Both the position numbers and the translations under genes were made by a program. DNA of 64,000 nt from Sulfurospirillum cavolei. Its GTDB lineage: Bacteria; Campylobacterota; Campylobacteria; Campylobacterales; Sulfurospirillaceae. The stretch covers positions 310,001-374,000 of the forward strand of contig NZ_AP014724.1 of assembly GCF_001548055.1 (NCBI RefSeq), given 5' to 3'. The number at the start of each line of letters is the position of its first letter. Position 1 is the stretch's first letter. Positions 1 through 64,000 of this stretch are shown piece by piece. The notes below the pieces were generated by a model. The model saw only the letters and a program-made list of their open reading frames with translations. It was not told where the DNA came from and ran no database searches.

Positions 1-200
1 GCAAAGGAACGCCCGAAATTAAAGCGCAAATTATCGAAAATATGCTTGCCGAAGGTCAAGAAGTCGATCTTGAAGCAATGGATAAAATGCACGGGGACGG
101 GATGAAACGCGATTACGATGCGTTGCTGAAAAGTAAAGGCATTGAAAATTTCGTGATTCATCGCGCACAAGACGGTATTTGGATACAGATGTGGAAATAA
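1..200 (+). CDS. Unknown protein, C-terminal fragment
   Basis: This is the end of a gene that begins before the window; the open frame starts at base 3 and stops with TAA at 198-200, giving 65 residues. The fragment is hydrophilic, with a Met/Asp-rich middle (EAMDKMHGDGMKRDYD) and a tail ending IWIQMWK. I do not recognise the family. It shares strand with the TonB gene, overlaps its start, and so probably belongs to the same metal-uptake operon. No signal or membrane segment is visible in the part present. Confidence 0.6.
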   Translation, partial: KGTPEIKAQIIENMLAEGQEVDLEAMDKMHGDGMKRDYDALLKSKGIENFVIHRAQDGIWIQMWK

Positions 201-904
201 GTGTCTCCAAAAAGCGTACATTTTCATCGATAGCCGTTTTCGGAACCGTTCTTGTGCATGCGTGTTTGGTGTATGCTTTGGCGGCGATGCCCAAAGTGTT
301 TGAGTCTGCGGAAGAGAAAGCCGACATCGTGCATATTAGCCTGATCGACGACGAAAAACCTTCCGCACCGCCTAAACGCGAAGAGCCTCAACCTCCGATT
401 GAGCAGCCAAAAATTCCGAACGAAGTTCCCAAAGAACAACCAAAGCCTCAAAAAAAACCCGTCGTTGCTCAAAAACCTATTGCCAAAACCGCTCCTTCTC
501 CCGAGCCTTCTCCTATCGTAGAAGAGACGGTAACGCCGCCTCCGCCTTCTTCGCATCAGGCGCTATCCGCTTTAGAGCAACCCTCTCAAGCCTCACGTGC
601 GTCTCAAGCCAACGAAGATGCCTTGTCACGGTATTTAGCAAAAGTTCGAAAAGCGATCCAAGCCAATCTTCAATACCCGATGATGGCAAAAAAGATGGGT
701 ATCGAAGGCGAAACGACGGTGCAATTTAGCATTCAAGCCGACGGTACGGTCGATAAGCGAACGCTAAAAGTGTTGCACTCTAGCGGGAAAAAGGTTTTAG
801 ACGCCAATGCCCTCAATGCCGTCATTGACGCATCGCCGTTTGAAAAGCCTCCGCAAGAGGAGCTTTTTATTAGCGTTCCCGTCGTTTTTAAATTACGTAC
901 GTAA
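179..904 (+). CDS. tonB: TonB energy-transducing protein
   Basis: TonB couples the inner-membrane proton gradient (through ExbB/ExbD) to outer-membrane receptors. The 241 residues show the classic order: a short cytoplasmic N-terminus, one membrane anchor at about 17-38 (SSIAVFGTVLVHACLVYALA), a Pro/Lys/Glu-rich spacer at about 60-130, and a TonB C-terminal domain at about 150-241 containing YPMMAKKMGIEGETTVQFSI. The start used is TTG at 179, which overlaps the upstream gene by 22 bp; GTG at 191 is an alternative and neither has a strong ribosome-binding site. It heads a same-strand cluster with a permease, an ATPase and a TonB-dependent receptor, which it probably energises. No exbB or exbD gene is in the window. 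Confidence 0.9.
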   Translation: MDTDVEISVSKKRTFSSIAVFGTVLVHACLVYALAAMPKVFESAEEKADIVHISLIDDEKPSAPPKREEPQPPIEQPKIPNEVPKEQPKPQKKPVVAQKPIAKTAPSPEPSPIVEETVTPPPPSSHQALSALEQPSQASRASQANEDALSRYLAKVRKAIQANLQYPMMAKKMGIEGETTVQFSIQADGTVDKRTLKVLHSSGKKVLDANALNAVIDASPFEKPPQEELFISVPVVFKLRT

Positions 905-918
905 AAGGATTATGAAGT

Positions 919-1950
919 ATGAAATGGGGAATTTTTTGTCTGTTTGAACGGTATGAAACCGATGCATGCGAGGCGATTCATGCACAGATGCGTTTAGTGG
1001 AGCAAGCCGAAAAAGAAGGCTTGGAAGAGGTCTGGTTCGGGGAGCATCATTTTAATGATTTTAGTATCTGTCCTTCTCCTACGGTTTTGCTTGCCAACGC
1101 GTGTGCGAGGACGCAAACGATTCGTTTAGGGTGTGCGGGCTTTTTAGCACCTTTTTACGATGCGATACGCTTAGCCGAAGATGCGGCGATGTTGGATATT
1201 TTAAGTCGCGGACGGTTTAATTTGGGACTCGCCAAAGGTGCGTTCGCGCCCGATTCCAAGCATTTCAATACGACGACCGAACAGCTACGCCCTAAACTTT
1301 TGGAGTGTGCGCAAGCGGTAGATTCACTCTTAAATACCGGTGCTCATCCCGTTAGTTTTCACGGAGACTTTTTTGATTTTACGGAAGTAGACGTCGAGCC
1401 GAAAACCTTGCAAAGCTCCATTCCGACCTATATCGCAACGTTTGCCTCGGAAGAGACGATCGCGTTTGCGGCACGCAAAGGCTGGGGTTTGATGCTCTCT
1501 CAGGGCGTCGATTTGGACGAGTGCGAACGCGTGAGTCGCTATTATGCTTCGATCGCCGGATATGAGCCCGAGATCGTTTTACTGCGTACGTTTTACGTGG
1601 CACAAAGCTATGAAGAAGCCTTTGCCAAAGCACGTCCGGCGATCGATCATTTCGTCAAATCCATGCGCGCGGCATCGTCTTTTAACAAATCTCCGCAATT
1701 TGATCAAACGCGCTATCAAGCGTTGATTCAAGAACGCAACGTCTTTTTCGACGGTCAGAAATTCTTTGAAAACGGCATTATCGGCGATGCGCAACGCTGC
1801 ATCGATACGTGTTTGACGATTCAAAAACGTTTTCCGAAAGTACATGTCGCTTTAAAGCTTTTGGGAACGAATGAAAACGAAAACGCCCGTTTGCTTCACG
1901 ATTTTACGCGGCTTGTACGTCCGTTCGTCGATAAGGCGCATCATGGTTAA
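919..1950 (+). CDS. LLM-class flavin-dependent monooxygenase
   Basis: A 343-residue member of the bacterial luciferase-like superfamily (TIM-barrel, FMN/F420-dependent oxidoreductases). The N-terminus MKWGIFCLFE, the VWFGEHHF segment (about 38-45), the LGCAGFLAPFYDAIRLAED segment and ILSRGRFNLGLAKG are typical of the family. Its place between tonB and an iron-chelate type permease, overlapping the permease start by 8 bp, suggests it acts on the imported ligand, for example oxidative breakdown of a chelate to release metal. That role is inference from context; the substrate cannot be read from the sequence. Confidence 0.85.
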   Translation: MKWGIFCLFERYETDACEAIHAQMRLVEQAEKEGLEEVWFGEHHFNDFSICPSPTVLLANACARTQTIRLGCAGFLAPFYDAIRLAEDAAMLDILSRGRFNLGLAKGAFAPDSKHFNTTTEQLRPKLLECAQAVDSLLNTGAHPVSFHGDFFDFTEVDVEPKTLQSSIPTYIATFASEETIAFAARKGWGLMLSQGVDLDECERVSRYYASIAGYEPEIVLLRTFYVAQSYEEAFAKARPAIDHFVKSMRAASSFNKSPQFDQTRYQALIQERNVFFDGQKFFENGIIGDAQRCIDTCLTIQKRFPKVHVALKLLGTNENENARLLHDFTRLVRPFVDKAHHG

Positions 1951-2962
1951 AACGTCTCTTTTGTTTGCGATTGCTTTCGTGCTTTTGATCGCCTCGTTTT
2001 TTGCTTCTATGTGTATGGGACGCTACGAGATCGATTTTTCGACGCTAGCGCATTTTTTGAGCTGGAAATGGTTTGATATCGGGGCGATGCCTCGTGATGC
2101 GACCTTGCTTTCGAACATCTTATTCGATATTCGCTTACCGCGGATCGTCGCGGTTATTTTGGTCGGAGCCGCGTTGGCGGTTTCGGGCGGTGCGTTTCAA
2201 GCCATGTTCGTCAACCCTTTGGTCTCTCCGGGAATTTTAGGCGTGTTGGCCGGCTCGTCTTTTGGTGCGGCATTGGGGATTATGATTTCGGATAGTTGGA
2301 TCGGCGTTCAGCTTTTTTCGTTTGCTTTCGGATTTCTTGCGGTCATGTGTGCACTTTTAATCGCGCGTATTTACGGTAAAAATGCTCCGACGACGATTTT
2401 ACTGGTCTTGGGCGGGGTAATCTCCAGTGCGCTTTTTTCGGCACTACTCTCTTTGGTCAAGTATATGGCGGATCCGTACAATAAACTCCCTGCCATTGTT
2501 TATTGGTTGATGGGTTCGTTTAGTGCCGTCGATATGAAAACGCTTTTAAACGTTAGCGTTCCGCTGGTTTTGAGTATGATCGTTCTTTCATTGATGGGCA
2601 AATACCTCAATATCTTAAGTCTCGGCGACGACGATGCCAAAGCGTTGGGCGTGCGTGTTAGCTTGGTACGCAATACGGCGATTTTACTGGCGACGCTTTT
2701 GAGTGCTCTTACGGTCGTCGTCGCGGGAATGATCGGTTGGGTAGGACTGATCATTCCGCATATCGCACGCTTTATGGTCGGTGCGGATAACCGCGTGATG
2801 TTGCCGATGTGTCTGCTTTTGGGCGGAATTTTTTTACTATGGGTCGACACCTTGTGTCGAACGGTTTTAAGCGTGGAAATTCCGGTAGGTATCGTGACCG
2901 CATTGGTGGGGATTCCCATCTTCGTGCTAGCACTCAAAAATGCTAAAAAAGGGTTCGCATGA
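1943..2962 (+). CDS. FecCD/BtuC-family ABC permease
   Basis: An integral membrane permease of 339 residues from ATG 1943, for iron-siderophore, heme or cobalamin type ABC importers. It is hydrophobic throughout with about ten predicted membrane helices. Family features include the segment ALAVSGGAFQAMFVNPLVSP (about 70-90) and GMIGWVGLIIPHIARFMVG near residue 270, the coupling loop that contacts the ATPase. I chose ATG 1943 rather than a start 72 bp upstream because the longer version lies deep in the preceding gene and adds a charged extension before the first helix. The gene ends 4 bp into the ATPase gene. No periplasmic binding protein lies beside it; a candidate is at 45827-46849. Confidence 0.92.
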   Translation: MVKTSLLFAIAFVLLIASFFASMCMGRYEIDFSTLAHFLSWKWFDIGAMPRDATLLSNILFDIRLPRIVAVILVGAALAVSGGAFQAMFVNPLVSPGILGVLAGSSFGAALGIMISDSWIGVQLFSFAFGFLAVMCALLIARIYGKNAPTTILLVLGGVISSALFSALLSLVKYMADPYNKLPAIVYWLMGSFSAVDMKTLLNVSVPLVLSMIVLSLMGKYLNILSLGDDDAKALGVRVSLVRNTAILLATLLSALTVVVAGMIGWVGLIIPHIARFMVGADNRVMLPMCLLLGGIFLLWVDTLCRTVLSVEIPVGIVTALVGIPIFVLALKNAKKGFA

Positions 2963-3747
2963 GTTTTTACGAAGCGCGAAATATCCATTTTTCGTATCAG
3001 CAAAAAAAAGTTTTAGACGGTGTAACCGTTTCCATTCCAAAGGGAAGTATCGTCTCGTTGCTTGGCGCAAACGGTGCGGGGAAAAGCACTTTGATGAAGA
3101 TATTGTTGGGACTGCTTTCTCCCGATCAAGGCGAGGTCATTTTAGAAGAAAAAAACCTTGCCGATTATTCGATTAAAAAGCGTGCAGAGCATATCGCGTA
3201 TGTGCCCCAAAGTACGAAAATCGTCTTCGCGTTTAGCGCATTGCAAATCGTCTTAATGGGACGTATCGCGTTTGAGGCGTGGTTCGCAAAAGCGAGCAGC
3301 GAGCATGATAAGCAGGTGTGTTATGCGGCGATGGAGCGGCTCGGTATCGCTCATTTGGCGGAACGTAATTATCAAACCTTAAGCGGCGGCGAAAAGCAGT
3401 TGGTGTTGATCGCGAGAGCCTTAGCGCAAGGGGCAAAGATTTTAGTCATGGACGAGCCGATTTCGGGGCTTGATTACGGCAATCAACTTAGGCTTTTAGA
3501 GGCAATCTTAACGCTTTGTAAAGAGGGATACACCTTTTTAAAATCGACACACTTTCCTGAGCATGCTTTGATGTTAGAAGGGCAAACGTATGCTCTAAAA
3601 GACGGAAAAATTCTTGCAAACGGCGATACGAAAAGCGTGGTAACGGAAGAATTGATCAATACGTTGTATCAAACAAATATTACTTTATTTACGACGCATT
3701 TCGGTTATAAGGCTTGTGTGCCCAATTTTTTAAATCAACGTATCTAA
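2959..3747 (+). CDS. Metal-chelate ABC transporter ATPase (FepC/FecE type)
   Basis: The nucleotide-binding subunit, 262 residues, of the importer formed with the preceding permease. It shows Walker A GANGAGKST (36-44), the signature LSGGEKQ (141-147) and Walker B ILVMDEP (161-167). The start overlaps the permease stop in an ATGA junction, which indicates translational coupling. The H-loop is in STHFPEHAL. The protein is of ordinary length for the FecE/FepC family. Confidence 0.93.
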   Translation: MSFYEARNIHFSYQQKKVLDGVTVSIPKGSIVSLLGANGAGKSTLMKILLGLLSPDQGEVILEEKNLADYSIKKRAEHIAYVPQSTKIVFAFSALQIVLMGRIAFEAWFAKASSEHDKQVCYAAMERLGIAHLAERNYQTLSGGEKQLVLIARALAQGAKILVMDEPISGLDYGNQLRLLEAILTLCKEGYTFLKSTHFPEHALMLEGQTYALKDGKILANGDTKSVVTEELINTLYQTNITLFTTHFGYKACVPNFLNQRI

Positions 3748-3799
3748 TGGATATGATTTGAAAGAAATGACGAAATATTTAGCATTATATAAAAATATA

Positions 3800-3805
3800 T
3801 ATAAT
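3800..3805 (+). promoter_or_regulatory. Putative -10 box of the TonB-dependent receptor gene
   Basis: TATAAT lies 30 bp before the receptor start in a very AT-rich stretch (about 3775-3810) that contrasts with the surrounding DNA. No clear -35 box is visible, which is common for sigma-70 promoters of Campylobacterota. The AT-rich stretch could hold a Fur-type iron operator, but I cannot define one by eye. A strong Shine-Dalgarno (AAAGGAGG) lies at about 3824-3831. Confidence 0.45.
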
Positions 3806-3835
3806 AAGATAGCGTGACATTTTAAAGGAGGAAAG

Positions 3836-5854
3836 ATGAGAAAACAAATGTGTTTAGGAGTGATGCTCTCTTTGGTAGCATCTTCCATGCTTTTAGCGGA
3901 AACGTTTGAGCTGGGGAAAATAGAGGTAACATCGGAAAAAGATATTAGTGCCAATCCTAGCGTCGAAGTCGTCACGAGTGAGACGATAAAAGAGACGGAT
4001 GCAAAAACCGTCGTCGACGCATTGCAAAGTACGCCGGGCGTGTATACGGACTATACGGGGGCTAGGGGCGAGTCAAAAGTACGCGTACGCGGCTTTTCAA
4101 GTAATCGCGTGCCGATTTACATCGACGGTATTCCCATTTACGTTCCGTACGACCACAATATCGATTTAGGACGCTTTAAAACCTACGACATCGGCGAAAT
4201 CGACGTTTCCAAGGGCTATGTCTCTCCGATGTACGGGGCTAACACGATGGGCGGTGCGATCAATCTGATTACGAAACAACCGACCAAAGAACTTGAGGGC
4301 GAAGTGGGTGTGGGTGCGTTTAGCGGAGACGGATACGAAGAGTACGCAACGATGGGTACGAAGCAAGAGCTATACTACGGCTTGATCTCCGTTTCCAACG
4401 TCTCTAGAGATTATTATAAAATCTCAAGCGATTACGATCCTGCGGGTCATCAAGAGGGACATAAACGCTCCAACTCCGAATCCGGCGATAAAAAGCTCAA
4501 TCTTAAAGTCGGCTATACGCCCAATTCAACCGATGAATACTCTTTCAACTACATCGTTCAACGCGGCGATAAAGAACAACCGTGGTATGCCTCGGCACAA
4601 GGCTCCACCGGAGGCGGCGTGTATAATCGCAACTGGGATTGGAAGGATTGGGATAAGACGAGTTATTACATTATTACTAAAACGGCTATCGGCGAACATT
4701 TTTTAAAAACACGTTGGTATTACGATGAATTTTACAACAAAATTTTATTTAAGGGCACGCCTCAAACTTCGGCTCAAAATACCGTTACGGAAATCTCCGA
4801 GTATGACGATAACACGTTTGGCGGTATTATCGAAGGCGATATTAAAATTGCCGACAACCATCTTTTGAAGCTTTCCGTCTCTCAAAAATACGATAATCAC
4901 AAAGACATTAGCTCAAAATCTTCGGGTGCCGATCTCAAAGACGAAAGTAAAACCTTATCTTTGGGTGCGGAATATTCATGGCAAATAAGCGATAAATTGA
5001 CATGGACACTCGGCGGTAGCTACGATAAAAACGAGGTCACGCAAGCCGAGTATCGCAATAACGCCGGAACACGAATAGCCGGAGAATTCCCGAAATACGA
5101 TTCGGATGCTTTCAATCCTCAAACGATTCTTTCGTATCAAGCGACGAAAGATTTGTCGTTTTACGGCAGTATCTCTCAAAAAAGCAATATGCCGACGTTG
5201 AAAGATCGTTACTCTACACGCTTCGGCGATTATATCTTAAATCCAAATTTGGACGCCGAACGTTCAACGACGTACGAAATCGGTACCGATTGGGCATTCG
5301 TCGAAGATCATCATGCCAAAGTCGCCCTTTTTTATACGAAAACCAAAGACTATATTGCAAGCGTTAGCGGTTTAACCAATACGAATTCGACGTTAGGTTG
5401 TACGGGTACAAACTGCAAGCAAATGCAAAACTTTGACCAAGAAGAGCACAAAGGTGCCGAAGTCAGCTTGAATTCGCAATGGAGTGAACTGCTTCGAAGT
5501 ACGGTCTCGTATACGTATATCGATGCGACGATTGAAGACAGCAAAACCGCCAATGCTAAATATACGACCGATACGCCTAAACACAGTTACTATGCGAGCT
5601 TAACCTATTCGCCGATCCATTCAGTTGATATTACGCCGATCGTTCGCCATGAAGGGAAACGATACTCCACGGTCAGCGGTAGCGAAGAGAGCAGTGCTTA
5701 CACGGTAGCGGATATTCGCGTGGCATACCGTCCGGTCAAAGATCTTGAATTGGCGATCGGCATCAAAAATCTCTTTGACGAGTACTATTACTACAACAAC
5801 GGCTATGCGCAAGAGGGACGAAACTATTACGCCAATGCGCGCTATACTTTCTAA
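3836..5854 (+). CDS. TonB-dependent outer-membrane receptor
   Basis: A 672-residue outer-membrane receptor for a metal chelate. It has a signal peptide (about 1-22, ending LLAETFELG), a plug domain at about 40-155 with DALQSTPGVYTDYTGARGES, VRVRGFSSNRVPIYIDGIP and YGANTMGGAINLITKQP, and then a beta-barrel of alternating aromatic strands. It ends in YYANARYTF, with the terminal Phe of barrel proteins. A strong AAAGGAGG precedes the ATG, and the gene has its own AT-rich promoter 88 bp after the ABC ATPase gene, so it may be expressed more strongly than the transporter. The ligand is unknown; the context suggests a siderophore or similar chelate. Confidence 0.92.
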   Translation: MRKQMCLGVMLSLVASSMLLAETFELGKIEVTSEKDISANPSVEVVTSETIKETDAKTVVDALQSTPGVYTDYTGARGESKVRVRGFSSNRVPIYIDGIPIYVPYDHNIDLGRFKTYDIGEIDVSKGYVSPMYGANTMGGAINLITKQPTKELEGEVGVGAFSGDGYEEYATMGTKQELYYGLISVSNVSRDYYKISSDYDPAGHQEGHKRSNSESGDKKLNLKVGYTPNSTDEYSFNYIVQRGDKEQPWYASAQGSTGGGVYNRNWDWKDWDKTSYYIITKTAIGEHFLKTRWYYDEFYNKILFKGTPQTSAQNTVTEISEYDDNTFGGIIEGDIKIADNHLLKLSVSQKYDNHKDISSKSSGADLKDESKTLSLGAEYSWQISDKLTWTLGGSYDKNEVTQAEYRNNAGTRIAGEFPKYDSDAFNPQTILSYQATKDLSFYGSISQKSNMPTLKDRYSTRFGDYILNPNLDAERSTTYEIGTDWAFVEDHHAKVALFYTKTKDYIASVSGLTNTNSTLGCTGTNCKQMQNFDQEEHKGAEVSLNSQWSELLRSTVSYTYIDATIEDSKTANAKYTTDTPKHSYYASLTYSPIHSVDITPIVRHEGKRYSTVSGSEESSAYTVADIRVAYRPVKDLELAIGIKNLFDEYYYYNNGYAQEGRNYYANARYTF

Positions 5855-5861
5855 CGATCTC

Positions 5862-5873
5862 TTTACATGTAAA
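5862..5873. repeat. Copy of the dispersed palindrome TTTACATGTAAA
   Basis: A perfect 12-bp palindrome just after the receptor stop. The window holds ten copies of the inner 10-mer TTACATGTAA, five of them in the full 12-bp form. Here it sits directly before the terminator hairpin. See the findings for the list of sites. Confidence 0.8.
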
Positions 5874-5874
5874 G

Positions 5875-5903
5875 GCTAAAGAGAGCCAAAAACTCTCTTT
5901 AGC
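5875..5903. terminator. Bidirectional terminator between convergent genes
   Basis: A perfect 11-bp stem, GCTAAAGAGAG with CTCTCTTTAGC, and a 7-nt loop. It lies between the receptor gene (plus) and the carrier gene (minus), overlapping the last codons of the latter. T-rich DNA (CTCCTCTTTTT) follows on the plus strand and A/T-rich DNA on the other side, so it can serve both directions. Confidence 0.75.
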
Positions 5904-6840
5904 TCTCCTCTTTTTGAAACACGATAAAGAAAAAAAGACCGATAAAAACCAATCCTATGCCTAAAAACGCACTCCAAGGCGGCATAGGAGCTTCCAAAAA
6001 AAGAACCTCTCCGATCAGCGCAAAAATGACTTCGGCGGCTTGCGTCGCATCCACCGCGGCAATTTCGGCACTGGTTTTAGCGCGACTTCTCGCATATAAA
6101 AAGAGTGTTGTCGCAACGATGCCCGAAAAAAAAGCGACCGCGGCGGTATTCGCGACTTGCGAAATCGAGGGCGGCGGCGGAGTTGCGCAAACGATCAACA
6201 CCAACCAAAAAGGAACGGAGCCTAAAGAGAGTAAGAGCACTTTGTGAAATGCATTGTGCATTAAAGGGTCGTCGATATGCGGAATCCATGAATGGGTTTG
6301 ATGTCTGGCTTCCCACACGAGTTGATTGCCGATCGGATAGCAAAATGCCGCGGCTAAAACGGGTAGAAAACCTTTTAACAGTTCATCCCACCGAAAATGC
6401 GTGATCGAGGCAAGGTTGACCAAGGTAACGCCGAGTAAAATCAATGCGCAAAAAAACCAGATGCGTTTGGCAAAACGCTTTCCAAAGGCGATCAAAACGA
6501 TGAGCGAAGCGATTACGGTCATTTGCCACGTCGTTGCGACGACCCAGCCTTGCGCAAAGTCGGCAGCGTAACACAAAAATGCGTAAAAGCCTCCAAAACC
6601 GATGCTTCCCGCGACGATCCAAAAACGCCAAAAGCGTCTAAAAAGAGCTAAAACGCCTTTGAGCGTCGGAACTCCTTCCCAAAGAGCGATGACGAGTGCC
6701 ACCATGACAATCATAAAAAAATAGCGGAGCGACGCCGACCAAACCCAGTGTCCGTGCGCTAAACTCATCATACGGTTGAGCAGAAACGTCGTGCTGAAAA
6801 ACAGCGCCGAAAGCATTCCTAAAAAAAGTAGAGCCGGCAT
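5899..6840 (-). CDS. EmrE/DMT-type multidrug resistance efflux transporter
   Basis: A 313-residue hydrophobic protein with about ten membrane helices, of the drug/metabolite transporter superfamily (two EamA-like halves; closest by pattern to the long 'multidrug resistance efflux transporter' family). The second half has DATQAAEVIFALIGEVLFLE, the typical Glu-containing helix of DMT carriers. It follows an MFS carrier gene by 9 bp and is probably co-transcribed with it and the MarR regulator. The substrate is unknown; export of a small organic compound is the likely role. Confidence 0.75.
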   Translation of the reverse strand: MPALLFLGMLSALFFSTTFLLNRMMSLAHGHWVWSASLRYFFMIVMVALVIALWEGVPTLKGVLALFRRFWRFWIVAGSIGFGGFYAFLCYAADFAQGWVVATTWQMTVIASLIVLIAFGKRFAKRIWFFCALILLGVTLVNLASITHFRWDELLKGFLPVLAAAFCYPIGNQLVWEARHQTHSWIPHIDDPLMHNAFHKVLLLSLGSVPFWLVLIVCATPPPPSISQVANTAAVAFFSGIVATTLFLYARSRAKTSAEIAAVDATQAAEVIFALIGEVLFLEAPMPPWSAFLGIGLVFIGLFFFIVFQKEES

Positions 6841-6849
6841 AGTTCTCCT

Positions 6850-7989
6850 TTAGCCGTGGCGTCGTGAACGAACGATACAATAAAAAGCGATTCCGCAACC
6901 AAGCGCGGCAAGCAGGTAGGGCAGTTTCGCTCCGAAATGTTCACCGATGATTCCGGAAGCTATCGGGGCGATGGCCGCACCGCTCCAGCGAAGAAAGTTA
7001 TACCCGCCCGAGACGATGTTACGCTCAAAACGGCTTTGCATCACGTAAGTCGTTAAAAGTGAATTAATGATGCCGGATAAGAGACCGCTGATGACGATGA
7101 AAATTGCCATACGGGTTAAAGAGTCGCTAGCCATGAGTGCCAGTAAAACAAGGCTGAACGCACCGAGTGTCGGCGGAATAATTTTTTCGACGCGCCATCG
7201 TCTCTCTAAGAGATCACTCAGAACGATCGAACCGAGTGCCAAAGCGACGCCCCAGCCGAAGAACAAGAGTCCGATCTCAATCGGATTCATCGGTACGACC
7301 AAAGGCGAATACGCCAAAACGACAAAGAACGCATAGTAATAAAACAGTGCGCCGATCGAGATTTTTAAGAATTTGACGTCGCAAAAAAGTGCTTTAAGGT
7401 CGCTCCAACCGGCAGATCGTGCCGTGTTTTTTTTCGGCGGCTCTTGAACGAAGACGAGCACGAGTAAAAAGGCGATCAGACTCAAACATCCCGTGATAAG
7501 AAAAGGATAACGCCACGAATAGTGCCCGACAAATCCGCCCAGAAGCGGACCTGAAGCAATGCCAAAGCCGATCGCTCCTTCAAACAAGCCGACGGCTTTA
7601 TGGTAGTCGGGCGATAAGGCGATCAATAAAATCAGTGCCGTTGCAAAAAAGTGGGCGTTACCGTATCCCCAGCCCGCGCGAAAGAGGGCAAGTGCGGTAA
7701 TATTTCCGGCCGAGGCACATAAAAGCGCAAAAAGGGCAACGACGAACAGTCCAAACGCCATGATCTTTTTATCGCCGAATTTTCCGGCAAGCATTCCGGC
7801 GGGAATCATCACAAACGCCATCATCAGGATATACGTGCTAAACAAAAGTTCGACCTGCCACGCGGTTGCACCGAGCTGTTTGGCAATATCGGGTAAAATC
7901 GGATCGACGACGCCCATTCCCATAAAGGCGAGAAAGGTCGAAAAAGCGGTAATTTTTTGTGCGAAAGCATAGGAGGAACGCATGTACAT
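6850..7989 (-). CDS. MFS transporter, drug-efflux type
   Basis: A 379-residue major facilitator with about twelve membrane helices. Loop 2-3 carries the family signature as GKFGDKKIMAFG, and helix 5 has GFGIASGPLLGGF, the motif C pattern of antiporters. The first ATG is at 7989 and a second in-frame ATG is at 7983; the true start is uncertain by two codons. It lies 8 bp after the MarR gene, so repression by that protein is likely. Confidence 0.85.
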   Translation of the reverse strand: MYMRSSYAFAQKITAFSTFLAFMGMGVVDPILPDIAKQLGATAWQVELLFSTYILMMAFVMIPAGMLAGKFGDKKIMAFGLFVVALFALLCASAGNITALALFRAGWGYGNAHFFATALILLIALSPDYHKAVGLFEGAIGFGIASGPLLGGFVGHYSWRYPFLITGCLSLIAFLLVLVFVQEPPKKNTARSAGWSDLKALFCDVKFLKISIGALFYYYAFFVVLAYSPLVVPMNPIEIGLLFFGWGVALALGSIVLSDLLERRWRVEKIIPPTLGAFSLVLLALMASDSLTRMAIFIVISGLLSGIINSLLTTYVMQSRFERNIVSGGYNFLRWSGAAIAPIASGIIGEHFGAKLPYLLAALGCGIAFYCIVRSRRHG

Positions 7990-7997
7990 GTAAGACC

Positions 7998-8411
7998 TTA
8001 GGAGAGTTTTTCTAAAAGACTAAAAAGCGTGTTTTTTTCTTCGAGCGTAAGCCGATCGGACAAACTTTTGCGAAACGCGAGAACGGTCGCTTCGGAGCGT
8101 TGGAGTACGTCGTATCCTTCGTGCGTCACTTCGATGAGGTTGGCGCGCTTATCGTGTTCGATCGATTTTTTCACGATCAGCCCTTTTTTCTCGAGCGAAT
8201 CAAGGGTACGGCTGATCGTTGCGGGACTTTTGTTGAGCATGGCGCAAAGCGTTATTTGGTTGACATGTTCGCATGTCGTTAAGATTTCAAGCAAAATGCG
8301 CTGTTCGGGTGCAATCCCTTCCACGCTTAAAAGCGTCGTGATCGTTTGGTTGATTCGATTGGCGGTACGTGCGATACGAAAAGCGATGCTGTCGTTGACG
8401 GGTAGATTCAT
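7998..8411 (-). CDS. MarR-family transcriptional regulator
   Basis: A winged-helix regulator of 137 residues from ATG 8411, the normal size for MarR. The DNA-binding part is VNQITLCAMLNKSPATISRTLDSLEKKGLI followed by the wing with DKRANLIEVT. A longer reading from 8627 would add about 72 residues of low-complexity charged sequence and run through the operator-like palindrome and into the neighbouring gene, so I reject it. It heads an operon with an MFS and a DMT carrier, the usual setting for ligand-responsive efflux control. Confidence 0.88.
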   Translation of the reverse strand: MNLPVNDSIAFRIARTANRINQTITTLLSVEGIAPEQRILLEILTTCEHVNQITLCAMLNKSPATISRTLDSLEKKGLIVKKSIEHDKRANLIEVTHEGYDVLQRSEATVLAFRKSLSDRLTLEEKNTLFSLLEKLS

Positions 8412-8427
8412 GAGCCGCTCCAAAATA

Positions 8428-8456
8428 GTTGCATATGAAATTATTGCATATACAAC
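8428..8456. promoter_or_regulatory. Candidate MarR operator
   Basis: An imperfect palindrome: left arm GTTGCATATGAAAT, right arm read in reverse GTTGTATATGCAAT (12 of 14 positions agree), centred near 8442. It lies 17 bp before the MarR start, the normal place for an autoregulatory MarR site of this form. Binding by this MarR protein is inference. Confidence 0.55.
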
Positions 8457-8494
8457 CTTATGAATCGCTCCTCGTTTTTGCCTCAAAAATTCTC

Positions 8495-10744
8495 TTAAGA
8501 ATGTGCCGCATCGTCGCGAAAATAAATCCGATTGCGTCCGTTCGTTTTGGCTTGATACATCGCCGAATCGGCTTCTTTTAAAATAGCGATTTCGTTTGGA
8601 TGCGTATCGCTCGTAAAAAGAACACATCCGATACTAGCACCTATGGTATAGTTACCTTCTAAAAGAGCGTAAGGTTCACACAGATGCGTTAAAATTTTTT
8701 GCGCAACGCCTTGTGCGAGGTAATGCGCCATACCGTAGTGGTTGCCTAATTCGCACAGCACGACGACGAACTCGTCTCCTCCGAGACGTACGGCAAGGTC
8801 GCTTTTGCGAACGGCATCTTTGAGTCGTGCGGAAACTTGCACGAGCAACATGTCGCCGGCATCGTGCCCGTAGGAATCGTTGAGCGTTTTAAAATGATCC
8901 AAATCGATAAACAAAAGCGCATGGTAATTCGGTTTGTTTTTGCCTTCATGCAATAAATGTTGCATCGTCTCATCAAGGACTCTACGGTTGGCAAGGTGTG
9001 TTAAAGGGTCGTAAAACGCCATCTCGCGAATCTGATCTCGTGCGACTTTATGTTGCGTTATATCGCTGAGATTGGCAATATAGTGCGTGGTTGTCCCTTC
9101 TTTGTTTTTAATGGCGGTAATCGTCAAAAATTCGGCGAAAATTTCTCCGTTTTTACGTTTGTTCCACATCTCGCCTTGCCAAAATCCTTTGGAAAGGAGC
9201 TCCTGCCACATAGCGGTATAAAACGCTTTGCCATGCTTGCCCGATCGGAAAAAACGAGGCGTTTCGCCGATAATTTCGCTTTCGCAATAGCCTGTAATTC
9301 GCGTAAACGCTTCGTTGGCTTTGAGGATTTTTTCGTTTGCGTCGGTAATCAAAATAGCTTCTTGCGCCTCGAAAGCAACGGCATTTAGGTGTAAATGTTC
9401 TGCTTTTTTTTGTGCGTCGATGTTGATATAAACCCCCGTTAAAAGCTTCGGTTCGCCCTCATCCGTCGTTTCGATCGCTTTGCCCCTGACTTGAACGTAA
9501 ACCCATTCGTTGCGGGCGTTGAGCATACGACGTTCGATCACGAAAGCATGTTTTGCGATGATCTGTTCCTTGATAGCAAAATACATCGTCGCCGCTTCGT
9601 CCGGATGGGTCAATTGGTAGATTTTTTCCAAGCTGATCTCAAAAGCGTCGGGTGCGTACCCTAAGAGTTTAAAACATTGAGGATCCCATGTGACGCGATC
9701 GTCGCTAAGGTCCCACGTCCAAAGCCCCGTTTGCGTCGCTTCCATGGCGATGCGAAACTGCTTTTCGTACGTCAATTGTCTCTTTTGGCGTTCGTTCTCC
9801 CTCAAATAGCGAATCACGAGGGTCGTAAAAAGAACGCCTAAACATAAAATGAGTGCGGCATTGAGCCATAAAATTTTACGACGCTCTTTATCGCCGTAGG
9901 TTAAGACGACCTGTTCGTCGGTTTTGATTTCGACGATAAAACCAAACGTGTGCGCACTGCGAAAGACGTTAAGCGTATGGTGTACGTAGTGTTTGACATG
10001 TTCGTAAAAATCTTCGTGATCTTTAGGATGTTGCGGCGTGTAGTGCGACAAAGCTAAAGGCTGTGTTCGATCGCTTGAAAAAAGCAAGGTTCCGTCGATG
10101 CGCCAAATCGAAAGCGTCGTACCTTGTTCCGGCGGCAAAATCGAGAGGTAGCGACGGTAAAGATAGTCCGTATTGATCGAAACGGCAACGTAATACGGGC
10201 GATTTTCCAAAGTTATTTTTTTGATAACAGGCAAGAAAAAGACGCCGTTGGCATCGATCGCTCGATAATCGCCGTTGGATTTTGAGGCGAAAAAATCCCG
10301 TCCTTCTTGCGGAATGCCGATGCGCAAAAGTGCGTCGTCTCCGAAAGGAATCGGCAAAAAGGTGTGAAGGTCGACTGAACGGTCGATATTGTTAGAAAGA
10401 GAACTTGCGATGATTTTTCCCGTCTCGTCGCTGATCGAAAACGAACGAATATACGGAACGTTTTCGCATAAGGAATGCAGAAGCGGCGATAATGAGGCGA
10501 CTTCTTTTTGCGAGACGCTCAGTTGCATTAAACGATCGATCGAAAAATTGAGATGATGGAGCATTTGCGAAAAATGCTCTTCAAACGTATACGCATACAA
10601 TTCGGCGATGCGGCGATGCGTATCCATCGCTTCTTGGCGAAGGTCTTTGAGTGTCGTCGCCATCAAAAAGATCGTCAGCGCGATGATAAAAAAGCCGATT
10701 GACGCGTAACGCAGTACGGTCTTGTTGAGGTAGGTCGGTTTCAC
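8495..10744 (-). CDS. Membrane diguanylate cyclase with Cache and PAS domains
   Basis: A 749-residue c-di-GMP synthase. Order: membrane helix at about 12-32, a periplasmic Cache-like sensor at about 40-285, a second helix at about 290-312, PAS domains near 330-440 and 455-570, and a GGDEF domain to the end. The active site LGGDEF is near residue 655. An I-site RxxD (RKSD) stands five residues before it, so product inhibition is expected. No EAL domain is present. The start overlaps the stop of the upstream binding-protein gene by 4 bp, which suggests the two work together as sensor and output. Confidence 0.92.
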   Translation of the reverse strand: MKPTYLNKTVLRYASIGFFIIALTIFLMATTLKDLRQEAMDTHRRIAELYAYTFEEHFSQMLHHLNFSIDRLMQLSVSQKEVASLSPLLHSLCENVPYIRSFSISDETGKIIASSLSNNIDRSVDLHTFLPIPFGDDALLRIGIPQEGRDFFASKSNGDYRAIDANGVFFLPVIKKITLENRPYYVAVSINTDYLYRRYLSILPPEQGTTLSIWRIDGTLLFSSDRTQPLALSHYTPQHPKDHEDFYEHVKHYVHHTLNVFRSAHTFGFIVEIKTDEQVVLTYGDKERRKILWLNAALILCLGVLFTTLVIRYLRENERQKRQLTYEKQFRIAMEATQTGLWTWDLSDDRVTWDPQCFKLLGYAPDAFEISLEKIYQLTHPDEAATMYFAIKEQIIAKHAFVIERRMLNARNEWVYVQVRGKAIETTDEGEPKLLTGVYINIDAQKKAEHLHLNAVAFEAQEAILITDANEKILKANEAFTRITGYCESEIIGETPRFFRSGKHGKAFYTAMWQELLSKGFWQGEMWNKRKNGEIFAEFLTITAIKNKEGTTTHYIANLSDITQHKVARDQIREMAFYDPLTHLANRRVLDETMQHLLHEGKNKPNYHALLFIDLDHFKTLNDSYGHDAGDMLLVQVSARLKDAVRKSDLAVRLGGDEFVVVLCELGNHYGMAHYLAQGVAQKILTHLCEPYALLEGNYTIGASIGCVLFTSDTHPNEIAILKEADSAMYQAKTNGRNRIYFRDDAAHS

Positions 10745-11529
10745 GGCGGCGTTACAACCACGATAGGATCAAGCGCGTACCGCTTTGCGATCGTTTGCAA
10801 ACGACCGTCGCGTTTAATCGTTTGCATAAACGCCTCGGCACGAGAGTATAAAGCCTCTTCATTTTTATCCAATGCCCATGCGTAGGAAGTTGGATGGAAA
10901 GAAGAGGTGGGTGCGATGCGCTTTGCCCACTCTTTTTCGACCAGCAGTTGCGTGCTAAAAGGGTAGTCGCTCATCATCACGTCCGCGCGTCCGGATTCGA
11001 CTTCTTGTTCGCGTGCACGCAACGAATCGACGACATGTAAAGAGGCTTTACGCAAGGCGTCTTGCATCAGTTTTACATGGTAGGTTCCTTTGGCGACGGT
11101 GACGACGACACCGTCTTGGTCGATGTCGTCCCATGTTTGAATGCGGTTATTGCTTTTGGATACGATGGCGTATATATCACTTTGCAGGTGCGGCGACGTG
11201 AACCGTAAATATTTTTGACGCTCCGGCGTAATGCCGATCGCAAACATCGCGATGTCGCATCGATGCGATAAGAGGTCTTGAACCAAGGTCGCAAACGAGC
11301 TTTGTACGAAGCATGCGCTTACGCCGAGTGTTGAAGCGAACTCTTCGGCTAAATCAACGTCAATACCGGAAAGTTTTTGCGTGCGGGGATTGAGGTACGA
11401 GATGCCGTAATATTCGGGCCAAATACACACGCGAAGTTGTTGGGTATGCAAGACGGTATCTAAAAGGTCGGCAAAAAGAAAGGAAGGAAAAAGCATTAAG
11501 GCGATGTAAATTCGCGGAAACACTCCCAT
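10741..11529 (-). CDS. Periplasmic solute-binding protein, family 3, paired with a diguanylate cyclase
   Basis: A 262-residue SBP_bac_3 protein with a signal peptide at about 1-20 (IYIALMLFPSFLFADLL). Motifs include LRVCIWPEYYGISY, KLSGIDVDLAEEFASTLG and CDIAMFAIGITPERQKYLRF, the amino-acid binding-protein pattern. No permease or ATPase lies nearby. Instead the gene overlaps the diguanylate cyclase gene by 4 bp, so it may be a sensory rather than transport protein that presents a bound ligand to the cyclase's periplasmic domain; that is inference. Confidence 0.85.
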   Translation of the reverse strand: MGVFPRIYIALMLFPSFLFADLLDTVLHTQQLRVCIWPEYYGISYLNPRTQKLSGIDVDLAEEFASTLGVSACFVQSSFATLVQDLLSHRCDIAMFAIGITPERQKYLRFTSPHLQSDIYAIVSKSNNRIQTWDDIDQDGVVVTVAKGTYHVKLMQDALRKASLHVVDSLRAREQEVESGRADVMMSDYPFSTQLLVEKEWAKRIAPTSSFHPTSYAWALDKNEEALYSRAEAFMQTIKRDGRLQTIAKRYALDPIVVVTPP

Positions 11530-11655
11530 GGCGTGACCTTTTTATGACATCAAAACATACGGTTTTAAAGTATAGCACAAAAATGCGATTGCTATTTTGA
11601 ATTTACAAAAATCGTGCTACAATGAGGGCAATTATCAGATCAAGGAGTTACGAAT

Positions 11656-11844
11656 ATGTTTGTCAGATTAAACGATCGCGTCTACCTCAATGCCGATCGC
11701 ATTACGCGTATTAAAATCGACGAAGTGCAAGACGGTATCCGCGTGCGCTTTTACGAAGGTCAAAACCAAGTCGCCAAAAGTCAAAAATTTCCGTCCGTCG
11801 CCGAAGCGAGCGCATGGATTGAAAAAACGATGAATCAAAAATAA
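11656..11844 (+). CDS. Small conserved-type protein, unknown function
   Basis: A 62-residue protein with a good ribosome-binding site (AAGGAG) before its ATG at 11656. It is soluble and charged: MFVRLNDRVYLNADRITRIK followed by an RVRFYEGQN strand and a C-terminal helix (SVAEASAWIEKTMNQ). The pattern suggests a small beta-strand domain plus helix. I do not recognise the family. A terminator follows at once, so it is probably a single-gene unit. Confidence 0.65.
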   Translation: MFVRLNDRVYLNADRITRIKIDEVQDGIRVRFYEGQNQVAKSQKFPSVAEASAWIEKTMNQK

Positions 11845-11874
11845 GAAGAGCGCCTCGGCTCTTCCCCCTTTTTT
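11845..11874 (+). terminator. Intrinsic terminator of the 62-residue protein gene
   Basis: A perfect 7-bp stem, GAAGAGC and GCTCTTC, with a 6-nt loop, followed by CCCC and six Ts. A second small hairpin (GTCTAC-GGC-GTAGAC, near 11880-11894) follows. Confidence 0.75.
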
Positions 11875-11925
11875 CCAAGGTCTACGGCGTAGACGCAACA
11901 CTTTTTAAATACGGAGAACAATACC

Positions 11926-12516
11926 ATGAAAATCGATTGCAGCGGTTTGGCGTGTCCCGAACCGGTTTTAAAAACAAAAAAAGCTTTGGAGACGCTTCCG
12001 AACGACTCGATTTTAGAGATCGTCGTCGATAACGTTGCTTCGCGAGAAAACGTTTTGCGTTTCGCACAAAATAGCGGTTACGACGCAAGAGTCGAAGATT
12101 TACAAGACGGTAAAAGCCTGGTTACGGTCGTGAAAGGCTTTGCGTGCGCGGTTGTCGCTTCTTCTAAAGAGGAAGCGTTTTTGGACAAAACCCTCTTTTT
12201 GAAAAGCGATAAAGTAGGCGAGGGCGAACTCGGTGCTAAACTGATCGTCGGGTTTTTGAAATCCACGTTAGAACTTCCCAAGCTTCCCAAACGCATCGTT
12301 TGCGTCAACACTGCGGTGCATTTAACGACCGCCGATGAGACCTCTCCCGTGATCGAGATTTTAAAAGGCTTGGAAGCCAAAGGCGTTGAAATTTACTCGT
12401 GCGGCGTTTGCCTTGAATTTTACGGTGTGAGCGACCGGCTCAAAGTCGGTAAAATCGGCAATGCGTACGGCACGATCGAGATGCTTTTCGGCGGAGAAGG
12501 CACTATTAGCTTATAG
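11926..12516 (+). CDS. yedF: Selenium metabolism protein YedF (TusA-DsrE type)
   Basis: A 196-residue protein. The N-terminal TusA-like domain (about 1-70) has the reactive Cys in LACPEPVL (Cys10); the C-terminal half is DsrE/DsrF-like with GVEIYSCGVCLEFYGV. This architecture is the one that accompanies selD in selenium-using bacteria. It lies 7 bp before selD. The role proposed for the family is handling reduced selenium or sulfur; the exact reaction is not established. Confidence 0.88.
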   Translation: MKIDCSGLACPEPVLKTKKALETLPNDSILEIVVDNVASRENVLRFAQNSGYDARVEDLQDGKSLVTVVKGFACAVVASSKEEAFLDKTLFLKSDKVGEGELGAKLIVGFLKSTLELPKLPKRIVCVNTAVHLTTADETSPVIEILKGLEAKGVEIYSCGVCLEFYGVSDRLKVGKIGNAYGTIEMLFGGEGTISL

Positions 12517-12523
12517 GAACGCT

Positions 12524-13555
12524 ATGAACAACGAAGCAAAATTGACCAAATACGTCAAGGCTGCGGGTTGTGCTGCCAAGCTAGGTCCGGGGGATCTCAC
12601 AGAAGCGATCGGCAGCCTTTCTTGCACGCATGAAAACGTATTGGTCGGAATGGACACCAGTGACGATGCCAGCGTATATGCACTTGATAGCACGCGTGCG
12701 TTGGTTCAGACGGTCGATATTATTACGCCCGTCGTGGACGATCCGTTTGTTTACGGACAAATCGCCGCCGCCAATTCGTTAAGCGACGTTTTTGCGATGG
12801 GCGGAGAAGTCGCAACGGCGATGAATATCGTCGGATTTGACGGTTGCCATCAACCCCGAAGCGTGCTCAAAGAGATTTTAGCGGGCGGGGAGAGTAAAGT
12901 ACGAGAATGCGGCGGCGTCATTATCGGCGGCCATACCATCGAAGCACCCGAAATGACCTACGGTTTAAGCGTTGCGGGGTTTGTTCATCCTCAAAAGATT
13001 TACCGAAACAATACGCCCAGAATCGGCGACGTGCTCGTTTTGACCAAACCGTTGGGCATGGGTATCTTAACGACGGCGATCAAAGCGGATATGCTTCCAA
13101 ACGATGCGGTCGAAAAGGTCGCGTCGATTTTGGCAACGTTGAACCACAAGGCGTCGCGCATCATGCAACGCTACGACGTGAGCGCATGCACCGACGTAAC
13201 GGGATTCGGACTTTTCGGGCATGCGTACGAAATGAGTGCCGATCGCGTGAGTATTCTTTTTGATATCGACGCGATTCCTATCGTCGAGGAAGCTAAGGCA
13301 TTGGCGGATATGGGGATTATTCCCGCCGGAGCGTATACCAATAAAGCCTATTTGAGCGATAAAGTCGCCGTTAACAAAGCGCATCGAAACGAGATCATGC
13401 TTTACGACGCGCAAACGTCGGGCGGCTTGTTGATCGCGGTTGCGCAAAACGACGCGCCAAAACTGCTCGAACACCTTCGAAACGAAGGAGTGGAGTATGC
13501 GGCAATCATTGCGGAAGTCAAGGCGTTTTACGATAAACCGTTAACGTACATGTAA
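12524..13555 (+). CDS. selD: Selenide, water dikinase
   Basis: Makes selenophosphate from selenide and ATP, the selenium donor for Sec-tRNA and selenouridine. It has 343 residues from ATG 12524. The N-terminal loop reads AGCAAKLGPGDL: the catalytic Cys (E. coli Cys17 equivalent) and Lys20 are present, while the second Cys of the E. coli GCGC loop is Ala. The catalytic residue is Cys, not Sec, since there is no in-frame TGA. The ATP-binding parts (VQTVDIITPVVDDPFVYG, GGHTIEAPEM, DVTGFGLFGHAYEM) are intact. The host tRNA-Sec is at 33515-33612; selA and selB are not in the window. Confidence 0.96.
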   Translation: MNNEAKLTKYVKAAGCAAKLGPGDLTEAIGSLSCTHENVLVGMDTSDDASVYALDSTRALVQTVDIITPVVDDPFVYGQIAAANSLSDVFAMGGEVATAMNIVGFDGCHQPRSVLKEILAGGESKVRECGGVIIGGHTIEAPEMTYGLSVAGFVHPQKIYRNNTPRIGDVLVLTKPLGMGILTTAIKADMLPNDAVEKVASILATLNHKASRIMQRYDVSACTDVTGFGLFGHAYEMSADRVSILFDIDAIPIVEEAKALADMGIIPAGAYTNKAYLSDKVAVNKAHRNEIMLYDAQTSGGLLIAVAQNDAPKLLEHLRNEGVEYAAIIAEVKAFYDKPLTYM

Positions 13556-13686
13556 GCTTAAGGGTGTGTAAAAACGGCGTTTGTCGACATGCTATCGTGC
13601 GTTTCGCCTTGGTTTTACCAAACGGGTATGGATTTGCTTTCGACTTTGTTGTATGATAATTGTATCTTAAATTGACGCGGGTAAGA

Positions 13687-14298
13687 ATGGATTGTATCGG
13701 AAGTTTTGTCACGATTAAAGGGCATGATTGGTATTTTAACGGGTGTTCTACATGTCAAGGTTTTTGCTGTGACGGAGCGCACGGCTTTTCGCTAGCGCCT
13801 TTGATTTTGGAAGACTTTGAAGCGGTTTACCGTTATTTTCCGATTGTTTTTAGTTTTCTCGAAGATAGCTTGGGCGTTTTTGTTTTGCTCAACGACGGAG
13901 AGAACACGTGTCGCTATCTTGATCATAAGCGTTGTTCGATCTACGATGCCCGCCCGCCCGCATGCCGACTCTATCCCGTGAGCCCTTACTTCGAACATCT
14001 TTTGGTGGATACGAAATGCCCTTCGCTAAGCCGTACGCAAGGACGGTTATTGTGCAAAAACGGTGTTTTGGAATCGGCGTTTTACACGAAACGTTTGGAA
14101 AATTTTGTCGCTAAAAAAGAAGAAACGCGTCTTTTTTTAGAGCGCATTAGCGATCGAAACGACTTTGAATACGTCGGAAAAATAGCCGATGCTCCGCTGT
14201 ACGTTTATAAACAAACCTCTCATAACCGATACTTAAGTATGCATTTAGAATCGCTCAAATTCCTGACGTCGTATCTCAAAACGCCTTATAGCGCATAA
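13687..14298 (+). CDS. YkgJ-family cysteine-cluster protein
   Basis: A 203-residue protein from ATG 13687 with the zinc- or iron-chelating Cys pattern of the YkgJ/UPF0153 family: GCSTCQGFCCDGAHG near residues 23-37, CRYLDHKRCSIYDARPPACR near 80-100, and a further Cys in TKCPSLS. It probably binds a metal or an Fe-S cluster; the biochemical role is unknown. An upstream TTG at 13660 in the same frame would add nine residues, but the ATG is the better start. It lies 132 bp after selD on the same strand. Confidence 0.8.
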   Translation: MDCIGSFVTIKGHDWYFNGCSTCQGFCCDGAHGFSLAPLILEDFEAVYRYFPIVFSFLEDSLGVFVLLNDGENTCRYLDHKRCSIYDARPPACRLYPVSPYFEHLLVDTKCPSLSRTQGRLLCKNGVLESAFYTKRLENFVAKKEETRLFLERISDRNDFEYVGKIADAPLYVYKQTSHNRYLSMHLESLKFLTSYLKTPYSA

Positions 14299-14376
14299 GC
14301 GTTTGTTTTCAAGGCTTTTGAATTAAGTGCTTAAATTTTAATCAATTGAGTGTTTATTCGTTTTCAAAAAATCGGT

Positions 14377-14382
14377 TATACT
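14377..14382 (+). promoter_or_regulatory. Putative -10 box of the guanidine operon
   Basis: TATACT stands just ahead of the riboswitch, placing transcription start at about 14390, so that the whole aptamer would be in the leader. No good -35 box is seen. Confidence 0.5.
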
Positions 14383-14396
14383 TTCGGCAGAAAACA

Positions 14397-14527
14397 TGTC
14401 ATTGGGGCGAAAGCCTCACTGCTAATCACTGAAATGACGGCTAGGGTTCCGGCACATCGTGCGTCTGGTCCAAGAGCTGTCGCCTCTTGAGTAGAGGTTC
14501 ACGGAGGGATAAAAGCCCGGGAGGTTT
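14397..14527 (+). promoter_or_regulatory. Guanidine-I (ykkC) riboswitch
   Basis: The leader has the conserved blocks of the ykkC class in order: CTAGGGTTCCGG (14441-14452), TCTGGTCCAAGAG (14464-14476) and ACGGAGGGATAAAAGCCCGG (14501-14520), ending GGGAG. The last block and the GGTTCC block are the guanidine-sensing core. An extra 5' hairpin is present: GTCATT (14398-14403) pairs with AATGAC (14433-14438) around a GGGGC-GAAA-GCCTC-like inner helix. Downstream, AGGTT-TTC-AACCT (about 14522-14534) could form part of the expression platform. I see no T-tract terminator, so control may be on translation. It precedes genes for guanidine uptake and breakdown, which fits exactly. Confidence 0.95.
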
Positions 14528-14571
14528 TCAACCTCTTGGCGTGTTTCCCAAATTCTACTCAGGAGTCTTCC

Positions 14572-15639
14572 ATGACCTCTATCTTTAACTCTGTGCTGAA
14601 GCTTTGTGTTGCCTCTATGGTGGCTACGACGATGATGAGCGTCTCTTTAATGGCTCAAACCAAAGAGAAGTTCCAAGTCGCGTGGACGATTTACGTCGGA
14701 TGGATGCCGTGGGACTATGCGCAACAATCCGGCATTATCGATAAATGGGCGAAAAAATACGGCATTCAAATCGAAATGGTTCAAGTCAACGACTATGTCG
14801 AATCGATCAACCAATACACCGCCGGAAAATTTGACGGATGCGTGATGACCAATATGGACGCACTCACGATTCCTGCCGCGGGCGGTGTGGACTCCACTGC
14901 CGTAATTATCGGCGATTTTTCCAACGGGAACGACGGTATTATTCTTAAAAACAAAAAAAGCCTTGCCGAAATCAAAGGTCAAAACGTCAATCTCGTCGAA
15001 CTCTCCGTCTCTCACTACCTTTTAGCACGCGGACTTGAAAGCGTTGGGCTTAAAGAAAAAGACATCAAAGTCGTCAATACCTCCGATGCGGACATCGTTG
15101 CGGCATTTGCTTCACCCGAGGTCACCTCTTTGGTCACTTGGAATCCGCAACTCAGCGAAATCAAAGGGATGAAAGGCGCTTCTTTGGTATTTGACTCCAG
15201 CAAAATTCCCGGCGAAATCATCGACATGTTAGTGCTCAATACCGAGACGATCAAAGACAATCCCAAGCTTGCCAAAGCGTTAACCGGCGCATGGTACGAG
15301 ATGATGGGCTTGATGAAAAATAAAGACGCCAAAGCGATTGCGGCAATGGCAAAAGCCTCCGGAACGGACGTTGCGGGCTTCAATAGCCAACTTAAAACGA
15401 CCAATATGTTCTACGACGCTAAAGATGCCGTAGCATTTAGTATTAGCACAGAGCTCCCCAAAACGATGCAAAAAGTGAGCGAATTCTCCTTTGAGCACGG
15501 TATTTTAGGAGACGGTGCCAAAGATGCGACCTTTGTCGGTATGGCGTTTCCTAACGGCAAAACCTACGGCAGTACCGGAAATATGAAACTTCGCTTTACG
15601 GACGAATACATGAAATTGGCGGCTGAGGGAAAACTCTAA
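14572..15639 (+). CDS. Guanidine/urea-type ABC transporter substrate-binding protein
   Basis: A 355-residue periplasmic binding protein of the NMT1/SsuA-like type from ATG 14572, which has AGGAG 7 bp upstream. Signal peptide at about 1-29 (cleavage near SLMAQ-TKEK). The mature part has VAWTIYVGWMPWDYAQQSGI and the Asp-rich VTNMDALTIPAAGG-like region found in binding proteins annotated next to urea carboxylases. It is the first gene after the guanidine-I riboswitch, so guanidine or guanidinium is the likely ligand. An ATG 36 bp upstream lies between the aptamer and the ribosome-binding site and is less likely. Confidence 0.88.
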   Translation: MTSIFNSVLKLCVASMVATTMMSVSLMAQTKEKFQVAWTIYVGWMPWDYAQQSGIIDKWAKKYGIQIEMVQVNDYVESINQYTAGKFDGCVMTNMDALTIPAAGGVDSTAVIIGDFSNGNDGIILKNKKSLAEIKGQNVNLVELSVSHYLLARGLESVGLKEKDIKVVNTSDADIVAAFASPEVTSLVTWNPQLSEIKGMKGASLVFDSSKIPGEIIDMLVLNTETIKDNPKLAKALTGAWYEMMGLMKNKDAKAIAAMAKASGTDVAGFNSQLKTTNMFYDAKDAVAFSISTELPKTMQKVSEFSFEHGILGDGAKDATFVGMAFPNGKTYGSTGNMKLRFTDEYMKLAAEGKL

Positions 15640-15663
15640 AATTCGTATACAAAAGAGGATAGG

Positions 15664-16485
15664 ATGAAGCGACTGATCAACCGAAAACCCAATCGCGGGA
15701 ACGCCTTGCTATTAGGACTGCTCCCGTTTGTCATTCTCGTGATCGTGTACGTGTTTGCTTCCCATTCGAGGTTAGCGGACAATGCCGAGGATAAGCTCTT
15801 ACCCTCGATCGCGCAGATGGCGCAAACGATGGACAAGTCGGCACTGAGTCCGAGTAAACGAAGCGGCGAGATCATTTTTTGGAACGATACGCTCGCTTCC
15901 TTGCAGCGTTTAGGATTGGGGATTGGCATTAGCGCGGCGTTGGGATTGATGCTCGGCGTGCCTTTGGGGTTGATTCCGCTCGTTCGAGCGGGTTTTTCCC
16001 CGTTTATCGCCGCCTTTTCGATGGTGCCGCCGATTGCGATCTTGCCGATCCTTTTTATCGTCTTTGGAATGGGAGAGGTCGCTAAAGTCGCATTGATCGT
16101 TATCGGCGTAACGCCCATCATCGTGCGCGATTTACAGCATCGCGTCGAGGAGTTTCCCAAAGAGCAGCTCATTAAAGCGCAAACTTTGGGAGCCAGTTCG
16201 TGGACGCTTGCCATTCGCATTATCGTCCCGCAGATGTTACCGCGTCTTTTAGATTCGGTTCGATTGACCTTGGGAACGGCGTGGATTTTCTTGATCTCCT
16301 CCGAAGCGATCGCCGCTACCGAGGGACTTGGGTATCGCATCTTTTTGGTCAGACGTTATTTGGCGATGGATATGATTTTGCCCTATGTTTTATGGATTAC
16401 GGTGTTGGCGTTTTTAGCGGATTTTATCCTCAAAAAAGTGACATGTAAGGTTTTCCCGTGGTACGCGAAAAAGGATGCCCTATGA
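15664..16485 (+). CDS. ABC transporter permease of the guanidine uptake system
   Basis: A 273-residue BPD_transp_1 permease (SsuC/TauC type) with an N-terminal helix at about 17-34 and five further helices. The EAA loop is KAQTLGASSWTLAIRIIVPQ, the contact site for the ATPase. It forms one operon with the binding protein (24 bp upstream) and the ATPase (4-bp overlap). Confidence 0.9.
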   Translation: MKRLINRKPNRGNALLLGLLPFVILVIVYVFASHSRLADNAEDKLLPSIAQMAQTMDKSALSPSKRSGEIIFWNDTLASLQRLGLGIGISAALGLMLGVPLGLIPLVRAGFSPFIAAFSMVPPIAILPILFIVFGMGEVAKVALIVIGVTPIIVRDLQHRVEEFPKEQLIKAQTLGASSWTLAIRIIVPQMLPRLLDSVRLTLGTAWIFLISSEAIAATEGLGYRIFLVRRYLAMDMILPYVLWITVLAFLADFILKKVTCKVFPWYAKKDAL

Positions 16486-17228
16486 GTTTGATTACGATCA
16501 AAAATCTATGGAAACGCTACGGGGATAACGTCGTGTTGGAAAACCTCTCTTTGGAGATCAAAGAGGGCGAGTTTTGCACGTTGGTAGGACCTTCAGGCTG
16601 CGGTAAGAGCACGTTTTTAAAGATGTTGCTCGGCGAAGAGAGCCCGAGTAAAGGGCTTTTTCTCTTTGAGGGTAAACCGTTTCAGAGCGAACCGAGCGTG
16701 GAGCGGGGCATCGTGTTTCAGCGTTATTCGCTTTTTTCGCATTTAAGCGTTTTGGAAAACGTGATGCTCGGCATTGAATTGGGAAAAGCGCCTTTTTTAG
16801 GCAAACTCTTCGGTCGCGCTAAAAAAGAAGCACGCGCCGAAGCCGTCGCGATGCTAGAAGCCGTGGGCCTTGGAAGCGTGCTTCATCACTATCCGAGCCA
16901 ATTATCCGGCGGGATGCAACAACGCCTTTCCATCGCGCAGTCTTTGGTTAAAAAGCCTAAACTGCTTTTATTGGACGAGCCTTTCGGGGCGTTGGATCCG
17001 GGCATTCGAGCCGATATGCACGCGCTTATTTTGGATTTGTGGAAGAAAAACAACTTAACCGTCGTGATGGTCACGCACGATCTTCACGAGGGCTTTTATT
17101 TGGGAACCAGAGTGTTGGTGTTCGATAAGGTTCGAAACGATCCTCAAGCACCCAACGCGTTTGGCGCAAAAATCACGTACGATATTCCGTTATTGCGTGA
17201 GAAAAAGGAAGAAAAAAATGATAGATAA
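16482..17228 (+). CDS. ABC transporter ATPase of the guanidine uptake system
   Basis: A 248-residue SsuB/TauB-type ATPase from ATG 16482. Walker A is GPSGCGKST (about 35-43), the signature is LSGGMQQR and Walker B is LLLLDEPFGALDPG. The start overlaps the permease stop (ATGA), and the 3' end overlaps the next gene by 11 bp. A start 24 bp upstream inside the permease gene is less likely because the ATPase fold begins at MSLITIKNLWK. Confidence 0.92.
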   Translation: MSLITIKNLWKRYGDNVVLENLSLEIKEGEFCTLVGPSGCGKSTFLKMLLGEESPSKGLFLFEGKPFQSEPSVERGIVFQRYSLFSHLSVLENVMLGIELGKAPFLGKLFGRAKKEARAEAVAMLEAVGLGSVLHHYPSQLSGGMQQRLSIAQSLVKKPKLLLLDEPFGALDPGIRADMHALILDLWKKNNLTVVMVTHDLHEGFYLGTRVLVFDKVRNDPQAPNAFGAKITYDIPLLREKKEEKNDR

Positions 17229-17937
17229 AAACAAGATTGTTTTGGAAGAGCGTATCGTTGGGGGTGCGAAGTGGTCAAAGATCATCAAACGCGGCGATAA
17301 AATCCGCATTTACGCTAAAGATGCCAATGCGAGTGCGAGCATCATGTTCTACAACGCCGATAATTTCAGCGAGCGTTACAACTCTGCCGATACGGTCAAG
17401 ATTCAGTGGAACGCCTTTTTAGGCAAAGGTAAAGTGCTTTTCTCTGAACTCGGGCACGTGCTTTTGTCGATTACGGATGATACCACCCAAGGGCTTTTGG
17501 ATACGATGGCAGGCATGAGCAATGCACGCATCATCGAAAAAAACTTTGGAATCGGCACGTACGAGAAGATGCGCAATGCCTATTTCAAAAGCGACCGTGA
17601 AAACTTTTTGATCGAGCTTGGCAAATACGGCATGGGCAAACGCGATATGATTCCCTGCCTCAACCTTTTTCGCAAAGTCGACGTCAAAGAGGGCAGTTTG
17701 TTGGAACTTTCTCCCAAACGTCCCAAAGAGGGAGATTACATCGAGTTTCGTGCCGATATGAACGTGCTTTTGGTGCTTTCCAATACGCCGCACGTCATGG
17801 AAAAAGGAACGTATGCGCCAAGCGAACTCTCCGTCGTTATCTATCACGGAGCGGACTTTAGCGAAGATGATTTTTGTTTGAATTTTAGCGAAGAAGCCAG
17901 ACGCGGTTTTGAGAATAACGCGCGTTATTTTGCCTAA
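17218..17937 (+). CDS. Carboxyguanidine deiminase subunit (DUF1989, urea-carboxylase-associated)
   Basis: A 239-residue DUF1989 protein, long annotated as 'urea carboxylase-associated protein'. In guanidine-degrading bacteria two such proteins form the heteromeric carboxyguanidine deiminase (CgdA/CgdB), which removes ammonia from carboxyguanidine to give allophanate. Visible family features are VGGAKWSKIIKRGDKIRIYA, ASIMFYNADNFSERYNSADT and PHVMEKGTYAPSELSVVIY. It overlaps the ATPase gene by 11 bp and lies 10 bp before its paralogue. I do not assign A or B. Function rests on the family and the guanidine riboswitch. Confidence 0.87.
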   Translation: MIDKNKIVLEERIVGGAKWSKIIKRGDKIRIYAKDANASASIMFYNADNFSERYNSADTVKIQWNAFLGKGKVLFSELGHVLLSITDDTTQGLLDTMAGMSNARIIEKNFGIGTYEKMRNAYFKSDRENFLIELGKYGMGKRDMIPCLNLFRKVDVKEGSLLELSPKRPKEGDYIEFRADMNVLLVLSNTPHVMEKGTYAPSELSVVIYHGADFSEDDFCLNFSEEARRGFENNARYFA

Positions 17938-17947
17938 GGAGACAACG

Positions 17948-18559
17948 ATGGAAGCAAAAGAGATATTCAACGAGCGCGTCAGTTCGGGTGTGCCGTTTTA
18001 CCGTGTCGTTAAAAAGGGTCAAACGATTCGCATCGTCGATTTGGAGGGGTGTCAAGCGGTCGATACGCTTTTTTACAACGCGAACGATCACGAAGAGCGT
18101 TACAGTGCAAGCGACACCGTTCGCGAGCAGGGCAGTATTTTTATCACGACGGGAACAAAACTGCTTTCCAACGACGATAACGTGATGCTCGAAGTCGTCG
18201 CCGATACCTGCGGAAACCACGACACTTTAGGCGGGCATTGCAGTGCGGAGAGCAATACGGTGCGTTTCGGACACGACAAAAAGTACATGCACAGTTGCCG
18301 CGACAACTATCTTTTAGCGATCGGCGAACTTGAAATGCACCCGCGCGATTTGACCAACAACATCAACTTCTTTATGAACGTTCCGGTCGAAGAAGACGGT
18401 CATTTGGCGATTGTAGACGGTATCTCCAAAGGCGGCGATTACGTCGAAATGAAGGCTTATATGGACGTTTTGGTGCTCATTTCCAACTGCCCGCAACTCA
18501 ATAACCCGTGCAACGGTTTCAATCCGACGCCGATTCAGATCATCATCAAAGAAGCCTAA
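17948..18559 (+). CDS. Carboxyguanidine deiminase subunit, second paralogue (DUF1989)
   Basis: A 203-residue DUF1989 protein, a paralogue of its upstream neighbour (shared NxxxxxERYxxxDT and VLxLxSNxPxxxxP patterns). It carries more potential metal ligands than its partner: DTCGNHDTLGGHC and HSCRDNYLLAIGELEMHPRD, which suggests that this subunit holds the active-site metal. It should act with the preceding protein as carboxyguanidine deiminase. ATG 17948 has AGGAGACA just upstream. Confidence 0.87.
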   Translation: MEAKEIFNERVSSGVPFYRVVKKGQTIRIVDLEGCQAVDTLFYNANDHEERYSASDTVREQGSIFITTGTKLLSNDDNVMLEVVADTCGNHDTLGGHCSAESNTVRFGHDKKYMHSCRDNYLLAIGELEMHPRDLTNNINFFMNVPVEEDGHLAIVDGISKGGDYVEMKAYMDVLVLISNCPQLNNPCNGFNPTPIQIIIKEA

Positions 18560-18576
18560 GCGCGTTTGCGCCTTTT

Positions 18577-18630
18577 AAAGGACGACCTTTAAGAGAAAAA
18601 TAGTTTTGCGGGACGACCCGCGAATTTTTT
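18577..18630 (+). terminator. Two hairpins with the same loop before the carboxylase gene
   Basis: Two small stem-loops share the core GGACGACC: AAAGG-ACGA-CCTTT near 18580-18593, and GCGGG-ACGA-CCCGC at 18608-18621, the second followed by GAA and six Ts at 18625-18630. The second has the form of a weak intrinsic terminator. Placed inside the operon, the pair could reduce read-through into the carboxylase gene or stabilise the upstream mRNA. Confidence 0.5.
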
Positions 18631-18643
18631 GCAAGGATGAGAG

Positions 18644-21600
18644 ATGTTTACAAAAGTTCTGATTGCCAACCGCGGCGAAATCGCTTGCCGCGTCATCAAA
18701 ACCCTCAAAAAAATGGGCATCGTTTCGGTGGCCGTGTACACTGAAGCCGACAAAGATTCCTTACATGTAAGCTTTGCGGACGAGGCATATTGCATCGGCG
18801 AAGGATTGGCGAGTTCAAGTTATCTTGAGGGCGAAAAGATCTTAGCATTGGCGCAAAAAGTCAGTGCAGAGGCAATTCATCCGGGATACGGTTTTTTAAG
18901 CGAAAATGCCGCTTTTGCGAAAGCGTGTGAAACCAAAGGCATTGTCTTTATCGGTCCAAGGGCTGAGCATATCGAAGCTTTTGGTCTCAAACACACCGCA
19001 AGGTCTCTCGCAGAGTCTCATCACGTGCCTTTGCTTCCCGGTTCATCCCTGCTTGATAGCGTCGAAGAAGCGTTAAAAAGTGCTCAAGAGATCGGTTATC
19101 CGGTCATGCTCAAAAGCACCGCGGGCGGCGGGGGCATCGGTATGCAGCTGTGTTACGACGACCGAGCGCTCCATGAAGCGTACGCTTCGGTCAAACGTTT
19201 GAGCGAAAACAACTTCTCCAACGGCGGTCTTTTTTTGGAAAAATACGTCGCCGCCGCGCGTCACATCGAAGTACAGATATTTGGCGACGGCAAAGGCGTG
19301 ATAGCGACCCTTGGCGAGCGAGACTGCTCGATTCAACGCCGCAACCAAAAAGTCATCGAAGAAACGCCAGCCCCCAATCTTAGCGATGAAACGCGACAAG
19401 CACTCTATGAAGCCGCAACGCGTCTGGGACAGTCGGTCAATTACCTGAGTGCCGGAACGGTCGAGTTCGTGTACGATACGACGACGAACGATTTTTACTT
19501 TTTGGAAGTGAATACGAGGCTTCAAGTCGAACACGGCGTGAGTGAAGAGGTCTGCGGCGTGGATTTGGTCGAGTGGATGATTCGCCAAGCTTACGGTCGC
19601 AACGACGCGCTTTATGCTTATGTTCACCGCCCCGTAGGGCATGCGATTCAAGTACGCGTCTATGCGGAAGACCCGCTTAAAAATTTTCAACCTAGCTCCG
19701 GAATGCTTCATAACGTTTCGTTTGCGCCGAATATTCGCGTCGATTCGTTTATCGAAACGGGTGTGAGCATCGCCTCGTTTTACGATCCGATGATTGCCAA
19801 ATTGATCGTCAAAGCTCCTTCGCGAGAGGAAGCTTTGACGAAGATGCAAGAAGCGATCGCCCAAACGCGCATCGACGGCATTACGACCAATCTTTCGTAT
19901 TTGGGTGCGATCGTGGGAAGCGACTTTTTTCGACATGCGACGCATACGACCAAATCGTTAGCCGGTTTTGCCTATTCGAGTAATCGTATCGACGTCTTAC
20001 GCCCCGGAACGCAAACGAGCGTGCAAGATTTTCCCGGACGCGTCGGCTATTGGGATGTGGGCGTACCGCCTTCGGGTCCTTTTGATGCGCTTCATTTTCG
20101 CTACGCCAATACGCTTGTGGGCAATGCCAAAGAGGCTTCCGGACTGGAGATCGCGATCACGGGGCCGACCCTTCGTTTCAATCAAGCAAGCGTCATCGCC
20201 CTGTGCGGCGCGCGTATCGATGCGAGCATCGACGGGGAAACCGTGGCGATGAATCGCGCGATACATGTCAAAGCCGGAAGCATGCTCAAACTCAAAAAAG
20301 TACACATGCAAGGCTTTCGTACGTATCTTGCGGTACGAGGCGGTTTGGACGTGCCGTTGTATTTGGGTTCGCGCTCGACCTTTACGCTTGGGCATTTCGG
20401 CGGACATGCCGGACGTGAATTGATCGCGGGAGATGTTTTACATGTAAGCGCGATGATCGCCCAAGAGCCGCTTAGCGAACCGCTGAATGTAGCCCACGCA
20501 ATCACGAATACGTGGGAGATCGGCGTGTTGTACGGGCCGCACGGCGCACCGGAATTTTTCACCGAAGAAGACATCGAGGCGTTTTTCGCCGCGACGTGGG
20601 AAGTGCATTATAACTCCAACCGTACGGGGGTTAGGCTTATCGGCCCTAAGCCTTCGTGGGCGCGCAAAGACGGCGGAGAAGCGGGACTTCATCCGTCCAA
20701 TATCCACGATAACGCTTATGCGATCGGCGCGGTAGACTTTACCGGCGATATGCCGGTCATTTTAGGGCCTGATGGTCCGAGCTTGGGCGGGTTCGTCTGC
20801 CCCGTAAGCGTCGCGAGTGCCGAACTGTGGAAAATCGGTCAGCTTCGCGCCGGCGATAAAATCCGTTTTGTACCGATCAGCCATGACAATGCGATCAAAA
20901 TGCTTCAAGCGCAAGAGGCGGCATTGGAAAAAGGCGTCGCGTTTGATGCGCGGTCTTTCTTACATATAGCACCGCTTGGCTCGACGATTTTGTATCGCGA
21001 TGAGGGCAAAAACGATTTGCCGAGCATCACGTTTCGACAGTCCGGAGATGCTTATTTGCTGATCGAATACGGTTTGATGCAACTGGACATCGCCCTTCGC
21101 TTCCGCGTCCACGTCTTGATGGAAACGCTCAAAAAAGCTTGCATTGCGGGAATAATCGACATAACGCCGGGCATACGGTCGTTGCAGGTGCATTTTGACC
21201 CGTTAGCGTGCGACCGAGCAAAGCTAATCGAGCAAATTGCGACAATGGAATGCTCGCTTCCGAGCATCGACGACATCGAAGTTCCGACGCGCATCGTGCA
21301 TTTGCCGCTTTCGTGGGACGACGTGCAAACGCGCATCGCGATCGAAAAATACATGAAAATCGTCCGTCCCGATGCGCCGTGGTGTCCGAGCAATATCGAA
21401 TTTATCCGCCGTATCAACGGGCTTGACACGATAGAGGACGTGAAAAAGATCGTCTTTGATGCCAATTATTTGGTTATGGGACTAGGAGACGTCTATTTGG
21501 GAGCGCCCGTCGCCACGCCGCTGGATCCGCGCCACCGACTCGTCACCACCAAATACAACCCCGCTCGTACGTGGACGCCGGAAAATGCCGTGGGTATCGG

Positions 21601-22246
21601 CGGGGCGTACATGTGCGTGTACGGTATGGAAGGCCCCGGAGGTTATCAGTTTGTCGGTCGTACCGTGCAGATGTGGAACAAATACCGCCAAACAAACGAC
21701 TTTAAAGAGGGCAAACCGTGGTTGCTTCGCTTTTTCGACCAAATCCGATTTTACGAAGTGAGCCATGAAGAACTGATGCAGATGCGCGAAGATTTTCCGC
21801 GCGGCAAAATCAACCTCAAAATCGAAGAGAGCACGTTTAGTTTGAAAGCGTATAAAGCCTTTTTAGCGCAAAACGGCGAAAGCATCGACGCGTTTGTGAC
21901 CATGCAACGTCGGGCGTTTGAGGAGGAGCGTTTGATGTGGGAAAAAACGGGACTTGCCAACTTTTCGGCGGAACACGAAGCCGAAGTCGCGCACGAAAAC
22001 GAGGTCGTGGAACTCGGCGATAACGAAGGCGTGGAAGCCCCCGTTCAAGGCAATTTATGGAAAATTAACGCTAAGATCGGCGATACTGTGAAGGAGGGCG
22101 ATGTTTTGGCGATCGCCGAGTCGATGAAGATGGAGATCGCGATCGAAGCTTCCGAAAACGGAAAGATCGTCGCGGTCTTGTGCGAAGAGGGCGAGAACAT
22201 TCATGCGGGTAAATTGCTTTTTATCATCGAGCCGATCAAGGCTTAA
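18644..22246 (+). CDS. Biotin-dependent guanidine (urea-type) carboxylase
   Basis: A 1200-residue multi-domain carboxylase. Order: biotin carboxylase (about 1-450; glycine loop [12 protein letters not shown] site and [14 protein letters not shown]), the carboxyltransferase as AHS2/KipA-like (about 455-760; [20 protein letters not shown]) and AHS1/KipI-like (about 765-990) halves, a linker, then a biotinyl domain ending the protein, with AESMKMEI (biotin Lys near 1162). Members were called urea carboxylase; those with a guanidine riboswitch and the two DUF1989 partners carboxylate guanidine. The riboswitch and the two deiminase genes favour guanidine here. Whether urea is also used cannot be told. 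Allophanate hydrolase genes follow. Confidence 0.94.
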
Positions 22247-22247
22247 A

Positions 22248-23105
22248 ATGAGATCGCACCTTCCCGTAATCGTCCTTTTTTCAGCTTCCATTCTCTGGGG
22301 GCTTTCATGGTGGCCGTTGAAACAGATTCATGCATTGGGCATTGAGGGAATTGCTCTTATTTTCGGTGCGTACGGCGTATTGGCGTTGGTCTATTTGCCT
22401 CTAACGCTAAGAGGATTTTCGCGCCGATACGCAACGGGACTCGGTGCGATAGCCCTTTTAGGAGGCGGAGCAAACCTTTGCTTTACCTATGCGCTGATTA
22501 ACGGCGACGTGGTGCGCGTGATGGTGCTCTTTTACCTTTTGCCCGTGTGGGGCGTGCTGGGCGGTTACTTCTTTTTGCATGAAAAGCTCAGCCTCGCTAG
22601 AGTCGGGGGAGCATGGCTTGCCGTTGCGGGTGCTTTTTTGATTTTGGGCGGAGTCGAAACCTTACATGTAAGCTTTTCGACGATCGATCTGATCGCTTTA
22701 GCGGCGGGGATTTTTTTCGCGCTCAACAACATTTTGTTTCGCTCGTTGAAAGAGGTACATGTCAACGTCAAAGTCGGAGCGATGTTTTGGGGATGCTTCG
22801 TGCTTGCTAGCACGTTAATACTACTAGACGTCGAGCGTTTTCCGAGTGAGGTCGGTGCTAGGGCATGGGCGGCATTGCTGGCGTACGCTCTTTTATGGTT
22901 ACTGCTCGCCAATATCGGTTCGCAATGGGGCGTCACGCAGATGCAAGCGGGACGCTCATCGATCATTATCATCATGGAGCTGGTAACGGCCGTGGTATCT
23001 GCCGCTTACATCGGCGATCGGGCATTGAGTTTTAGCGAATATACCGGCGGTGCATTGGTCGTTTCGGCGGCATTGATCGAAGCTCTGTCATCTCAAGAAG
23101 AATAG
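22248..23105 (+). CDS. DMT/EamA-family carrier in the guanidine operon
   Basis: A 285-residue protein with about ten membrane helices and two EamA halves, from ATG 22248, only 1 bp after the carboxylase stop. Motifs: LFSASILWGLSWWPLKQI at the N-terminus and GRSSIIIIMELVTAVVSAAY in the last third. It is tightly inside the guanidine operon. EamA carriers export or import small metabolites, and the DMT superfamily also contains the SMR guanidinium exporters. Movement of guanidinium, urea or a product is plausible but unproven. Confidence 0.82.
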   Translation: MRSHLPVIVLFSASILWGLSWWPLKQIHALGIEGIALIFGAYGVLALVYLPLTLRGFSRRYATGLGAIALLGGGANLCFTYALINGDVVRVMVLFYLLPVWGVLGGYFFLHEKLSLARVGGAWLAVAGAFLILGGVETLHVSFSTIDLIALAAGIFFALNNILFRSLKEVHVNVKVGAMFWGCFVLASTLILLDVERFPSEVGARAWAALLAYALLWLLLANIGSQWGVTQMQAGRSSIIIIMELVTAVVSAAYIGDRALSFSEYTGGALVVSAALIEALSSQEE

Positions 23106-23114
23106 GAACATACG

Positions 23115-24440
23115 ATGGATAGAATGACTCTTAAAAAAGCGTACAAAGAGGGGCTAAGCCCTCGAACGCTGGTCGCGACGATTAAAGAGACGATAGCACG
23201 GCACGCTTCCAATCCGATTTGGATTTACGTGTTAAGCGATGAAGAACTCGAACCGTACCTTGCGCGTTTGGAGACGCAAGAGGTGCATAGCCTTCCGTTG
23301 TACGGTATCCCGTTTGCGATTAAGGATAATATCGACTTGGCGGGGATTCCCACGACGGCGGCATGTCCCGATTTTCGTTATGTTCCCCAAACGTCGGCAT
23401 ACGTCGTCGAGCGTTTGATCGAAGCGGGAGCGATTCCGATCGGTAAAACCAATCTCGATCAATTTGCGACGGGGCTTGTCGGTACGCGCTCGCCTTACGG
23501 GGCGTGTCACAATAGCATCGACGCACGCTATATTTCCGGCGGCTCTAGCTCGGGCAGTGCGGTCAGCGTGGCTTTGGATATGGTCGTTTTTTCATTGGGT
23601 ACCGATACGGCGGGTTCGGGCAGAGTGCCGGCGGCGTTTAACGCCTTGGTCGGTTTTAAGCCTTCCAAAGGCGTCGTGAGCACGAGCGGCGTCGTACCGG
23701 CGTGCCGCAGTTTGGATTGCATCTCGTTGTTTTGCCAAAACGCGCAAGACGCGAGCTTTATTTTTGACGTGATGGCGGATTTTGACGCGGGCGACGTGTA
23801 TGCGAGAGCGTTACCCGCTCGGGTGCGCGACGTGCCCGAACATTTTTATTTCGGAGTGCCTAAAAAAGCAGATTTGGCGTTTTTCGGCGATGAGGAAGCC
23901 AAAGCTTTGTTTGACGCAAGCGTAGAGCGTTTGATCGCTCTGGGCGGCACTCTCAAAGAGATCGATTTTGCGCCGTTTTTAGAAGCGGCCGATTTGCTTT
24001 ATTTTGGCCCTTGGGTTGTGGAGCGTTACGTGGCGACCAAAACACTTTTGGAAAGTTCGCCTCAGAGCTTTTTAGACGTGACCAAAGGCATTATCGAGCA
24101 AGGAAAAAGTAAGAGTGCGGAAGCGTATTTTGAAGCGGAGTACCGATTGAAGGCTTATCGAAGAAAAGCCGAGGAGGTTCTTGAAACGGTCGATTTTATC
24201 GTGACGCCGACGACGGGGACGATCTACACGATCGAAGAGGTCAACGCCGATCCGATCAGGCTCAATACGAATTTGGGGTACTACACCAACTTTATGAATT
24301 TGCTCGATTGCGTCGCGTACGCGTTGCCCGCAGGTCGAAGAAATAACGGTTTGCCGTTTGGCATCACGATCTTTGCGGATCATTTTAACGATAAAGCGCT
24401 CCTTGCGATGGGTGCGCGTTACATGAAGGAGAACGTATGA
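23115..24440 (+). CDS. atzF: Allophanate hydrolase, amidase part (split AtzF)
   Basis: A 441-residue amidase-signature enzyme that hydrolyses allophanate to ammonia and CO2. The Ser-cisSer-Lys triad is visible: Lys in YGIPFAIKDNIDLAG, the cis-Ser in YISGGSSSGSAVSV and the nucleophile Ser in GTDTAGSGRVPAAF. Usual AtzF proteins are near 600 residues with a C-terminal domain in the same chain; here that domain is a separate gene that begins at an ATGA junction with this stop. It is the last step of the guanidine pathway. Confidence 0.9.
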   Translation: MDRMTLKKAYKEGLSPRTLVATIKETIARHASNPIWIYVLSDEELEPYLARLETQEVHSLPLYGIPFAIKDNIDLAGIPTTAACPDFRYVPQTSAYVVERLIEAGAIPIGKTNLDQFATGLVGTRSPYGACHNSIDARYISGGSSSGSAVSVALDMVVFSLGTDTAGSGRVPAAFNALVGFKPSKGVVSTSGVVPACRSLDCISLFCQNAQDASFIFDVMADFDAGDVYARALPARVRDVPEHFYFGVPKKADLAFFGDEEAKALFDASVERLIALGGTLKEIDFAPFLEAADLLYFGPWVVERYVATKTLLESSPQSFLDVTKGIIEQGKSKSAEAYFEAEYRLKAYRRKAEEVLETVDFIVTPTTGTIYTIEEVNADPIRLNTNLGYYTNFMNLLDCVAYALPAGRRNNGLPFGITIFADHFNDKALLAMGARYMKENV

Positions 24441-24838
24441 GTCAGTGGATCGAAGTGGGCGTTTGCGGCGCACACATGCAGGGTTTGCCTTTAAACCATC
24501 AGTTGGTTGCTTTGCAAGCGACGTACGTCAAAACGTGTAAAACGGCCGTAGGATACCGCTTGTTCGACGTTCCCGAAAAAGTGCCGCCGCGTCCGGGACT
24601 GCTCAAAGATCGCACAAGCCCTTATGCAATCGAGCTGGAAGTATGGCAAATGCCTTTGGAAAACTTCGGAGCGTTCATGGTGCAAATCGCCTCGCCTTTA
24701 GGCATCGGAACGCTTGAACTAGACGACGGAAGCAGCGTCAAAGGCTTTATCTGCGAATGCGACGCGGTAAAAAATGCAAAAGAGATCAGTGAATACGGAG
24801 GTTGGAAAGCATATATCGCAAAGGCTCAACACGTTTGA
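24437..24838 (+). CDS. Allophanate hydrolase C-terminal domain as a separate protein
   Basis: A 133-residue protein matching the C-terminal domain of AtzF, a gamma-glutamylcyclotransferase-like fold: VGVCGAHMQGLPLNHQL at the start, YAIELEVWQMPLENFGAFMV in the middle and VKGFICECDA near the end. In fused enzymes this domain decarboxylates N-carboxyurea-type intermediates or supports assembly. The gene overlaps the amidase gene by 4 bp. Nothing suggests decay: the ATG is in place and the domain is complete, so this is a functional split rather than a frameshift. Confidence 0.85.
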   Translation: MSQWIEVGVCGAHMQGLPLNHQLVALQATYVKTCKTAVGYRLFDVPEKVPPRPGLLKDRTSPYAIELEVWQMPLENFGAFMVQIASPLGIGTLELDDGSSVKGFICECDAVKNAKEISEYGGWKAYIAKAQHV

Positions 24839-24869
24839 TCGTAAAACGACGGAAGCGTTCAAGGAAAAT

Positions 24870-24909
24870 CGATTGTGAAGTACGGCGAGAGGGTGTAGGA
24901 ATCGAACCT
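24870..24909. repeat. Left attachment repeat of the island (tRNA-Sec 3' end copy)
   Basis: A 40-bp stretch identical to 33499-33538. It copies the last 24 nt of tRNA-Sec plus 16 nt downstream (contains GGTGTAGGAATCGAACCT). After 24909 the sequence departs from the tRNA, so this is not a second tRNA gene. With the right copy it bounds the AT-rich island, which identifies it as an attachment-site remnant. Confidence 0.88.
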
Positions 24910-25071
24910 CTCACAACTCTCGATTTATTTTGAGGGTAGACTCAATAACGCTTTAAATTAATGATACAATTTTAGGAGCTACTCGGTGTTGACACAGAAT
25001 TTTGAACACTCCCAACCTACCAAGAGACAGTCAACCGTCCCCCCCATAGTCTGTCTTCGTGTTGAAGCTTA
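24910..25071. other. Island left edge; possible insertion-sequence end
   Basis: A non-coding stretch. At 24987-25013 there is a segment that, read on the minus strand, begins GGGAGTGTTCAAAATTCTGT and then GTCAACA; this resembles the terminal inverted repeats of IS256-family elements. No partner repeat or transposase is visible. A short inverted repeat (AGACAG near 25025 with CTGTCT near 25050) frames a C-run. The AIPR gene ends at 25072. Confidence 0.35.
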
Positions 25072-27120
25072 TTATTCTAGGTGTAATATGTTTAAACCAT
25101 CTTTTTTTGCATTTTCATATAATTCGTATAAAATTTTTGATTGTTTGACTGATGGTAATGGGATAAGACCTAATGAATATTTGTTTAAAATATCTAATTG
25201 CATTAAAGAAACACTTGATTTAATTTCATCGCGACTGTAGTATTCACTAAGATTTCCCCAAGAACTTTTTGGTGTTTTCACAATGAATGACTGTATCTCT
25301 ATATCTGAAATTATTTTTTTCTCTTTTTTATCTTCCCTTTTATCGTATTTCTCATCTTCTGTATCAATTAATAGCTCTTCGCTAATATCAAGATTTAAAT
25401 TCAAGCTTTTTACGCTATCCCAACATAATTTTTTCTTGCACCATTGACCAATATTTGCATTACCTTCAGGAGGATTAGTTATATTTTCATAAACTGCTTC
25501 TGCAACAATTTGAATTATATTCGACAAAGTTTTTGGCAAATGTTGTTCTTCCCAAATAATACTGAAATTTAAATATTGGTTGTTACTTTTTAAAAAATAT
25601 GATAAATAAGATAATGTATAGGCTACAGCTTGTGCTCTATACCCTCCATCATACCAAGGTGCTTCAGAAACCATTTTTTCTGTTTCTTTAAACATTATGA
25701 TTCTTGAAATTGAGTCTTTGAAATATTTTTCTGTAATAGCAAGTTTGTTGTCTTCTAGTTTTTTGACAACTTCTTCAGAATATTCTGCAAAACTATATTG
25801 TGCACCTTTTGAAACAATATCAGGTTTTTGATCCCAAACATTTTCACTTTTAGATAGATATGTTTTATCAATAACCTGTTTTCTTGGATTTTCTAATTCA
25901 AACTGCTTTTTACCTGATGGAGTTAAATAAGCTTGTTCATTAAGGTATTCACCTCTTACACGCTCATAGAACCAATGAGTGCGTCTTTGTGATCCTTTTG
26001 TTGCAGGTGCCCATACTCTTCGCGAATATTCCTTAAAATCTTTATGCAATAGCTCATTAGAATCAAAGTCAGAGTTATTGATTTTATTCTGAGTATTTGC
26101 ATATCGCGAAACATCTTGAACAAAAATATTTTGTTGTTCTTTATTTTTAACCACAGATAACTTCATTTGTACATTTACATATGATACATCTAATTTACTA
26201 TTTTTATTTGCTGCATAAATGGAAGATGTTGTTTGTCCACCATTTACAATTTGAAAATCCTTAATTTTAACAATATTCCCTTGTCCATTTAATTCAACCT
26301 CAGATGCAGTTGCTGTAATCCCATTGTTATATGCAAAAAACATTTGAGGTCTATTATTAATTGTTTTCCAGAGTCCCTTATTGACATTCCCTTTGAATTG
26401 TAAAAACGTTCTTACATTCTGTTCAAATAATTTTTGTCCAAATTTTTCATATATAGCTACTAAAAGATTGCCATTTAAGTATGTTAAATACGAAGAATAT
26501 TCATCTGAATTAGTTTCTATTGGCAAACATGGTAAATCGACTTCTATTTCAAAACCTCCACCTGTATGAGTTGAAAGAAAAATTTTATATAAATATTCGA
26601 TATCGATTACTAAAAATTCTGTTTTAATTCCCTGATTTTCCTCTGCTGGTAATTCTAACAAGTTTCTTGTAGCTTTTCCATCTGTAATGATGATAAGCTT
26701 TAGTTTTTTAATTTTATTTTTTAAATAGTAATCATGTATATTATAAGACATAGAATGGTGTTCATATGCAGAATCCATTTGATGATACAATCCATCTAAA
26801 CTTTGCATAAAAAAAGATTTTAATTTTTTGAATTTGGACTCTATTTGGCTCATAGTCAATGTTTGAATAGTATCTTCTTGATTAAAATGATGAACTAAGA
26901 GTGAAAAAATTTGACGCTCTTCATCATAATCATATCCATAAACTTCTAATCCTTTTTTGTTATAATCTGCAACAGTATAGTTTGTTGACAAATCCCCAAT
27001 GGCAACTAATTCTTCACAAACATTTTCAAAAAATGCTTGAGCTTTGAGTAGACCTCTACTTTCTGCATCAGAAAAAATTGATTGTAAAAAATCCTGATGA
27101 AATTCTTCCAAAGTAACCAT
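25072..27120 (-). CDS. AIPR-family abortive-infection phage-resistance protein
   Basis: A 682-residue protein of the AIPR family. The most typical blocks are FAYNNGITATASEVEL (about 265-280) and IVNGGQTTSSIYAAN (about 297-311), with an upstream FLQFKGNVNKGLWKT region. It is the last gene of the five-gene operon, 4 bp after the PD-(D/E)XK gene, and ends near the left edge of the island. AIPR proteins recur in restriction and abortive-infection loci; the biochemical activity is poorly defined, possibly nucleic-acid related. Codon use is AT-rich like the rest of the island. Confidence 0.88.
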   Translation of the reverse strand: MVTLEEFHQDFLQSIFSDAESRGLLKAQAFFENVCEELVAIGDLSTNYTVADYNKKGLEVYGYDYDEERQIFSLLVHHFNQEDTIQTLTMSQIESKFKKLKSFFMQSLDGLYHQMDSAYEHHSMSYNIHDYYLKNKIKKLKLIIITDGKATRNLLELPAEENQGIKTEFLVIDIEYLYKIFLSTHTGGGFEIEVDLPCLPIETNSDEYSSYLTYLNGNLLVAIYEKFGQKLFEQNVRTFLQFKGNVNKGLWKTINNRPQMFFAYNNGITATASEVELNGQGNIVKIKDFQIVNGGQTTSSIYAANKNSKLDVSYVNVQMKLSVVKNKEQQNIFVQDVSRYANTQNKINNSDFDSNELLHKDFKEYSRRVWAPATKGSQRRTHWFYERVRGEYLNEQAYLTPSGKKQFELENPRKQVIDKTYLSKSENVWDQKPDIVSKGAQYSFAEYSEEVVKKLEDNKLAITEKYFKDSISRIIMFKETEKMVSEAPWYDGGYRAQAVAYTLSYLSYFLKSNNQYLNFSIIWEEQHLPKTLSNIIQIVAEAVYENITNPPEGNANIGQWCKKKLCWDSVKSLNLNLDISEELLIDTEDEKYDKREDKKEKKIISDIEIQSFIVKTPKSSWGNLSEYYSRDEIKSSVSLMQLDILNKYSLGLIPLPSVKQSKILYELYENAKKDGLNILHLE

Positions 27121-27124
27121 AATA

Positions 27125-28075
27125 TTAATCCTTCAGACTACTTAATTTGATTTCAAATGGTTTACATTTAAGTAAATCTATTTTGTATTTAACTTGTAAG
27201 ATATCATTATGTAATTGAATAGGCGTAATTTTAGGAAAATCACTTTTTATATCATAAGCGTGTATTGAATCAATCAAAAAAGAATATAATTTTTGGATTT
27301 GACTCGAAAAATAGCCATATTCTAATAATTTTGTTTCAAATAAGTTGAAAATTTCATAATCTGTCTCTTTGAGATATTGTTTAATATCATTAATAAGTTC
27401 GACAATAGTTTTTCCATTTTTTGACGGCGATATACCATATGCTATTAGAAATAATGGCTTTTTTTCACTATAAAGCTGATAGGCAGAAGATATTGTGATA
27501 ATAGGTGCTTTGCTTGTTTTATAAGTTTTGACTTCAAACACTTTTTGAGATAGCAAAAAATCTTGTTTATCAAAATCCGGTCCAACCCAAGATAGGATAG
27601 CATTCTTAATCCCTTCTTGTGGAATTACAAAATCAAGCATACATTGCAATTCACCAAAAAGTCCCATTTGAACTTCAATACCAAATTCATAGCTACCTTT
27701 TAATTTGAGAAATTGATGCCATTTTGTAATTCGTTGTTCAACGATTTCAATTAAATAATTTTTGTTTGTCTCTTTTGAAATAACATCAATTAGATCTTTG
27801 CACAAAGTAAAAAAGACATCTAAATACTCGTCAGGATGTTCTAAAAACAAAATGAGTTCACTTTGTTCAGTGCTACAGCGCCTTGTAATAGAAATGCCTT
27901 TTAGGTTATTAATCAGCTCCTTGTTAATATGATGATTTATGCAAGTAAGATTTACATAGAAGCCACAACGTGAATTAATGTCTTTTAACCAAAACAAGCC
28001 ATGGGTATCTATTCCACTTACTCGTCTTTGAGAATTTAAAGGCATTTCATCCCATGGATAATGTGCTTTAATCAT
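27125..28075 (-). CDS. PD-(D/E)XK motif protein (DUF4420), candidate restriction nuclease
   Basis: A 316-residue protein from ATG 28075. The nuclease-like core shows Glu142 in MGLFGEL, then VGPDFDK (PD at 166-167) and FEVKTYK (Glu181, Lys183), the D-(D/E)xK pattern of PD-(D/E)XK enzymes. The family is found next to Z1, AIPR and DNA methylase genes. I prefer ATG 28075 (8-bp overlap with the Z1 gene) over ATG 28093, since the protein then starts MIKAHYPWDEMP. It is likely the cleaving subunit of the system; this is inference from the fold. Confidence 0.87.
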   Translation of the reverse strand: MIKAHYPWDEMPLNSQRRVSGIDTHGLFWLKDINSRCGFYVNLTCINHHINKELINNLKGISITRRCSTEQSELILFLEHPDEYLDVFFTLCKDLIDVISKETNKNYLIEIVEQRITKWHQFLKLKGSYEFGIEVQMGLFGELQCMLDFVIPQEGIKNAILSWVGPDFDKQDFLLSQKVFEVKTYKTSKAPIITISSAYQLYSEKKPLFLIAYGISPSKNGKTIVELINDIKQYLKETDYEIFNLFETKLLEYGYFSSQIQKLYSFLIDSIHAYDIKSDFPKITPIQLHNDILQVKYKIDLLKCKPFEIKLSSLKD

Positions 28076-30701
28076 CAAAATCCATCTCCTCAAATTCGTT
28101 AATTTTAATCATAACTGTATTCATAGTAAGTTCAACTGTTTGTGTGCTGTCTAATCCATTATCTGGGAAACATACACCAAATGCAGGTAAAAACTTAACA
28201 AAATCCGTATTTAGAATGTGAAGCATTAATATAGGGTTTTTGAGCCTTTTTCTTATAAATTTTGTTTGTTCTTTAGGTTCTGTAAAAGATTTTTTTTTCA
28301 TTTCTTGAATATCAGAATCTCCAAGTAAAATCACCTCTGGTGAACCTGAAGAAATTTTTCGTTGTCCTATTTCATAGTAATCATTTGATTGTTGATATTT
28401 TTTTCTCAATTCGGTAGGAATTATTAAATTAGCGATTTGACACTCGGTAGACGCTCCTGTATATAAAACAATATCCCATTTTGTATCAATTGTTTCTGCA
28501 TATTTTTGAATGTGTAATATAGGCATAATTCCCTGTATGCCTCGTGCATCATATATTTTAAAATTCTTAAGAAAATCAGCTACAAATGATTTGTCTTGAC
28601 CTCTCCAAATATATTTACCAGATTCAATTTTAGGGAGTTTTCTGATTAATTGTTCCATTAAATCAAAATTGTATTGGTGAATTTCTAAATCTTTAGAAAA
28701 CCTAACAGTTTCTTTTAAATGCCCATTTAGATTCATCGAATGAAGAAACTTTTTTGTATTTTTTAGTTTATTTTTTGCAGTAATTTGTAAAAGGCTATCA
28801 GGATGTTGCCGAACAGCTAACCCAAAGTCTAATGGTGTTAGCTTATAAGTAGCCATTAATCTCAAGTTTTGTATTAAATCATCTGTTGCTTCAATAATTT
28901 GAGTAAAATTGTCCATCATTTCTTCTGACATATAAATTTTACATAAATCTTCGTATCCATCTCTATAACCAAACCAACGTCCCATCTGCATTAAAGTATC
29001 ATAAAAGACAGTGTTCCGTAAAAAATAACTAATACTTAATCCTTCTAACGTAAAACCTCGTGCAACGCTTGTACCACCAATAACAATAGCATTTGTTGGT
29101 CTATCTTTACGATATTCTAATGCAATTGTTCTTTTTTGATGTACTTCTCTCACAATAACCGTTTTTGTTGAGTAATGTAATTGCTCTTTAATTTCAGTCC
29201 AACCAAACTCAATATTCATATAATATTTTTCAAAAGTTATTCGTAAATCTTGTATATTTGCACTTTGTTCTTCGGCATTTTTTAATAAAATATAAGAAGA
29301 TATATCAGATTTAAGTAATGATAAATAATTTTCAACAAAAAGAGATAGTTTTCTGTGGACATCTGTAAAACGTGTTGCGTGAATTAACATACTATTGTGT
29401 TTTTGTTCTTGACCTCTTTTCCATCGAATAGCAATATTTAATAAAAAGAGCCTAATAGCTTCAAAAATGCTCTCAGGAAGAAATTGAGGTACAAAATCTT
29501 TTTTATGTCCTAATGGTAAAATATTTTTATAGTCATTTTCTGGTATTGAAATTAAATACCTTTTGTCTGATTCTATAAAAATTTTTTTTGCACCAAAATA
29601 ATTTGTTGGTGCATCTAACGTATAGATAAAATCACGAGGAAATAGATCTTCACCATATTTATCATGATTTACCTCATGGTTAATAAAAATATTGGCAAAA
29701 GGTGTTGCTGTATAAGCTACATAGCAACTTTTGTGAAATAGGCTAAGTAATTTTCTAAGTCTTTCATTAATCTTCGTTGGATCATTTTCATCATTTGTAT
29801 TAATAGAAGCATAATCTGATTCGTCATCGATCAAGAGCATTGCATGATTGGAAATTTTATTTCTATATTGATTTTCGAGCCAAGAAATTACATTTTGAAT
29901 CGTTGTAGTATTTTTTTTAATTACTAAAAGAATGGGTGTCGTATTGGTCTCAAAATTTGTTCCTTGTGAATTTCTTCTTGCATCATTTATATTAAAATCA
30001 TTTTCAATAGTGGTTAAACTAATAGGTAATTTTTCAAGTGGAGCATTTCCTATACCAGCACCAATTTGTTGCCCTTTGTCTACTCCAACAAAAGCTTCAT
30101 TTATTCTTTCTTGTGTTTGATTGCGTAAATTATTAATTCCTCCAGCTATAACAACGATAAACTTATAACCTGCATCTGCCGCTTTGCATATTAATGATGA
30201 ATAATTTGCTGTTTTGCCAGATTGGACATGCCCAACAACCATACCATAAATATTAAATGTATTATTTTCTGGATTTTCAAGATTGTCTATAACCATATCA
30301 GAATCTATATCAATTGTTTTAATCACTTCTTCAGGCAAAGATTTTTTTAAATAAAGTTTATATCTGCCCCAATAAAAATTTTCAGATTCTTGCTGTTTTT
30401 GTCCTGTCCACCATGTAGTATCACGTTTTTGTTGTTCATCTCCCTGAATAAGAATCCCTTGATCCATTCGTATATTAAATAATGTTTCTAACTCATTCCT
30501 CATTCGACTTAAATCATTATCTGATAAATGAACAACATCAACATTAAAAATAGCATTGAGAATAACTTTTGGAAATGATATTAAAATTTTTACATTGTTA
30601 AATTCATCATCTAAATCATCTTTATCTAAAAGACCTTTTTCGCTTTGTATTTCTTGTAATTTTCCAAAAAGATAGGTTTTAATTTTTTGATAATCATTCA
30701 C
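28068..30701 (-). CDS. Z1-domain helicase-like ATPase
   Basis: An 877-residue protein with a Z1 domain, a superfamily-2-like helicase/ATPase module. Walker A is VVGHVQSGKTAN (about 155-166), Walker B is LLIDDESDYAS (near 285-295), then SVARGFTLEGLSISYFLRN and the arginine-finger-like QMGRWFGYRDGYEDLCKIYM (both in the middle to later part). Start is GTG 30701, which overlaps the TGA of the preceding MORC-type frame in a GTGA junction. That tight coupling shows the upstream frame was meant to be read through to 30698. Likely role: ATP-driven DNA translocation or remodelling for the restriction system. Confidence 0.9.
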   Translation of the reverse strand: MNDYQKIKTYLFGKLQEIQSEKGLLDKDDLDDEFNNVKILISFPKVILNAIFNVDVVHLSDNDLSRMRNELETLFNIRMDQGILIQGDEQQKRDTTWWTGQKQQESENFYWGRYKLYLKKSLPEEVIKTIDIDSDMVIDNLENPENNTFNIYGMVVGHVQSGKTANYSSLICKAADAGYKFIVVIAGGINNLRNQTQERINEAFVGVDKGQQIGAGIGNAPLEKLPISLTTIENDFNINDARRNSQGTNFETNTTPILLVIKKNTTTIQNVISWLENQYRNKISNHAMLLIDDESDYASINTNDENDPTKINERLRKLLSLFHKSCYVAYTATPFANIFINHEVNHDKYGEDLFPRDFIYTLDAPTNYFGAKKIFIESDKRYLISIPENDYKNILPLGHKKDFVPQFLPESIFEAIRLFLLNIAIRWKRGQEQKHNSMLIHATRFTDVHRKLSLFVENYLSLLKSDISSYILLKNAEEQSANIQDLRITFEKYYMNIEFGWTEIKEQLHYSTKTVIVREVHQKRTIALEYRKDRPTNAIVIGGTSVARGFTLEGLSISYFLRNTVFYDTLMQMGRWFGYRDGYEDLCKIYMSEEMMDNFTQIIEATDDLIQNLRLMATYKLTPLDFGLAVRQHPDSLLQITAKNKLKNTKKFLHSMNLNGHLKETVRFSKDLEIHQYNFDLMEQLIRKLPKIESGKYIWRGQDKSFVADFLKNFKIYDARGIQGIMPILHIQKYAETIDTKWDIVLYTGASTECQIANLIIPTELRKKYQQSNDYYEIGQRKISSGSPEVILLGDSDIQEMKKKSFTEPKEQTKFIRKRLKNPILMLHILNTDFVKFLPAFGVCFPDNGLDSTQTVELTMNTVMIKINEFEEMDFDD

Positions 30702-32110
30702 TGTAATAATTCCTTTCTATCTTTATAAAGTTCAGTTTTCAATAGTTTTTCAATGTATTCCTGACTTAATCCTATCTCTTTAAGTTTATGTGCCAAATCT
30801 TTAATTTCATCTTCCGACATAAGTTCATCTTGATTTAATTGATGTGGTTGCTGTTGCTGATAAGATTCAATCGCAGCTAATGGTAAGAAAGCTTCTAAAC
30901 TTTTAAGATAAGAATTAAATAAAAATTGGGTTTCAGGGGATATCTGGTTTATTATTGTTTGATAAATAGGATGTTCTTTATTAATTCCAAAATAAATTTG
31001 ATTATTTTCTGGAATAATATTCCAAAATCGTGTAATAGTTTTATCTTTTATACTTGATGCTCTTTTTATAAAAGGTTTAATACCTTCTTTAACAACTTCA
31101 TGAATGATTCTTTTTAAATCTTGCTTGATTTCAGGTACAGGATTTGCAGTGGATTTTTTAATGTCAATTCCCCAAAATGTATCTTAATCATTAGAAATAT
31201 CAATTTTAATCCTGACGAGTTTATGTGCATCTGTTGCCTTATGCAACCCCCACCAAGTACCATATATTAAAAGTCGATTTCCTCTATAAAAATAAAAACC
31301 TTGAGACTTAATATATCCATCTTCCGTGCCAAATTCTTCCCATTCTTGCTGCGAAACATTTTTATGGTGAGGTAAAATATATGGTGTAATTTCAATAGAT
31401 GAGCCAAATAATTTTATTTTCTCTGTGCTAATTTCTCTTGTAAATTGATTCATTGTATTAAAGGGATTAAAAGGAATCAATAGACTCTTGTTGACAAAAA
31501 TTTTTAATTTTTTAGCTCCAGGTATACCTTCTACATATCTATGAAATACCAATGATAAGTGTTTTTTGAGCTTATCAATTCTTTGTGCGAAGCTCTCCTT
31601 TTCATAACGATCAAATTTCTCCCATATAACAAGTGTCCCAGATTGATTATTTTCTAAATTTTGAACAAGAGGATAATATTTATATTCGGAATATTCTGGT
31701 GTTAACAATTCCCATTCATTTTGCAATGATATATGTTCTAAATCCCATTGTTTTATGTTGATCTCATTGTTTTTTTTAGAAATTAATGTCAATTTCATAC
31801 ATTGAGAAAAAGAGGCAGTTTTTAAACCTAAACCAAATCTACCTAAATCATGTTTTTCTCTTCTTAAATCAGGGTTTTTAGTTGCCAATCTCATAGCTTC
31901 CACAAGTTCTGAGTCTGTCATACCGCAACCATTGTCTAACATACAAAATAATAACTCAGGTTTAGCGATTGCATGTATATCAATTTGAGTAGCTTCTGCG
32001 GATATACTATTATCTAATACGTCTGCGACAGCTATTTCGAATGTATATCCTACATCCCGAAGTGATTTAATAAAATTATTTAAATTTGGACGAACAATAG
32101 TTATTTTCAT
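30698..32110 (-). pseudogene. MORC/MutL-type GHKL ATPase with an internal TAA
   Basis: Full frame 32110 to 30698, 470 codons before the final TGA, with one in-frame TAA at 31184-31186 (codon 309). The N-terminal part is a GHKL ATPase: helix with ADVLDNSIS (30-37), DNGCGM (59-64) and GLGLKTAS (93-100), followed by the MORC/MutL-like transducer region. After the TAA the same frame continues DTFWGIDIKKSTANPVPEIK and ends in a helical tail with KELLQ, whose TGA overlaps the Z1 GTG start. No base is gained or lost, so this is a point nonsense change (TTA Leu to TAA would fit the context), a sequencing error, or read-through. The 35-bp overlap with the methyltransferase gene is intact. Whether the 308-residue N-terminal part works alone is unknown. 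Confidence 0.85.
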
Positions 32111-33122
32111 TTAAAACTTTACCAATTTCTTTTGCAATCTTTTCTACCATAGGGACTACAACAGAATTGCCAGCTTGTTTATACAAACTTACACGAGAGA
32201 TATTAGAAGGAAGTAAAAATTTATTTGGAAAGCCTTGTAAATTAAAACACTCTTTTGGAGTTAGTCTACGGGGTATACCATTATCCAAAATAATAGGAAT
32301 ATTATGGCCACCTCCTCCCATATTTGCAGTTAAAGTTGGGCATACAGCTGATTTATTTGCTCGAACATAATAACGTCTATATTGATAGACAACTTGTGTG
32401 TTAATTACTGCTTCTTGGATTTTTAGATGAATAGGATTAGATAAGTTATTATACAGGTCGGATTCTAACACTGTTGTTTTATCCAAAAATGAATGAATTT
32501 CTCTTCTTGGTTTTATTTCTTTTTTAGGAATAACAAATGAAGATGAAAATGGTGCAAAGATCGAAGAGTTAGGGTTTATATTTGCTTTAATTGGTTTTGC
32601 AAAACTATATTCAGCCTCATCTTTGAATCCGACGATATAAATTCTCTCTCTTCCTTGAGGAACATCGGTATGTTCTGCTGCATTCAAAATAAATGGTATA
32701 AATGAATATCCAACTTCTTTCAATTTATCTCTAATAATGGCAAATGTTTTTCCATTGTTATGAGTTGCTAACGTTTTGACATTTTCTAAAAAATACGCTT
32801 TTGGTTGTAAGTCATTTAAAAATCGTATAACTTCAAAAAAAAGTTTTCCTCGTTCATCATCAAATCCTTTTCCATGACCAGCCTGAGAAAATGGTTGACA
32901 GGGAAATCCTGCTGTTAAAACATCAATTGGAGATAATTTCTTCGTATTTAAACTTTGAACATCCTGATCGAATAAAAGAGTATCAGTGTGATTGAGTTTG
33001 TATGTAATACATGCTTTATTATCAAATTCATTTGCCCATATAACACTAAAAGAAGCATTTTTGAATGCTTGGCACACTCCTCCAACACCGGCAAATAAAC
33101 TTCCAACAGAATAATTGTTCAT
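32076..33122 (-). CDS. DNA (cytosine-5) methyltransferase
   Basis: A 348-residue Dcm-type enzyme. Motif I is VGSLFAGVGGVCQAF (6-20), motif IV GFPCQPFSQAG carries the catalytic Cys75, motif VI is ENVKTL (near 114), motif VIII-like RRYYVR, and motifs IX-X are near the end (RRLTPKECFNLQGFP; KQAGNSVVVPMVEKIA). All key residues are present. It is the first gene of the island operon and overlaps the ATPase gene by 35 bp. It should protect host DNA from the linked nuclease; the target sequence cannot be inferred. Confidence 0.95.
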   Translation of the reverse strand: MNNYSVGSLFAGVGGVCQAFKNASFSVIWANEFDNKACITYKLNHTDTLLFDQDVQSLNTKKLSPIDVLTAGFPCQPFSQAGHGKGFDDERGKLFFEVIRFLNDLQPKAYFLENVKTLATHNNGKTFAIIRDKLKEVGYSFIPFILNAAEHTDVPQGRERIYIVGFKDEAEYSFAKPIKANINPNSSIFAPFSSSFVIPKKEIKPRREIHSFLDKTTVLESDLYNNLSNPIHLKIQEAVINTQVVYQYRRYYVRANKSAVCPTLTANMGGGGHNIPIILDNGIPRRLTPKECFNLQGFPNKFLLPSNISRVSLYKQAGNSVVVPMVEKIAKEIGKVLNENNYCSSKFK

Positions 33123-33498
33123 ATAATAACTTTACAAAAAATATTTTTTATGATTATAGTGGCTTTATTGTTTTATAGCAATACAATATTTTGTAATTAT
33201 CAGACGAAGTTTAGTCCTATTAGTTGGAAATAATTTAAGCATAGTATTTTGATTTAAAACTTGATATAACTAAGTTAGATTGGTTAAATCGCCTTCACAA
33301 TTTCATGGAGATGAGTTCAGTGTTTAAAAAAGTCATATTAATGATAATAAGAAGTTTTATACCGAGAGATTGAAAAAGAGTATTATTGTAAAGAACTTGC
33401 TAAAGAATTTGCTATTTGCAATAGATTTGTAAAAAAAATAATTTCAGCATAGGATTTTTTATTTCGTAGCTTTTTTCAAAGTTATAATTCGTAAAAAC
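33123..33498. other. Island right edge, non-coding with a possible HTH remnant
   Basis: About 375 bp of AT-rich DNA between the methyltransferase start and the attachment repeat. It must hold the operon promoter on the minus strand. On the plus strand a 32-codon frame ending at about 33450 reads EIEKEYYCKELAKEFAICNR and on to a stop, which resembles a helix-turn-helix of a transposase or regulator and may be a decayed remnant. No integrase is visible. Confidence 0.4.
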
Positions 33499-33538
33499 CG
33501 ATTGTGAAGTACGGCGAGAGGGTGTAGGAATCGAACCT
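33499..33538. repeat. Right attachment repeat (in the tRNA-Sec 3' end)
   Basis: The partner of 24870-24909: 40 identical bp, 24 of them inside tRNA-Sec. Just outside it the two copies differ by one base (T against C) and then share four As. This copy keeps the tRNA gene whole, so it is the junction at the intact-gene side. Confidence 0.88.
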
Positions 33539-33612
33539 ACCGGCAAACGGTCAACCGCCCACCCGATCGGCTTTGAAGGCCGTGGTGCACACCAGAGTCA
33601 CATACCCCCCTC
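33515..33612 (-). tRNA. selC: tRNA-Sec (anticodon TCA)
   Basis: A 98-nt tRNA on the minus strand. Anticodon loop CTTCAAA (anticodon TCA, reading UGA) sits on the CGGC/GCCG stem. The variable arm is long (a helix around GGTTGACC), the T arm is GTAGG-TTCGATT-CCTAC, and the acceptor has the extended form of tRNA-Sec, with 5' GAGGGGG against 3' CCCTCTC and one GU pair. The encoded 3' end reads CCG rather than CCA after the discriminator G. Together with selD it shows that the host decodes UGA as selenocysteine. It is the integration site of the island. Confidence 0.92.
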
Positions 33613-33706
33613 AAGAGGAAAAATATTTTAACCAAGATATGCTTTAGTGAGAATAAAGTTTGCTTTATTTATAATGAAGCAAACGTGAAAAAAGGAGGAA
33701 AAGGAT

Positions 33707-34330
33707 ATGGTACGTCACATCCTATTAGTGCTTTTTTTTCCTCTTTTTTTATGGGCGGCGCAAGCCAATCAAAGTGAAAATATTTGGGTGAAAGTCGGGC
33801 AAATTTACGGTATCGAGCCGCGCTTGCTTTATTCTATCGCCAAGGTAGAAAGCGACTTGGATCGTTACGTGGTTGCTTTCAGTGCTTCCAAGATGACACC
33901 GAAACAAGCCCAAGAGTTACAAGCGTTTTTGAAGCAAAAAGGGATTGAAAGCAAGCAGTATTCGCAAGTGATTGCGATTAAAAGCAAAAACAAGTACGAA
34001 GCAAGCCACGTCGTGCATTTTCTCTACACGCGCAACTACCCGCGTTTCGATATGGGCATTATGCAGATCAACTCGATTCACAAACCCTTATTAGACAAGG
34101 CAAATATCTCTTTGTACGATCTGTTTGATCCGAAAATCAACATTCAAGTCGGAGCGTATATTTTAGCAACCTGTTTTGAGCGCCATAAAAATACCAAAGA
34201 CGCCATCAATGCCTACAACGGCAAGATCGACGACAATCCCTACTCCGCCAAAGTGTTTAAAGAGTTTAAAAAGCTCTACAGTTCGTACCAATCCGGTAAA
34301 ACGCAGCTTTACTACCGAAATCCCTCCTAA
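33707..34330 (+). CDS. Lytic transglycosylase, SLT family
   Basis: A 207-residue secreted murein hydrolase. Signal peptide at about 1-19. The lysozyme-like fold begins ENIWVKVGQIYGIEPRLLYS; the catalytic Glu is in AKVESDLD (Glu48), and GIMQINSIHKPLLDKANIS and NIQVGAYILATCFERH are the further SLT motifs. A 45-residue insert between the first and second motifs (near 55-100) is typical of the shorter type-IV-pilus/conjugation-like SLT proteins. Strong GGAGGAAAAGG precedes the ATG. Confidence 0.88.
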   Translation: MVRHILLVLFFPLFLWAAQANQSENIWVKVGQIYGIEPRLLYSIAKVESDLDRYVVAFSASKMTPKQAQELQAFLKQKGIESKQYSQVIAIKSKNKYEASHVVHFLYTRNYPRFDMGIMQINSIHKPLLDKANISLYDLFDPKINIQVGAYILATCFERHKNTKDAINAYNGKIDDNPYSAKVFKEFKKLYSSYQSGKTQLYYRNPS

Positions 34331-34335
34331 GCGGC

Positions 34336-34983
34336 TTATATTTCGCCCAGACGATAGCCCATCTCTTTAATCATCTCGATCGCACCTTCGGGGAGTTTTT
34401 TACGTAAGCGTTTGATAAGGGCACGCATATTTAAGATGTTGGTCTCTTCGCCTTCCCAAACGTACTCTTCCAACTCGTTAAACGTTACGACGCGATGGCG
34501 GTCTTTGATAAAAAGGTCCAAAAACATACACTCTTTTTTAGCGAGCTTAATCTCTTCGTTTTGCGGATCGAACAAGCGGTGGTTGAGATAATCGTAGGTA
34601 TATCCGCTCCAAAACGAGAGGGTTTGCGAGGGTTTGTGGCAGAGTTTTTTGACCTTTTGGACCAACTCGTAGATAAAAAACGGTTTTTTGAGGTAGTCGT
34701 CGCAACCGATTTCGTACGAGGTTTGGATTTTTTCGAGATCGTGGTTGGAACTGATGATGATGGCGGGAACGTCTTTATGGTAAATGCGGATCGTCTCCAA
34801 AATGGAAATACCGTCGATAGAGGGAACGTTAATGTCCAAAATGAAACAGTGGTATCCGCGGTTGAGCGCATCGAGGGCGACCTCTCCGTCCATAAAAAGA
34901 TCGACGGTGTATCCTTCTTTGACCAAGACGCTTTTGATCACGTTGGCAAGGCGTTCGTTATCTTCCAAGACTAAAATTTTCAT
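34336..34983 (-). CDS. OmpR-family response regulator
   Basis: A 215-residue regulator from ATG 34983. The receiver has the phosphorylated Asp in FILDINVPSIDG and the conserved Lys in DDYLKKPF; the C-terminal winged helix ends MRALIKRLRKKLPEGAIEMI with KEMGYRLGEI. The start overlaps the kinase stop in an ATGA junction. A start 30 bp upstream would place ten extra residues inside the kinase gene. Its partner is the kinase at 34980-36827. Confidence 0.92.
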   Translation of the reverse strand: MKILVLEDNERLANVIKSVLVKEGYTVDLFMDGEVALDALNRGYHCFILDINVPSIDGISILETIRIYHKDVPAIIISSNHDLEKIQTSYEIGCDDYLKKPFFIYELVQKVKKLCHKPSQTLSFWSGYTYDYLNHRLFDPQNEEIKLAKKECMFLDLFIKDRHRVVTFNELEEYVWEGEETNILNMRALIKRLRKKLPEGAIEMIKEMGYRLGEI

Positions 34984-36827
34984 ACGGCACTCCCTAAAAT
35001 AATCGTAAAGCACGCACCTTGATTTTGATTTGAGACAAAGATACGTCCGTTCATTTTATCTTCGATAATTAATTTTGACATGTAAAGCCCTATTCCGTGT
35101 CCGTGTTCTTTGGTGGTAAAGTATGCCTGAAAGACGTAAGGAAGCTTCTCCTCCGCAATACCGCCGGCGTTGTCCGCGATCGTGATGACGAGATTTCCCG
35201 CTTGATTGTAAATGGCGATGTCGATGATGCCCCGTTTGATTTTTTTGGCTTCTCGCGCCTCTTTGATTTGATCTTTGGCGTTGTTGACGATGTTGAGCAG
35301 GGTTTGCATAAATTCGTTTTTATACCCGCGAACCCTAAGATCGGTCGCGTTTGAGATGTCCACGCTAACGTCGATATAATTGTACTTGATCGTATGGTTG
35401 ATGATCTTTAGCATCGTTTCAACCGCTTCATTAACATCAAAAACGGTCTTTTCGGAAGAGGGCATAATAAACGTTTGAAAATCGTTGATCGTGTCGGTCA
35501 TATAGCGTACCTGTACCATAATGTCCTGAACGTATCGAGTGTGTTCTTCGTCGCTTTGAACCTCTTGCGCATAGAAGCGTTCTTGGGCAATGGTGGCGAT
35601 TTCGACGAGCGGATTTTTCCATTGGTGTGCGATCGAAGAGAAAATTTCGCCGATTTCGGCAAGCTTGGATTGTTGAATGATGAATTGTTGGTGCTTGTTT
35701 TTTTGCATTTCGATCGCACGCAGCTCTTGCTCGGAACGGATACGTCGGTAAATATTATGAGCAAGCCCCAAGATCAAGAAAATTAAAAACGGCGAGATTA
35801 AAAAGACCGCATCGATAAATTTACGGTACGTGTCGAAAAAAGTCGGCGTTGCGTTGATCGGTTCGTACGTGTCGATCGCAGGCTTTGGGTTTAGGGAAAA
35901 AGCCTCGAGTTTTTGGGCATCGAACTGATATGCATACGTTTGAAACGTGTCCACGTCGAGTGCGGGAAGTTTTTTATCTAAAATCTTGATCGCTTTTTCG
36001 CCGGTATGTTCGCCCAATTTTTTAATCAAAACGAGTTTACCGCCTAACGCACCTTTGCCGATAAAAAGCGTATCGGTAACAAAAACGGGCAATGCGCTTT
36101 TGTCAAGCATCGAGGCGATTTGGTTGTTGTAGTAAAGATTGCCTTCTTTGTCGTTGTAAAAGCGTACGAAAAAGATGGCTTCTTCGGGGTTTGGCTGCGA
36201 AAAACGCTCTTCAAGCTCCGCAAGCGTCGATCGACGGATATATTCGATCTCGATCGGAGCGCGGTTGTTACGGATAGCCTCTTGAATAAAAGGTTCGCTG
36301 TCGTCGCCGTTCGCACTCGTATCGTTGATAATATAGAGTTTTTTCAAATGCGGTATCATCGAGCGTATCATGGTTATCGTCTCAGGAATGGCACGTCTCT
36401 CCAAGATGCCGTAGACGCGATCTTCCAACTGCCTAGAGCTGACTTCTTCGGGTTCGAATTGCTCCAAGCCCGTAAATAAGATAGGCTCATTCGTGAAGAG
36501 CTCATGGTAGTATTTGATCACAAAATCATAGGCAAAATTATCGACGGCAATGATCAAATCGTAACGGTTTTTTTGCAATTGAAGCTTATACAATTCGCGC
36601 AATTTGGCGTAATACTCTTCGGAATTAATACGCTTAGAATCCATATACCAAATATTGATTTTAATGTCGGGATGCGTGTAAAAAACTCTTTCCATGCCTA
36701 AAATAACGTCATCGCTCCATTGAAAGCCGCGATGGTAGGAGTTAATAATTAAGATATTTTTATCGTGAGCCAAAAGAGGAATGACGTTTAAAAGAAGCAT
36801 AAAACAGAGTAAAATGGCCTTTTTCAC
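34980..36827 (-). CDS. Sensor histidine kinase with ABC-type periplasmic sensor
   Basis: A 615-residue kinase. Signal/anchor at about 1-20, a periplasmic ABC-substrate-binding-like domain (about 22-325; NILIINSYHRGFQWSDDVIL, DLIIAVDNFAYDF, LFTGLEQFEP), a membrane helix at about 338-360, then the kinase core: phosphorylated His401 in SSIAHQWKNPL, Asn in NIVNNAKDQI, DNAGGI and GHGIGLYMSK. The sensor type suggests binding of a small solute. It lies next to asparaginase, Dcu and aspartase genes on the same strand, so control of dicarboxylate/amino-acid use is possible, but this is only position. Confidence 0.9.
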   Translation of the reverse strand: MKKAILLCFMLLLNVIPLLAHDKNILIINSYHRGFQWSDDVILGMERVFYTHPDIKINIWYMDSKRINSEEYYAKLRELYKLQLQKNRYDLIIAVDNFAYDFVIKYYHELFTNEPILFTGLEQFEPEEVSSRQLEDRVYGILERRAIPETITMIRSMIPHLKKLYIINDTSANGDDSEPFIQEAIRNNRAPIEIEYIRRSTLAELEERFSQPNPEEAIFFVRFYNDKEGNLYYNNQIASMLDKSALPVFVTDTLFIGKGALGGKLVLIKKLGEHTGEKAIKILDKKLPALDVDTFQTYAYQFDAQKLEAFSLNPKPAIDTYEPINATPTFFDTYRKFIDAVFLISPFLIFLILGLAHNIYRRIRSEQELRAIEMQKNKHQQFIIQQSKLAEIGEIFSSIAHQWKNPLVEIATIAQERFYAQEVQSDEEHTRYVQDIMVQVRYMTDTINDFQTFIMPSSEKTVFDVNEAVETMLKIINHTIKYNYIDVSVDISNATDLRVRGYKNEFMQTLLNIVNNAKDQIKEAREAKKIKRGIIDIAIYNQAGNLVITIADNAGGIAEEKLPYVFQAYFTTKEHGHGIGLYMSKLIIEDKMNGRIFVSNQNQGACFTIILGSAV

Positions 36828-36891
36828 GGTCGTCTCCTCTTTAATTTTGGGCAGATATTATAACACCAAACCTTTTGACATGTAAAGAATA

Positions 36892-36920
36892 TCTCACCCC
36901 AAAAAATGGGGCGAGAAAAA
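36892..36920 (-). terminator. Putative hairpin terminator after the asparaginase gene
   Basis: On the minus strand CTCGCCCC pairs with GGGGTGAG (one GU pair) around a 7-nt T-rich loop, just after the asparaginase stop. The T-tract after it is weak (ATATTCTTT), so it may only slow transcription. It is followed by an incomplete copy of the dispersed palindrome (GACATGTAAAG). Confidence 0.45.
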
Positions 36921-36923
36921 GGC

Positions 36924-39310
<2,387 letters not shown>

Positions 39311-39370
39311 GGAAACTCCTTTAAGTAAACTTCTCTCAAGGTTTGATAAACCCTCAAAGCAGCTTAATGC

Positions 39371-39388
39371 TCGGGGCTTACGCCCCGA
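39371..39388 (-). terminator. Hairpin after the first aspartase gene
   Basis: A perfect 7-bp stem TCGGGGC / GCCCCGA with a 4-nt loop, ten bases after the aspA stop and before the dcu gene. No T-tract follows on the minus strand, so it is more likely an mRNA-processing or stability element than a full terminator. Confidence 0.4.
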
Positions 39389-39397
39389 AGCAAAAGG

Positions 39398-40825
39398 CTA
39401 TTTTTCGAATTTATCTTTTTCGGAGAGACCGAAATTGCGGGGTTTGATCATATTTTCAGGCTTGATGATGTCTTCAAGCTCTTCTTTGGCTAAAAGACCG
39501 CGTTCGAGAACGATGTCGTAAACCGAACGATGGGTTTCCAAAGCTTCCTTGGCGACTTTCGTGGAGTTTTCATAGCCGATAAAAGGGTTGAGCGCGGTCA
39601 CAAGACCGATGCTGTTAAGCACCAAGGCTTTGCATCGTTCCGAATTGGCGGTAATTCCGTCCACGCACGTATACGCAAGCGTTTCAAACGCATTTCGCAT
39701 CATGTTGATCGAATTGAAAAGATTAAACGCAATGACGGGCTCGAAAACGTTAAGCTGAAGTTGACCGCCCTCGCATGCCATCGTAACCGTGATGTCGCTC
39801 CCGATGACTTGAAAGCAGACTTGGTTGACCACTTCGGGAATGACGGGATTGACTTTGCCGGGCATAATAGAACTGCCCGGTTGCATCGCGGGAAGATTGA
39901 TTTCGCCAAAGCCCGTACGAGGGCCTGAACTTAAAAGCCTAAGATCGTTGCAGATTTTAGACATCTTGGTCGCAACGCGTTTGAGTACGCCCGAAATCTG
40001 TACGTACGCACCCGTATCCTGCGTCGCCTCGACCAGATCGCCCGCCGTCACGAAAGGTCGTCCCGTCACCTCTTGAAGCTTGGCTTCGACGGTCTTGGCA
40101 TAATCGGGATGTGCATTGATACCCGTACCGATTGCCGTAGCTCCCATATTGATTTCGCGTACGAGTTGTCTCGCTTCGCTAACCCTTTGAATGTCTTCTC
40201 CGATCATAACCGCATACGTTCGAAACTCTTGCTCTAAGCTCATCGGTACGGCGTCTTGAAGTTGGGTTCTTCCCATTTTAATGACGTCTTTGAATTCGCT
40301 TGCTTTCTTGGCAAACGAATCTTTGATAATCCGCATCGAATCGCCGAGTTCCCCAAGCTTCTCGTAAAGAGCGACCCTTAACGCCGTAGGGTATGCGTCG
40401 TTAGTGGATTGAGAAAGATTGACGTCGTTGTTGGGATGTAAAAACTGATACGCACCCTTAGGATGCCCCATCGACTCTAAACCGATGTTGGCGATGACTT
40501 CGTTGGCATTCATATTGGTCGAAGTACCCGCACCTCCTTGAATCATATCGACGACAAATTGATCGTGAAACTTTCCGGAGATAATGTGCTCGCACGCTTC
40601 GACGATAGCGTTTTTCTTTGCCTCCGAGAGTAAATGCAGTTCGTAATTGGCTAAAGCGGCTGCTTTTTTAACCTTGGCGATGGATTCGATAAAAGTCGGA
40701 AAACTACCGAGCGTAACGCCCGTAATGTGAAAGTTCTCCGCCGCTCGCGCGGTTTGAACGCCGTAATAACATTCGTCGGATATCTCTTTATCGCCGATTA
40801 AGTCGTGTTCGATTCTGGTTGACAT
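39398..40825 (-). CDS. aspA: Aspartate ammonia-lyase, copy 1
   Basis: A 475-residue aspartase that converts aspartate to fumarate and ammonia. The fumarase/aspartase signature GSSIMPGKVNP is near residue 320, with NMNANEVIANIGLE, QSTNDAYPTALRVAL and GRTQLQDAVPMSL upstream. It starts MSTRIEHDL. Codons from residue 4 or so to the end match copy 2 at 41008-42438 with no difference in protein sequence; see findings. It lies in the asparaginase-Dcu-aspartase block and supplies fumarate for respiration. Confidence 0.96.
   Translation of the reverse strand: MSTRIEHDLIGDKEISDECYYGVQTARAAENFHITGVTLGSFPTFIESIAKVKKAAALANYELHLLSEAKKNAIVEACEHIISGKFHDQFVVDMIQGGAGTSTNMNANEVIANIGLESMGHPKGAYQFLHPNNDVNLSQSTNDAYPTALRVALYEKLGELGDSMRIIKDSFAKKASEFKDVIKMGRTQLQDAVPMSLEQEFRTYAVMIGEDIQRVSEARQLVREINMGATAIGTGINAHPDYAKTVEAKLQEVTGRPFVTAGDLVEATQDTGAYVQISGVLKRVATKMSKICNDLRLLSSGPRTGFGEINLPAMQPGSSIMPGKVNPVIPEVVNQVCFQVIGSDITVTMACEGGQLQLNVFEPVIAFNLFNSINMMRNAFETLAYTCVDGITANSERCKALVLNSIGLVTALNPFIGYENSTKVAKEALETHRSVYDIVLERGLLAKEELEDIIKPENMIKPRNFGLSEKDKFEK
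39401..40815. repeat. Long direct repeat, copy A (aspA body)
   Basis: About 1415 bp repeated at 41014-42428 with a constant offset of 1613, so no insertion or deletion. The translations on both strands are the same and I saw no base difference when comparing line by line. The match begins and ends inside the genes, and the flanks are unrelated. Confidence 0.9.
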
Positions 40826-40983
40826 AGTGTCTCCTTAAAATTTAAAGGTAGCGGAAGTGTAAACCTTGAAAGAGACTTGAAAATGACTTTTCGACGTTTT
40901 TTTAAAATTTTTTTGAAATAAAGCAACTAATTATCGAACGTAAAAAATAGATCGTAAAAAGAGGGAATGAAGGAGGTAAAGTA

Positions 40984-41000
40984 GAGGGCAAAATGCCCTC
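40984..41000 (-). terminator. Hairpin after the second aspartase gene
   Basis: A perfect 7-bp stem GAGGGCA / TGCCCTC with a 3-nt loop, directly after the copy 2 stop on the minus strand. The downstream DNA is pyrimidine-rich but has no clean T-run. It separates the two aspA genes, which suggests that copy 1 has its own promoter in 40826-40983. Confidence 0.5.
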
Positions 41001-41007
41001 GGAAGCG

Positions 41008-42438
41008 TTAGCGTTTTTCGAATTTATCTTTTTCGGAGAGACCGAAATTGCGGGGTTTGATCATATTTTCAGGCTTGATGATGTCTTCAAGCTCTTCTTT
41101 GGCTAAAAGACCGCGTTCGAGAACGATGTCGTAAACCGAACGATGGGTTTCCAAAGCTTCCTTGGCGACTTTCGTGGAGTTTTCATAGCCGATAAAAGGG
41201 TTGAGCGCGGTCACAAGACCGATGCTGTTAAGCACCAAGGCTTTGCATCGTTCCGAATTGGCGGTAATTCCGTCCACGCACGTATACGCAAGCGTTTCAA
41301 ACGCATTTCGCATCATGTTGATCGAATTGAAAAGATTAAACGCAATGACGGGCTCGAAAACGTTAAGCTGAAGTTGACCGCCCTCGCATGCCATCGTAAC
41401 CGTGATGTCGCTCCCGATGACTTGAAAGCAGACTTGGTTGACCACTTCGGGAATGACGGGATTGACTTTGCCGGGCATAATAGAACTGCCCGGTTGCATC
41501 GCGGGAAGATTGATTTCGCCAAAGCCCGTACGAGGGCCTGAACTTAAAAGCCTAAGATCGTTGCAGATTTTAGACATCTTGGTCGCAACGCGTTTGAGTA
41601 CGCCCGAAATCTGTACGTACGCACCCGTATCCTGCGTCGCCTCGACCAGATCGCCCGCCGTCACGAAAGGTCGTCCCGTCACCTCTTGAAGCTTGGCTTC
41701 GACGGTCTTGGCATAATCGGGATGTGCATTGATACCCGTACCGATTGCCGTAGCTCCCATATTGATTTCGCGTACGAGTTGTCTCGCTTCGCTAACCCTT
41801 TGAATGTCTTCTCCGATCATAACCGCATACGTTCGAAACTCTTGCTCTAAGCTCATCGGTACGGCGTCTTGAAGTTGGGTTCTTCCCATTTTAATGACGT
41901 CTTTGAATTCGCTTGCTTTCTTGGCAAACGAATCTTTGATAATCCGCATCGAATCGCCGAGTTCCCCAAGCTTCTCGTAAAGAGCGACCCTTAACGCCGT
42001 AGGGTATGCGTCGTTAGTGGATTGAGAAAGATTGACGTCGTTGTTGGGATGTAAAAACTGATACGCACCCTTAGGATGCCCCATCGACTCTAAACCGATG
42101 TTGGCGATGACTTCGTTGGCATTCATATTGGTCGAAGTACCCGCACCTCCTTGAATCATATCGACGACAAATTGATCGTGAAACTTTCCGGAGATAATGT
42201 GCTCGCACGCTTCGACGATAGCGTTTTTCTTTGCCTCCGAGAGTAAATGCAGTTCGTAATTGGCTAAAGCGGCTGCTTTTTTAACCTTGGCGATGGATTC
42301 GATAAAAGTCGGAAAACTACCGAGCGTAACGCCCGTAATGTGAAAGTTCTCCGCCGCTCGCGCGGTTTGAACGCCGTAATAACATTCGTCGGATATCTCT
42401 TTATCGCCGATTAAGTCGTGTTCGATTCGCGTAGGCAC
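41008..42438 (-). CDS. aspA: Aspartate ammonia-lyase, copy 2
   Basis: A 476-residue aspartase, MPTRIEHDL at the start and one extra C-terminal Arg; otherwise the same protein as copy 1. Same signature (GSSIMPGKVNP) and same reaction. The upstream region (42439-42560) differs wholly from that of copy 1 and has a perfect TTTACATGTAAA, so the two genes probably respond to different signals or add dose. Both reading frames are intact. Confidence 0.96.
   Translation of the reverse strand: MPTRIEHDLIGDKEISDECYYGVQTARAAENFHITGVTLGSFPTFIESIAKVKKAAALANYELHLLSEAKKNAIVEACEHIISGKFHDQFVVDMIQGGAGTSTNMNANEVIANIGLESMGHPKGAYQFLHPNNDVNLSQSTNDAYPTALRVALYEKLGELGDSMRIIKDSFAKKASEFKDVIKMGRTQLQDAVPMSLEQEFRTYAVMIGEDIQRVSEARQLVREINMGATAIGTGINAHPDYAKTVEAKLQEVTGRPFVTAGDLVEATQDTGAYVQISGVLKRVATKMSKICNDLRLLSSGPRTGFGEINLPAMQPGSSIMPGKVNPVIPEVVNQVCFQVIGSDITVTMACEGGQLQLNVFEPVIAFNLFNSINMMRNAFETLAYTCVDGITANSERCKALVLNSIGLVTALNPFIGYENSTKVAKEALETHRSVYDIVLERGLLAKEELEDIIKPENMIKPRNFGLSEKDKFEKR
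41014..42428. repeat. Long direct repeat, copy B (aspA body)
   Basis: The partner of 39401-40815; see that entry. Because the intergenic sequences do not match, a plain recent tandem duplication of gene plus flanks is not seen; conversion between older copies or duplication of the coding part only would fit. Confidence 0.9.
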
Positions 42439-42858
42439 GGGTACTCCTTTGAGACGGTTTGCACCATTATAGAGAGTCTTGCTTTGCGAAATCTTTACAT
42501 GTAAAAATTATATCGTAGATGAATCTTGAAAGATAAGCGTTTGTAATACATCAATCAGGATGCATTTAATGCATATTTAAGAAAATTTACAGTTAAATGT
42601 GACGTTATATTTTTTTATATCTAACGAAATATAACCCAGCGTACCTGTTGTGTGAATTTCATTTTTCGTTCTTGTTTTTAACTTCAAAGATGCTTTTTAG
42701 GCTATGCGGATACGATAACTCATCCCAACGAAATGTGATTTTTTTATTCTAAATACCTCACAGGTGAACGTTTTGTTGCTCTATCGGTGAAGCCTAACGC
42801 AACGCCACTCATTGTATATAAATAGATATAGTTTAATTATTACTTAAAAGGAGTCGGC
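42439..42858. promoter_or_regulatory. Divergent intergenic region between aspA and a receptor gene
   Basis: 420 bp, AT-rich, with no gene that I can support. It holds the promoter of aspA copy 2 (minus) with TTTACATGTAAA at 42494-42505, and that of the TonB-dependent receptor (plus), whose start GTG 42859 has AAAGGAG upstream. AT-rich DNA at about 42810-42850 may contain the -10 and an iron-type operator. I looked for a cobalamin riboswitch and did not find one. Confidence 0.5.
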
Positions 42859-44970
42859 GTGAACAAAAACGGTTTGAAGGGGTTGAGTGCGATACTGATC
42901 CCTCTTTTGTGTGCTACAAGCGTATGGAGTGAAGAAAGTAAAGACAAAACCAATGTCGTGCTTGAGGGTGTCGTTGTTTCGACGGAACGTTTTCAGGAGT
43001 TAGAGGGCGGTATCGCGGACGGTTTTTTAACCAAAGAGGTTTCCGTCGGTGCATTGGGCGATAAACGAGCGTTTGATGTTCCCTATCAAATCAACACCAT
43101 TCCCAAAGAGATCATTAAAAACCAACGCTCCCAAGGCTTGGAAGACGTTATCAAATACATTCCCTCTGCTCAAATAGAGTGGCGAGGCGGTGCGGATGTC
43201 GGGCGTCCACAAACCAGAGGTATGCGAGGCGATGTCGTGGCGAACAGTTACTGGGACGGATTACATGTCGTTTCTACGACCGCAACCCCGATGGCAATGT
43301 TCGATAGCCTCCAAATTTTAAACGGGCTCTCAGGCTCATTGTACGGTGCGGCCAATCCTTCGGGCGTATACAATTTTGAACGTAAACGACCGACGAATGA
43401 GTATGAAAACTCTCTACTTTTTACGTATGGAGAAAGTGGACATGCCGAAGCAGAAGCCGATGTAGGCGGTAGACTCAACGATAAAGTAGGGTACAGAGGT
43501 GTTTTCGTAGGCGGTGACGGCGAGGGATACGTCGAAGGAAGCAATCTCAGACGCCAGCTTATCTCGACGGGGCTTGATTTTTATCTGACCGATCGGCTGA
43601 CATTGGAGACAAACTTCAGTTACTACAAATACATCAAAGAGGGCTATACCGGTCAGTTTAATATGCCTTATACCGCACTAGGCGTTGCACGCTATACCCT
43701 TCCTGACGCATACGATGCATCCGATGAAAAATACGCGCAAAAAAATGCGGGGAGGAAACTCACAACCACCACGTACAGTGGAAAACTCAAATACGACATA
43801 GCCGATAATTGGTATGCTGAGGGCGGATACTTAACACAACGTGCCGATAGAGCGCTTTATGGCTTAACCAACACATATAATTCCAATAACGGAACGTATA
43901 CGTCATCCGTACCGGCTCAAACCACGGCAACCCGCTTTGAGCTTGATAGTTATATGGCTTATATCAAAACGAAGCAAGAGATTTTAGGCTTTGAAAATGA
44001 TATTGCGATGGGCGGAAACGGTTATATTTGGGATATTTATACCAATAAAGCAACCGGAGGTAGGTACATCTCTTCGACTACCGATGTGAAGAATTTAACG
44101 TTGGGAGATACGATTAGGTTTAACGATCAGTGGCAAACTTTAGTATCCGTCGGTAAAAGCTGGATAGGAACCGAATCGTACAATGTTGCGGGAGTAACGA
44201 CTTCGGACGTTTCTAAACAAGACTACAGTTATGCCGCAAGCGTGATTTACCAGCCGATAGAAAATTTAAGTTTGTACGTGACGTATGCGGACAGTATTCA
44301 ACCGGGGGATTCCGGAACGGACGTACACGGGGTTATAAGAACGTTAGATCCTTACCGCAGTAAACAGTACGAAGTCGGTGCAAAACTCGCTTTAGAGCGG
44401 ATCGATCTCTCAACGGCTCTTTTTCAAATCAAACGACCGACAGCGTATACGGGAAGTGATGGCGTCTTTGAAGAACAAGGTGAACAGACCAATAAAGGCG
44501 TCGAGTTTATGGCATCGGGTAAGTTGACCCAATCAACGGCGGTATTCGGCGGCGTTACGTTTATGGATACTGAAATCAGCGGTGCCAAAATAGCCAATAT
44601 CAACAATAAAGAAGCAATCGGCATGCCCGAATGGCAAGCCAATCTTTTGGTGGAATACACCGTTCCTAGCTTTGAGGAACTCGTACTCAGCAGTAACTTT
44701 CACTACACGGGTGAGCGAGCGATTGATCCGGCTAATACCCAATGGGCAGATGAATACTTTACGATTGATCTAAGCGCACGGTATGCGACCAAAAAACTTT
44801 GGGGCGATCGAACGATTTTTAGGCTTTCTGTCAATAACATCACCGATGAAAAATATTGGGGCGGCATTTTTGCCAGTAACGGTTTAGACGGCAATGCTGC
44901 TTCTGGTTCAACCAGCTTGTTTTTAGGCGAGCCGCGCAATATTACGGCTTCGGTTGAAGTTCGATTTTAA
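42859..44970 (+). CDS. TonB-dependent siderophore-type receptor
   Basis: A 703-residue receptor starting at GTG with AAAGGAG upstream. Signal peptide at about 1-25 (IPLLCATSVWSEE), then a plug with GVVVSTER, FDVPYQINTIPKEIIKNQ, QTRGMRGDVVANSYWDGLHV and GLSGSLYGAANPSGVYN, then the barrel, ending ITASVEVRF with the terminal Phe. The plug pattern matches the TonB-siderophore group (FhuE/FpvA-like). It opens an apparent operon with a methyltransferase and a metal-chelate binding protein. It is only loosely similar to the receptor at 3836-5854. Confidence 0.9.
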   Translation: MNKNGLKGLSAILIPLLCATSVWSEESKDKTNVVLEGVVVSTERFQELEGGIADGFLTKEVSVGALGDKRAFDVPYQINTIPKEIIKNQRSQGLEDVIKYIPSAQIEWRGGADVGRPQTRGMRGDVVANSYWDGLHVVSTTATPMAMFDSLQILNGLSGSLYGAANPSGVYNFERKRPTNEYENSLLFTYGESGHAEAEADVGGRLNDKVGYRGVFVGGDGEGYVEGSNLRRQLISTGLDFYLTDRLTLETNFSYYKYIKEGYTGQFNMPYTALGVARYTLPDAYDASDEKYAQKNAGRKLTTTTYSGKLKYDIADNWYAEGGYLTQRADRALYGLTNTYNSNNGTYTSSVPAQTTATRFELDSYMAYIKTKQEILGFENDIAMGGNGYIWDIYTNKATGGRYISSTTDVKNLTLGDTIRFNDQWQTLVSVGKSWIGTESYNVAGVTTSDVSKQDYSYAASVIYQPIENLSLYVTYADSIQPGDSGTDVHGVIRTLDPYRSKQYEVGAKLALERIDLSTALFQIKRPTAYTGSDGVFEEQGEQTNKGVEFMASGKLTQSTAVFGGVTFMDTEISGAKIANINNKEAIGMPEWQANLLVEYTVPSFEELVLSSNFHYTGERAIDPANTQWADEYFTIDLSARYATKKLWGDRTIFRLSVNNITDEKYWGGIFASNGLDGNAASGSTSLFLGEPRNITASVEVRF

Positions 44971-44978
44971 GGATTACG

Positions 44979-45815
44979 ATGAACGGACTTGTGAATTGGG
45001 AAGCATTGCGTCGACAACGTTTTGCAATGCTTAGAGACCCTAAAACGCCAAACGTTGATTGGAATGCGATGGCGGAAATGTACGACGGCATGGCTAAGCT
45101 TGAAAAATCTTTTACGCAAAAACAAGTCGATGCGATGGGTATTACCCAAGACGATACGGTCGTCGATATCGGTTGCGGACCGGGAAGATTAACCGTGCCG
45201 ATGGCACAAAAAGCTAAATCGGTGACATGCGTGGACGCTTTTGAAAAAATGTTGGAGCGTTGCGTGCAAAACGTACGCGATGCAGGGCTTCATAACGTTA
45301 AACCTTTGTTGCAAAGTTGGTTAGAGAAGGACGCGGTAGCAAAGATCGGCAAGCATGATATTGCCGTGGCGTCACGCTCGGTCGGTATGTTTGATATTCT
45401 CAAACTCAATCAGTTGGCGACCAAGTATGTTTTTGTGATGAGTTTTGCGAATGCTCCGAGTTTACGGGAAATTCAGTTGGATTTTTTGGAGGGCATTACG
45501 GATATTCCTCCGATGAAGAAATTACCGGATGAGCGTATGTTTGACTATAACCTAACGTTCAATACCATTTACGATCTTGGAGCCAACCCCAGCGTCGTTG
45601 TATTGGACGACGGGTTTGAGCGTATTTACGATTCGAAAGAAGAGGCGTATGAACATTTACGGTTTGTGGGGAAAATCTTGCCCGAGCACGAGGAACGCTA
45701 TCGCTATAACGTCGATCGATGTTTGATGCCGCTTGAAGACGGAAAATGGCAAATGCTTCGAAAAACGCAAACGTATGTGATGTGGTGGAAACCTTCGGAA
45801 TTACAATTACCCTAA
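44979..45815 (+). CDS. Class I SAM-dependent methyltransferase in the uptake operon
   Basis: A 278-residue methyltransferase. The SAM site is VVDIGCGPGRLTVPMAQKA (about 63-81) followed by the acidic VTCVDAFEKML. It starts 8 bp after the receptor gene and is followed 11 bp on by a binding-protein gene, so it is likely co-expressed with uptake. It may modify the chelator or a cofactor handled by this cluster; the substrate is unknown. Confidence 0.85.
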   Translation: MNGLVNWEALRRQRFAMLRDPKTPNVDWNAMAEMYDGMAKLEKSFTQKQVDAMGITQDDTVVDIGCGPGRLTVPMAQKAKSVTCVDAFEKMLERCVQNVRDAGLHNVKPLLQSWLEKDAVAKIGKHDIAVASRSVGMFDILKLNQLATKYVFVMSFANAPSLREIQLDFLEGITDIPPMKKLPDERMFDYNLTFNTIYDLGANPSVVVLDDGFERIYDSKEEAYEHLRFVGKILPEHEERYRYNVDRCLMPLEDGKWQMLRKTQTYVMWWKPSELQLP

Positions 45816-45826
45816 AGAAGAAAAAC

Positions 45827-46849
45827 ATGAGAAACTTTTTGGTGCTCTGGATCGCCTTTTGGACGATCAGTATTCATTTGTATGCCGACGAAGCGGTACG
45901 AACCCTCAAAGATAGCGACGGTAAAGAGGTCGTCGTACCTTTACATGTCAAAAGGGTCGTACCGCTGATCGGGGCATTTGCCCAAGTGACGGGTATGCTT
46001 GGCAAAGAGCACACGATGGTCGCGACCGTACCGCGGCTTTCCACCATGTTCTATACGGTTTTTCCTTCCGTAGAGCAAAAAAGTAGCGTCGGTAATCCTT
46101 CGGTCAATATCGAAGCGATTATTGCCGCTCAAGCGCAAGTCGTGTACGGACCGACCGCTTATTTTTTAAAGGATACCCAGATCGCTCAATTAAAGAGTGC
46201 CGGTGTTGCCGTTGTGAATGTGGCAAACTTTTCGACGATCGAAGAGATGAAAGAGAGCATTACGTTGATCGGAGAGATTTTAGGGGAAGATGCTCCGCAA
46301 ACCGCAAAGCTTTTTAACGACTATTACGACGCCGTTATAGCGCGCGTACAGGCTAAAACGCAAACGCTTTCTCCAAAGCTGAAAGTTTTAACGCTTAATT
46401 TTTCGGCGGGAAGCTATACGACGCTCAACGATAGCGATATAGGGTCTATATACGTTAAAATCGCCGGAGGCGTCAATGTCGCCGCAGATTATGCCTTGGA
46501 TTCGAAAGGGATCGCAAAAACGCTCAACGGCGAACAGGTTCTTGTATGGAACCCCGACGTCATCGTAACGTATAGCCGAATGAGCCAAGAAACGATTCTT
46601 AACAACCCCGCATTTCAAACACTCAATGCCGTTAAAAACCGTCGTGTTTACGTCGTTCCGACGGGCGTTTATTTGTGGGCGGTGCGCAGTGCCGAGGGTG
46701 CGTTAGAGCCTTTATGGTTGGCAAAAACGCTTTATCCCGATCTGTTTCAAGACCTCTCTTTAGAAAACGAGGTACGTAGTTTTTATCGGCTTTTTTACCG
46801 TTACGACGTGAGCGATGAAGAGATCAAAACGATTTTGAAAGGCGCGTAA
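45827..46849 (+). CDS. Metal-chelate ABC transporter substrate-binding protein (FecB/BtuF type)
   Basis: A 340-residue periplasmic protein from ATG 45827; signal peptide at about 1-20 (LWIAFWTISIHLYADE). The TroA/BtuF fold is shown by RTLKDSDGKEVVVPLHVKRV, LIGAFAQVTGMLGKE and VLVWNPDVIVTYSRMSQETI. No permease or ATPase follows; the free FecCD/FecE pair at 1943-3747 lacks a binding protein, so they may form one system. The longer reading from 45746 lies within the methyltransferase gene. Confidence 0.88.
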   Translation: MRNFLVLWIAFWTISIHLYADEAVRTLKDSDGKEVVVPLHVKRVVPLIGAFAQVTGMLGKEHTMVATVPRLSTMFYTVFPSVEQKSSVGNPSVNIEAIIAAQAQVVYGPTAYFLKDTQIAQLKSAGVAVVNVANFSTIEEMKESITLIGEILGEDAPQTAKLFNDYYDAVIARVQAKTQTLSPKLKVLTLNFSAGSYTTLNDSDIGSIYVKIAGGVNVAADYALDSKGIAKTLNGEQVLVWNPDVIVTYSRMSQETILNNPAFQTLNAVKNRRVYVVPTGVYLWAVRSAEGALEPLWLAKTLYPDLFQDLSLENEVRSFYRLFYRYDVSDEEIKTILKGA

Positions 46850-46851
46850 CG

Positions 46852-47508
46852 TTACTTTTTCGCAATCCCCACTTTTTGCGGGCGGATCGTCAGGTCGGTG
46901 ATCGCACCGTTTATATGTAAAACATCTAACACGCTTTGAGCGATGGTTTGCGGTAGTAAATAGGTCTGCTCGTCGTTACTGGGCTCAAAATGCAGAGCGT
47001 CAAAAAAAGGCGTTTGCGTCATGTCGGGGTTGATAGAGGTGACCTTCACACCGCTTTTGCGCACCTCTTCAAACAGACTCAGTCCAAAATCGCGAAGCCC
47101 GCTTTTGGTGGCAGTGTAAAGGGCTGAGTATTTGGCATGGCGTGTGGCTTCGATGGACGCGATGTTGATGATGTGCCCGCTTGTTTTTTGCAAAGAGCGC
47201 AAACAGAGGCTGGAGAGAATGATGGGTGCGGTGAGATTGACATCGATGAGGTTTTTGATCTTAGCGGTGCTGATCGTCTCGTGCGGATCAAACAGTCCCA
47301 CCCCAGCGCAGTTGATGAGCACATGCACATCGTGTTCTTTCAGCCACGCTTTCACAACGCTTTCAAGTGTCTCGCCATCCCGCAAGTCACACACGATGTC
47401 CGCTTCGCGCCTGCCGATGTTAAAAACGATGTAACCGTCCTCTTGAAGTCTCTCTCTGATCGCTTTACCGATGCCGCTACTGCCGCCAGTCATTAAAACG
47501 GTTTTCAT
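46852..47508 (-). CDS. Short-chain dehydrogenase/reductase
   Basis: A 218-residue SDR. The dinucleotide site is TGGSSGIGKAI (7-17), with NCAGVG, the Ser in NIASIEATRHAKYS and the YTATK catalytic pair. The substrate is unknown. It is convergent with the binding-protein gene (2 bp apart) and follows a 120-bp gap after the radical-SAM gene on the same strand. Confidence 0.88.
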   Translation of the reverse strand: MKTVLMTGGSSGIGKAIRERLQEDGYIVFNIGRREADIVCDLRDGETLESVVKAWLKEHDVHVLINCAGVGLFDPHETISTAKIKNLIDVNLTAPIILSSLCLRSLQKTSGHIINIASIEATRHAKYSALYTATKSGLRDFGLSLFEEVRKSGVKVTSINPDMTQTPFFDALHFEPSNDEQTYLLPQTIAQSVLDVLHINGAITDLTIRPQKVGIAKK

Positions 47509-47629
47509 TGGATTCCTTTTATGTTCACATGCTTTGCTGTTAAATGTTTCTCAACAAGAGTTGAGGCACGATGGGAACCCCAAAACGCTGGCGCTTTTTG
47601 TCCCATCGGCTCAAATTGTATCGCAAAAT

Positions 47630-48868
47630 TTACAGCATCGCATTGATTTTGTCTGTGTATGCTTTAAGCATCGCTTCTTCAAACACTTCATTGTTCGCAT
47701 ATTCGCGTCCGAAAACCTTTTTCCACAAGCTCTCATCTTCCATGCAGAGGTAAAAAAAGACTTCATTGTGCCACGGTTGAAACGCTTGGTAAAGCGTGCT
47801 AAACATCTGCTCTTTTAAAGCAAGCGGATAGGAGTATTTTCCGTTTGCGTCGTGTAGGGGCATTTGAAGGATTTTACTCTTTTGCGCCCGCAGGCGGATC
47901 TTTTTGAGCACGGGTTTGATGAACGTGAGCGTGCCCATCGAAACGAGTGCTACCTCTTTACATGTAAAAAGGTTTGTCAGTTCATGAGCGATGGCGGTGT
48001 AGGCTTCTTTCCAGCCTTCAAATAAAACGATGGGATGAAAATGAAACCCAACTCGCACGCCTTTATCTGCCAAAGTTCTAGCACTTTGGATGCGTGCTTT
48101 CAAGCTTGCGGCACGCTTTTCTTCATTGTCGATGATGACCTGCGGATTGAGTGACCATGTACAGAGGATATTTTTAGGAACATCGTTTTCCAACAAATAC
48201 GCGATGTTGTCTGACTTGCTTTTAAGTTCCAAAATGACGTTGGGGTTTTTCCTTGCAAAGTGAAACAGTGCTTCTAAAACACCCGCGCGGTTGCCCCACA
48301 TCAGTGAATCCGATGATTGACCTGTGCCGATGTGATATTTTTTTGTTGGGTCAAGTTCTAGACGTTCTAGTTTATGCGCGAATGTTTTGTCAAATGTGAT
48401 GGTGTTGTTTTTGTAAAAACTCTGAATCGAGCAGTAGGAGCAGTCAAATCCGCAACTCTCCACGGCATCCAAAGTCATCAAGTTGCAGCAGCGCGTTTTA
48501 GGTGAAGCCACAGGGCAAGACCCAAGTCCTAAGCTCTCCTTTTCGATCTCTTCAACCTTGAAACTCTCTTTTTCAAAATCTATCGGTGTTTGAGGGTAGC
48601 GTTTCAGGTTGGTTTTTAATGCTTCGTATCGGTTTTGAAGGTGCGTTAGTGTCTCTTTTTTTTGCTCTTTATCTTCCCAAAGTATGGCAATATTTTCATT
48701 CCACATTTGTAAATCAATGGCGATAATGATGCAATTTTGAATTTCCGAAAAACTGAGACGATAGGCATTGGCTTTGTTCCGTAAGAACGTTTGCGTTTTT
48801 ATATGTAATTTTTCAAATGCCGTATTTTCACAGGCTTTTTCAAAATGTGCTTGTCTATCATCTAACAT
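47630..48868 (-). CDS. Spore photoproduct lyase-family radical SAM protein
   Basis: A 412-residue radical SAM protein. The cluster-binding motif is CGFDCSYCS (Cx3Cx2C), with CPVASPKTRCCNLMTLDAVE just before it and HIGTGQSSDSLMWGN after it, the pattern of the SplB-like family. The host is not expected to form spores, so repair of another UV lesion or an unrelated radical reaction is more likely. It overlaps the nucleosidase gene by 11 bp on the same strand. Confidence 0.85.
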   Translation of the reverse strand: MLDDRQAHFEKACENTAFEKLHIKTQTFLRNKANAYRLSFSEIQNCIIIAIDLQMWNENIAILWEDKEQKKETLTHLQNRYEALKTNLKRYPQTPIDFEKESFKVEEIEKESLGLGSCPVASPKTRCCNLMTLDAVESCGFDCSYCSIQSFYKNNTITFDKTFAHKLERLELDPTKKYHIGTGQSSDSLMWGNRAGVLEALFHFARKNPNVILELKSKSDNIAYLLENDVPKNILCTWSLNPQVIIDNEEKRAASLKARIQSARTLADKGVRVGFHFHPIVLFEGWKEAYTAIAHELTNLFTCKEVALVSMGTLTFIKPVLKKIRLRAQKSKILQMPLHDANGKYSYPLALKEQMFSTLYQAFQPWHNEVFFYLCMEDESLWKKVFGREYANNEVFEEAMLKAYTDKINAML

Positions 48869-49379
48869 ATTTTCCCCATAATTTTAAACTTTTGTTTATC
48901 CAATTTCCCACATCACTTTTGCTTGGAATGCTCCCATCGCAATAATCAGAGACGACTTTAAAGACGTACCTTTCAATGGTGTTTGGAATGGCATCTAAAA
49001 AGGCTTTCGCTTCCATATCGACCAGTATGGTTTTTACATGTAAAAGATTTTCTACCGCCTTTGGATGCGAGGAACACGTCGCAAAAGGAACGTCTGAATC
49101 ATGATGCGTTGTACAAAAAAGTGTGCCCTTGGCAATGCTTGTATCCGTGCATCCTGCGATGCCCACATTGATGGCAACTTCGGGCTCATAAAGGCTCAAT
49201 GCATACGTAAGTGCCGCTTGTGTGTTTTCGCTTCCCATACCTGAGACGATAAGCGCGACGTTTTCGTTTTCATACAGGTTGTACGGTTGCTTGGCTTTAC
49301 ATGTAAGCCCAAAATACCCAATGATGGGCTTGGCTTCGGCGACAAGGGCAGTATGAATAAGAATAGAAATGGTACGCAC
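48858..49379 (-). CDS. Short MTA/SAH nucleosidase-like protein
   Basis: A 173-residue protein of the purine-phosphorylase/nucleosidase fold. Typical parts: ALIVSGMGSENTQAAL, VAINVGIAGCTD and ILVDMEAKAFLDA, with Asp in VVSDYCDGS near the end. It is shorter than usual MtnN (about 230 residues), mainly in the middle. Overlap with the radical SAM gene hints at a linked role, such as removing 5'-deoxyadenosine formed by that enzyme (inference). It contains two copies of TTACATGTAA (49034-49043 and 49297-49306). Confidence 0.8.
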   Translation of the reverse strand: MRTISILIHTALVAEAKPIIGYFGLTCKAKQPYNLYENENVALIVSGMGSENTQAALTYALSLYEPEVAINVGIAGCTDTSIAKGTLFCTTHHDSDVPFATCSSHPKAVENLLHVKTILVDMEAKAFLDAIPNTIERYVFKVVSDYCDGSIPSKSDVGNWINKSLKLWGKYVR

Positions 49380-49432
49380 GGATAAACCTTTATTTTTATG
49401 TGGTCATTATAGACAATCTTTGAAAATATTGC

Positions 49433-49462
49433 TATAATTATCCTATCCCCTAGTATAGGATA
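49433..49462 (+). promoter_or_regulatory. RcnR/CsoR-type promoter-operator
   Basis: A -10-like TATAAT (49433-49438) runs into an inverted repeat: TATCCTA (49439-49445), then TCCCCTAGTA, then TAGGATA (49456-49462). The C4 run with AGTA matches the TACT-G(n)-AGTA style of sites bound by RcnR/CsoR repressors. It lies 5 bp before the repressor start, so the repressor would block its own operon. Confidence 0.6.
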
Positions 49463-49466
49463 TAAA

Positions 49467-49736
49467 ATGTCACAACATACTTCACACGACGAGGTTGTCA
49501 AACGGCTCAAACGCGCCCACGGGCATCTGCATAGCGTCATCACGATGCTTGAAAGTGAGCGTTCGTGTACCGATATCGCACAACAACTGCATGCCGTCGA
49601 AAAGGCTGTCAATAACGCTAAAAAATTACTCATTCACGATCATATCGATCATTGTTTAGATGGAGCCGTGGGTGAGGGGAGTTTGAGTTCCAAAGAGATT
49701 CTCAACGAATTTAAACTCATTACAAAATACCTCTAG
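49467..49736 (+). CDS. rcnR: Metal-sensing repressor, RcnR/CsoR family
   Basis: An 89-residue DUF156 repressor with three helices. N-terminal SQHTSHDEVVKRLKRAHGHL has the extra His residues of the Ni/Co sensors, and the middle shows SCTDIAQQLHAVEKAVN with the conserved Cys, then LLIHDHIDHCL. The His-rich pattern and the RcnA-type exporter 8 bp downstream favour Ni/Co (RcnR) over Cu (CsoR). Confidence 0.88.
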   Translation: MSQHTSHDEVVKRLKRAHGHLHSVITMLESERSCTDIAQQLHAVEKAVNNAKKLLIHDHIDHCLDGAVGEGSLSSKEILNEFKLITKYL

Positions 49737-49744
49737 AGAAAAAT

Positions 49745-50854
49745 ATGGATATTACTTCTTTGATTAGTGAGGGTGCAAACCTCTGGATTTTACTGCCGAG
49801 TGCCATCGTTTTAGGTGCTTTGCATGGGCTTGAGCCTGGGCATTCGAAAACAATGATGGCTTCTTTTATCATCGCTATTCGAGGAAGCGTCTGGCAAGCC
49901 GCGATGCTTGGCGTTGCCGCTACGATTTCGCATACGGCGATTGTTTGGATCATCGCGTTAGCAGGTCTTTATTTTGGAGCACAGTACAGCGACAGCGCCA
50001 TCGAGCCTTATTTGCAAATTGCCTCTTCCATCATTATCTTAGCCATTGCCGCGTGGATGATACGCCAAACCTATAAAGACCAACACGCATGCTTGAATCA
50101 TTGCCATGACGACCATCATCACCATCACGATGAAATTTTCACGATAGAGACGCAAGCGGGTGTTATTGAACTGTCGATTTTTGAAGAGAACCAGCCGCCG
50201 AAATTTCGCATCAAAAGTGATGTGCAATCTTCTTTGGCGCACGATAAAATCATTCTTCAAACCGAGCGCAAAGATGGAAGCGTTCAATCCTTTTCGTTTG
50301 CCCGTCACGGTGATGGTTTAGAGTCTTTGGAAGCAATCCCCGAGCCGCATGAATTTATCGCTCACCTTTTTTTCACGCACGAGGGTGAGAGCGAACACTA
50401 CGACGTAGAGTTTGTTGAACACCATCACGAACACGTTCATGAGGAGCTTGTCGGTCTTGATATCACGGCACCTGGCTACCAAGACGCGCACGAACTTGCC
50501 CACGCCAATGATATTCGCAAACGCTTTGCCAATCAAGAAGTCACGAACTTTCAAATTCTTCTTTTTGGATTGACAGGTGGACTTATTCCATGTCCTGCAA
50601 CCATCACGGTCTTACTGTTGTGCCTTCATCTCAAAAAAGTGACGATGGGTGCCGTATTGGTGTTAGGCTTTAGTATCGGGTTGGCACTCACGTTGGTGCT
50701 TACGGGCGTTATTGCAGCGCTAAGTATTCGTTACATGTCAAAGCGATTTAGCGGTTTTGGCGATATCGTGAGAAAAGCGCCTTATTTTTCCAGTGCGATT
50801 ATTGTTTTAATTGGTCTGTATATCGGATATGAGGGATTGTCGCATTTAGGTTAG
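49745..50854 (+). CDS. rcnA: Nickel/cobalt exporter, RcnA family
   Basis: A 369-residue NicO-type exporter. The membrane part has GALHGLEPGHSKTMMASFI and, near residue 275, FGLTGGLIPCPATITVLLLC, the two signature helices. Between them lies a His/Asp/Glu-rich loop (about 118-240) that starts CHDDHHHHHDEI, typical of RcnA, though here longer than in E. coli. It is controlled by the repressor gene just upstream. Confidence 0.92.
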   Translation: MDITSLISEGANLWILLPSAIVLGALHGLEPGHSKTMMASFIIAIRGSVWQAAMLGVAATISHTAIVWIIALAGLYFGAQYSDSAIEPYLQIASSIIILAIAAWMIRQTYKDQHACLNHCHDDHHHHHDEIFTIETQAGVIELSIFEENQPPKFRIKSDVQSSLAHDKIILQTERKDGSVQSFSFARHGDGLESLEAIPEPHEFIAHLFFTHEGESEHYDVEFVEHHHEHVHEELVGLDITAPGYQDAHELAHANDIRKRFANQEVTNFQILLFGLTGGLIPCPATITVLLLCLHLKKVTMGAVLVLGFSIGLALTLVLTGVIAALSIRYMSKRFSGFGDIVRKAPYFSSAIIVLIGLYIGYEGLSHLG

Positions 50855-50877
50855 GAGATATTTCAAAAGGATGAAAA

Positions 50878-51537
50878 ATGAAGCGTCTTTTGCTCATTGA
50901 AGACGATGAAGAGTTTGCATGTTTGATTCAGGCTTTTTTGGCTCAACGAAGCTTACATGTTGATATGTGTAATGATCCTTTTTTAGCTCTTGTTACGCCA
51001 CTTGAGCCGTACAGCCTTATTCTTTTAGATTTAGGCTTACCATGGATGGACGGTTTGGAGGTGTGCAGAGAGCTAAGAAAAAAGAGTCAAATCCCTATCA
51101 TCATCTCTTCGGCTCGAAACAGCACTGCCGACAAAGTCATGGGGCTTCAAATCGGCGCGGACGATTATCTACCAAAACCGTATGACCCAGATGAGCTTTA
51201 CGCACGCATTAGTAGTTTGCTTCGCCGTGTCAATGCATTTAGCAACGAAAAGCAGAAAAGGGCTTTTATGATTGACGCACAAGCCCATGACGTCATTTTT
51301 TTAGAGCATCCTTTGCTGCTGACCGAAGCGGAATTTGAAGTCGCTTCGCAATTGGTAAAACAAAACGGCCATGTTATCTCAAAAGAGCAGTTGCTCTACG
51401 ATGCTCCTGCCATCTCTTCGATGGAAGGAAAAAGTTTGGAGATGATTATCAGTAAAATTCGTGCTAAAGTAAAGCCATATTCTTCGAAAGAACACATCGT
51501 CGCATTGCGAGGAAGGGGGTATCGTCTTGTTGAATAA
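50878..51537 (+). CDS. OmpR-family response regulator
   Basis: A 219-residue regulator: receiver with IEDDEEF at the N-terminus, Asp in LILLDLGLPWMDG and Lys in DDYLPKPYDP, then a winged-helix domain ending VALRGRGYRLVE. The gene lies 23 bp after rcnA, and overlaps the kinase gene by 11 bp. The direct repeats at 52755-52794 are its likely target. Confidence 0.92.
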   Translation: MKRLLLIEDDEEFACLIQAFLAQRSLHVDMCNDPFLALVTPLEPYSLILLDLGLPWMDGLEVCRELRKKSQIPIIISSARNSTADKVMGLQIGADDYLPKPYDPDELYARISSLLRRVNAFSNEKQKRAFMIDAQAHDVIFLEHPLLLTEAEFEVASQLVKQNGHVISKEQLLYDAPAISSMEGKSLEMIISKIRAKVKPYSSKEHIVALRGRGYRLVE

Positions 51538-52747
51538 TATCAAACGCTCACTTTTAGGGCAAATTCGCTTGCTATTTGTTGTATCTTTTGTCGTTATTCT
51601 TGGATTGTGGGGCTATTTTTATCTGCGCCAAACACATTTGCAAAATGAGCACGCCATGGCACGTTACTTTAGTATCGCAAGTTCATTACAACCTTTTTTG
51701 TTTCAGTCGTATCCTTTAACGAACAAAGAGCTGCAAGAGTATCATGTAACTTTGTTTACGCAAGCGCTTAGCACCAAAGCCAAGATACAAGAGCACAGAG
51801 GCGACGATATCAAAGGGTTTACGATTTTTGAGGAGAACGGAAAACACATTTTACACGTGTATAACCCTATCGGAGAGATTTACCTTGAAGATAAAGAAGA
51901 GGATTATACCCTTAGCCTCATTCATACCATTTTTTTAGCTCTCCTTGGCATCCAAAGCATTTTGTTGGTTGTTTCACAAAGACTGTTGCATCCAATTTTA
52001 GAGATGGGGCAAAAACTTAAAGAGCTTCAACAGGGTGATTTTTCAAAATTGTCCATTCATTCTTCCTATAAAGAGTTACAACAAATCGAACATTCCTACA
52101 ATCATGCGATTGATTATATTCATTACTTGGTGCAAACCAGAGAGATGTTCAATAAAATATTGATGCATGAGCTTAAAACACCACTTGCAAAAGGGATGTT
52201 TTACCTGAAAAATGTACCCTCAACACAAAGTCATACAGATATCAAAAAGGTGTTTGAAACCATTAATTCGCAACTCGATACCTTCCGCATGCTCGAAGAA
52301 CTCATCGCCTATAAAGGGGAGGTCTCATGCGAGGAACACTCTGTTGTAACCGTCTTAAATCACGCTATAAAAACCTTACATGTAAAGAAAGATGAAACGA
52401 TAGATGTTCATCAAAGTTGTGAAACCTGTTTGATACAAGGCGATGGCGCATTATGGCAGATTTGTTTTAAAAACCTCATGGACAATGCTTTGCGTTATTC
52501 GCCCAATCATCATGTTTTTATTGAATGCTCACAGACGGCTATAACGTTTGTGAATGAAGGTGAGCCTTTACCCCTAGATATTTCTGCTCCTATTCGTGAT
52601 TGGAAAATAGAGCGCTCAAAAAATCATCGAAGTACAAGCGGATATGGTTTTGGGTTATTTATTGTTAAAAATATTATTGAATTGCACGGGTACACTTTGC
52701 GTTATCATTATGAAAATCACCGTCTCGCTTTAAGTATCCAAATCTAA
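51527..52747 (+). CDS. Sensor histidine kinase (ArsS-like)
   Basis: A 406-residue kinase with a membrane helix at about 12-30, a small periplasmic loop, a second helix at about 132-155, a HAMP-like linker, and the core with LMHELKTPLAKGMFYLKN, NLMDNALRY and GYGFGLFIVKNI. The start is TTG 51527 (or TTG 51530) with GGAAGGGGG upstream, inside the regulator gene. This compact form is common in Campylobacterota. It contains a TTACATGTAA (52376-52385). Confidence 0.88.
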   Translation: MLNNIKRSLLGQIRLLFVVSFVVILGLWGYFYLRQTHLQNEHAMARYFSIASSLQPFLFQSYPLTNKELQEYHVTLFTQALSTKAKIQEHRGDDIKGFTIFEENGKHILHVYNPIGEIYLEDKEEDYTLSLIHTIFLALLGIQSILLVVSQRLLHPILEMGQKLKELQQGDFSKLSIHSSYKELQQIEHSYNHAIDYIHYLVQTREMFNKILMHELKTPLAKGMFYLKNVPSTQSHTDIKKVFETINSQLDTFRMLEELIAYKGEVSCEEHSVVTVLNHAIKTLHVKKDETIDVHQSCETCLIQGDGALWQICFKNLMDNALRYSPNHHVFIECSQTAITFVNEGEPLPLDISAPIRDWKIERSKNHRSTSGYGFGLFIVKNIIELHGYTLRYHYENHRLALSIQI

Positions 52748-52754
52748 ACGCTAT

Positions 52755-52806
52755 TTACCTTCATTTACCTTCGCTTGGGAAAGAGGTTACCTTCGTCTTT
52801 TATACT
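52755..52806 (+). promoter_or_regulatory. Phased response-regulator sites and -10 box
   Basis: The octamer TTACCTTC occurs at 52755, 52765 and 52787: spacings of 10 and 22 bp, one and two helix turns. The last copy ends 6 bp before TATACT (52801-52806), where a -35 box would be. This is the usual form of an OmpR-type activator site. It lies between the kinase gene and the CpxP-like gene, so the local regulator probably activates the latter and the cytochrome genes. Confidence 0.65.
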
Positions 52807-52835
52807 TTCATCATATATCAATAAAAGGATTAACG

Positions 52836-53273
52836 ATGAAAGCAAAACTTATCACACTTGGTTTAACGGTTATGGTAGCATCAAGCTCTCTGTATGCTTT
52901 TGGAGGAGTGCAAGGGTGGAATTGTGGTAACCAACAAAACAGGATGCCTTTTTCGCACCCTATGTCTTTTAACGGTAACAGTATGCGAGACATTATGATG
53001 ACGCTCTCTAGTATGGACTTATCAAAAACGCAATGGAGTGAAATTCGAAAAGTGATGTTTGAGATGCGCGATCAGCACTTTGATGCATCGGCTGAAAAAG
53101 CATCGGTAGAGGTGATTCATAAAGACGGCAGTTTTGACAAAGAGCATTTTATCAAAAACAGAACGTCTTTGTCCAAAGAGATGATTGATACTCAAGCCAA
53201 GAGTATCGAAAAAATCTTAAGTATCCTCACAGAAGCTCAACGTAAATCGTTAGCCGGCAAGCTTGCGATTTAA
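52836..53273 (+). CDS. CpxP/Spy-like periplasmic protein
   Basis: A 145-residue secreted protein with a signal peptide at about 1-21 (GLTVMVASSSLYAFGG). The mature part is helical, with LSSMDLSKTQWSEIRKVMFE and SILTEAQRKSLA, the LTxxQ motifs of Spy/CpxP chaperone-like sensors. It follows the two-component genes and likely acts in feedback on the kinase or binds metal in the periplasm. The gene is 9 bp before a cytochrome b gene. Confidence 0.8.
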   Translation: MKAKLITLGLTVMVASSSLYAFGGVQGWNCGNQQNRMPFSHPMSFNGNSMRDIMMTLSSMDLSKTQWSEIRKVMFEMRDQHFDASAEKASVEVIHKDGSFDKEHFIKNRTSLSKEMIDTQAKSIEKILSILTEAQRKSLAGKLAI

Positions 53274-53282
53274 GGAGCCGTT

Positions 53283-53795
53283 ATGACACGCTATACATCA
53301 CGCTCCATCTTCCTTCATTGGCTTAGTGGGGGATTGCTTGCATTTCTTTTGGTGACGGGTACGTTTGTTTTATCCGATATCCCCAATACGGTTGAAAAAC
53401 TTGGTTCTTTGAAAATACATATGATTTTAGGCATCGTTGCAACGCTAGTAAGCGTGGTGCGCATTTTTGTCATCATTAAATCGCCAAAGCCCGAAGTATT
53501 GCTGATGAGCCCATTGCGCGCTAAGCTCATGCACGCCAATCATATAGCGATTTACGCGGTTATTCTTGCTGTTGGAGTAAGCGGCCTTATGTTGGCGCAA
53601 AGTGCTTCTTTAGGTCAGATGATTTTTTTTGGAGTAGAAAAAGAGTTATACAGTAGTTTTCACGATTTTGGCGTTGGAGTCGTGCATGGTCTTTTAACCA
53701 AAGTGCTTCTCTTTTTAGTTGTGATGCATATTGTAGGAGTGGTTTCTTATACGCTAAGTCATCAGAGCAACATTATAAAACGCATGTGGTTTTAA
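53283..53795 (+). CDS. Cytochrome b561-type membrane protein
   Basis: A 170-residue protein with four membrane helices and His residues placed for two b hemes: FLHWLSGG near residue 12, LKIHMILGIV near 46, a mid-chain His in AKLMHANHIAIY, and VVHGLLTKVLL and VVMHIVGVV near the end. It belongs to the Ni/Fe-hydrogenase/cytochrome b561 group. With the c-type cytochrome that follows, it could pass electrons between quinone and periplasm. Confidence 0.85.
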   Translation: MTRYTSRSIFLHWLSGGLLAFLLVTGTFVLSDIPNTVEKLGSLKIHMILGIVATLVSVVRIFVIIKSPKPEVLLMSPLRAKLMHANHIAIYAVILAVGVSGLMLAQSASLGQMIFFGVEKELYSSFHDFGVGVVHGLLTKVLLFLVVMHIVGVVSYTLSHQSNIIKRMWF

Positions 53796-53805
53796 AGGAG
53801 TATAG

Positions 53806-54270
53806 ATGCGTAAATATAATTTTTTAGGAACTTTGGTATTAGGTACTGCTATTGCATGCACTAGTTTGGTTGCAGAGGAAAAGACAGCCGATGATTTGGT
53901 TGCAAGCATGCAAAAAGAAGACATTACTTACGCACAACTCATGAGCGGAATGGGTATGGCGTATGAGAGTATTCAAAACGGTGTCATCAGCATGAATAAG
54001 CTGCTGGTTGATCGAGGAATCTATTTTATCCGTACCCATCCTGCTCCCAAACAAAAGCCATGGGTGATTATGGATAAAGAGGATCAAGAGGGATTTAAAG
54101 CGATGTTGGTCTATTACGATAAAAAGATGGACGAAGATGTTGCTATTATTGAAAAAGCAGCACAGCAAAAAGATTGGATCAAAGCTTATGAGGGTGCGAA
54201 AGAGCTAGGCAATAGTTGTCTTTCGTGCCATATGGCGTCTAAAAATAACGTCAAATACGTAATGAAGTAG
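53806..54270 (+). CDS. Cytochrome c'-like monoheme protein
   Basis: A 154-residue secreted protein, signal peptide at about 1-23. A single heme site CLSCH lies near the C-terminus (about 140-144), and the rest is helical, the layout of cytochrome c' four-helix bundles. It probably works with the cytochrome b encoded 10 bp upstream. Cytochromes c' bind NO or CO or transfer electrons; the role here is unknown. Confidence 0.82.
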   Translation: MRKYNFLGTLVLGTAIACTSLVAEEKTADDLVASMQKEDITYAQLMSGMGMAYESIQNGVISMNKLLVDRGIYFIRTHPAPKQKPWVIMDKEDQEGFKAMLVYYDKKMDEDVAIIEKAAQQKDWIKAYEGAKELGNSCLSCHMASKNNVKYVMK

Positions 54271-54276
54271 TCTCTT

Positions 54277-54304
54277 ATCAAAGAGAGTCTATTCTCTCTT
54301 TGAT
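54277..54304. terminator. Terminator between convergent genes
   Basis: A perfect 11-bp stem, ATCAAAGAGAG / CTCTCTTTGAT, loop of 6. It stands between the cytochrome gene (plus) and the activase gene (minus). The stem resembles that at 5875-5903 (shared AAAGAGAG). The T-tract is weak on both sides. Confidence 0.65.
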
Positions 54305-54343
54305 TGAGTGTATTTACTATACATGTGAACTAACATGTAAAAC

Positions 54344-55102
54344 CTACTGCATCACCTCAAATCCCGACAGTGCCGCACCCACAGCGCCGATGAGTTGAGG
54401 GTGTTTTGGGATGAGAATGGTTCGCTCAAGTTTAAGTTCAAGCATATGGTGCAAGAAAGGGTTGAGCGCGCCGCCACCGGTGAAGACGATGGTTTCATTT
54501 TCTTTGATGACAAATTTTCGAGCCATTGAGGCAAGTCGTGAGGCGATGGATTCGTGTACGCCATAGCAGATGTTCGCCAAACTCTCTTTTTTGGCGATAA
54601 GGGAGATGACTTCCGACTCGGCAAAAACGGCGCACATGCTTGAAATGGTCAGCTCTTTATCGTGCTCAAAGCCCGCTTTGGCGAAAGTTTCCATGTCAAG
54701 CCCTAAACGATTGGCGGCAATCTCTAGGAATTTTCCTGTCCCTGCCGCACATTTGTCGTTCATGCGAAAGTCGGTAAAACTGCCAAATTCGCCCATTTTG
54801 ATGACTTTGCTGTCTTGCCCGCCTAGGTCGATGACAGTGGCGACATTTGGCTCAAAAAAGTAAGCTCCTTTGGCGTGCGCTTTGATTTCACTGATGACGG
54901 GCGCACCGTGCGAATCTTCCAGCATATAGCGACCATAGCCCGTGGCGACGAGCATTTTGACCTCTTTGTCTGCCAAATACTCGCCCACGATGGCATCTTG
55001 ATTGAAAATGGTCGGGATGACCGCGCTATGAGTGATCTCCCGCTCTTTTCCGATACCGATGATTTTTGTATAGGTCGAGCCTATATCTACGCCCCAAAAC
55101 AT
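54344..55102 (-). CDS. 2-Hydroxyacyl-CoA dehydratase activase (BadF/HgdC type)
   Basis: A 252-residue ASKHA-fold ATPase that reduces its partner at low potential. Motifs: GVDIGSTYTKI (4-14), TVIDLGGQDSKVIKM, the Fe-S Cys in MNDKCAAGTGKFLE and the second Cys in ISSMCAVFAESEVI, and VFTGGGALNP near the end. The dimer holds one [4Fe-4S] between subunits. It overlaps by 1 bp the gene of its partner at 55102-56421. Confidence 0.92.
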   Translation of the reverse strand: MFWGVDIGSTYTKIIGIGKEREITHSAVIPTIFNQDAIVGEYLADKEVKMLVATGYGRYMLEDSHGAPVISEIKAHAKGAYFFEPNVATVIDLGGQDSKVIKMGEFGSFTDFRMNDKCAAGTGKFLEIAANRLGLDMETFAKAGFEHDKELTISSMCAVFAESEVISLIAKKESLANICYGVHESIASRLASMARKFVIKENETIVFTGGGALNPFLHHMLELKLERTILIPKHPQLIGAVGAALSGFEVMQ

Positions 55103-56421
55103 TATTTGGACTGAAACGCTTGCGCTTTTTTCTTGAAGTTGATGCTCTCTAAAAAGGCTTCAACGCGCGTTTTGATCTGTCCGGCATCTTCAGGTGAATA
55201 GTCTGATTCGATGACAAGACACGGAATGCCCTCTTTGGCGAGCGCTTCGGTGACGAGGTGCGACTCGACATTGTACGTGTGGCAAAAGGAGAGCGTGTAG
55301 TAGATGACACCATCGGCTTTACGGTCTTTATACATTTGAACGATTTTATCGGTTCGAGGTGTATTGGGAGTGAAACAGGCACAGTCGATTTTGGAGTAGC
55401 GTTTCATCAAGCGCGCGTAGAGTTCGTCTTCGCTTTGAACGCCTTCGATGTCCACATTGTCTTTAAAGTAGCGATGTCCGATGCACCCTTCTTCGTTGAT
55501 GATACACGCACCTGAGCCTTCAACCGCGGTGTGGAGTTTCCAGTTTGGCGGAGCGATAGGCGTACCAAGCACCATAATGCGAGGGGTGTTCTCAGGGAAA
55601 ACGCTCACTTTTTCTTTGATGCGCTCATCCAGTTCATCGCAGAGTTCATTCACTTTTTGCGTAAAGCGTTTGGGGTCATCTAAAAAGCTCATTTGGCTGA
55701 TGAAAAGCGCGTCTTTGCCACTAATGGGCATGACGTCTGGGTGCATGCCGCGAAGCGTGTCAAGGCGTTTCATCGCGTCGCGTTTGGCGTTGATGACTTT
55801 GACACCTTCAAGCATCTCAGCAAGGCTTAGTTTTCGCTCACTCACCTCTTCGATGTGCTCTTTAAACTCTTTGATCTCCTCTTGCCACATTTTGAGGTCT
55901 TTCTCACGCTTCATATGCGGAATGTTCATGACATGTACGGGATGGTGTTTGGCTAAGATCTCCCATGCTTTTTTCTTGGCTTCACAGGTGGTTTCGCCGT
56001 AAATAAAATCACTGGATTGCGTATACGCACAGGTACGTTGAAGTTTGAAACCGTGCGCGGATTTAATCAACGGGCAGATATTGCGAGGCAGTTCGGTTTC
56101 GGCGTCCGCTACGGTAGCGTTAGAACCGCCGCATAAGCCATAACAGGCTCCGCCCGCACCCACGACGATCTCTTCAGGAACGAAGATACAAAACGTACCC
56201 ACCGCGGGTTTTTTTTCAGCACGAAGCGCGTTGATCTCGGCAATGCGTTGCCCTTGAATCTCGCTCATAAACCAGTCGAAATATTCCATACCGCGAGGGC
56301 GATTGGGTTGTCCTAAAAACTGTGCTTTGTAGGCTTCTAACCCGGCACCCATCATCTTTGCGTGACGCTCAACGTCAACACCGATACTTCCTAATAAATC
56401 CTTGTGGAGCTCAACACCCAT
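55102..56421 (-). CDS. 2-Hydroxyacyl-CoA dehydratase family / double-cubane cluster protein
   Basis: A 439-residue protein of the HgdB/FldB family. Cys candidates for Fe-S binding include those in GGACYGLCGGSN, ICPLIKSAHGF, GACIINEEGCIGH and CACFTPNTPR. Only one such subunit is paired with the activase and no CoA-transferase or second subunit is nearby, which is the arrangement of the double-cubane cluster proteins (YjiM type) rather than of true dehydratases with two subunits. The substrate is unknown; reduction of a small molecule at very low potential is expected. Confidence 0.85.
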   Translation of the reverse strand: MGVELHKDLLGSIGVDVERHAKMMGAGLEAYKAQFLGQPNRPRGMEYFDWFMSEIQGQRIAEINALRAEKKPAVGTFCIFVPEEIVVGAGGACYGLCGGSNATVADAETELPRNICPLIKSAHGFKLQRTCAYTQSSDFIYGETTCEAKKKAWEILAKHHPVHVMNIPHMKREKDLKMWQEEIKEFKEHIEEVSERKLSLAEMLEGVKVINAKRDAMKRLDTLRGMHPDVMPISGKDALFISQMSFLDDPKRFTQKVNELCDELDERIKEKVSVFPENTPRIMVLGTPIAPPNWKLHTAVEGSGACIINEEGCIGHRYFKDNVDIEGVQSEDELYARLMKRYSKIDCACFTPNTPRTDKIVQMYKDRKADGVIYYTLSFCHTYNVESHLVTEALAKEGIPCLVIESDYSPEDAGQIKTRVEAFLESINFKKKAQAFQSK

Positions 56422-56457
56422 GGTTTTTCCTTTGTGAAAAATGTAGTGCTGTTTGGG

Positions 56458-56469
56458 TTTACATGTAAA
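56458..56469. repeat. Copy of the dispersed palindrome TTTACATGTAAA
   Basis: A perfect 12-bp copy 37 bp upstream of the dehydratase-type gene, in the divergent region. A partial copy (TTTACATGTAGG) lies at about 56673, just before uppP. Confidence 0.75.
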
Positions 56470-56560
56470 GTGGTGAGCAGGAGAAAAGAGTGCTACGTTT
56501 CATGTATGTCTAAGCCTTAGACCAACAGCAATTAATGTATTGTAATCTACTAAAGATTAA

Positions 56561-56588
56561 AATTCGGTAAATTTTACTTTACCGAATT
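56561..56588. promoter_or_regulatory. Perfect inverted repeat upstream of the dehydratase operon
   Basis: AATTCGGTAAA and TTTACCGAATT, 11 bp each, with a 6-bp centre. It lies about 140 bp before the minus-strand operon and 104 bp before uppP. No T-tract follows, so a protein-binding site is more likely than a terminator. The binding protein is unknown. Confidence 0.5.
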
Positions 56589-56691
56589 AAGAGCAAATTT
56601 CTCCGCTTACAACGTTGCGTATGCGATGTTTGGCAAAGACTAACGCGGCTTATGCTAAAATCGCGTTTTATCTTTACATGTAGGAATTTTT

Positions 56692-57459
56692 GTGGATATT
56701 TTTCAGTCTATTATTATGGGTGTGGTTGAGGGGTTTACCGAGTTTTTACCCGTTTCATCGACGGGGCATATGATTGTCGTTGCCGACTGGCTCGGTGTAG
56801 AACAAAATAGCATGGTGAAAGCCTACGAAGTGATTATCCAGTTTGCCGCCATTTTAGCAGTGGTTTTAAACTATAAAGAAAAATTTTCTCCCAAAAAAAT
56901 CACGCTTTGGACGAAACTTGCGGTGGCGTTTGTTCCGCTTGGCGTGGTAGGCTTTCTCTTTGCCAAACAGGTCAAAGCGATGTTTAACGTAGACATCGTG
57001 GCATGGATGTTCATCATCGGCGGTATCGTCTTTTTGATCGTCGAAAAGCTTTACAAACCCCAAGAACATTTTATCGACGATGTCGAAAACGTGAGTTACA
57101 AACAAGCCCTTTGGATCGGTATCGCTCAGATCTTTGCCTTGATCCCTGGAACGTCGCGTGCGGGTGCGACGATCATCGGTGCGATGTTGGTGGGATTGAC
57201 GCGAAAAGCAAGTGCGGAATTTTCGTTTTTACTCGCGTTCCCCGTGATGTGTGCAACCACGGGATACGACTTGGTGAAACATCGGGGCGAGCTTTTCAGT
57301 GATGCCAATTTTACGGTTTTAGCCGTGGGATTTGTTGTCTCGTTTATCGTCGCTTATGCAACGATCAAGCTTTTTTTAAAGTTTTTAGAGACGTTTACGT
57401 TTGTCGGATTCGGCATTTACCGCATTCTTTTCGGTGTGGTGTTGCTTGCGATCTATTAA
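56692..57459 (+). CDS. uppP: Undecaprenyl-diphosphatase
   Basis: A 255-residue membrane enzyme that recycles the lipid carrier for peptidoglycan by removing a phosphate from undecaprenyl diphosphate; gives bacitracin resistance when abundant. The two signatures are VVEGFTEFLPVSSTGHM (near 11-27) and PGTSRAGATIIGAM (near 153-166). Start is GTG 56692, with only a weak site before it (AGGAA). Confidence 0.94.
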   Translation: MDIFQSIIMGVVEGFTEFLPVSSTGHMIVVADWLGVEQNSMVKAYEVIIQFAAILAVVLNYKEKFSPKKITLWTKLAVAFVPLGVVGFLFAKQVKAMFNVDIVAWMFIIGGIVFLIVEKLYKPQEHFIDDVENVSYKQALWIGIAQIFALIPGTSRAGATIIGAMLVGLTRKASAEFSFLLAFPVMCATTGYDLVKHRGELFSDANFTVLAVGFVVSFIVAYATIKLFLKFLETFTFVGFGIYRILFGVVLLAIY

Positions 57460-57471
57460 CGCTTTAGCCGA

Positions 57472-58059
57472 TCAATCAAAGAGGTGCGCTAGTACCTCTT
57501 TATCCACGGCCGTTTTTTGAATAATATGAATCCCCCGCGCGGAGAGTGCGCTTCGAAGTCCTTCCCCTAATTTTTCGCTGATAAAAAAGTTGACCTGATG
57601 GTTTTGGAAGAGTTCGGGAAGCACCAAGGGCGGTTTGAGGTTTTGCGCGAAAACGGGATTTTCAAGCTCAACCCACGATACGATCGTATGATCGTGAATC
57701 GTCGCGATGATGACGTATTTTCTTTTGGGTTGAAGCGGTAAAAGCGTCTTTGGCGAGTCGCAACACAAAGCGACGACGTAGCGATCGCGCTTGGTCTCCA
57801 AGTCCAAATGGTGTCCGCCCAAAAGCGCTAAGGCAACTTTGTAATGCGCCGATTTGATAATACGCGCAAACGTCGGACGCGAAATACCCATTTTTTGTGC
57901 CGCATCTTCTTGGTAAAGCCCCATCAAATCCATCCAGTACAACGCTTCGGTCTCTTCGCTTAAAAGCATAATCGACTCGTTGTGCGTGACGTTTTTAGGC
58001 GTAAAGCGTGTACAAAGCGGTTGGTAAAACGTTTGACGAAGGCATTTTTGACGCGGCAT
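57472..58059 (-). CDS. UPF0251 DNA-binding protein fused to a NifX-like domain
   Basis: A 195-residue fusion. N-terminal UPF0251/DUF134 part (about 1-95): MPRQKCLR, then ETEALYWMDLMGLYQEDAAQ and KMGISRPTFARIIKSAHYK, a sigma-like helix-turn-helix. C-terminal NifX/NifB-type domain (about 100-185), with KYVIIATIHDHTIVSWVELE and IHIIQKT at the end. Its divergent neighbour is another NifX-type protein, so it is probably a regulator of that gene that senses a metal cluster or anion. No nitrogenase genes are in the window. Confidence 0.85.
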   Translation of the reverse strand: MPRQKCLRQTFYQPLCTRFTPKNVTHNESIMLLSEETEALYWMDLMGLYQEDAAQKMGISRPTFARIIKSAHYKVALALLGGHHLDLETKRDRYVVALCCDSPKTLLPLQPKRKYVIIATIHDHTIVSWVELENPVFAQNLKPPLVLPELFQNHQVNFFISEKLGEGLRSALSARGIHIIQKTAVDKEVLAHLFD

Positions 58060-58116
58060 GAAGCACTCCTTAAATCGTAGAAGTTATGGTAGCATAAAAG
58101 CTTTAAAAATACTTGA

Positions 58117-58154
58117 CATATGTTCATTTAAAGTGATACAATTACGAACATATG
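58117..58154. promoter_or_regulatory. Paired operator around the NifX-type promoter
   Basis: CATATGTTC (58117-58125) and GAACATATG (58146-58154) face each other and flank the -10 region (GATACAAT). TTGACA at 58113-58118 can serve as -35. Each half is itself close to the dyad GAACATATGTTC, so these may be two sites for the UPF0251 regulator, 29 bp apart, between the divergent genes. Confidence 0.6.
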
Positions 58155-58174
58155 ACCAAAATAAAGGAGATAAA

Positions 58175-58708
58175 ATGATCGCTATGCCGATTAAAACCGA
58201 TAGTGAAAACAGTGCTTTAGCACCGCTTTTCGGTAAAGCAAAATTTTTCGCGTTGATCGATGAAAACGCTAAAATCACGATTCAATCCAATGAAGTCGAA
58301 GGCGGTATGAAAGTCGCACAATGGTTTCAAAAAGCGGGCGTTACGACGCTCATTACCAACCATTTAGGCGAAAAACCGTTTGCGGCACTTCAAAAAGCGG
58401 GTATTCGCGTCTACTTCGCCGGAAGTGAACGCATCGAGATTGCCCAAGCCCTTCAAAAGTTTAACGATCGTCTTTTGGAAGAGGTGAGCGCAAGCAACTA
58501 CGACACGCTTTTAAAAGAGGAAAAAAACGACAAAAAATCCCACGGTTGTCATGATTCGCACGAAGGTGCGTTTCGCTCCAAAGTCAAATGTTGCGAGAAA
58601 AACCGCAATCCTCTTGCCTCGGCGCATCGTCACGGTCACAAAGAGGGCGAATGCGGCGAACACGGGCATCATCACGAGCACGGTTGCTGCCACCACGAAC
58701 ACGCATAA
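58175..58708 (+). CDS. NifX/NifB-type cofactor-binding domain protein with His-rich tail
   Basis: A 177-residue protein from ATG 58175 (AAGGAG 5 bp upstream). Residues 1-110 are a dinitrogenase iron-molybdenum cofactor domain: MIAMPIKTDSENSALAPLFG, KAKFFALIDE and FAALQKAGIRVYFAG. The C-terminal third is rich in His, Cys and Lys (HGCHDSHEGAF, KCCEKNR, HGHHHEHGCCHHEHA), apt for metal binding. It is probably a metal or Fe-S cluster carrier. A longer reading from 58058 would cross the promoter and operators and is rejected. Confidence 0.86.
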   Translation: MIAMPIKTDSENSALAPLFGKAKFFALIDENAKITIQSNEVEGGMKVAQWFQKAGVTTLITNHLGEKPFAALQKAGIRVYFAGSERIEIAQALQKFNDRLLEEVSASNYDTLLKEEKNDKKSHGCHDSHEGAFRSKVKCCEKNRNPLASAHRHGHKEGECGEHGHHHEHGCCHHEHA

Positions 58709-58846
58709 GTATTCGTAAAAAGCCAAACGCGCTTCTTCGTTGCGTTTGGCATCTTTAGCCGGTTCTTTCGTCAAAAATTTCGTAAAAACGTCATTAAAAT
58801 GTTATAGTTTCGTTCTATAATATAAGAGACCCAGCAAGGAAGAGTG

Positions 58847-60172
58847 ATGTTTTTTCAGAAAAAAGAACCCGAGGCCTTAGGAATTTTACGTCAAGAAATC
58901 GAAACGCTTAAAGCCGAAAACGCTTTACTTAAGGAACTCTCTTTGTTTTCGCAAGAAGAGATGATCGTAGTACTCGACGCTTCCAAATCGATCGTTATGC
59001 AAAACGATTTGGCACGCGCTACGATACAAGAGCCGCAAAAATTAGCCGCGCTTTTAAACGAATCGATGCAAAATATTAGCATGGACGGATGTCAAGGAAC
59101 GTTGCGAAGCAAACGTCTTAGCGAAGGATGGGTCGCTTACAGCATCATCAAAACCGACGTGCGTAACGCCAAAGACAGTCATATTCTCTCGATGCATCAA
59201 GATTCTATCTCCGGTGCGCTTAAAAATTCGCAACAAACCTTTTCCGAAATCTTGAATGATTTAAAGACGATGAAAGAAGAGTCGTCGCAAATCTCAAGCG
59301 AAGCGCGCGACGGACTAAGTTTAGCGCATAACGCTTCTTCGGCGATGGATACGTTAAGTGTGTTGATGAGCGACGTTGTCGGTAATGCCAAATCGCTTTC
59401 GCAACGCAGCGGTGAAATCTCAAGCGTGGTACAACTCATCGAGGATATTGCCGATCAAACCAACCTTTTAGCTCTCAATGCCGCTATCGAAGCCGCAAGA
59501 GCGGGGGAACACGGACGGGGATTTGCCGTCGTTGCCGATGAGGTACGAAATTTGGCGGAACGAACGCAAAAGGCCACCAAAGAGATTGCGATGGTCGTTA
59601 AAACGATGCAACAAGAGTCCGCCCAAACCGAACAAAGTACCGCCGAAGTCAATCAAATCGCACAAACGACCAAAAAGCAAACGGACGAGCTTACGACCAA
59701 AATCGTCTCTTTCGAGAAAAACGCAACGCGTTCGGTTTTTGAGGTCGATCATCTGAGCGATAAAATCTTCGCATCTTTGGCAAAAATCGACCACGTCATC
59801 TATAAAAATAACGTCTATTCGCTACTTTTCGGCGAAAAAAACGAGTTTAAGGCCGTTACGCACCATGAATGCCGTTTGGGACATTGGTACGAAAGAGGTA
59901 TCGGGAAAGAGGAATTTCATGCGATGCCTTCGTATGCTAAGCTTGAAAATCCGCATGCCAAGGTGCATGAGATCGCCAACCGTTTAGCCCAAGAGTGCGG
60001 CGAAGGAAAGGCAATCTGCTCGAAGGCGCACATCGAAGAGATGGTATCGCAAATCGAAGCGGCAAGCGGCAGTGTTTTTGAAAGCTTAGACAGTATGGTT
60101 GAAGAAAAAGCTAAAAAATTAATGTTGGAAGCAAAAGATCGCTTATTCGATCGAACGATAAAGGGTGCATAA
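58847..60172 (+). CDS. Cytoplasmic methyl-accepting chemotaxis protein with CZB domain
   Basis: A 441-residue soluble receptor. N-terminal coiled coil and PAS-like part (about 10-115), then a signalling domain with the hairpin tip [20 protein letters not shown] and [20 protein letters not shown], and at about 310-390 a chemoreceptor zinc-binding (CZB) domain: [28 protein letters not shown] and [10 protein letters not shown] hold the His/Cys ligands. No membrane helix is present. Start ATG 58847 (GTG 58844 is an alternative); AAGGAAGAG precedes. Its stop overlaps the next start by one base. CZB receptors sense zinc or hypochlorite-type oxidants. Confidence 0.9.
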
Positions 60173-60540
60173 TGGCGAAAACGATAAAAGTTGCTATCAT
60201 CGACGATGAGCAAGATATTTTGGATATGATCGAAAAGTATTTAAGACGACTCGGCGGTTTTGAAGTGGACGTCTTTAGCAACCCGACCCATGCGTTAACG
60301 CGCGTGGACGGGAAGTACGATATTGTTTTCTTGGATATTATGATGCCTCAAATGGGCGGATTGGACGTCTTAAAAGCGTTACGGGAAAAAGCACCCGATT
60401 TGAAGATCGTCATGATGACGGCATACTCGACGTTGGATAAAGTGCTTCAATCGCACCGCGAAGGCGCAACGCACTACATTATGAAACCGTTTTCTTCGAT
60501 GAAAGTGCTTGAAGAAAAAATCCGTGAGCTTGTCAAATAG
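60172..60540 (+). CDS. Single-domain response regulator (CheY-like)
   Basis: A 122-residue receiver with no output domain. Phosphorylation Asp in IVFLDIMMPQMGG; acidic pocket IIDDEQD; switch Thr/Ser MMTAYST; Lys in YIMKPFSS. Sharing TAATG with the CZB receptor gene and 5 bp before the kinase gene, it is likely the partner of one or both. Confidence 0.92.
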   Translation: MAKTIKVAIIDDEQDILDMIEKYLRRLGGFEVDVFSNPTHALTRVDGKYDIVFLDIMMPQMGGLDVLKALREKAPDLKIVMMTAYSTLDKVLQSHREGATHYIMKPFSSMKVLEEKIRELVK

Positions 60541-60545
60541 TTTCG

Positions 60546-62249
60546 ATGGAAGAGGAACTTTTAGAAAAAATCCGCGATCTTGAGCTCGAGCTCGAGTTAC
60601 TCAAACAGCAAAACAGACGCATTTTAGAGTGTGCCGTCGAAGAAAAACGTTCGCTTGAAGCATTGGCAAAAAAAGCACAGCTCTACTTTAACAATGCCGA
60701 TTTGGGTTACGTCGTTTTAGACGCAAACCAATGCATCGTAGACGTGAACGAAACGTTTACGACGCTTTTGGGTTATGCCAAGGAAGAGGTGCTTTCTTCG
60801 GAAATGCGAATACTTTTTTCTAGAGCTAAGCAGTACCAAGAGTGGTTTAGCAAAGTAACGGCGTCCGAGTCTTGCGCCGGATTGTGCCATCTTGAATACC
60901 GTTTTCGCAAAAAAAGCCGACATTCGTTTTGGGCGGAACTTTTCGGACGTAGTTTTATCGACGATCATCGCACATTGATGATTTGGAGTATTCGCGACAT
61001 AAGCCAGCGCGTCAAATCGCGCAATATTATCGATAAGCTAAGCCGCAAATATCAAAAACAACTGCGCGATTTGGAGACCTTGCTCGACATTATCCCCGTT
61101 CCCGTTTTTATCAAAGACCGTTATTTCCGTTACATCGGATGCTCTCGCTCGTTTTGCGAGTATTTCGGTTTAAGCAAAGAAGCGATTATCGGCAAAACCG
61201 CGTTTGATTTGTATCCGATAGAGATTGCAAAACGGCTTTTACGCAAAGATCAAGAGATGCTCGAATGCGTGCATCAAGTCTATAAAATCACGACGGTTTC
61301 GCCGGCGACGGATAAAGAAGTCACGCTTGAAATTCAAAAAAAACAGATGATACGAAACGGGCATTTCGACGGCTTCGTCGGCGTTTTTATCGATATGACC
61401 GAATCGGAAAAACAAGAACTCTATTTGCAAAACCGCATTAACGAAGAGGTGAAAAAAAACCTTCAGATTCAAGCCGCTTTCCAAGAAGAGATGATTCAAA
61501 ACGCTAAATTTAGCGCGATCGGACAGATGGCGGCGGGTATTACGCATGAGATCAATACACCTTTGACGTACGTGAAAGGCAATTTTGAGATGCTTTTGGA
61601 AGATATGGAGGCGTTTATGCCCGATTCCGCGCGCAAGCGTACGATGCTAAAAGACGCCAAAACCATTCAAGAAGGACTCGAGCGCATCGAAAGCATCATC
61701 GAAACCATGCGTGAAGCGTCGCAGAAAAGTCGGGAACAAAAAGAGCCGACCAATCTTTTTGAAAGCGTCGTTTCCGCACTGATTTTGTCGTTCAATCGCA
61801 TGAAACAAGTGGTCGGCGTGCGTTTAAACGAACGTCTTTTTACCTTGCAGATGCCCAAAAACGCCTATACCTTTACATGTACGGTTCAAAAGCAACGTAT
61901 CGAGCAAGTGTGGATTATCATCGTGAACAACGCACTCGACGAATTGATTAAGATGAGTACGTTTGACGAACGTCAATTTGAGATCACGCTTCGTGAGGAA
62001 AACGGGTTTGCGATCGTGCGTTTTCAGGATAATGCGGGCGGCATCGACGCCAAAATTTTACCGCGTATTTTTGAGCCTTTTGAAAGCAGCAAAGAGAGCT
62101 CGGGTATCGGCATCGGTTTAAACATCGCACGGCAGATCGTGCTTCAAAACGACGGCGAAATCGTCGCTTACAACGAAGGCGGCGGAGCGGTGTTCGAGGT
62201 TCGTTTTGCTCTTACGGAACGTTCAAAACGGTTTTATTCGGACGATTGA
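60546..62249 (+). CDS. Soluble PAS-PAS histidine kinase
   Basis: A 567-residue kinase without membrane helices. N-terminal coiled coil (about 1-45), PAS at about 45-155 (YVVLDANQCIVDVNETFTTL), PAS at about 175-300 (DIIPVPVFIKDRYFRYIG), then the core with AAGITHEINTPLTYVKGNFE near residue 340, NNALDELIKMS, DNAGGIDAK and GIGIGLNIARQIV. It follows a CZB chemoreceptor and a CheY-like protein, so the three may form one signalling route. It ends 16 bp into the 3' end of the convergent EAL gene. Confidence 0.88.
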   Translation: MEEELLEKIRDLELELELLKQQNRRILECAVEEKRSLEALAKKAQLYFNNADLGYVVLDANQCIVDVNETFTTLLGYAKEEVLSSEMRILFSRAKQYQEWFSKVTASESCAGLCHLEYRFRKKSRHSFWAELFGRSFIDDHRTLMIWSIRDISQRVKSRNIIDKLSRKYQKQLRDLETLLDIIPVPVFIKDRYFRYIGCSRSFCEYFGLSKEAIIGKTAFDLYPIEIAKRLLRKDQEMLECVHQVYKITTVSPATDKEVTLEIQKKQMIRNGHFDGFVGVFIDMTESEKQELYLQNRINEEVKKNLQIQAAFQEEMIQNAKFSAIGQMAAGITHEINTPLTYVKGNFEMLLEDMEAFMPDSARKRTMLKDAKTIQEGLERIESIIETMREASQKSREQKEPTNLFESVVSALILSFNRMKQVVGVRLNERLFTLQMPKNAYTFTCTVQKQRIEQVWIIIVNNALDELIKMSTFDERQFEITLREENGFAIVRFQDNAGGIDAKILPRIFEPFESSKESSGIGIGLNIARQIVLQNDGEIVAYNEGGGAVFEVRFALTERSKRFYSDD

Positions 62250-63442
62250 ACTTTAAGATCCAAACACAGAATTTTTTCACGATCGCCCAAGGTAAATTTT
62301 TGCGCAAACGTGCGGCATAAGCGTCCCGAAGCGCGCGAGATGTATTTTTGGCTCAAATAATTGCCACGTTTGGACTCTTTGGTAATGTAAAAATACTCTT
62401 TTAAAGCGTGGTTGTCGCCCTCTTTAGCGGGACGGAAAAATTCGTTCGTATCGGAGCAGATAAACGTATCGCCCTCTTGAATGCCGGTATAGGCGTTAAT
62501 GCAGTAAATTGCCTCGATCGCTTCAAATTGCTGTAAAAAAACGCTTAAGTCGCGAAGCCCCGTTCGCGTAAACGATTTGATAATGGCTTGCGTATACGAT
62601 TTGGCGTTTTCTATCAGAAGTTCTTTATGAAGCATCGATTGTTTGACATTGCTCGTATGCAACTCTCCGATAGCGGTAATCTTTTCATTGAGAAGCTTTT
62701 CGTCGTAGAGAGCGGCGGAAGGTCTTGCAAACCAAAATCCTTGAAAGAGGTCGATATTGAGCTTTAACGAGCGTAAAATTTCGCCTTCTTCTTCAACGCC
62801 TTCGGCCAAAACCAATGCGCCGATGTTAAAGCACATGTTGGCGATGGATTTTAAAATCTCTTTGTGGATGAAGTTGTGATGCACGTTAAAGACCAACGAT
62901 CGATCCACTTTAACGATATGCGGGCGAACCGAGGAGATGCGGTCGAAGTTGGCGTTTCCGGCACCGAAATCGTCCAGTGCGATTAAGAAGCCGCGTTGTT
63001 TATAAAACGTGCAAAACTCTTCTAAACGTTCGGTATTTTGGATTTGGTACTCTTTGATTTCGATAACGACATGTGAGGGCGGAATGCCGATATCGTTGGC
63101 AAGTGCGCAAAAAGCAAAGTCCTGGAAACGAATCGTCGTGTCCAAAAGATGCGACTCGAAATTGAGAAATAAAAGCAGTTCGGGATTGGCTTTCAAAAGC
63201 GGTTTAAACGACTCTAGGGCTTTAATGCGAGCGTGTTTGTCGAGCTCGAACGAGAGGTTTTCTTTTTTGGCTTGATCGAAAATAAAAATCGGCGAAAGCG
63301 GCTCTTGGTTGGCGTCATATGCGCGCATTAACGCTTCGACGCCGATGACTTTCGCGCTTCGAATCGAAATAATCGGTTGAAAATAGATCATAATGCGGTT
63401 GTCTTGAATTAAGTGTGAAACCACGAAGCACCCTTTTGTCAA
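62234..63442 (-). CDS. EAL-domain c-di-GMP phosphodiesterase
   Basis: A 402-residue protein. The EAL domain begins early: IYFQPIISIRSAKVIGVEAL (EAL at 36-38), then HVVIEIKEY, LIALDDFGAGNANFD, HIVKVDRSL and LVLAEGVEEEGE, so the catalytic acidic residues and Lys are all present and breakdown of c-di-GMP is expected. A C-terminal part (about 255-402), with KSFTRTGLRDLSVFLQQFEA, may be a sensor domain. No membrane helix is seen. The 3' end overlaps the kinase gene tail to tail by 16 bp. Confidence 0.9.
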   Translation of the reverse strand: MTKGCFVVSHLIQDNRIMIYFQPIISIRSAKVIGVEALMRAYDANQEPLSPIFIFDQAKKENLSFELDKHARIKALESFKPLLKANPELLLFLNFESHLLDTTIRFQDFAFCALANDIGIPPSHVVIEIKEYQIQNTERLEEFCTFYKQRGFLIALDDFGAGNANFDRISSVRPHIVKVDRSLVFNVHHNFIHKEILKSIANMCFNIGALVLAEGVEEEGEILRSLKLNIDLFQGFWFARPSAALYDEKLLNEKITAIGELHTSNVKQSMLHKELLIENAKSYTQAIIKSFTRTGLRDLSVFLQQFEAIEAIYCINAYTGIQEGDTFICSDTNEFFRPAKEGDNHALKEYFYITKESKRGNYLSQKYISRASGRLCRTFAQKFTLGDREKILCLDLKVQSSE

Positions 63443-63529
63443 ACATTAGACGGGCATTATAACGAGGCAGAGCAAGCGTGAATGATTAAAATTTAATCAG
63501 TAGGTTTTGCCGACGCCGCTAGCAAATGC

Positions 63530-64000
63530 TTACGCAAGAAGCGACGACCATGCGACGATCAGTTTTTCCAAAGTCCATGCAGCGTTGGCGGGGCTGGTTG
63601 AAGGAAGCGTTTGTGCGGGTAGTTTCGTGAGCGGTTCGCAGTGGATACGGTAGAGTTTTGCCGCGGTTTGACCGTTGCAAAAAATACGTTCGATACGCGC
63701 GGCGTGAAGCACGCTTTGCAAGTCGTTACCGCAGGCGTTTTGGATCGTTGCATCGCTTGAGCCGACGATGTCGCAACATCGGATGACGTCCCAAATTGCA
63801 ATGCCGCTTGCGTGTAAAAGTGCTTTTTTGGCTTCAAGGTCGCACGGCGGCTCTACGCCGTGCAACGCGGCAATTACCTTCCAAAAACGGTTTTGCGGAT
63901 GTGCGTAGTAAAAGGCTTCTTCCCGCGATTTCACCGAAGGAAACGAACCCAAAACGAGCACGCGCGACGTTGCGTCGTAAACGGGTTCGAAGGGATGAAA
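63530..64000 (-). CDS. DNA-deoxyinosine (hypoxanthine) glycosylase, N-terminus beyond the window
   Basis: 156 codons of a gene that continues past base 64000; the frame is open to the window end. The visible start FHPFEPVYDATSRVLVLGSF with PSVKSREEAFYYAHPQNRFW and IAIWDVIRCCDIVGS matches the uracil-DNA-glycosylase superfamily group that removes deoxyinosine from DNA. The C-terminal TLPSTSPANAAWTLEKL holds the second active-site loop. It probably lacks only a few residues at the N-terminus. Confidence 0.85.
   Translation of the reverse strand, partial: FHPFEPVYDATSRVLVLGSFPSVKSREEAFYYAHPQNRFWKVIAALHGVEPPCDLEAKKALLHASGIAIWDVIRCCDIVGSSDATIQNACGNDLQSVLHAARIERIFCNGQTAAKLYRIHCEPLTKLPAQTLPSTSPANAAWTLEKLIVAWSSLLA

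What the first reader, a model, noticed from the sequence alone, without database searches (positions are those of the whole stretch)
25072..33122. Five-gene MORC-Z1-nuclease-AIPR-methyltransferase defence operon
Seen: one minus-strand operon with four tight junctions (35-bp overlap, GTGA overlap, 8-bp overlap, 4-bp gap) encoding a C5 methyltransferase, a GHKL ATPase of MORC/MutL type, a Z1 helicase-like ATPase, a PD-(D/E)XK protein and an AIPR protein. Known: genomics work has predicted restriction systems that join MORC/MutL-type ATPases with Z1 proteins, nucleases and methylases. Inference: this is a complete anti-phage unit, with two ATPases to load and move on DNA, a nuclease, and an AIPR effector that may act in abortive infection. 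I know of no worked-out mechanism for this set.
Basis: partly seen in the sequence, partly recalled or inferred. Interest (0 to 1): 0.85.

Follow-up and report, generated by a model that had tools for sequence, protein, structure and literature searches.

The report
MZA-like defence island, MORC gene broken
This is a mobile island carrying a known kind of five-gene anti-phage operon (DNA methylase, MORC ATPase, helicase-like protein, nuclease, AIPR protein), but one stop codon cuts its MORC ATPase short, so this copy is probably no longer able to defend its host.

Summary
The five genes are real (25072-33122, minus strand) and the stated junctions check out, except one. The GHKL/MORC gene is not intact. 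All 17 aligned relatives have a sense codon there (Gln in the closest). The lost third holds the end of the S5 domain, including a lysine invariant in 39 aligned homologues. No second copy exists in the genome.

The gene set is not new. It matches the 'Type II' system predicted in 2022 (PMC9523054) and is a distant relative of the validated MZA system. Order MORC-Z1-DUF4420-AIPR is kept in 72 of 80 named loci from many phyla, mostly with a C5 methyltransferase nearby.

The operon fills an AT-rich island (29% versus about 48% GC) between a tRNA-Sec gene and a 45-bp copy of its 3' end. A sister species carries a different, integrase-bearing element at the same site; this island has no integrase.

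Best reading: a horizontally acquired, formerly complete MZA-like system, recently inactivated by one nonsense mutation, with the methyltransferase probably still expressed. A structural lead: the AIPR model resembles a restriction-endonuclease fold plus a ParB/SspE-like domain. Ordinary in kind; modest interest.

The parts
24865..24909 (.). distal 45-bp direct repeat: copy of the 3' 23 nt of tRNA-Sec plus 22 bp beyond (att-like)
   Evidence: the repeat finder D2, 44/45 identical to 33494-33538; tRNA 3' part matched at G000:C1:334887-334909
25072..27120 (-). AIPR protein (MzaE-like), 682 aa
   Evidence: PF10592 2.7e-95 and PF22879 2.5e-34; MzaE profiles
27125..28075 (-). DUF4420 PD-(D/E)XK protein (MzaD-like); ATG at 28075 (TTG possible at 28093); D178/E187/K189 (numbered from the TTG) conserved
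   Evidence: PF14390 8.8e-62; conserved residues
28068..30701 (-). Z1 SF2-helicase-like ATPase (MzaC-like), GTG start, 877 aa
   Evidence: PF10593 1.1e-73; Walker A GHVQSGKT and DDES kept
30698..32110 (-). mzaB-like MORC ATPase gene, interrupted: ORF 31184-32110 (308 aa), then an open but presumably untranslated remnant 30698-31183 (161 codons)
   Evidence: read-through model matches MORC2/3/4
31184..31186 (-). premature in-frame TAA
   Evidence: sense codon in all 17 aligned relatives
32076..33122 (-). C5 cytosine DNA methyltransferase, 348 aa
   Evidence: PF00145 7.4e-78; orthologues 68-69% identical upstream of the MORC gene in G195 and G236
33494..33538 (.). proximal 45-bp direct repeat, overlapping the 3' end of tRNA-Sec
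33516..33612 (-). tRNA-Sec (selC), intact: integration site
   Evidence: ARAGORN; Rfam RF01852 55.1 bits

Best explanation
A horizontally acquired genomic island (24865-33538) at the 3' end of tRNA-Sec carries an MZA-like ('Type II') defence operon. When intact, such an operon most likely acts like restriction-modification: the C5 methyltransferase marks host DNA; the MORC ATPase closes as an ATP-dependent dimer clamp on unmodified or abnormal DNA; the Z1 ATPase remodels or moves on it; the DUF4420 PD-(D/E)XK protein, possibly helped by the AIPR protein, cuts. In this genome the MORC subunit is truncated before the end of its S5 domain, losing an invariant lysine and the C-terminal domain. Restriction is therefore most likely off, while the upstream methyltransferase is untouched and may still methylate. 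Shown: gene content, truncation, island structure, conservation elsewhere. Inferred: every functional step, and that the mutation is recent.
For: Gene families. Order B-C-D-E in 72 of 80 named loci, with a C5 methyltransferase within about 800 bp in 57 of those 72. Type II composition as described in PMC9523054. TAA in mzaB against Gln, Leu, Glu or Val codons in all 17 aligned relatives, Gln in the nearest. K319, W313 and D310 are invariant in 39 homologues and lie after the stop. The MORC2/3/4 fold match runs to residue 348-349, so truncation at 308 cuts the ATPase/transducer module. No second MORC copy. The 3' remnant keeps 10 of 11 columns conserved at 90%, and relative-rate counts show no strong decay, so the stop looks recent. 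The only in-frame starts left after the stop are codons 122, 130 and 148 of 161. Island: GC 28-31% against about 48%, 45-bp repeats, tRNA-Sec, and a different integrase-bearing element at the same site in G398.
Against: The stop rests on one assembled genome, so a base-call error or strain polymorphism cannot be excluded. Conservation of the 3' remnant could also mean that some full-length protein is still made. There are no methylation, expression or phage data. The roles given to Z1, DUF4420 and AIPR are inferred from families and folds.
Confidence: 0.75

Rival explanations
1. The stop is a sequencing or assembly error, or a polymorphism of the sequenced culture. The natural population has an intact, working MZA-like system.
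For: The downstream 161 codons keep frame and conservation, and all other genes of the operon look intact.
Against: Single-contig genome at 99.99% completeness. The neighbouring genes checked (urea carboxylase, EamA, amidase, SLT, response regulator, kinase, asparaginase, DcuA) give good family matches without obvious frame breaks.
Confidence: 0.13
2. The MORC subunit works in two pieces or by stop-codon read-through: the GHKL+S5 fragment and the C-terminal part are both made and assemble, or a little full-length protein is made.
For: The 3' remnant is conserved and directly coupled to the mzaC start by the TGA/GTG overlap.
Against: The codon is TAA. No start codon in the remnant before codon 122 of 161. 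The cut falls inside the S5 domain, before an invariant lysine. No relative in the set shows this split except the otherwise decayed Helicobacter labacensis copy.
Confidence: 0.06
3. The operon is not a DNA-degrading restriction system but an abortive-infection system in which AIPR is the killing effector and the other proteins sense invading DNA.
For: AIPR/AbiU1 families are linked to abortive infection, and AIPR proteins were predicted to be toxins (PMC3506569; PADLOC AbiU profile).
Against: The AIPR model resembles a restriction-endonuclease fold plus a ParB/sulfiredoxin/SspE-like domain, as in DNA-acting effectors, and the operon has a dedicated PD-(D/E)XK protein with conserved D/E/K. None of this excludes killing.
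Confidence: 0.25

Closest known systems
Putative 'Type II' defence system of Miller, Stern and Burstein 2022 (PMC9523054)
   Same: Z1 protein of about 900 aa, DUF4420-type PD-(D/E)XK protein, C5 methyltransferase, AIPR protein and MORC-type ATPase.
   Different: This copy has a nonsense codon in the MORC gene and no transcriptional-regulator gene on the island. That paper did not test function.
MZA (mzaABCDE), validated anti-phage system (Gao et al. 2020, known to me and via PMC9523054; the paper itself is not held)
   Same: Homologues of MzaB, C, D, E in that order.
   Different: Scores far below the NCBIfam equivalog cut-offs (for example MzaC 436 against 1500 bits). The first gene is a methyltransferase, whereas mzaA is described as a sigma factor.
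MORC restriction-modification operons (Iyer, Abhiman and Aravind 2008, PMC2292703)
   Same: GHKL+S5 MORC-type ATPase with SF2 helicase-like protein, RE-fold nuclease and cytosine methylase; AIPR noted as a frequent neighbour.
   Different: There the MORC proteins are described as having GHKL and S5 domains; here the encoded product lacks the end of the S5 domain.
VcSduA, GHKL-Shedu (PMC12137116)
   Same: GHKL ATPase coupled to a PD-(D/E)XK nuclease in phage defence; both activities needed.
   Different: Single polypeptide of paraMORC3 type; no Z1, AIPR or methyltransferase.

Membership tests
Miller 2022 'Type II' (MZA-like) system | Z1 + DUF4420 + C5 methyltransferase core with AIPR and MORC genes, adjacent | tested here: met
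Miller 2022 'Type II' (MZA-like) system | all subunits intact (needed for a working copy) | tested here: not met
   MORC ORF ends at 308 aa by TAA; sense codon in all aligned relatives
MZA (mzaABCDE) | homologues of MzaB-MzaE in order | tested here: met
   PADLOC and NCBIfam profile matches
MZA (mzaABCDE) | equivalog-level scores for MzaB-E | tested here: not met
   242, 436, 130 and 284 bits against cut-offs 850, 1500, 420 and 1050; MzaB here is the 308-aa fragment
MZA (mzaABCDE) | MzaA sigma-factor gene | tested here: not met
   the only other gene is a C5 methyltransferase; mzaA described as a sigma factor in PMC9523054
MORC ATPase family | GHKL domain with N-, G1- and G2-type motifs | tested here: met
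   PF13589 5.5e-39; conserved D33/N34, D59-G63, G90-G95 region; MORC2 best PDB sequence match
MORC ATPase family | complete S5/transducer domain with catalytic-type basic residue in the encoded product | tested here: not met
   invariant K319 and residues 309-349 lie after the stop; that K319 is the catalytic residue is inferred
Restriction-modification | methylation-dependent self protection and cleavage of unmodified DNA | not testable with these tools
   needs methylome and plating data
tRNA-integrated genomic island | flanking direct repeats that duplicate the tRNA 3' end; atypical composition | tested here: met
tRNA-integrated genomic island | own integrase | tested here: not met
   no integrase ORF in 24865-33538; own-genome integrase matches lie elsewhere

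The most novel reading that the evidence does not exclude
The TAA is tolerated or regulated: the MORC ATPase acts as two chains or by rare read-through, so that the restriction arm is kept switched down (the methyltransferase on, the rest translated weakly) and can be restored when phage pressure returns.
Probability: 0.06. Interest if true: 0.55.

Novelty: new member of a known kind. Interest (0 to 1): 0.3.

Why it matters
It corrects a claim of a complete new defence unit: the set is a recognised but mechanistically unsolved MZA-like family, and this copy is probably inactive. If true, it is a natural case of a restriction-type system losing its restriction arm while keeping its methyltransferase. 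The AIPR model (restriction-endonuclease-like fold plus ParB/SspE-like domain) gives a testable idea for the least understood subunit of a family spread over many phyla.

Tried and rejected
Selenocysteine recoding suggested by the neighbouring tRNA-Sec: rejected, because the stop is TAA and the relatives have Gln, Leu, Glu or Val there. Re-initiation after the stop: no in-frame ATG/GTG/TTG before codon 122 of 161. A second MORC gene elsewhere in the genome: none. The methyltransferase as MzaA: rejected, since mzaA is described as a sigma factor. Sequence-profile support for AIPR being related to DUF262/GmrSD: none (hhalign probability below 1%, same as controls), so the ParB/SspE-like match rests on structure only. 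Canonical PD-(D/E)XK residues in the AIPR N-domain: not conserved in the alignment, and the window's group has VYGY or similar where most others have VDGY, so nuclease activity there is doubtful. PDB sequence relatives of Z1 and AIPR: none. HEPN domain in AIPR (PMC3506569): not seen in the fold matches, which is not a test.

Full report
Observation. The five families are present on the minus strand at 25072-33122: C5 methyltransferase (PF00145, 7e-78), GHKL ATPase (PF13589, 5e-39), Z1 protein (PF10593, 1e-73), DUF4420 PD-(D/E)XK protein (PF14390, 9e-62) and AIPR protein (PF10592, 3e-95). Three of the four stated junctions are exact. The fourth is not. The GHKL ORF ends at TAA 31184-31186 after 308 aa, and 161 further codons stay open in the same frame up to the TGA that overlaps the Z1 GTG start. 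Those codons match the MzaB profile at positions 307-409, straight after the first fragment's 2-305.

Is the stop shared? No. Of 17 aligned relatives in the same phylum, none has a stop there; the codon is CAA in the nearest and TTA/TTG, GAA or GTC in others. Among 80 named loci, 77 carry an uninterrupted MORC ORF of 430 aa or more. The one other split copy is in Helicobacter labacensis, which is decayed in several genes. The window genome has no second MORC gene. The 3' remnant keeps 10 of 11 columns conserved at 90% or more, and relative-rate counts do not show marked decay, so the mutation looks recent, or is an assembly error.

Consequence. Read through, the protein models as a MORC ATPase: VIA Z about 22 to MORC3, MORC4 and MORC2, aligned from about residue 7-17 to 348. 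The encoded product stops at 308. It loses the end of the S5/transducer domain, including K319, invariant in 39 homologues, and the whole C-terminal part. Iyer et al. note that the S5 domain usually supplies a conserved basic residue that may act like a catalytic finger. That K319 is this residue is my inference. The other four proteins keep nearly all conserved residues, including Walker A GHVQSGKT and DDES of Z1 and D178/E187/K189 of DUF4420. The methyltransferase lies upstream of the stop and should not be affected; mzaC has its own AAGGA-like site but may suffer polarity.

What it is. PADLOC and NCBIfam name the four downstream proteins MzaB-E, but far below equivalog cut-offs. Miller, Stern and Burstein (PMC9523054) describe a putative 'Type II' system of exactly this composition, about 20% identical to the validated mzaBCDE, whose mzaA is a sigma factor. 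The window operon fits that Type II set. In the phylum 21 of 397 genomes have a Z1 relative. In named genomes from Campylobacterota, Bacteroidota, Bacillota, Pseudomonadota, Chloroflexota and others, 72 of 80 loci show MORC-Z1-DUF4420-AIPR in order. A C5 methyltransferase lies within about 800 bp in 57 of these 72: 26 directly upstream on the same strand, the rest downstream or inverted. These 80 are the best matches of a search seeded with such operons, so they show conservation, not prevalence. Z1 relatives also lie on plasmids and viral contigs.

Setting. The operon sits in an island of 28-31% GC in a genome region of about 48%. It lies between tRNA-Sec (33516-33612) and a 45-bp copy of the tRNA 3' end and adjoining bases (24865-24909 against 33494-33538, 44/45 identical). 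In the sister genome G398 the same two flanks enclose a different 7-kb insertion that starts with a tyrosine integrase (Arm-DNA-bind_3 + Phage_integrase) next to tRNA-Sec. It has an internal 15-bp att-like copy, so it may be two elements in tandem. Close relatives of that integrase (73-98% identical) sit at tRNA-Sec in G379, G228 and G350. The window's island has no integrase, and the genome has no close relative of this integrase. It could be the distal half of a former tandem whose integrase-bearing half has left, or a passenger moved in trans (inference).

How it probably works when intact. The methyltransferase marks self. The MORC ATPase, like MutL and eukaryotic MORC proteins, likely forms an ATP-closed dimer on DNA. 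Z1 is an SF2-like ATPase, and DUF4420 is the likely nuclease. The AIPR model matches restriction-endonuclease folds in residues 1-187 (1y88 Z 9.9, FokI 9.0, MspJI 8.6, HamA 7.1, SduA 7.0). Residues 204-355 match ParB-N (6.8), sulfiredoxin (4.9) and SspE (4.5). These Z values are modest, Foldseek gave no E below 0.001, and profile comparison to DUF262 found nothing. A link of AIPR to DndB was stated earlier (PMC3506569). So AIPR may be a DNA-acting sensor or nuclease rather than a plain toxin; this is a lead only.

Verdict. Real operon, known kind, probably inactive in this genome. The finding's 'complete anti-phage unit' is not supported.

Noticed in passing
window 39398-40825 and 41008-42438 (minus): Two tandem fumarase/aspartase-family lyase genes whose products are 474/475 identical, next to a DcuA/DcuB-type C4-dicarboxylate transporter gene and an asparaginase gene: a very recent duplication or gene conversion.
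   Followed up: partly
window 23115-24838: Allophanate hydrolase is split into an amidase ORF and a separate AH_C ORF with a 4-bp overlap; the same split is seen in sister genome G398 (L052), downstream of a 1200-aa urea carboxylase-like protein.
   Followed up: partly
L052 2806-9763 (genome G398): tRNA-Sec of a sister species carries a 7-kb insertion with tyrosine integrase and an internal att-like 15-bp copy at 8025-8039, suggesting tandem elements; tRNA-Sec is an integration hotspot in this genus.
   Followed up: partly
window 33130-33493: AT-rich gap between the methyltransferase and tRNA-Sec with only short broken readings, one resembling a helix-turn-helix transposase start; possible remnant of lost island genes.
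   Followed up: no
L089 / L012 (Helicobacter labacensis): A second decayed MZA-like operon: MORC split with several stops, DUF4420 and AIPR truncated or split, Z1 intact.
   Followed up: no
window 25072-27120: Within the AIPR N-domain the window and its nearest relatives have VYGY or similar where most others have VDGY, so any metal-binding acid there is lost in this subgroup.
   Followed up: partly
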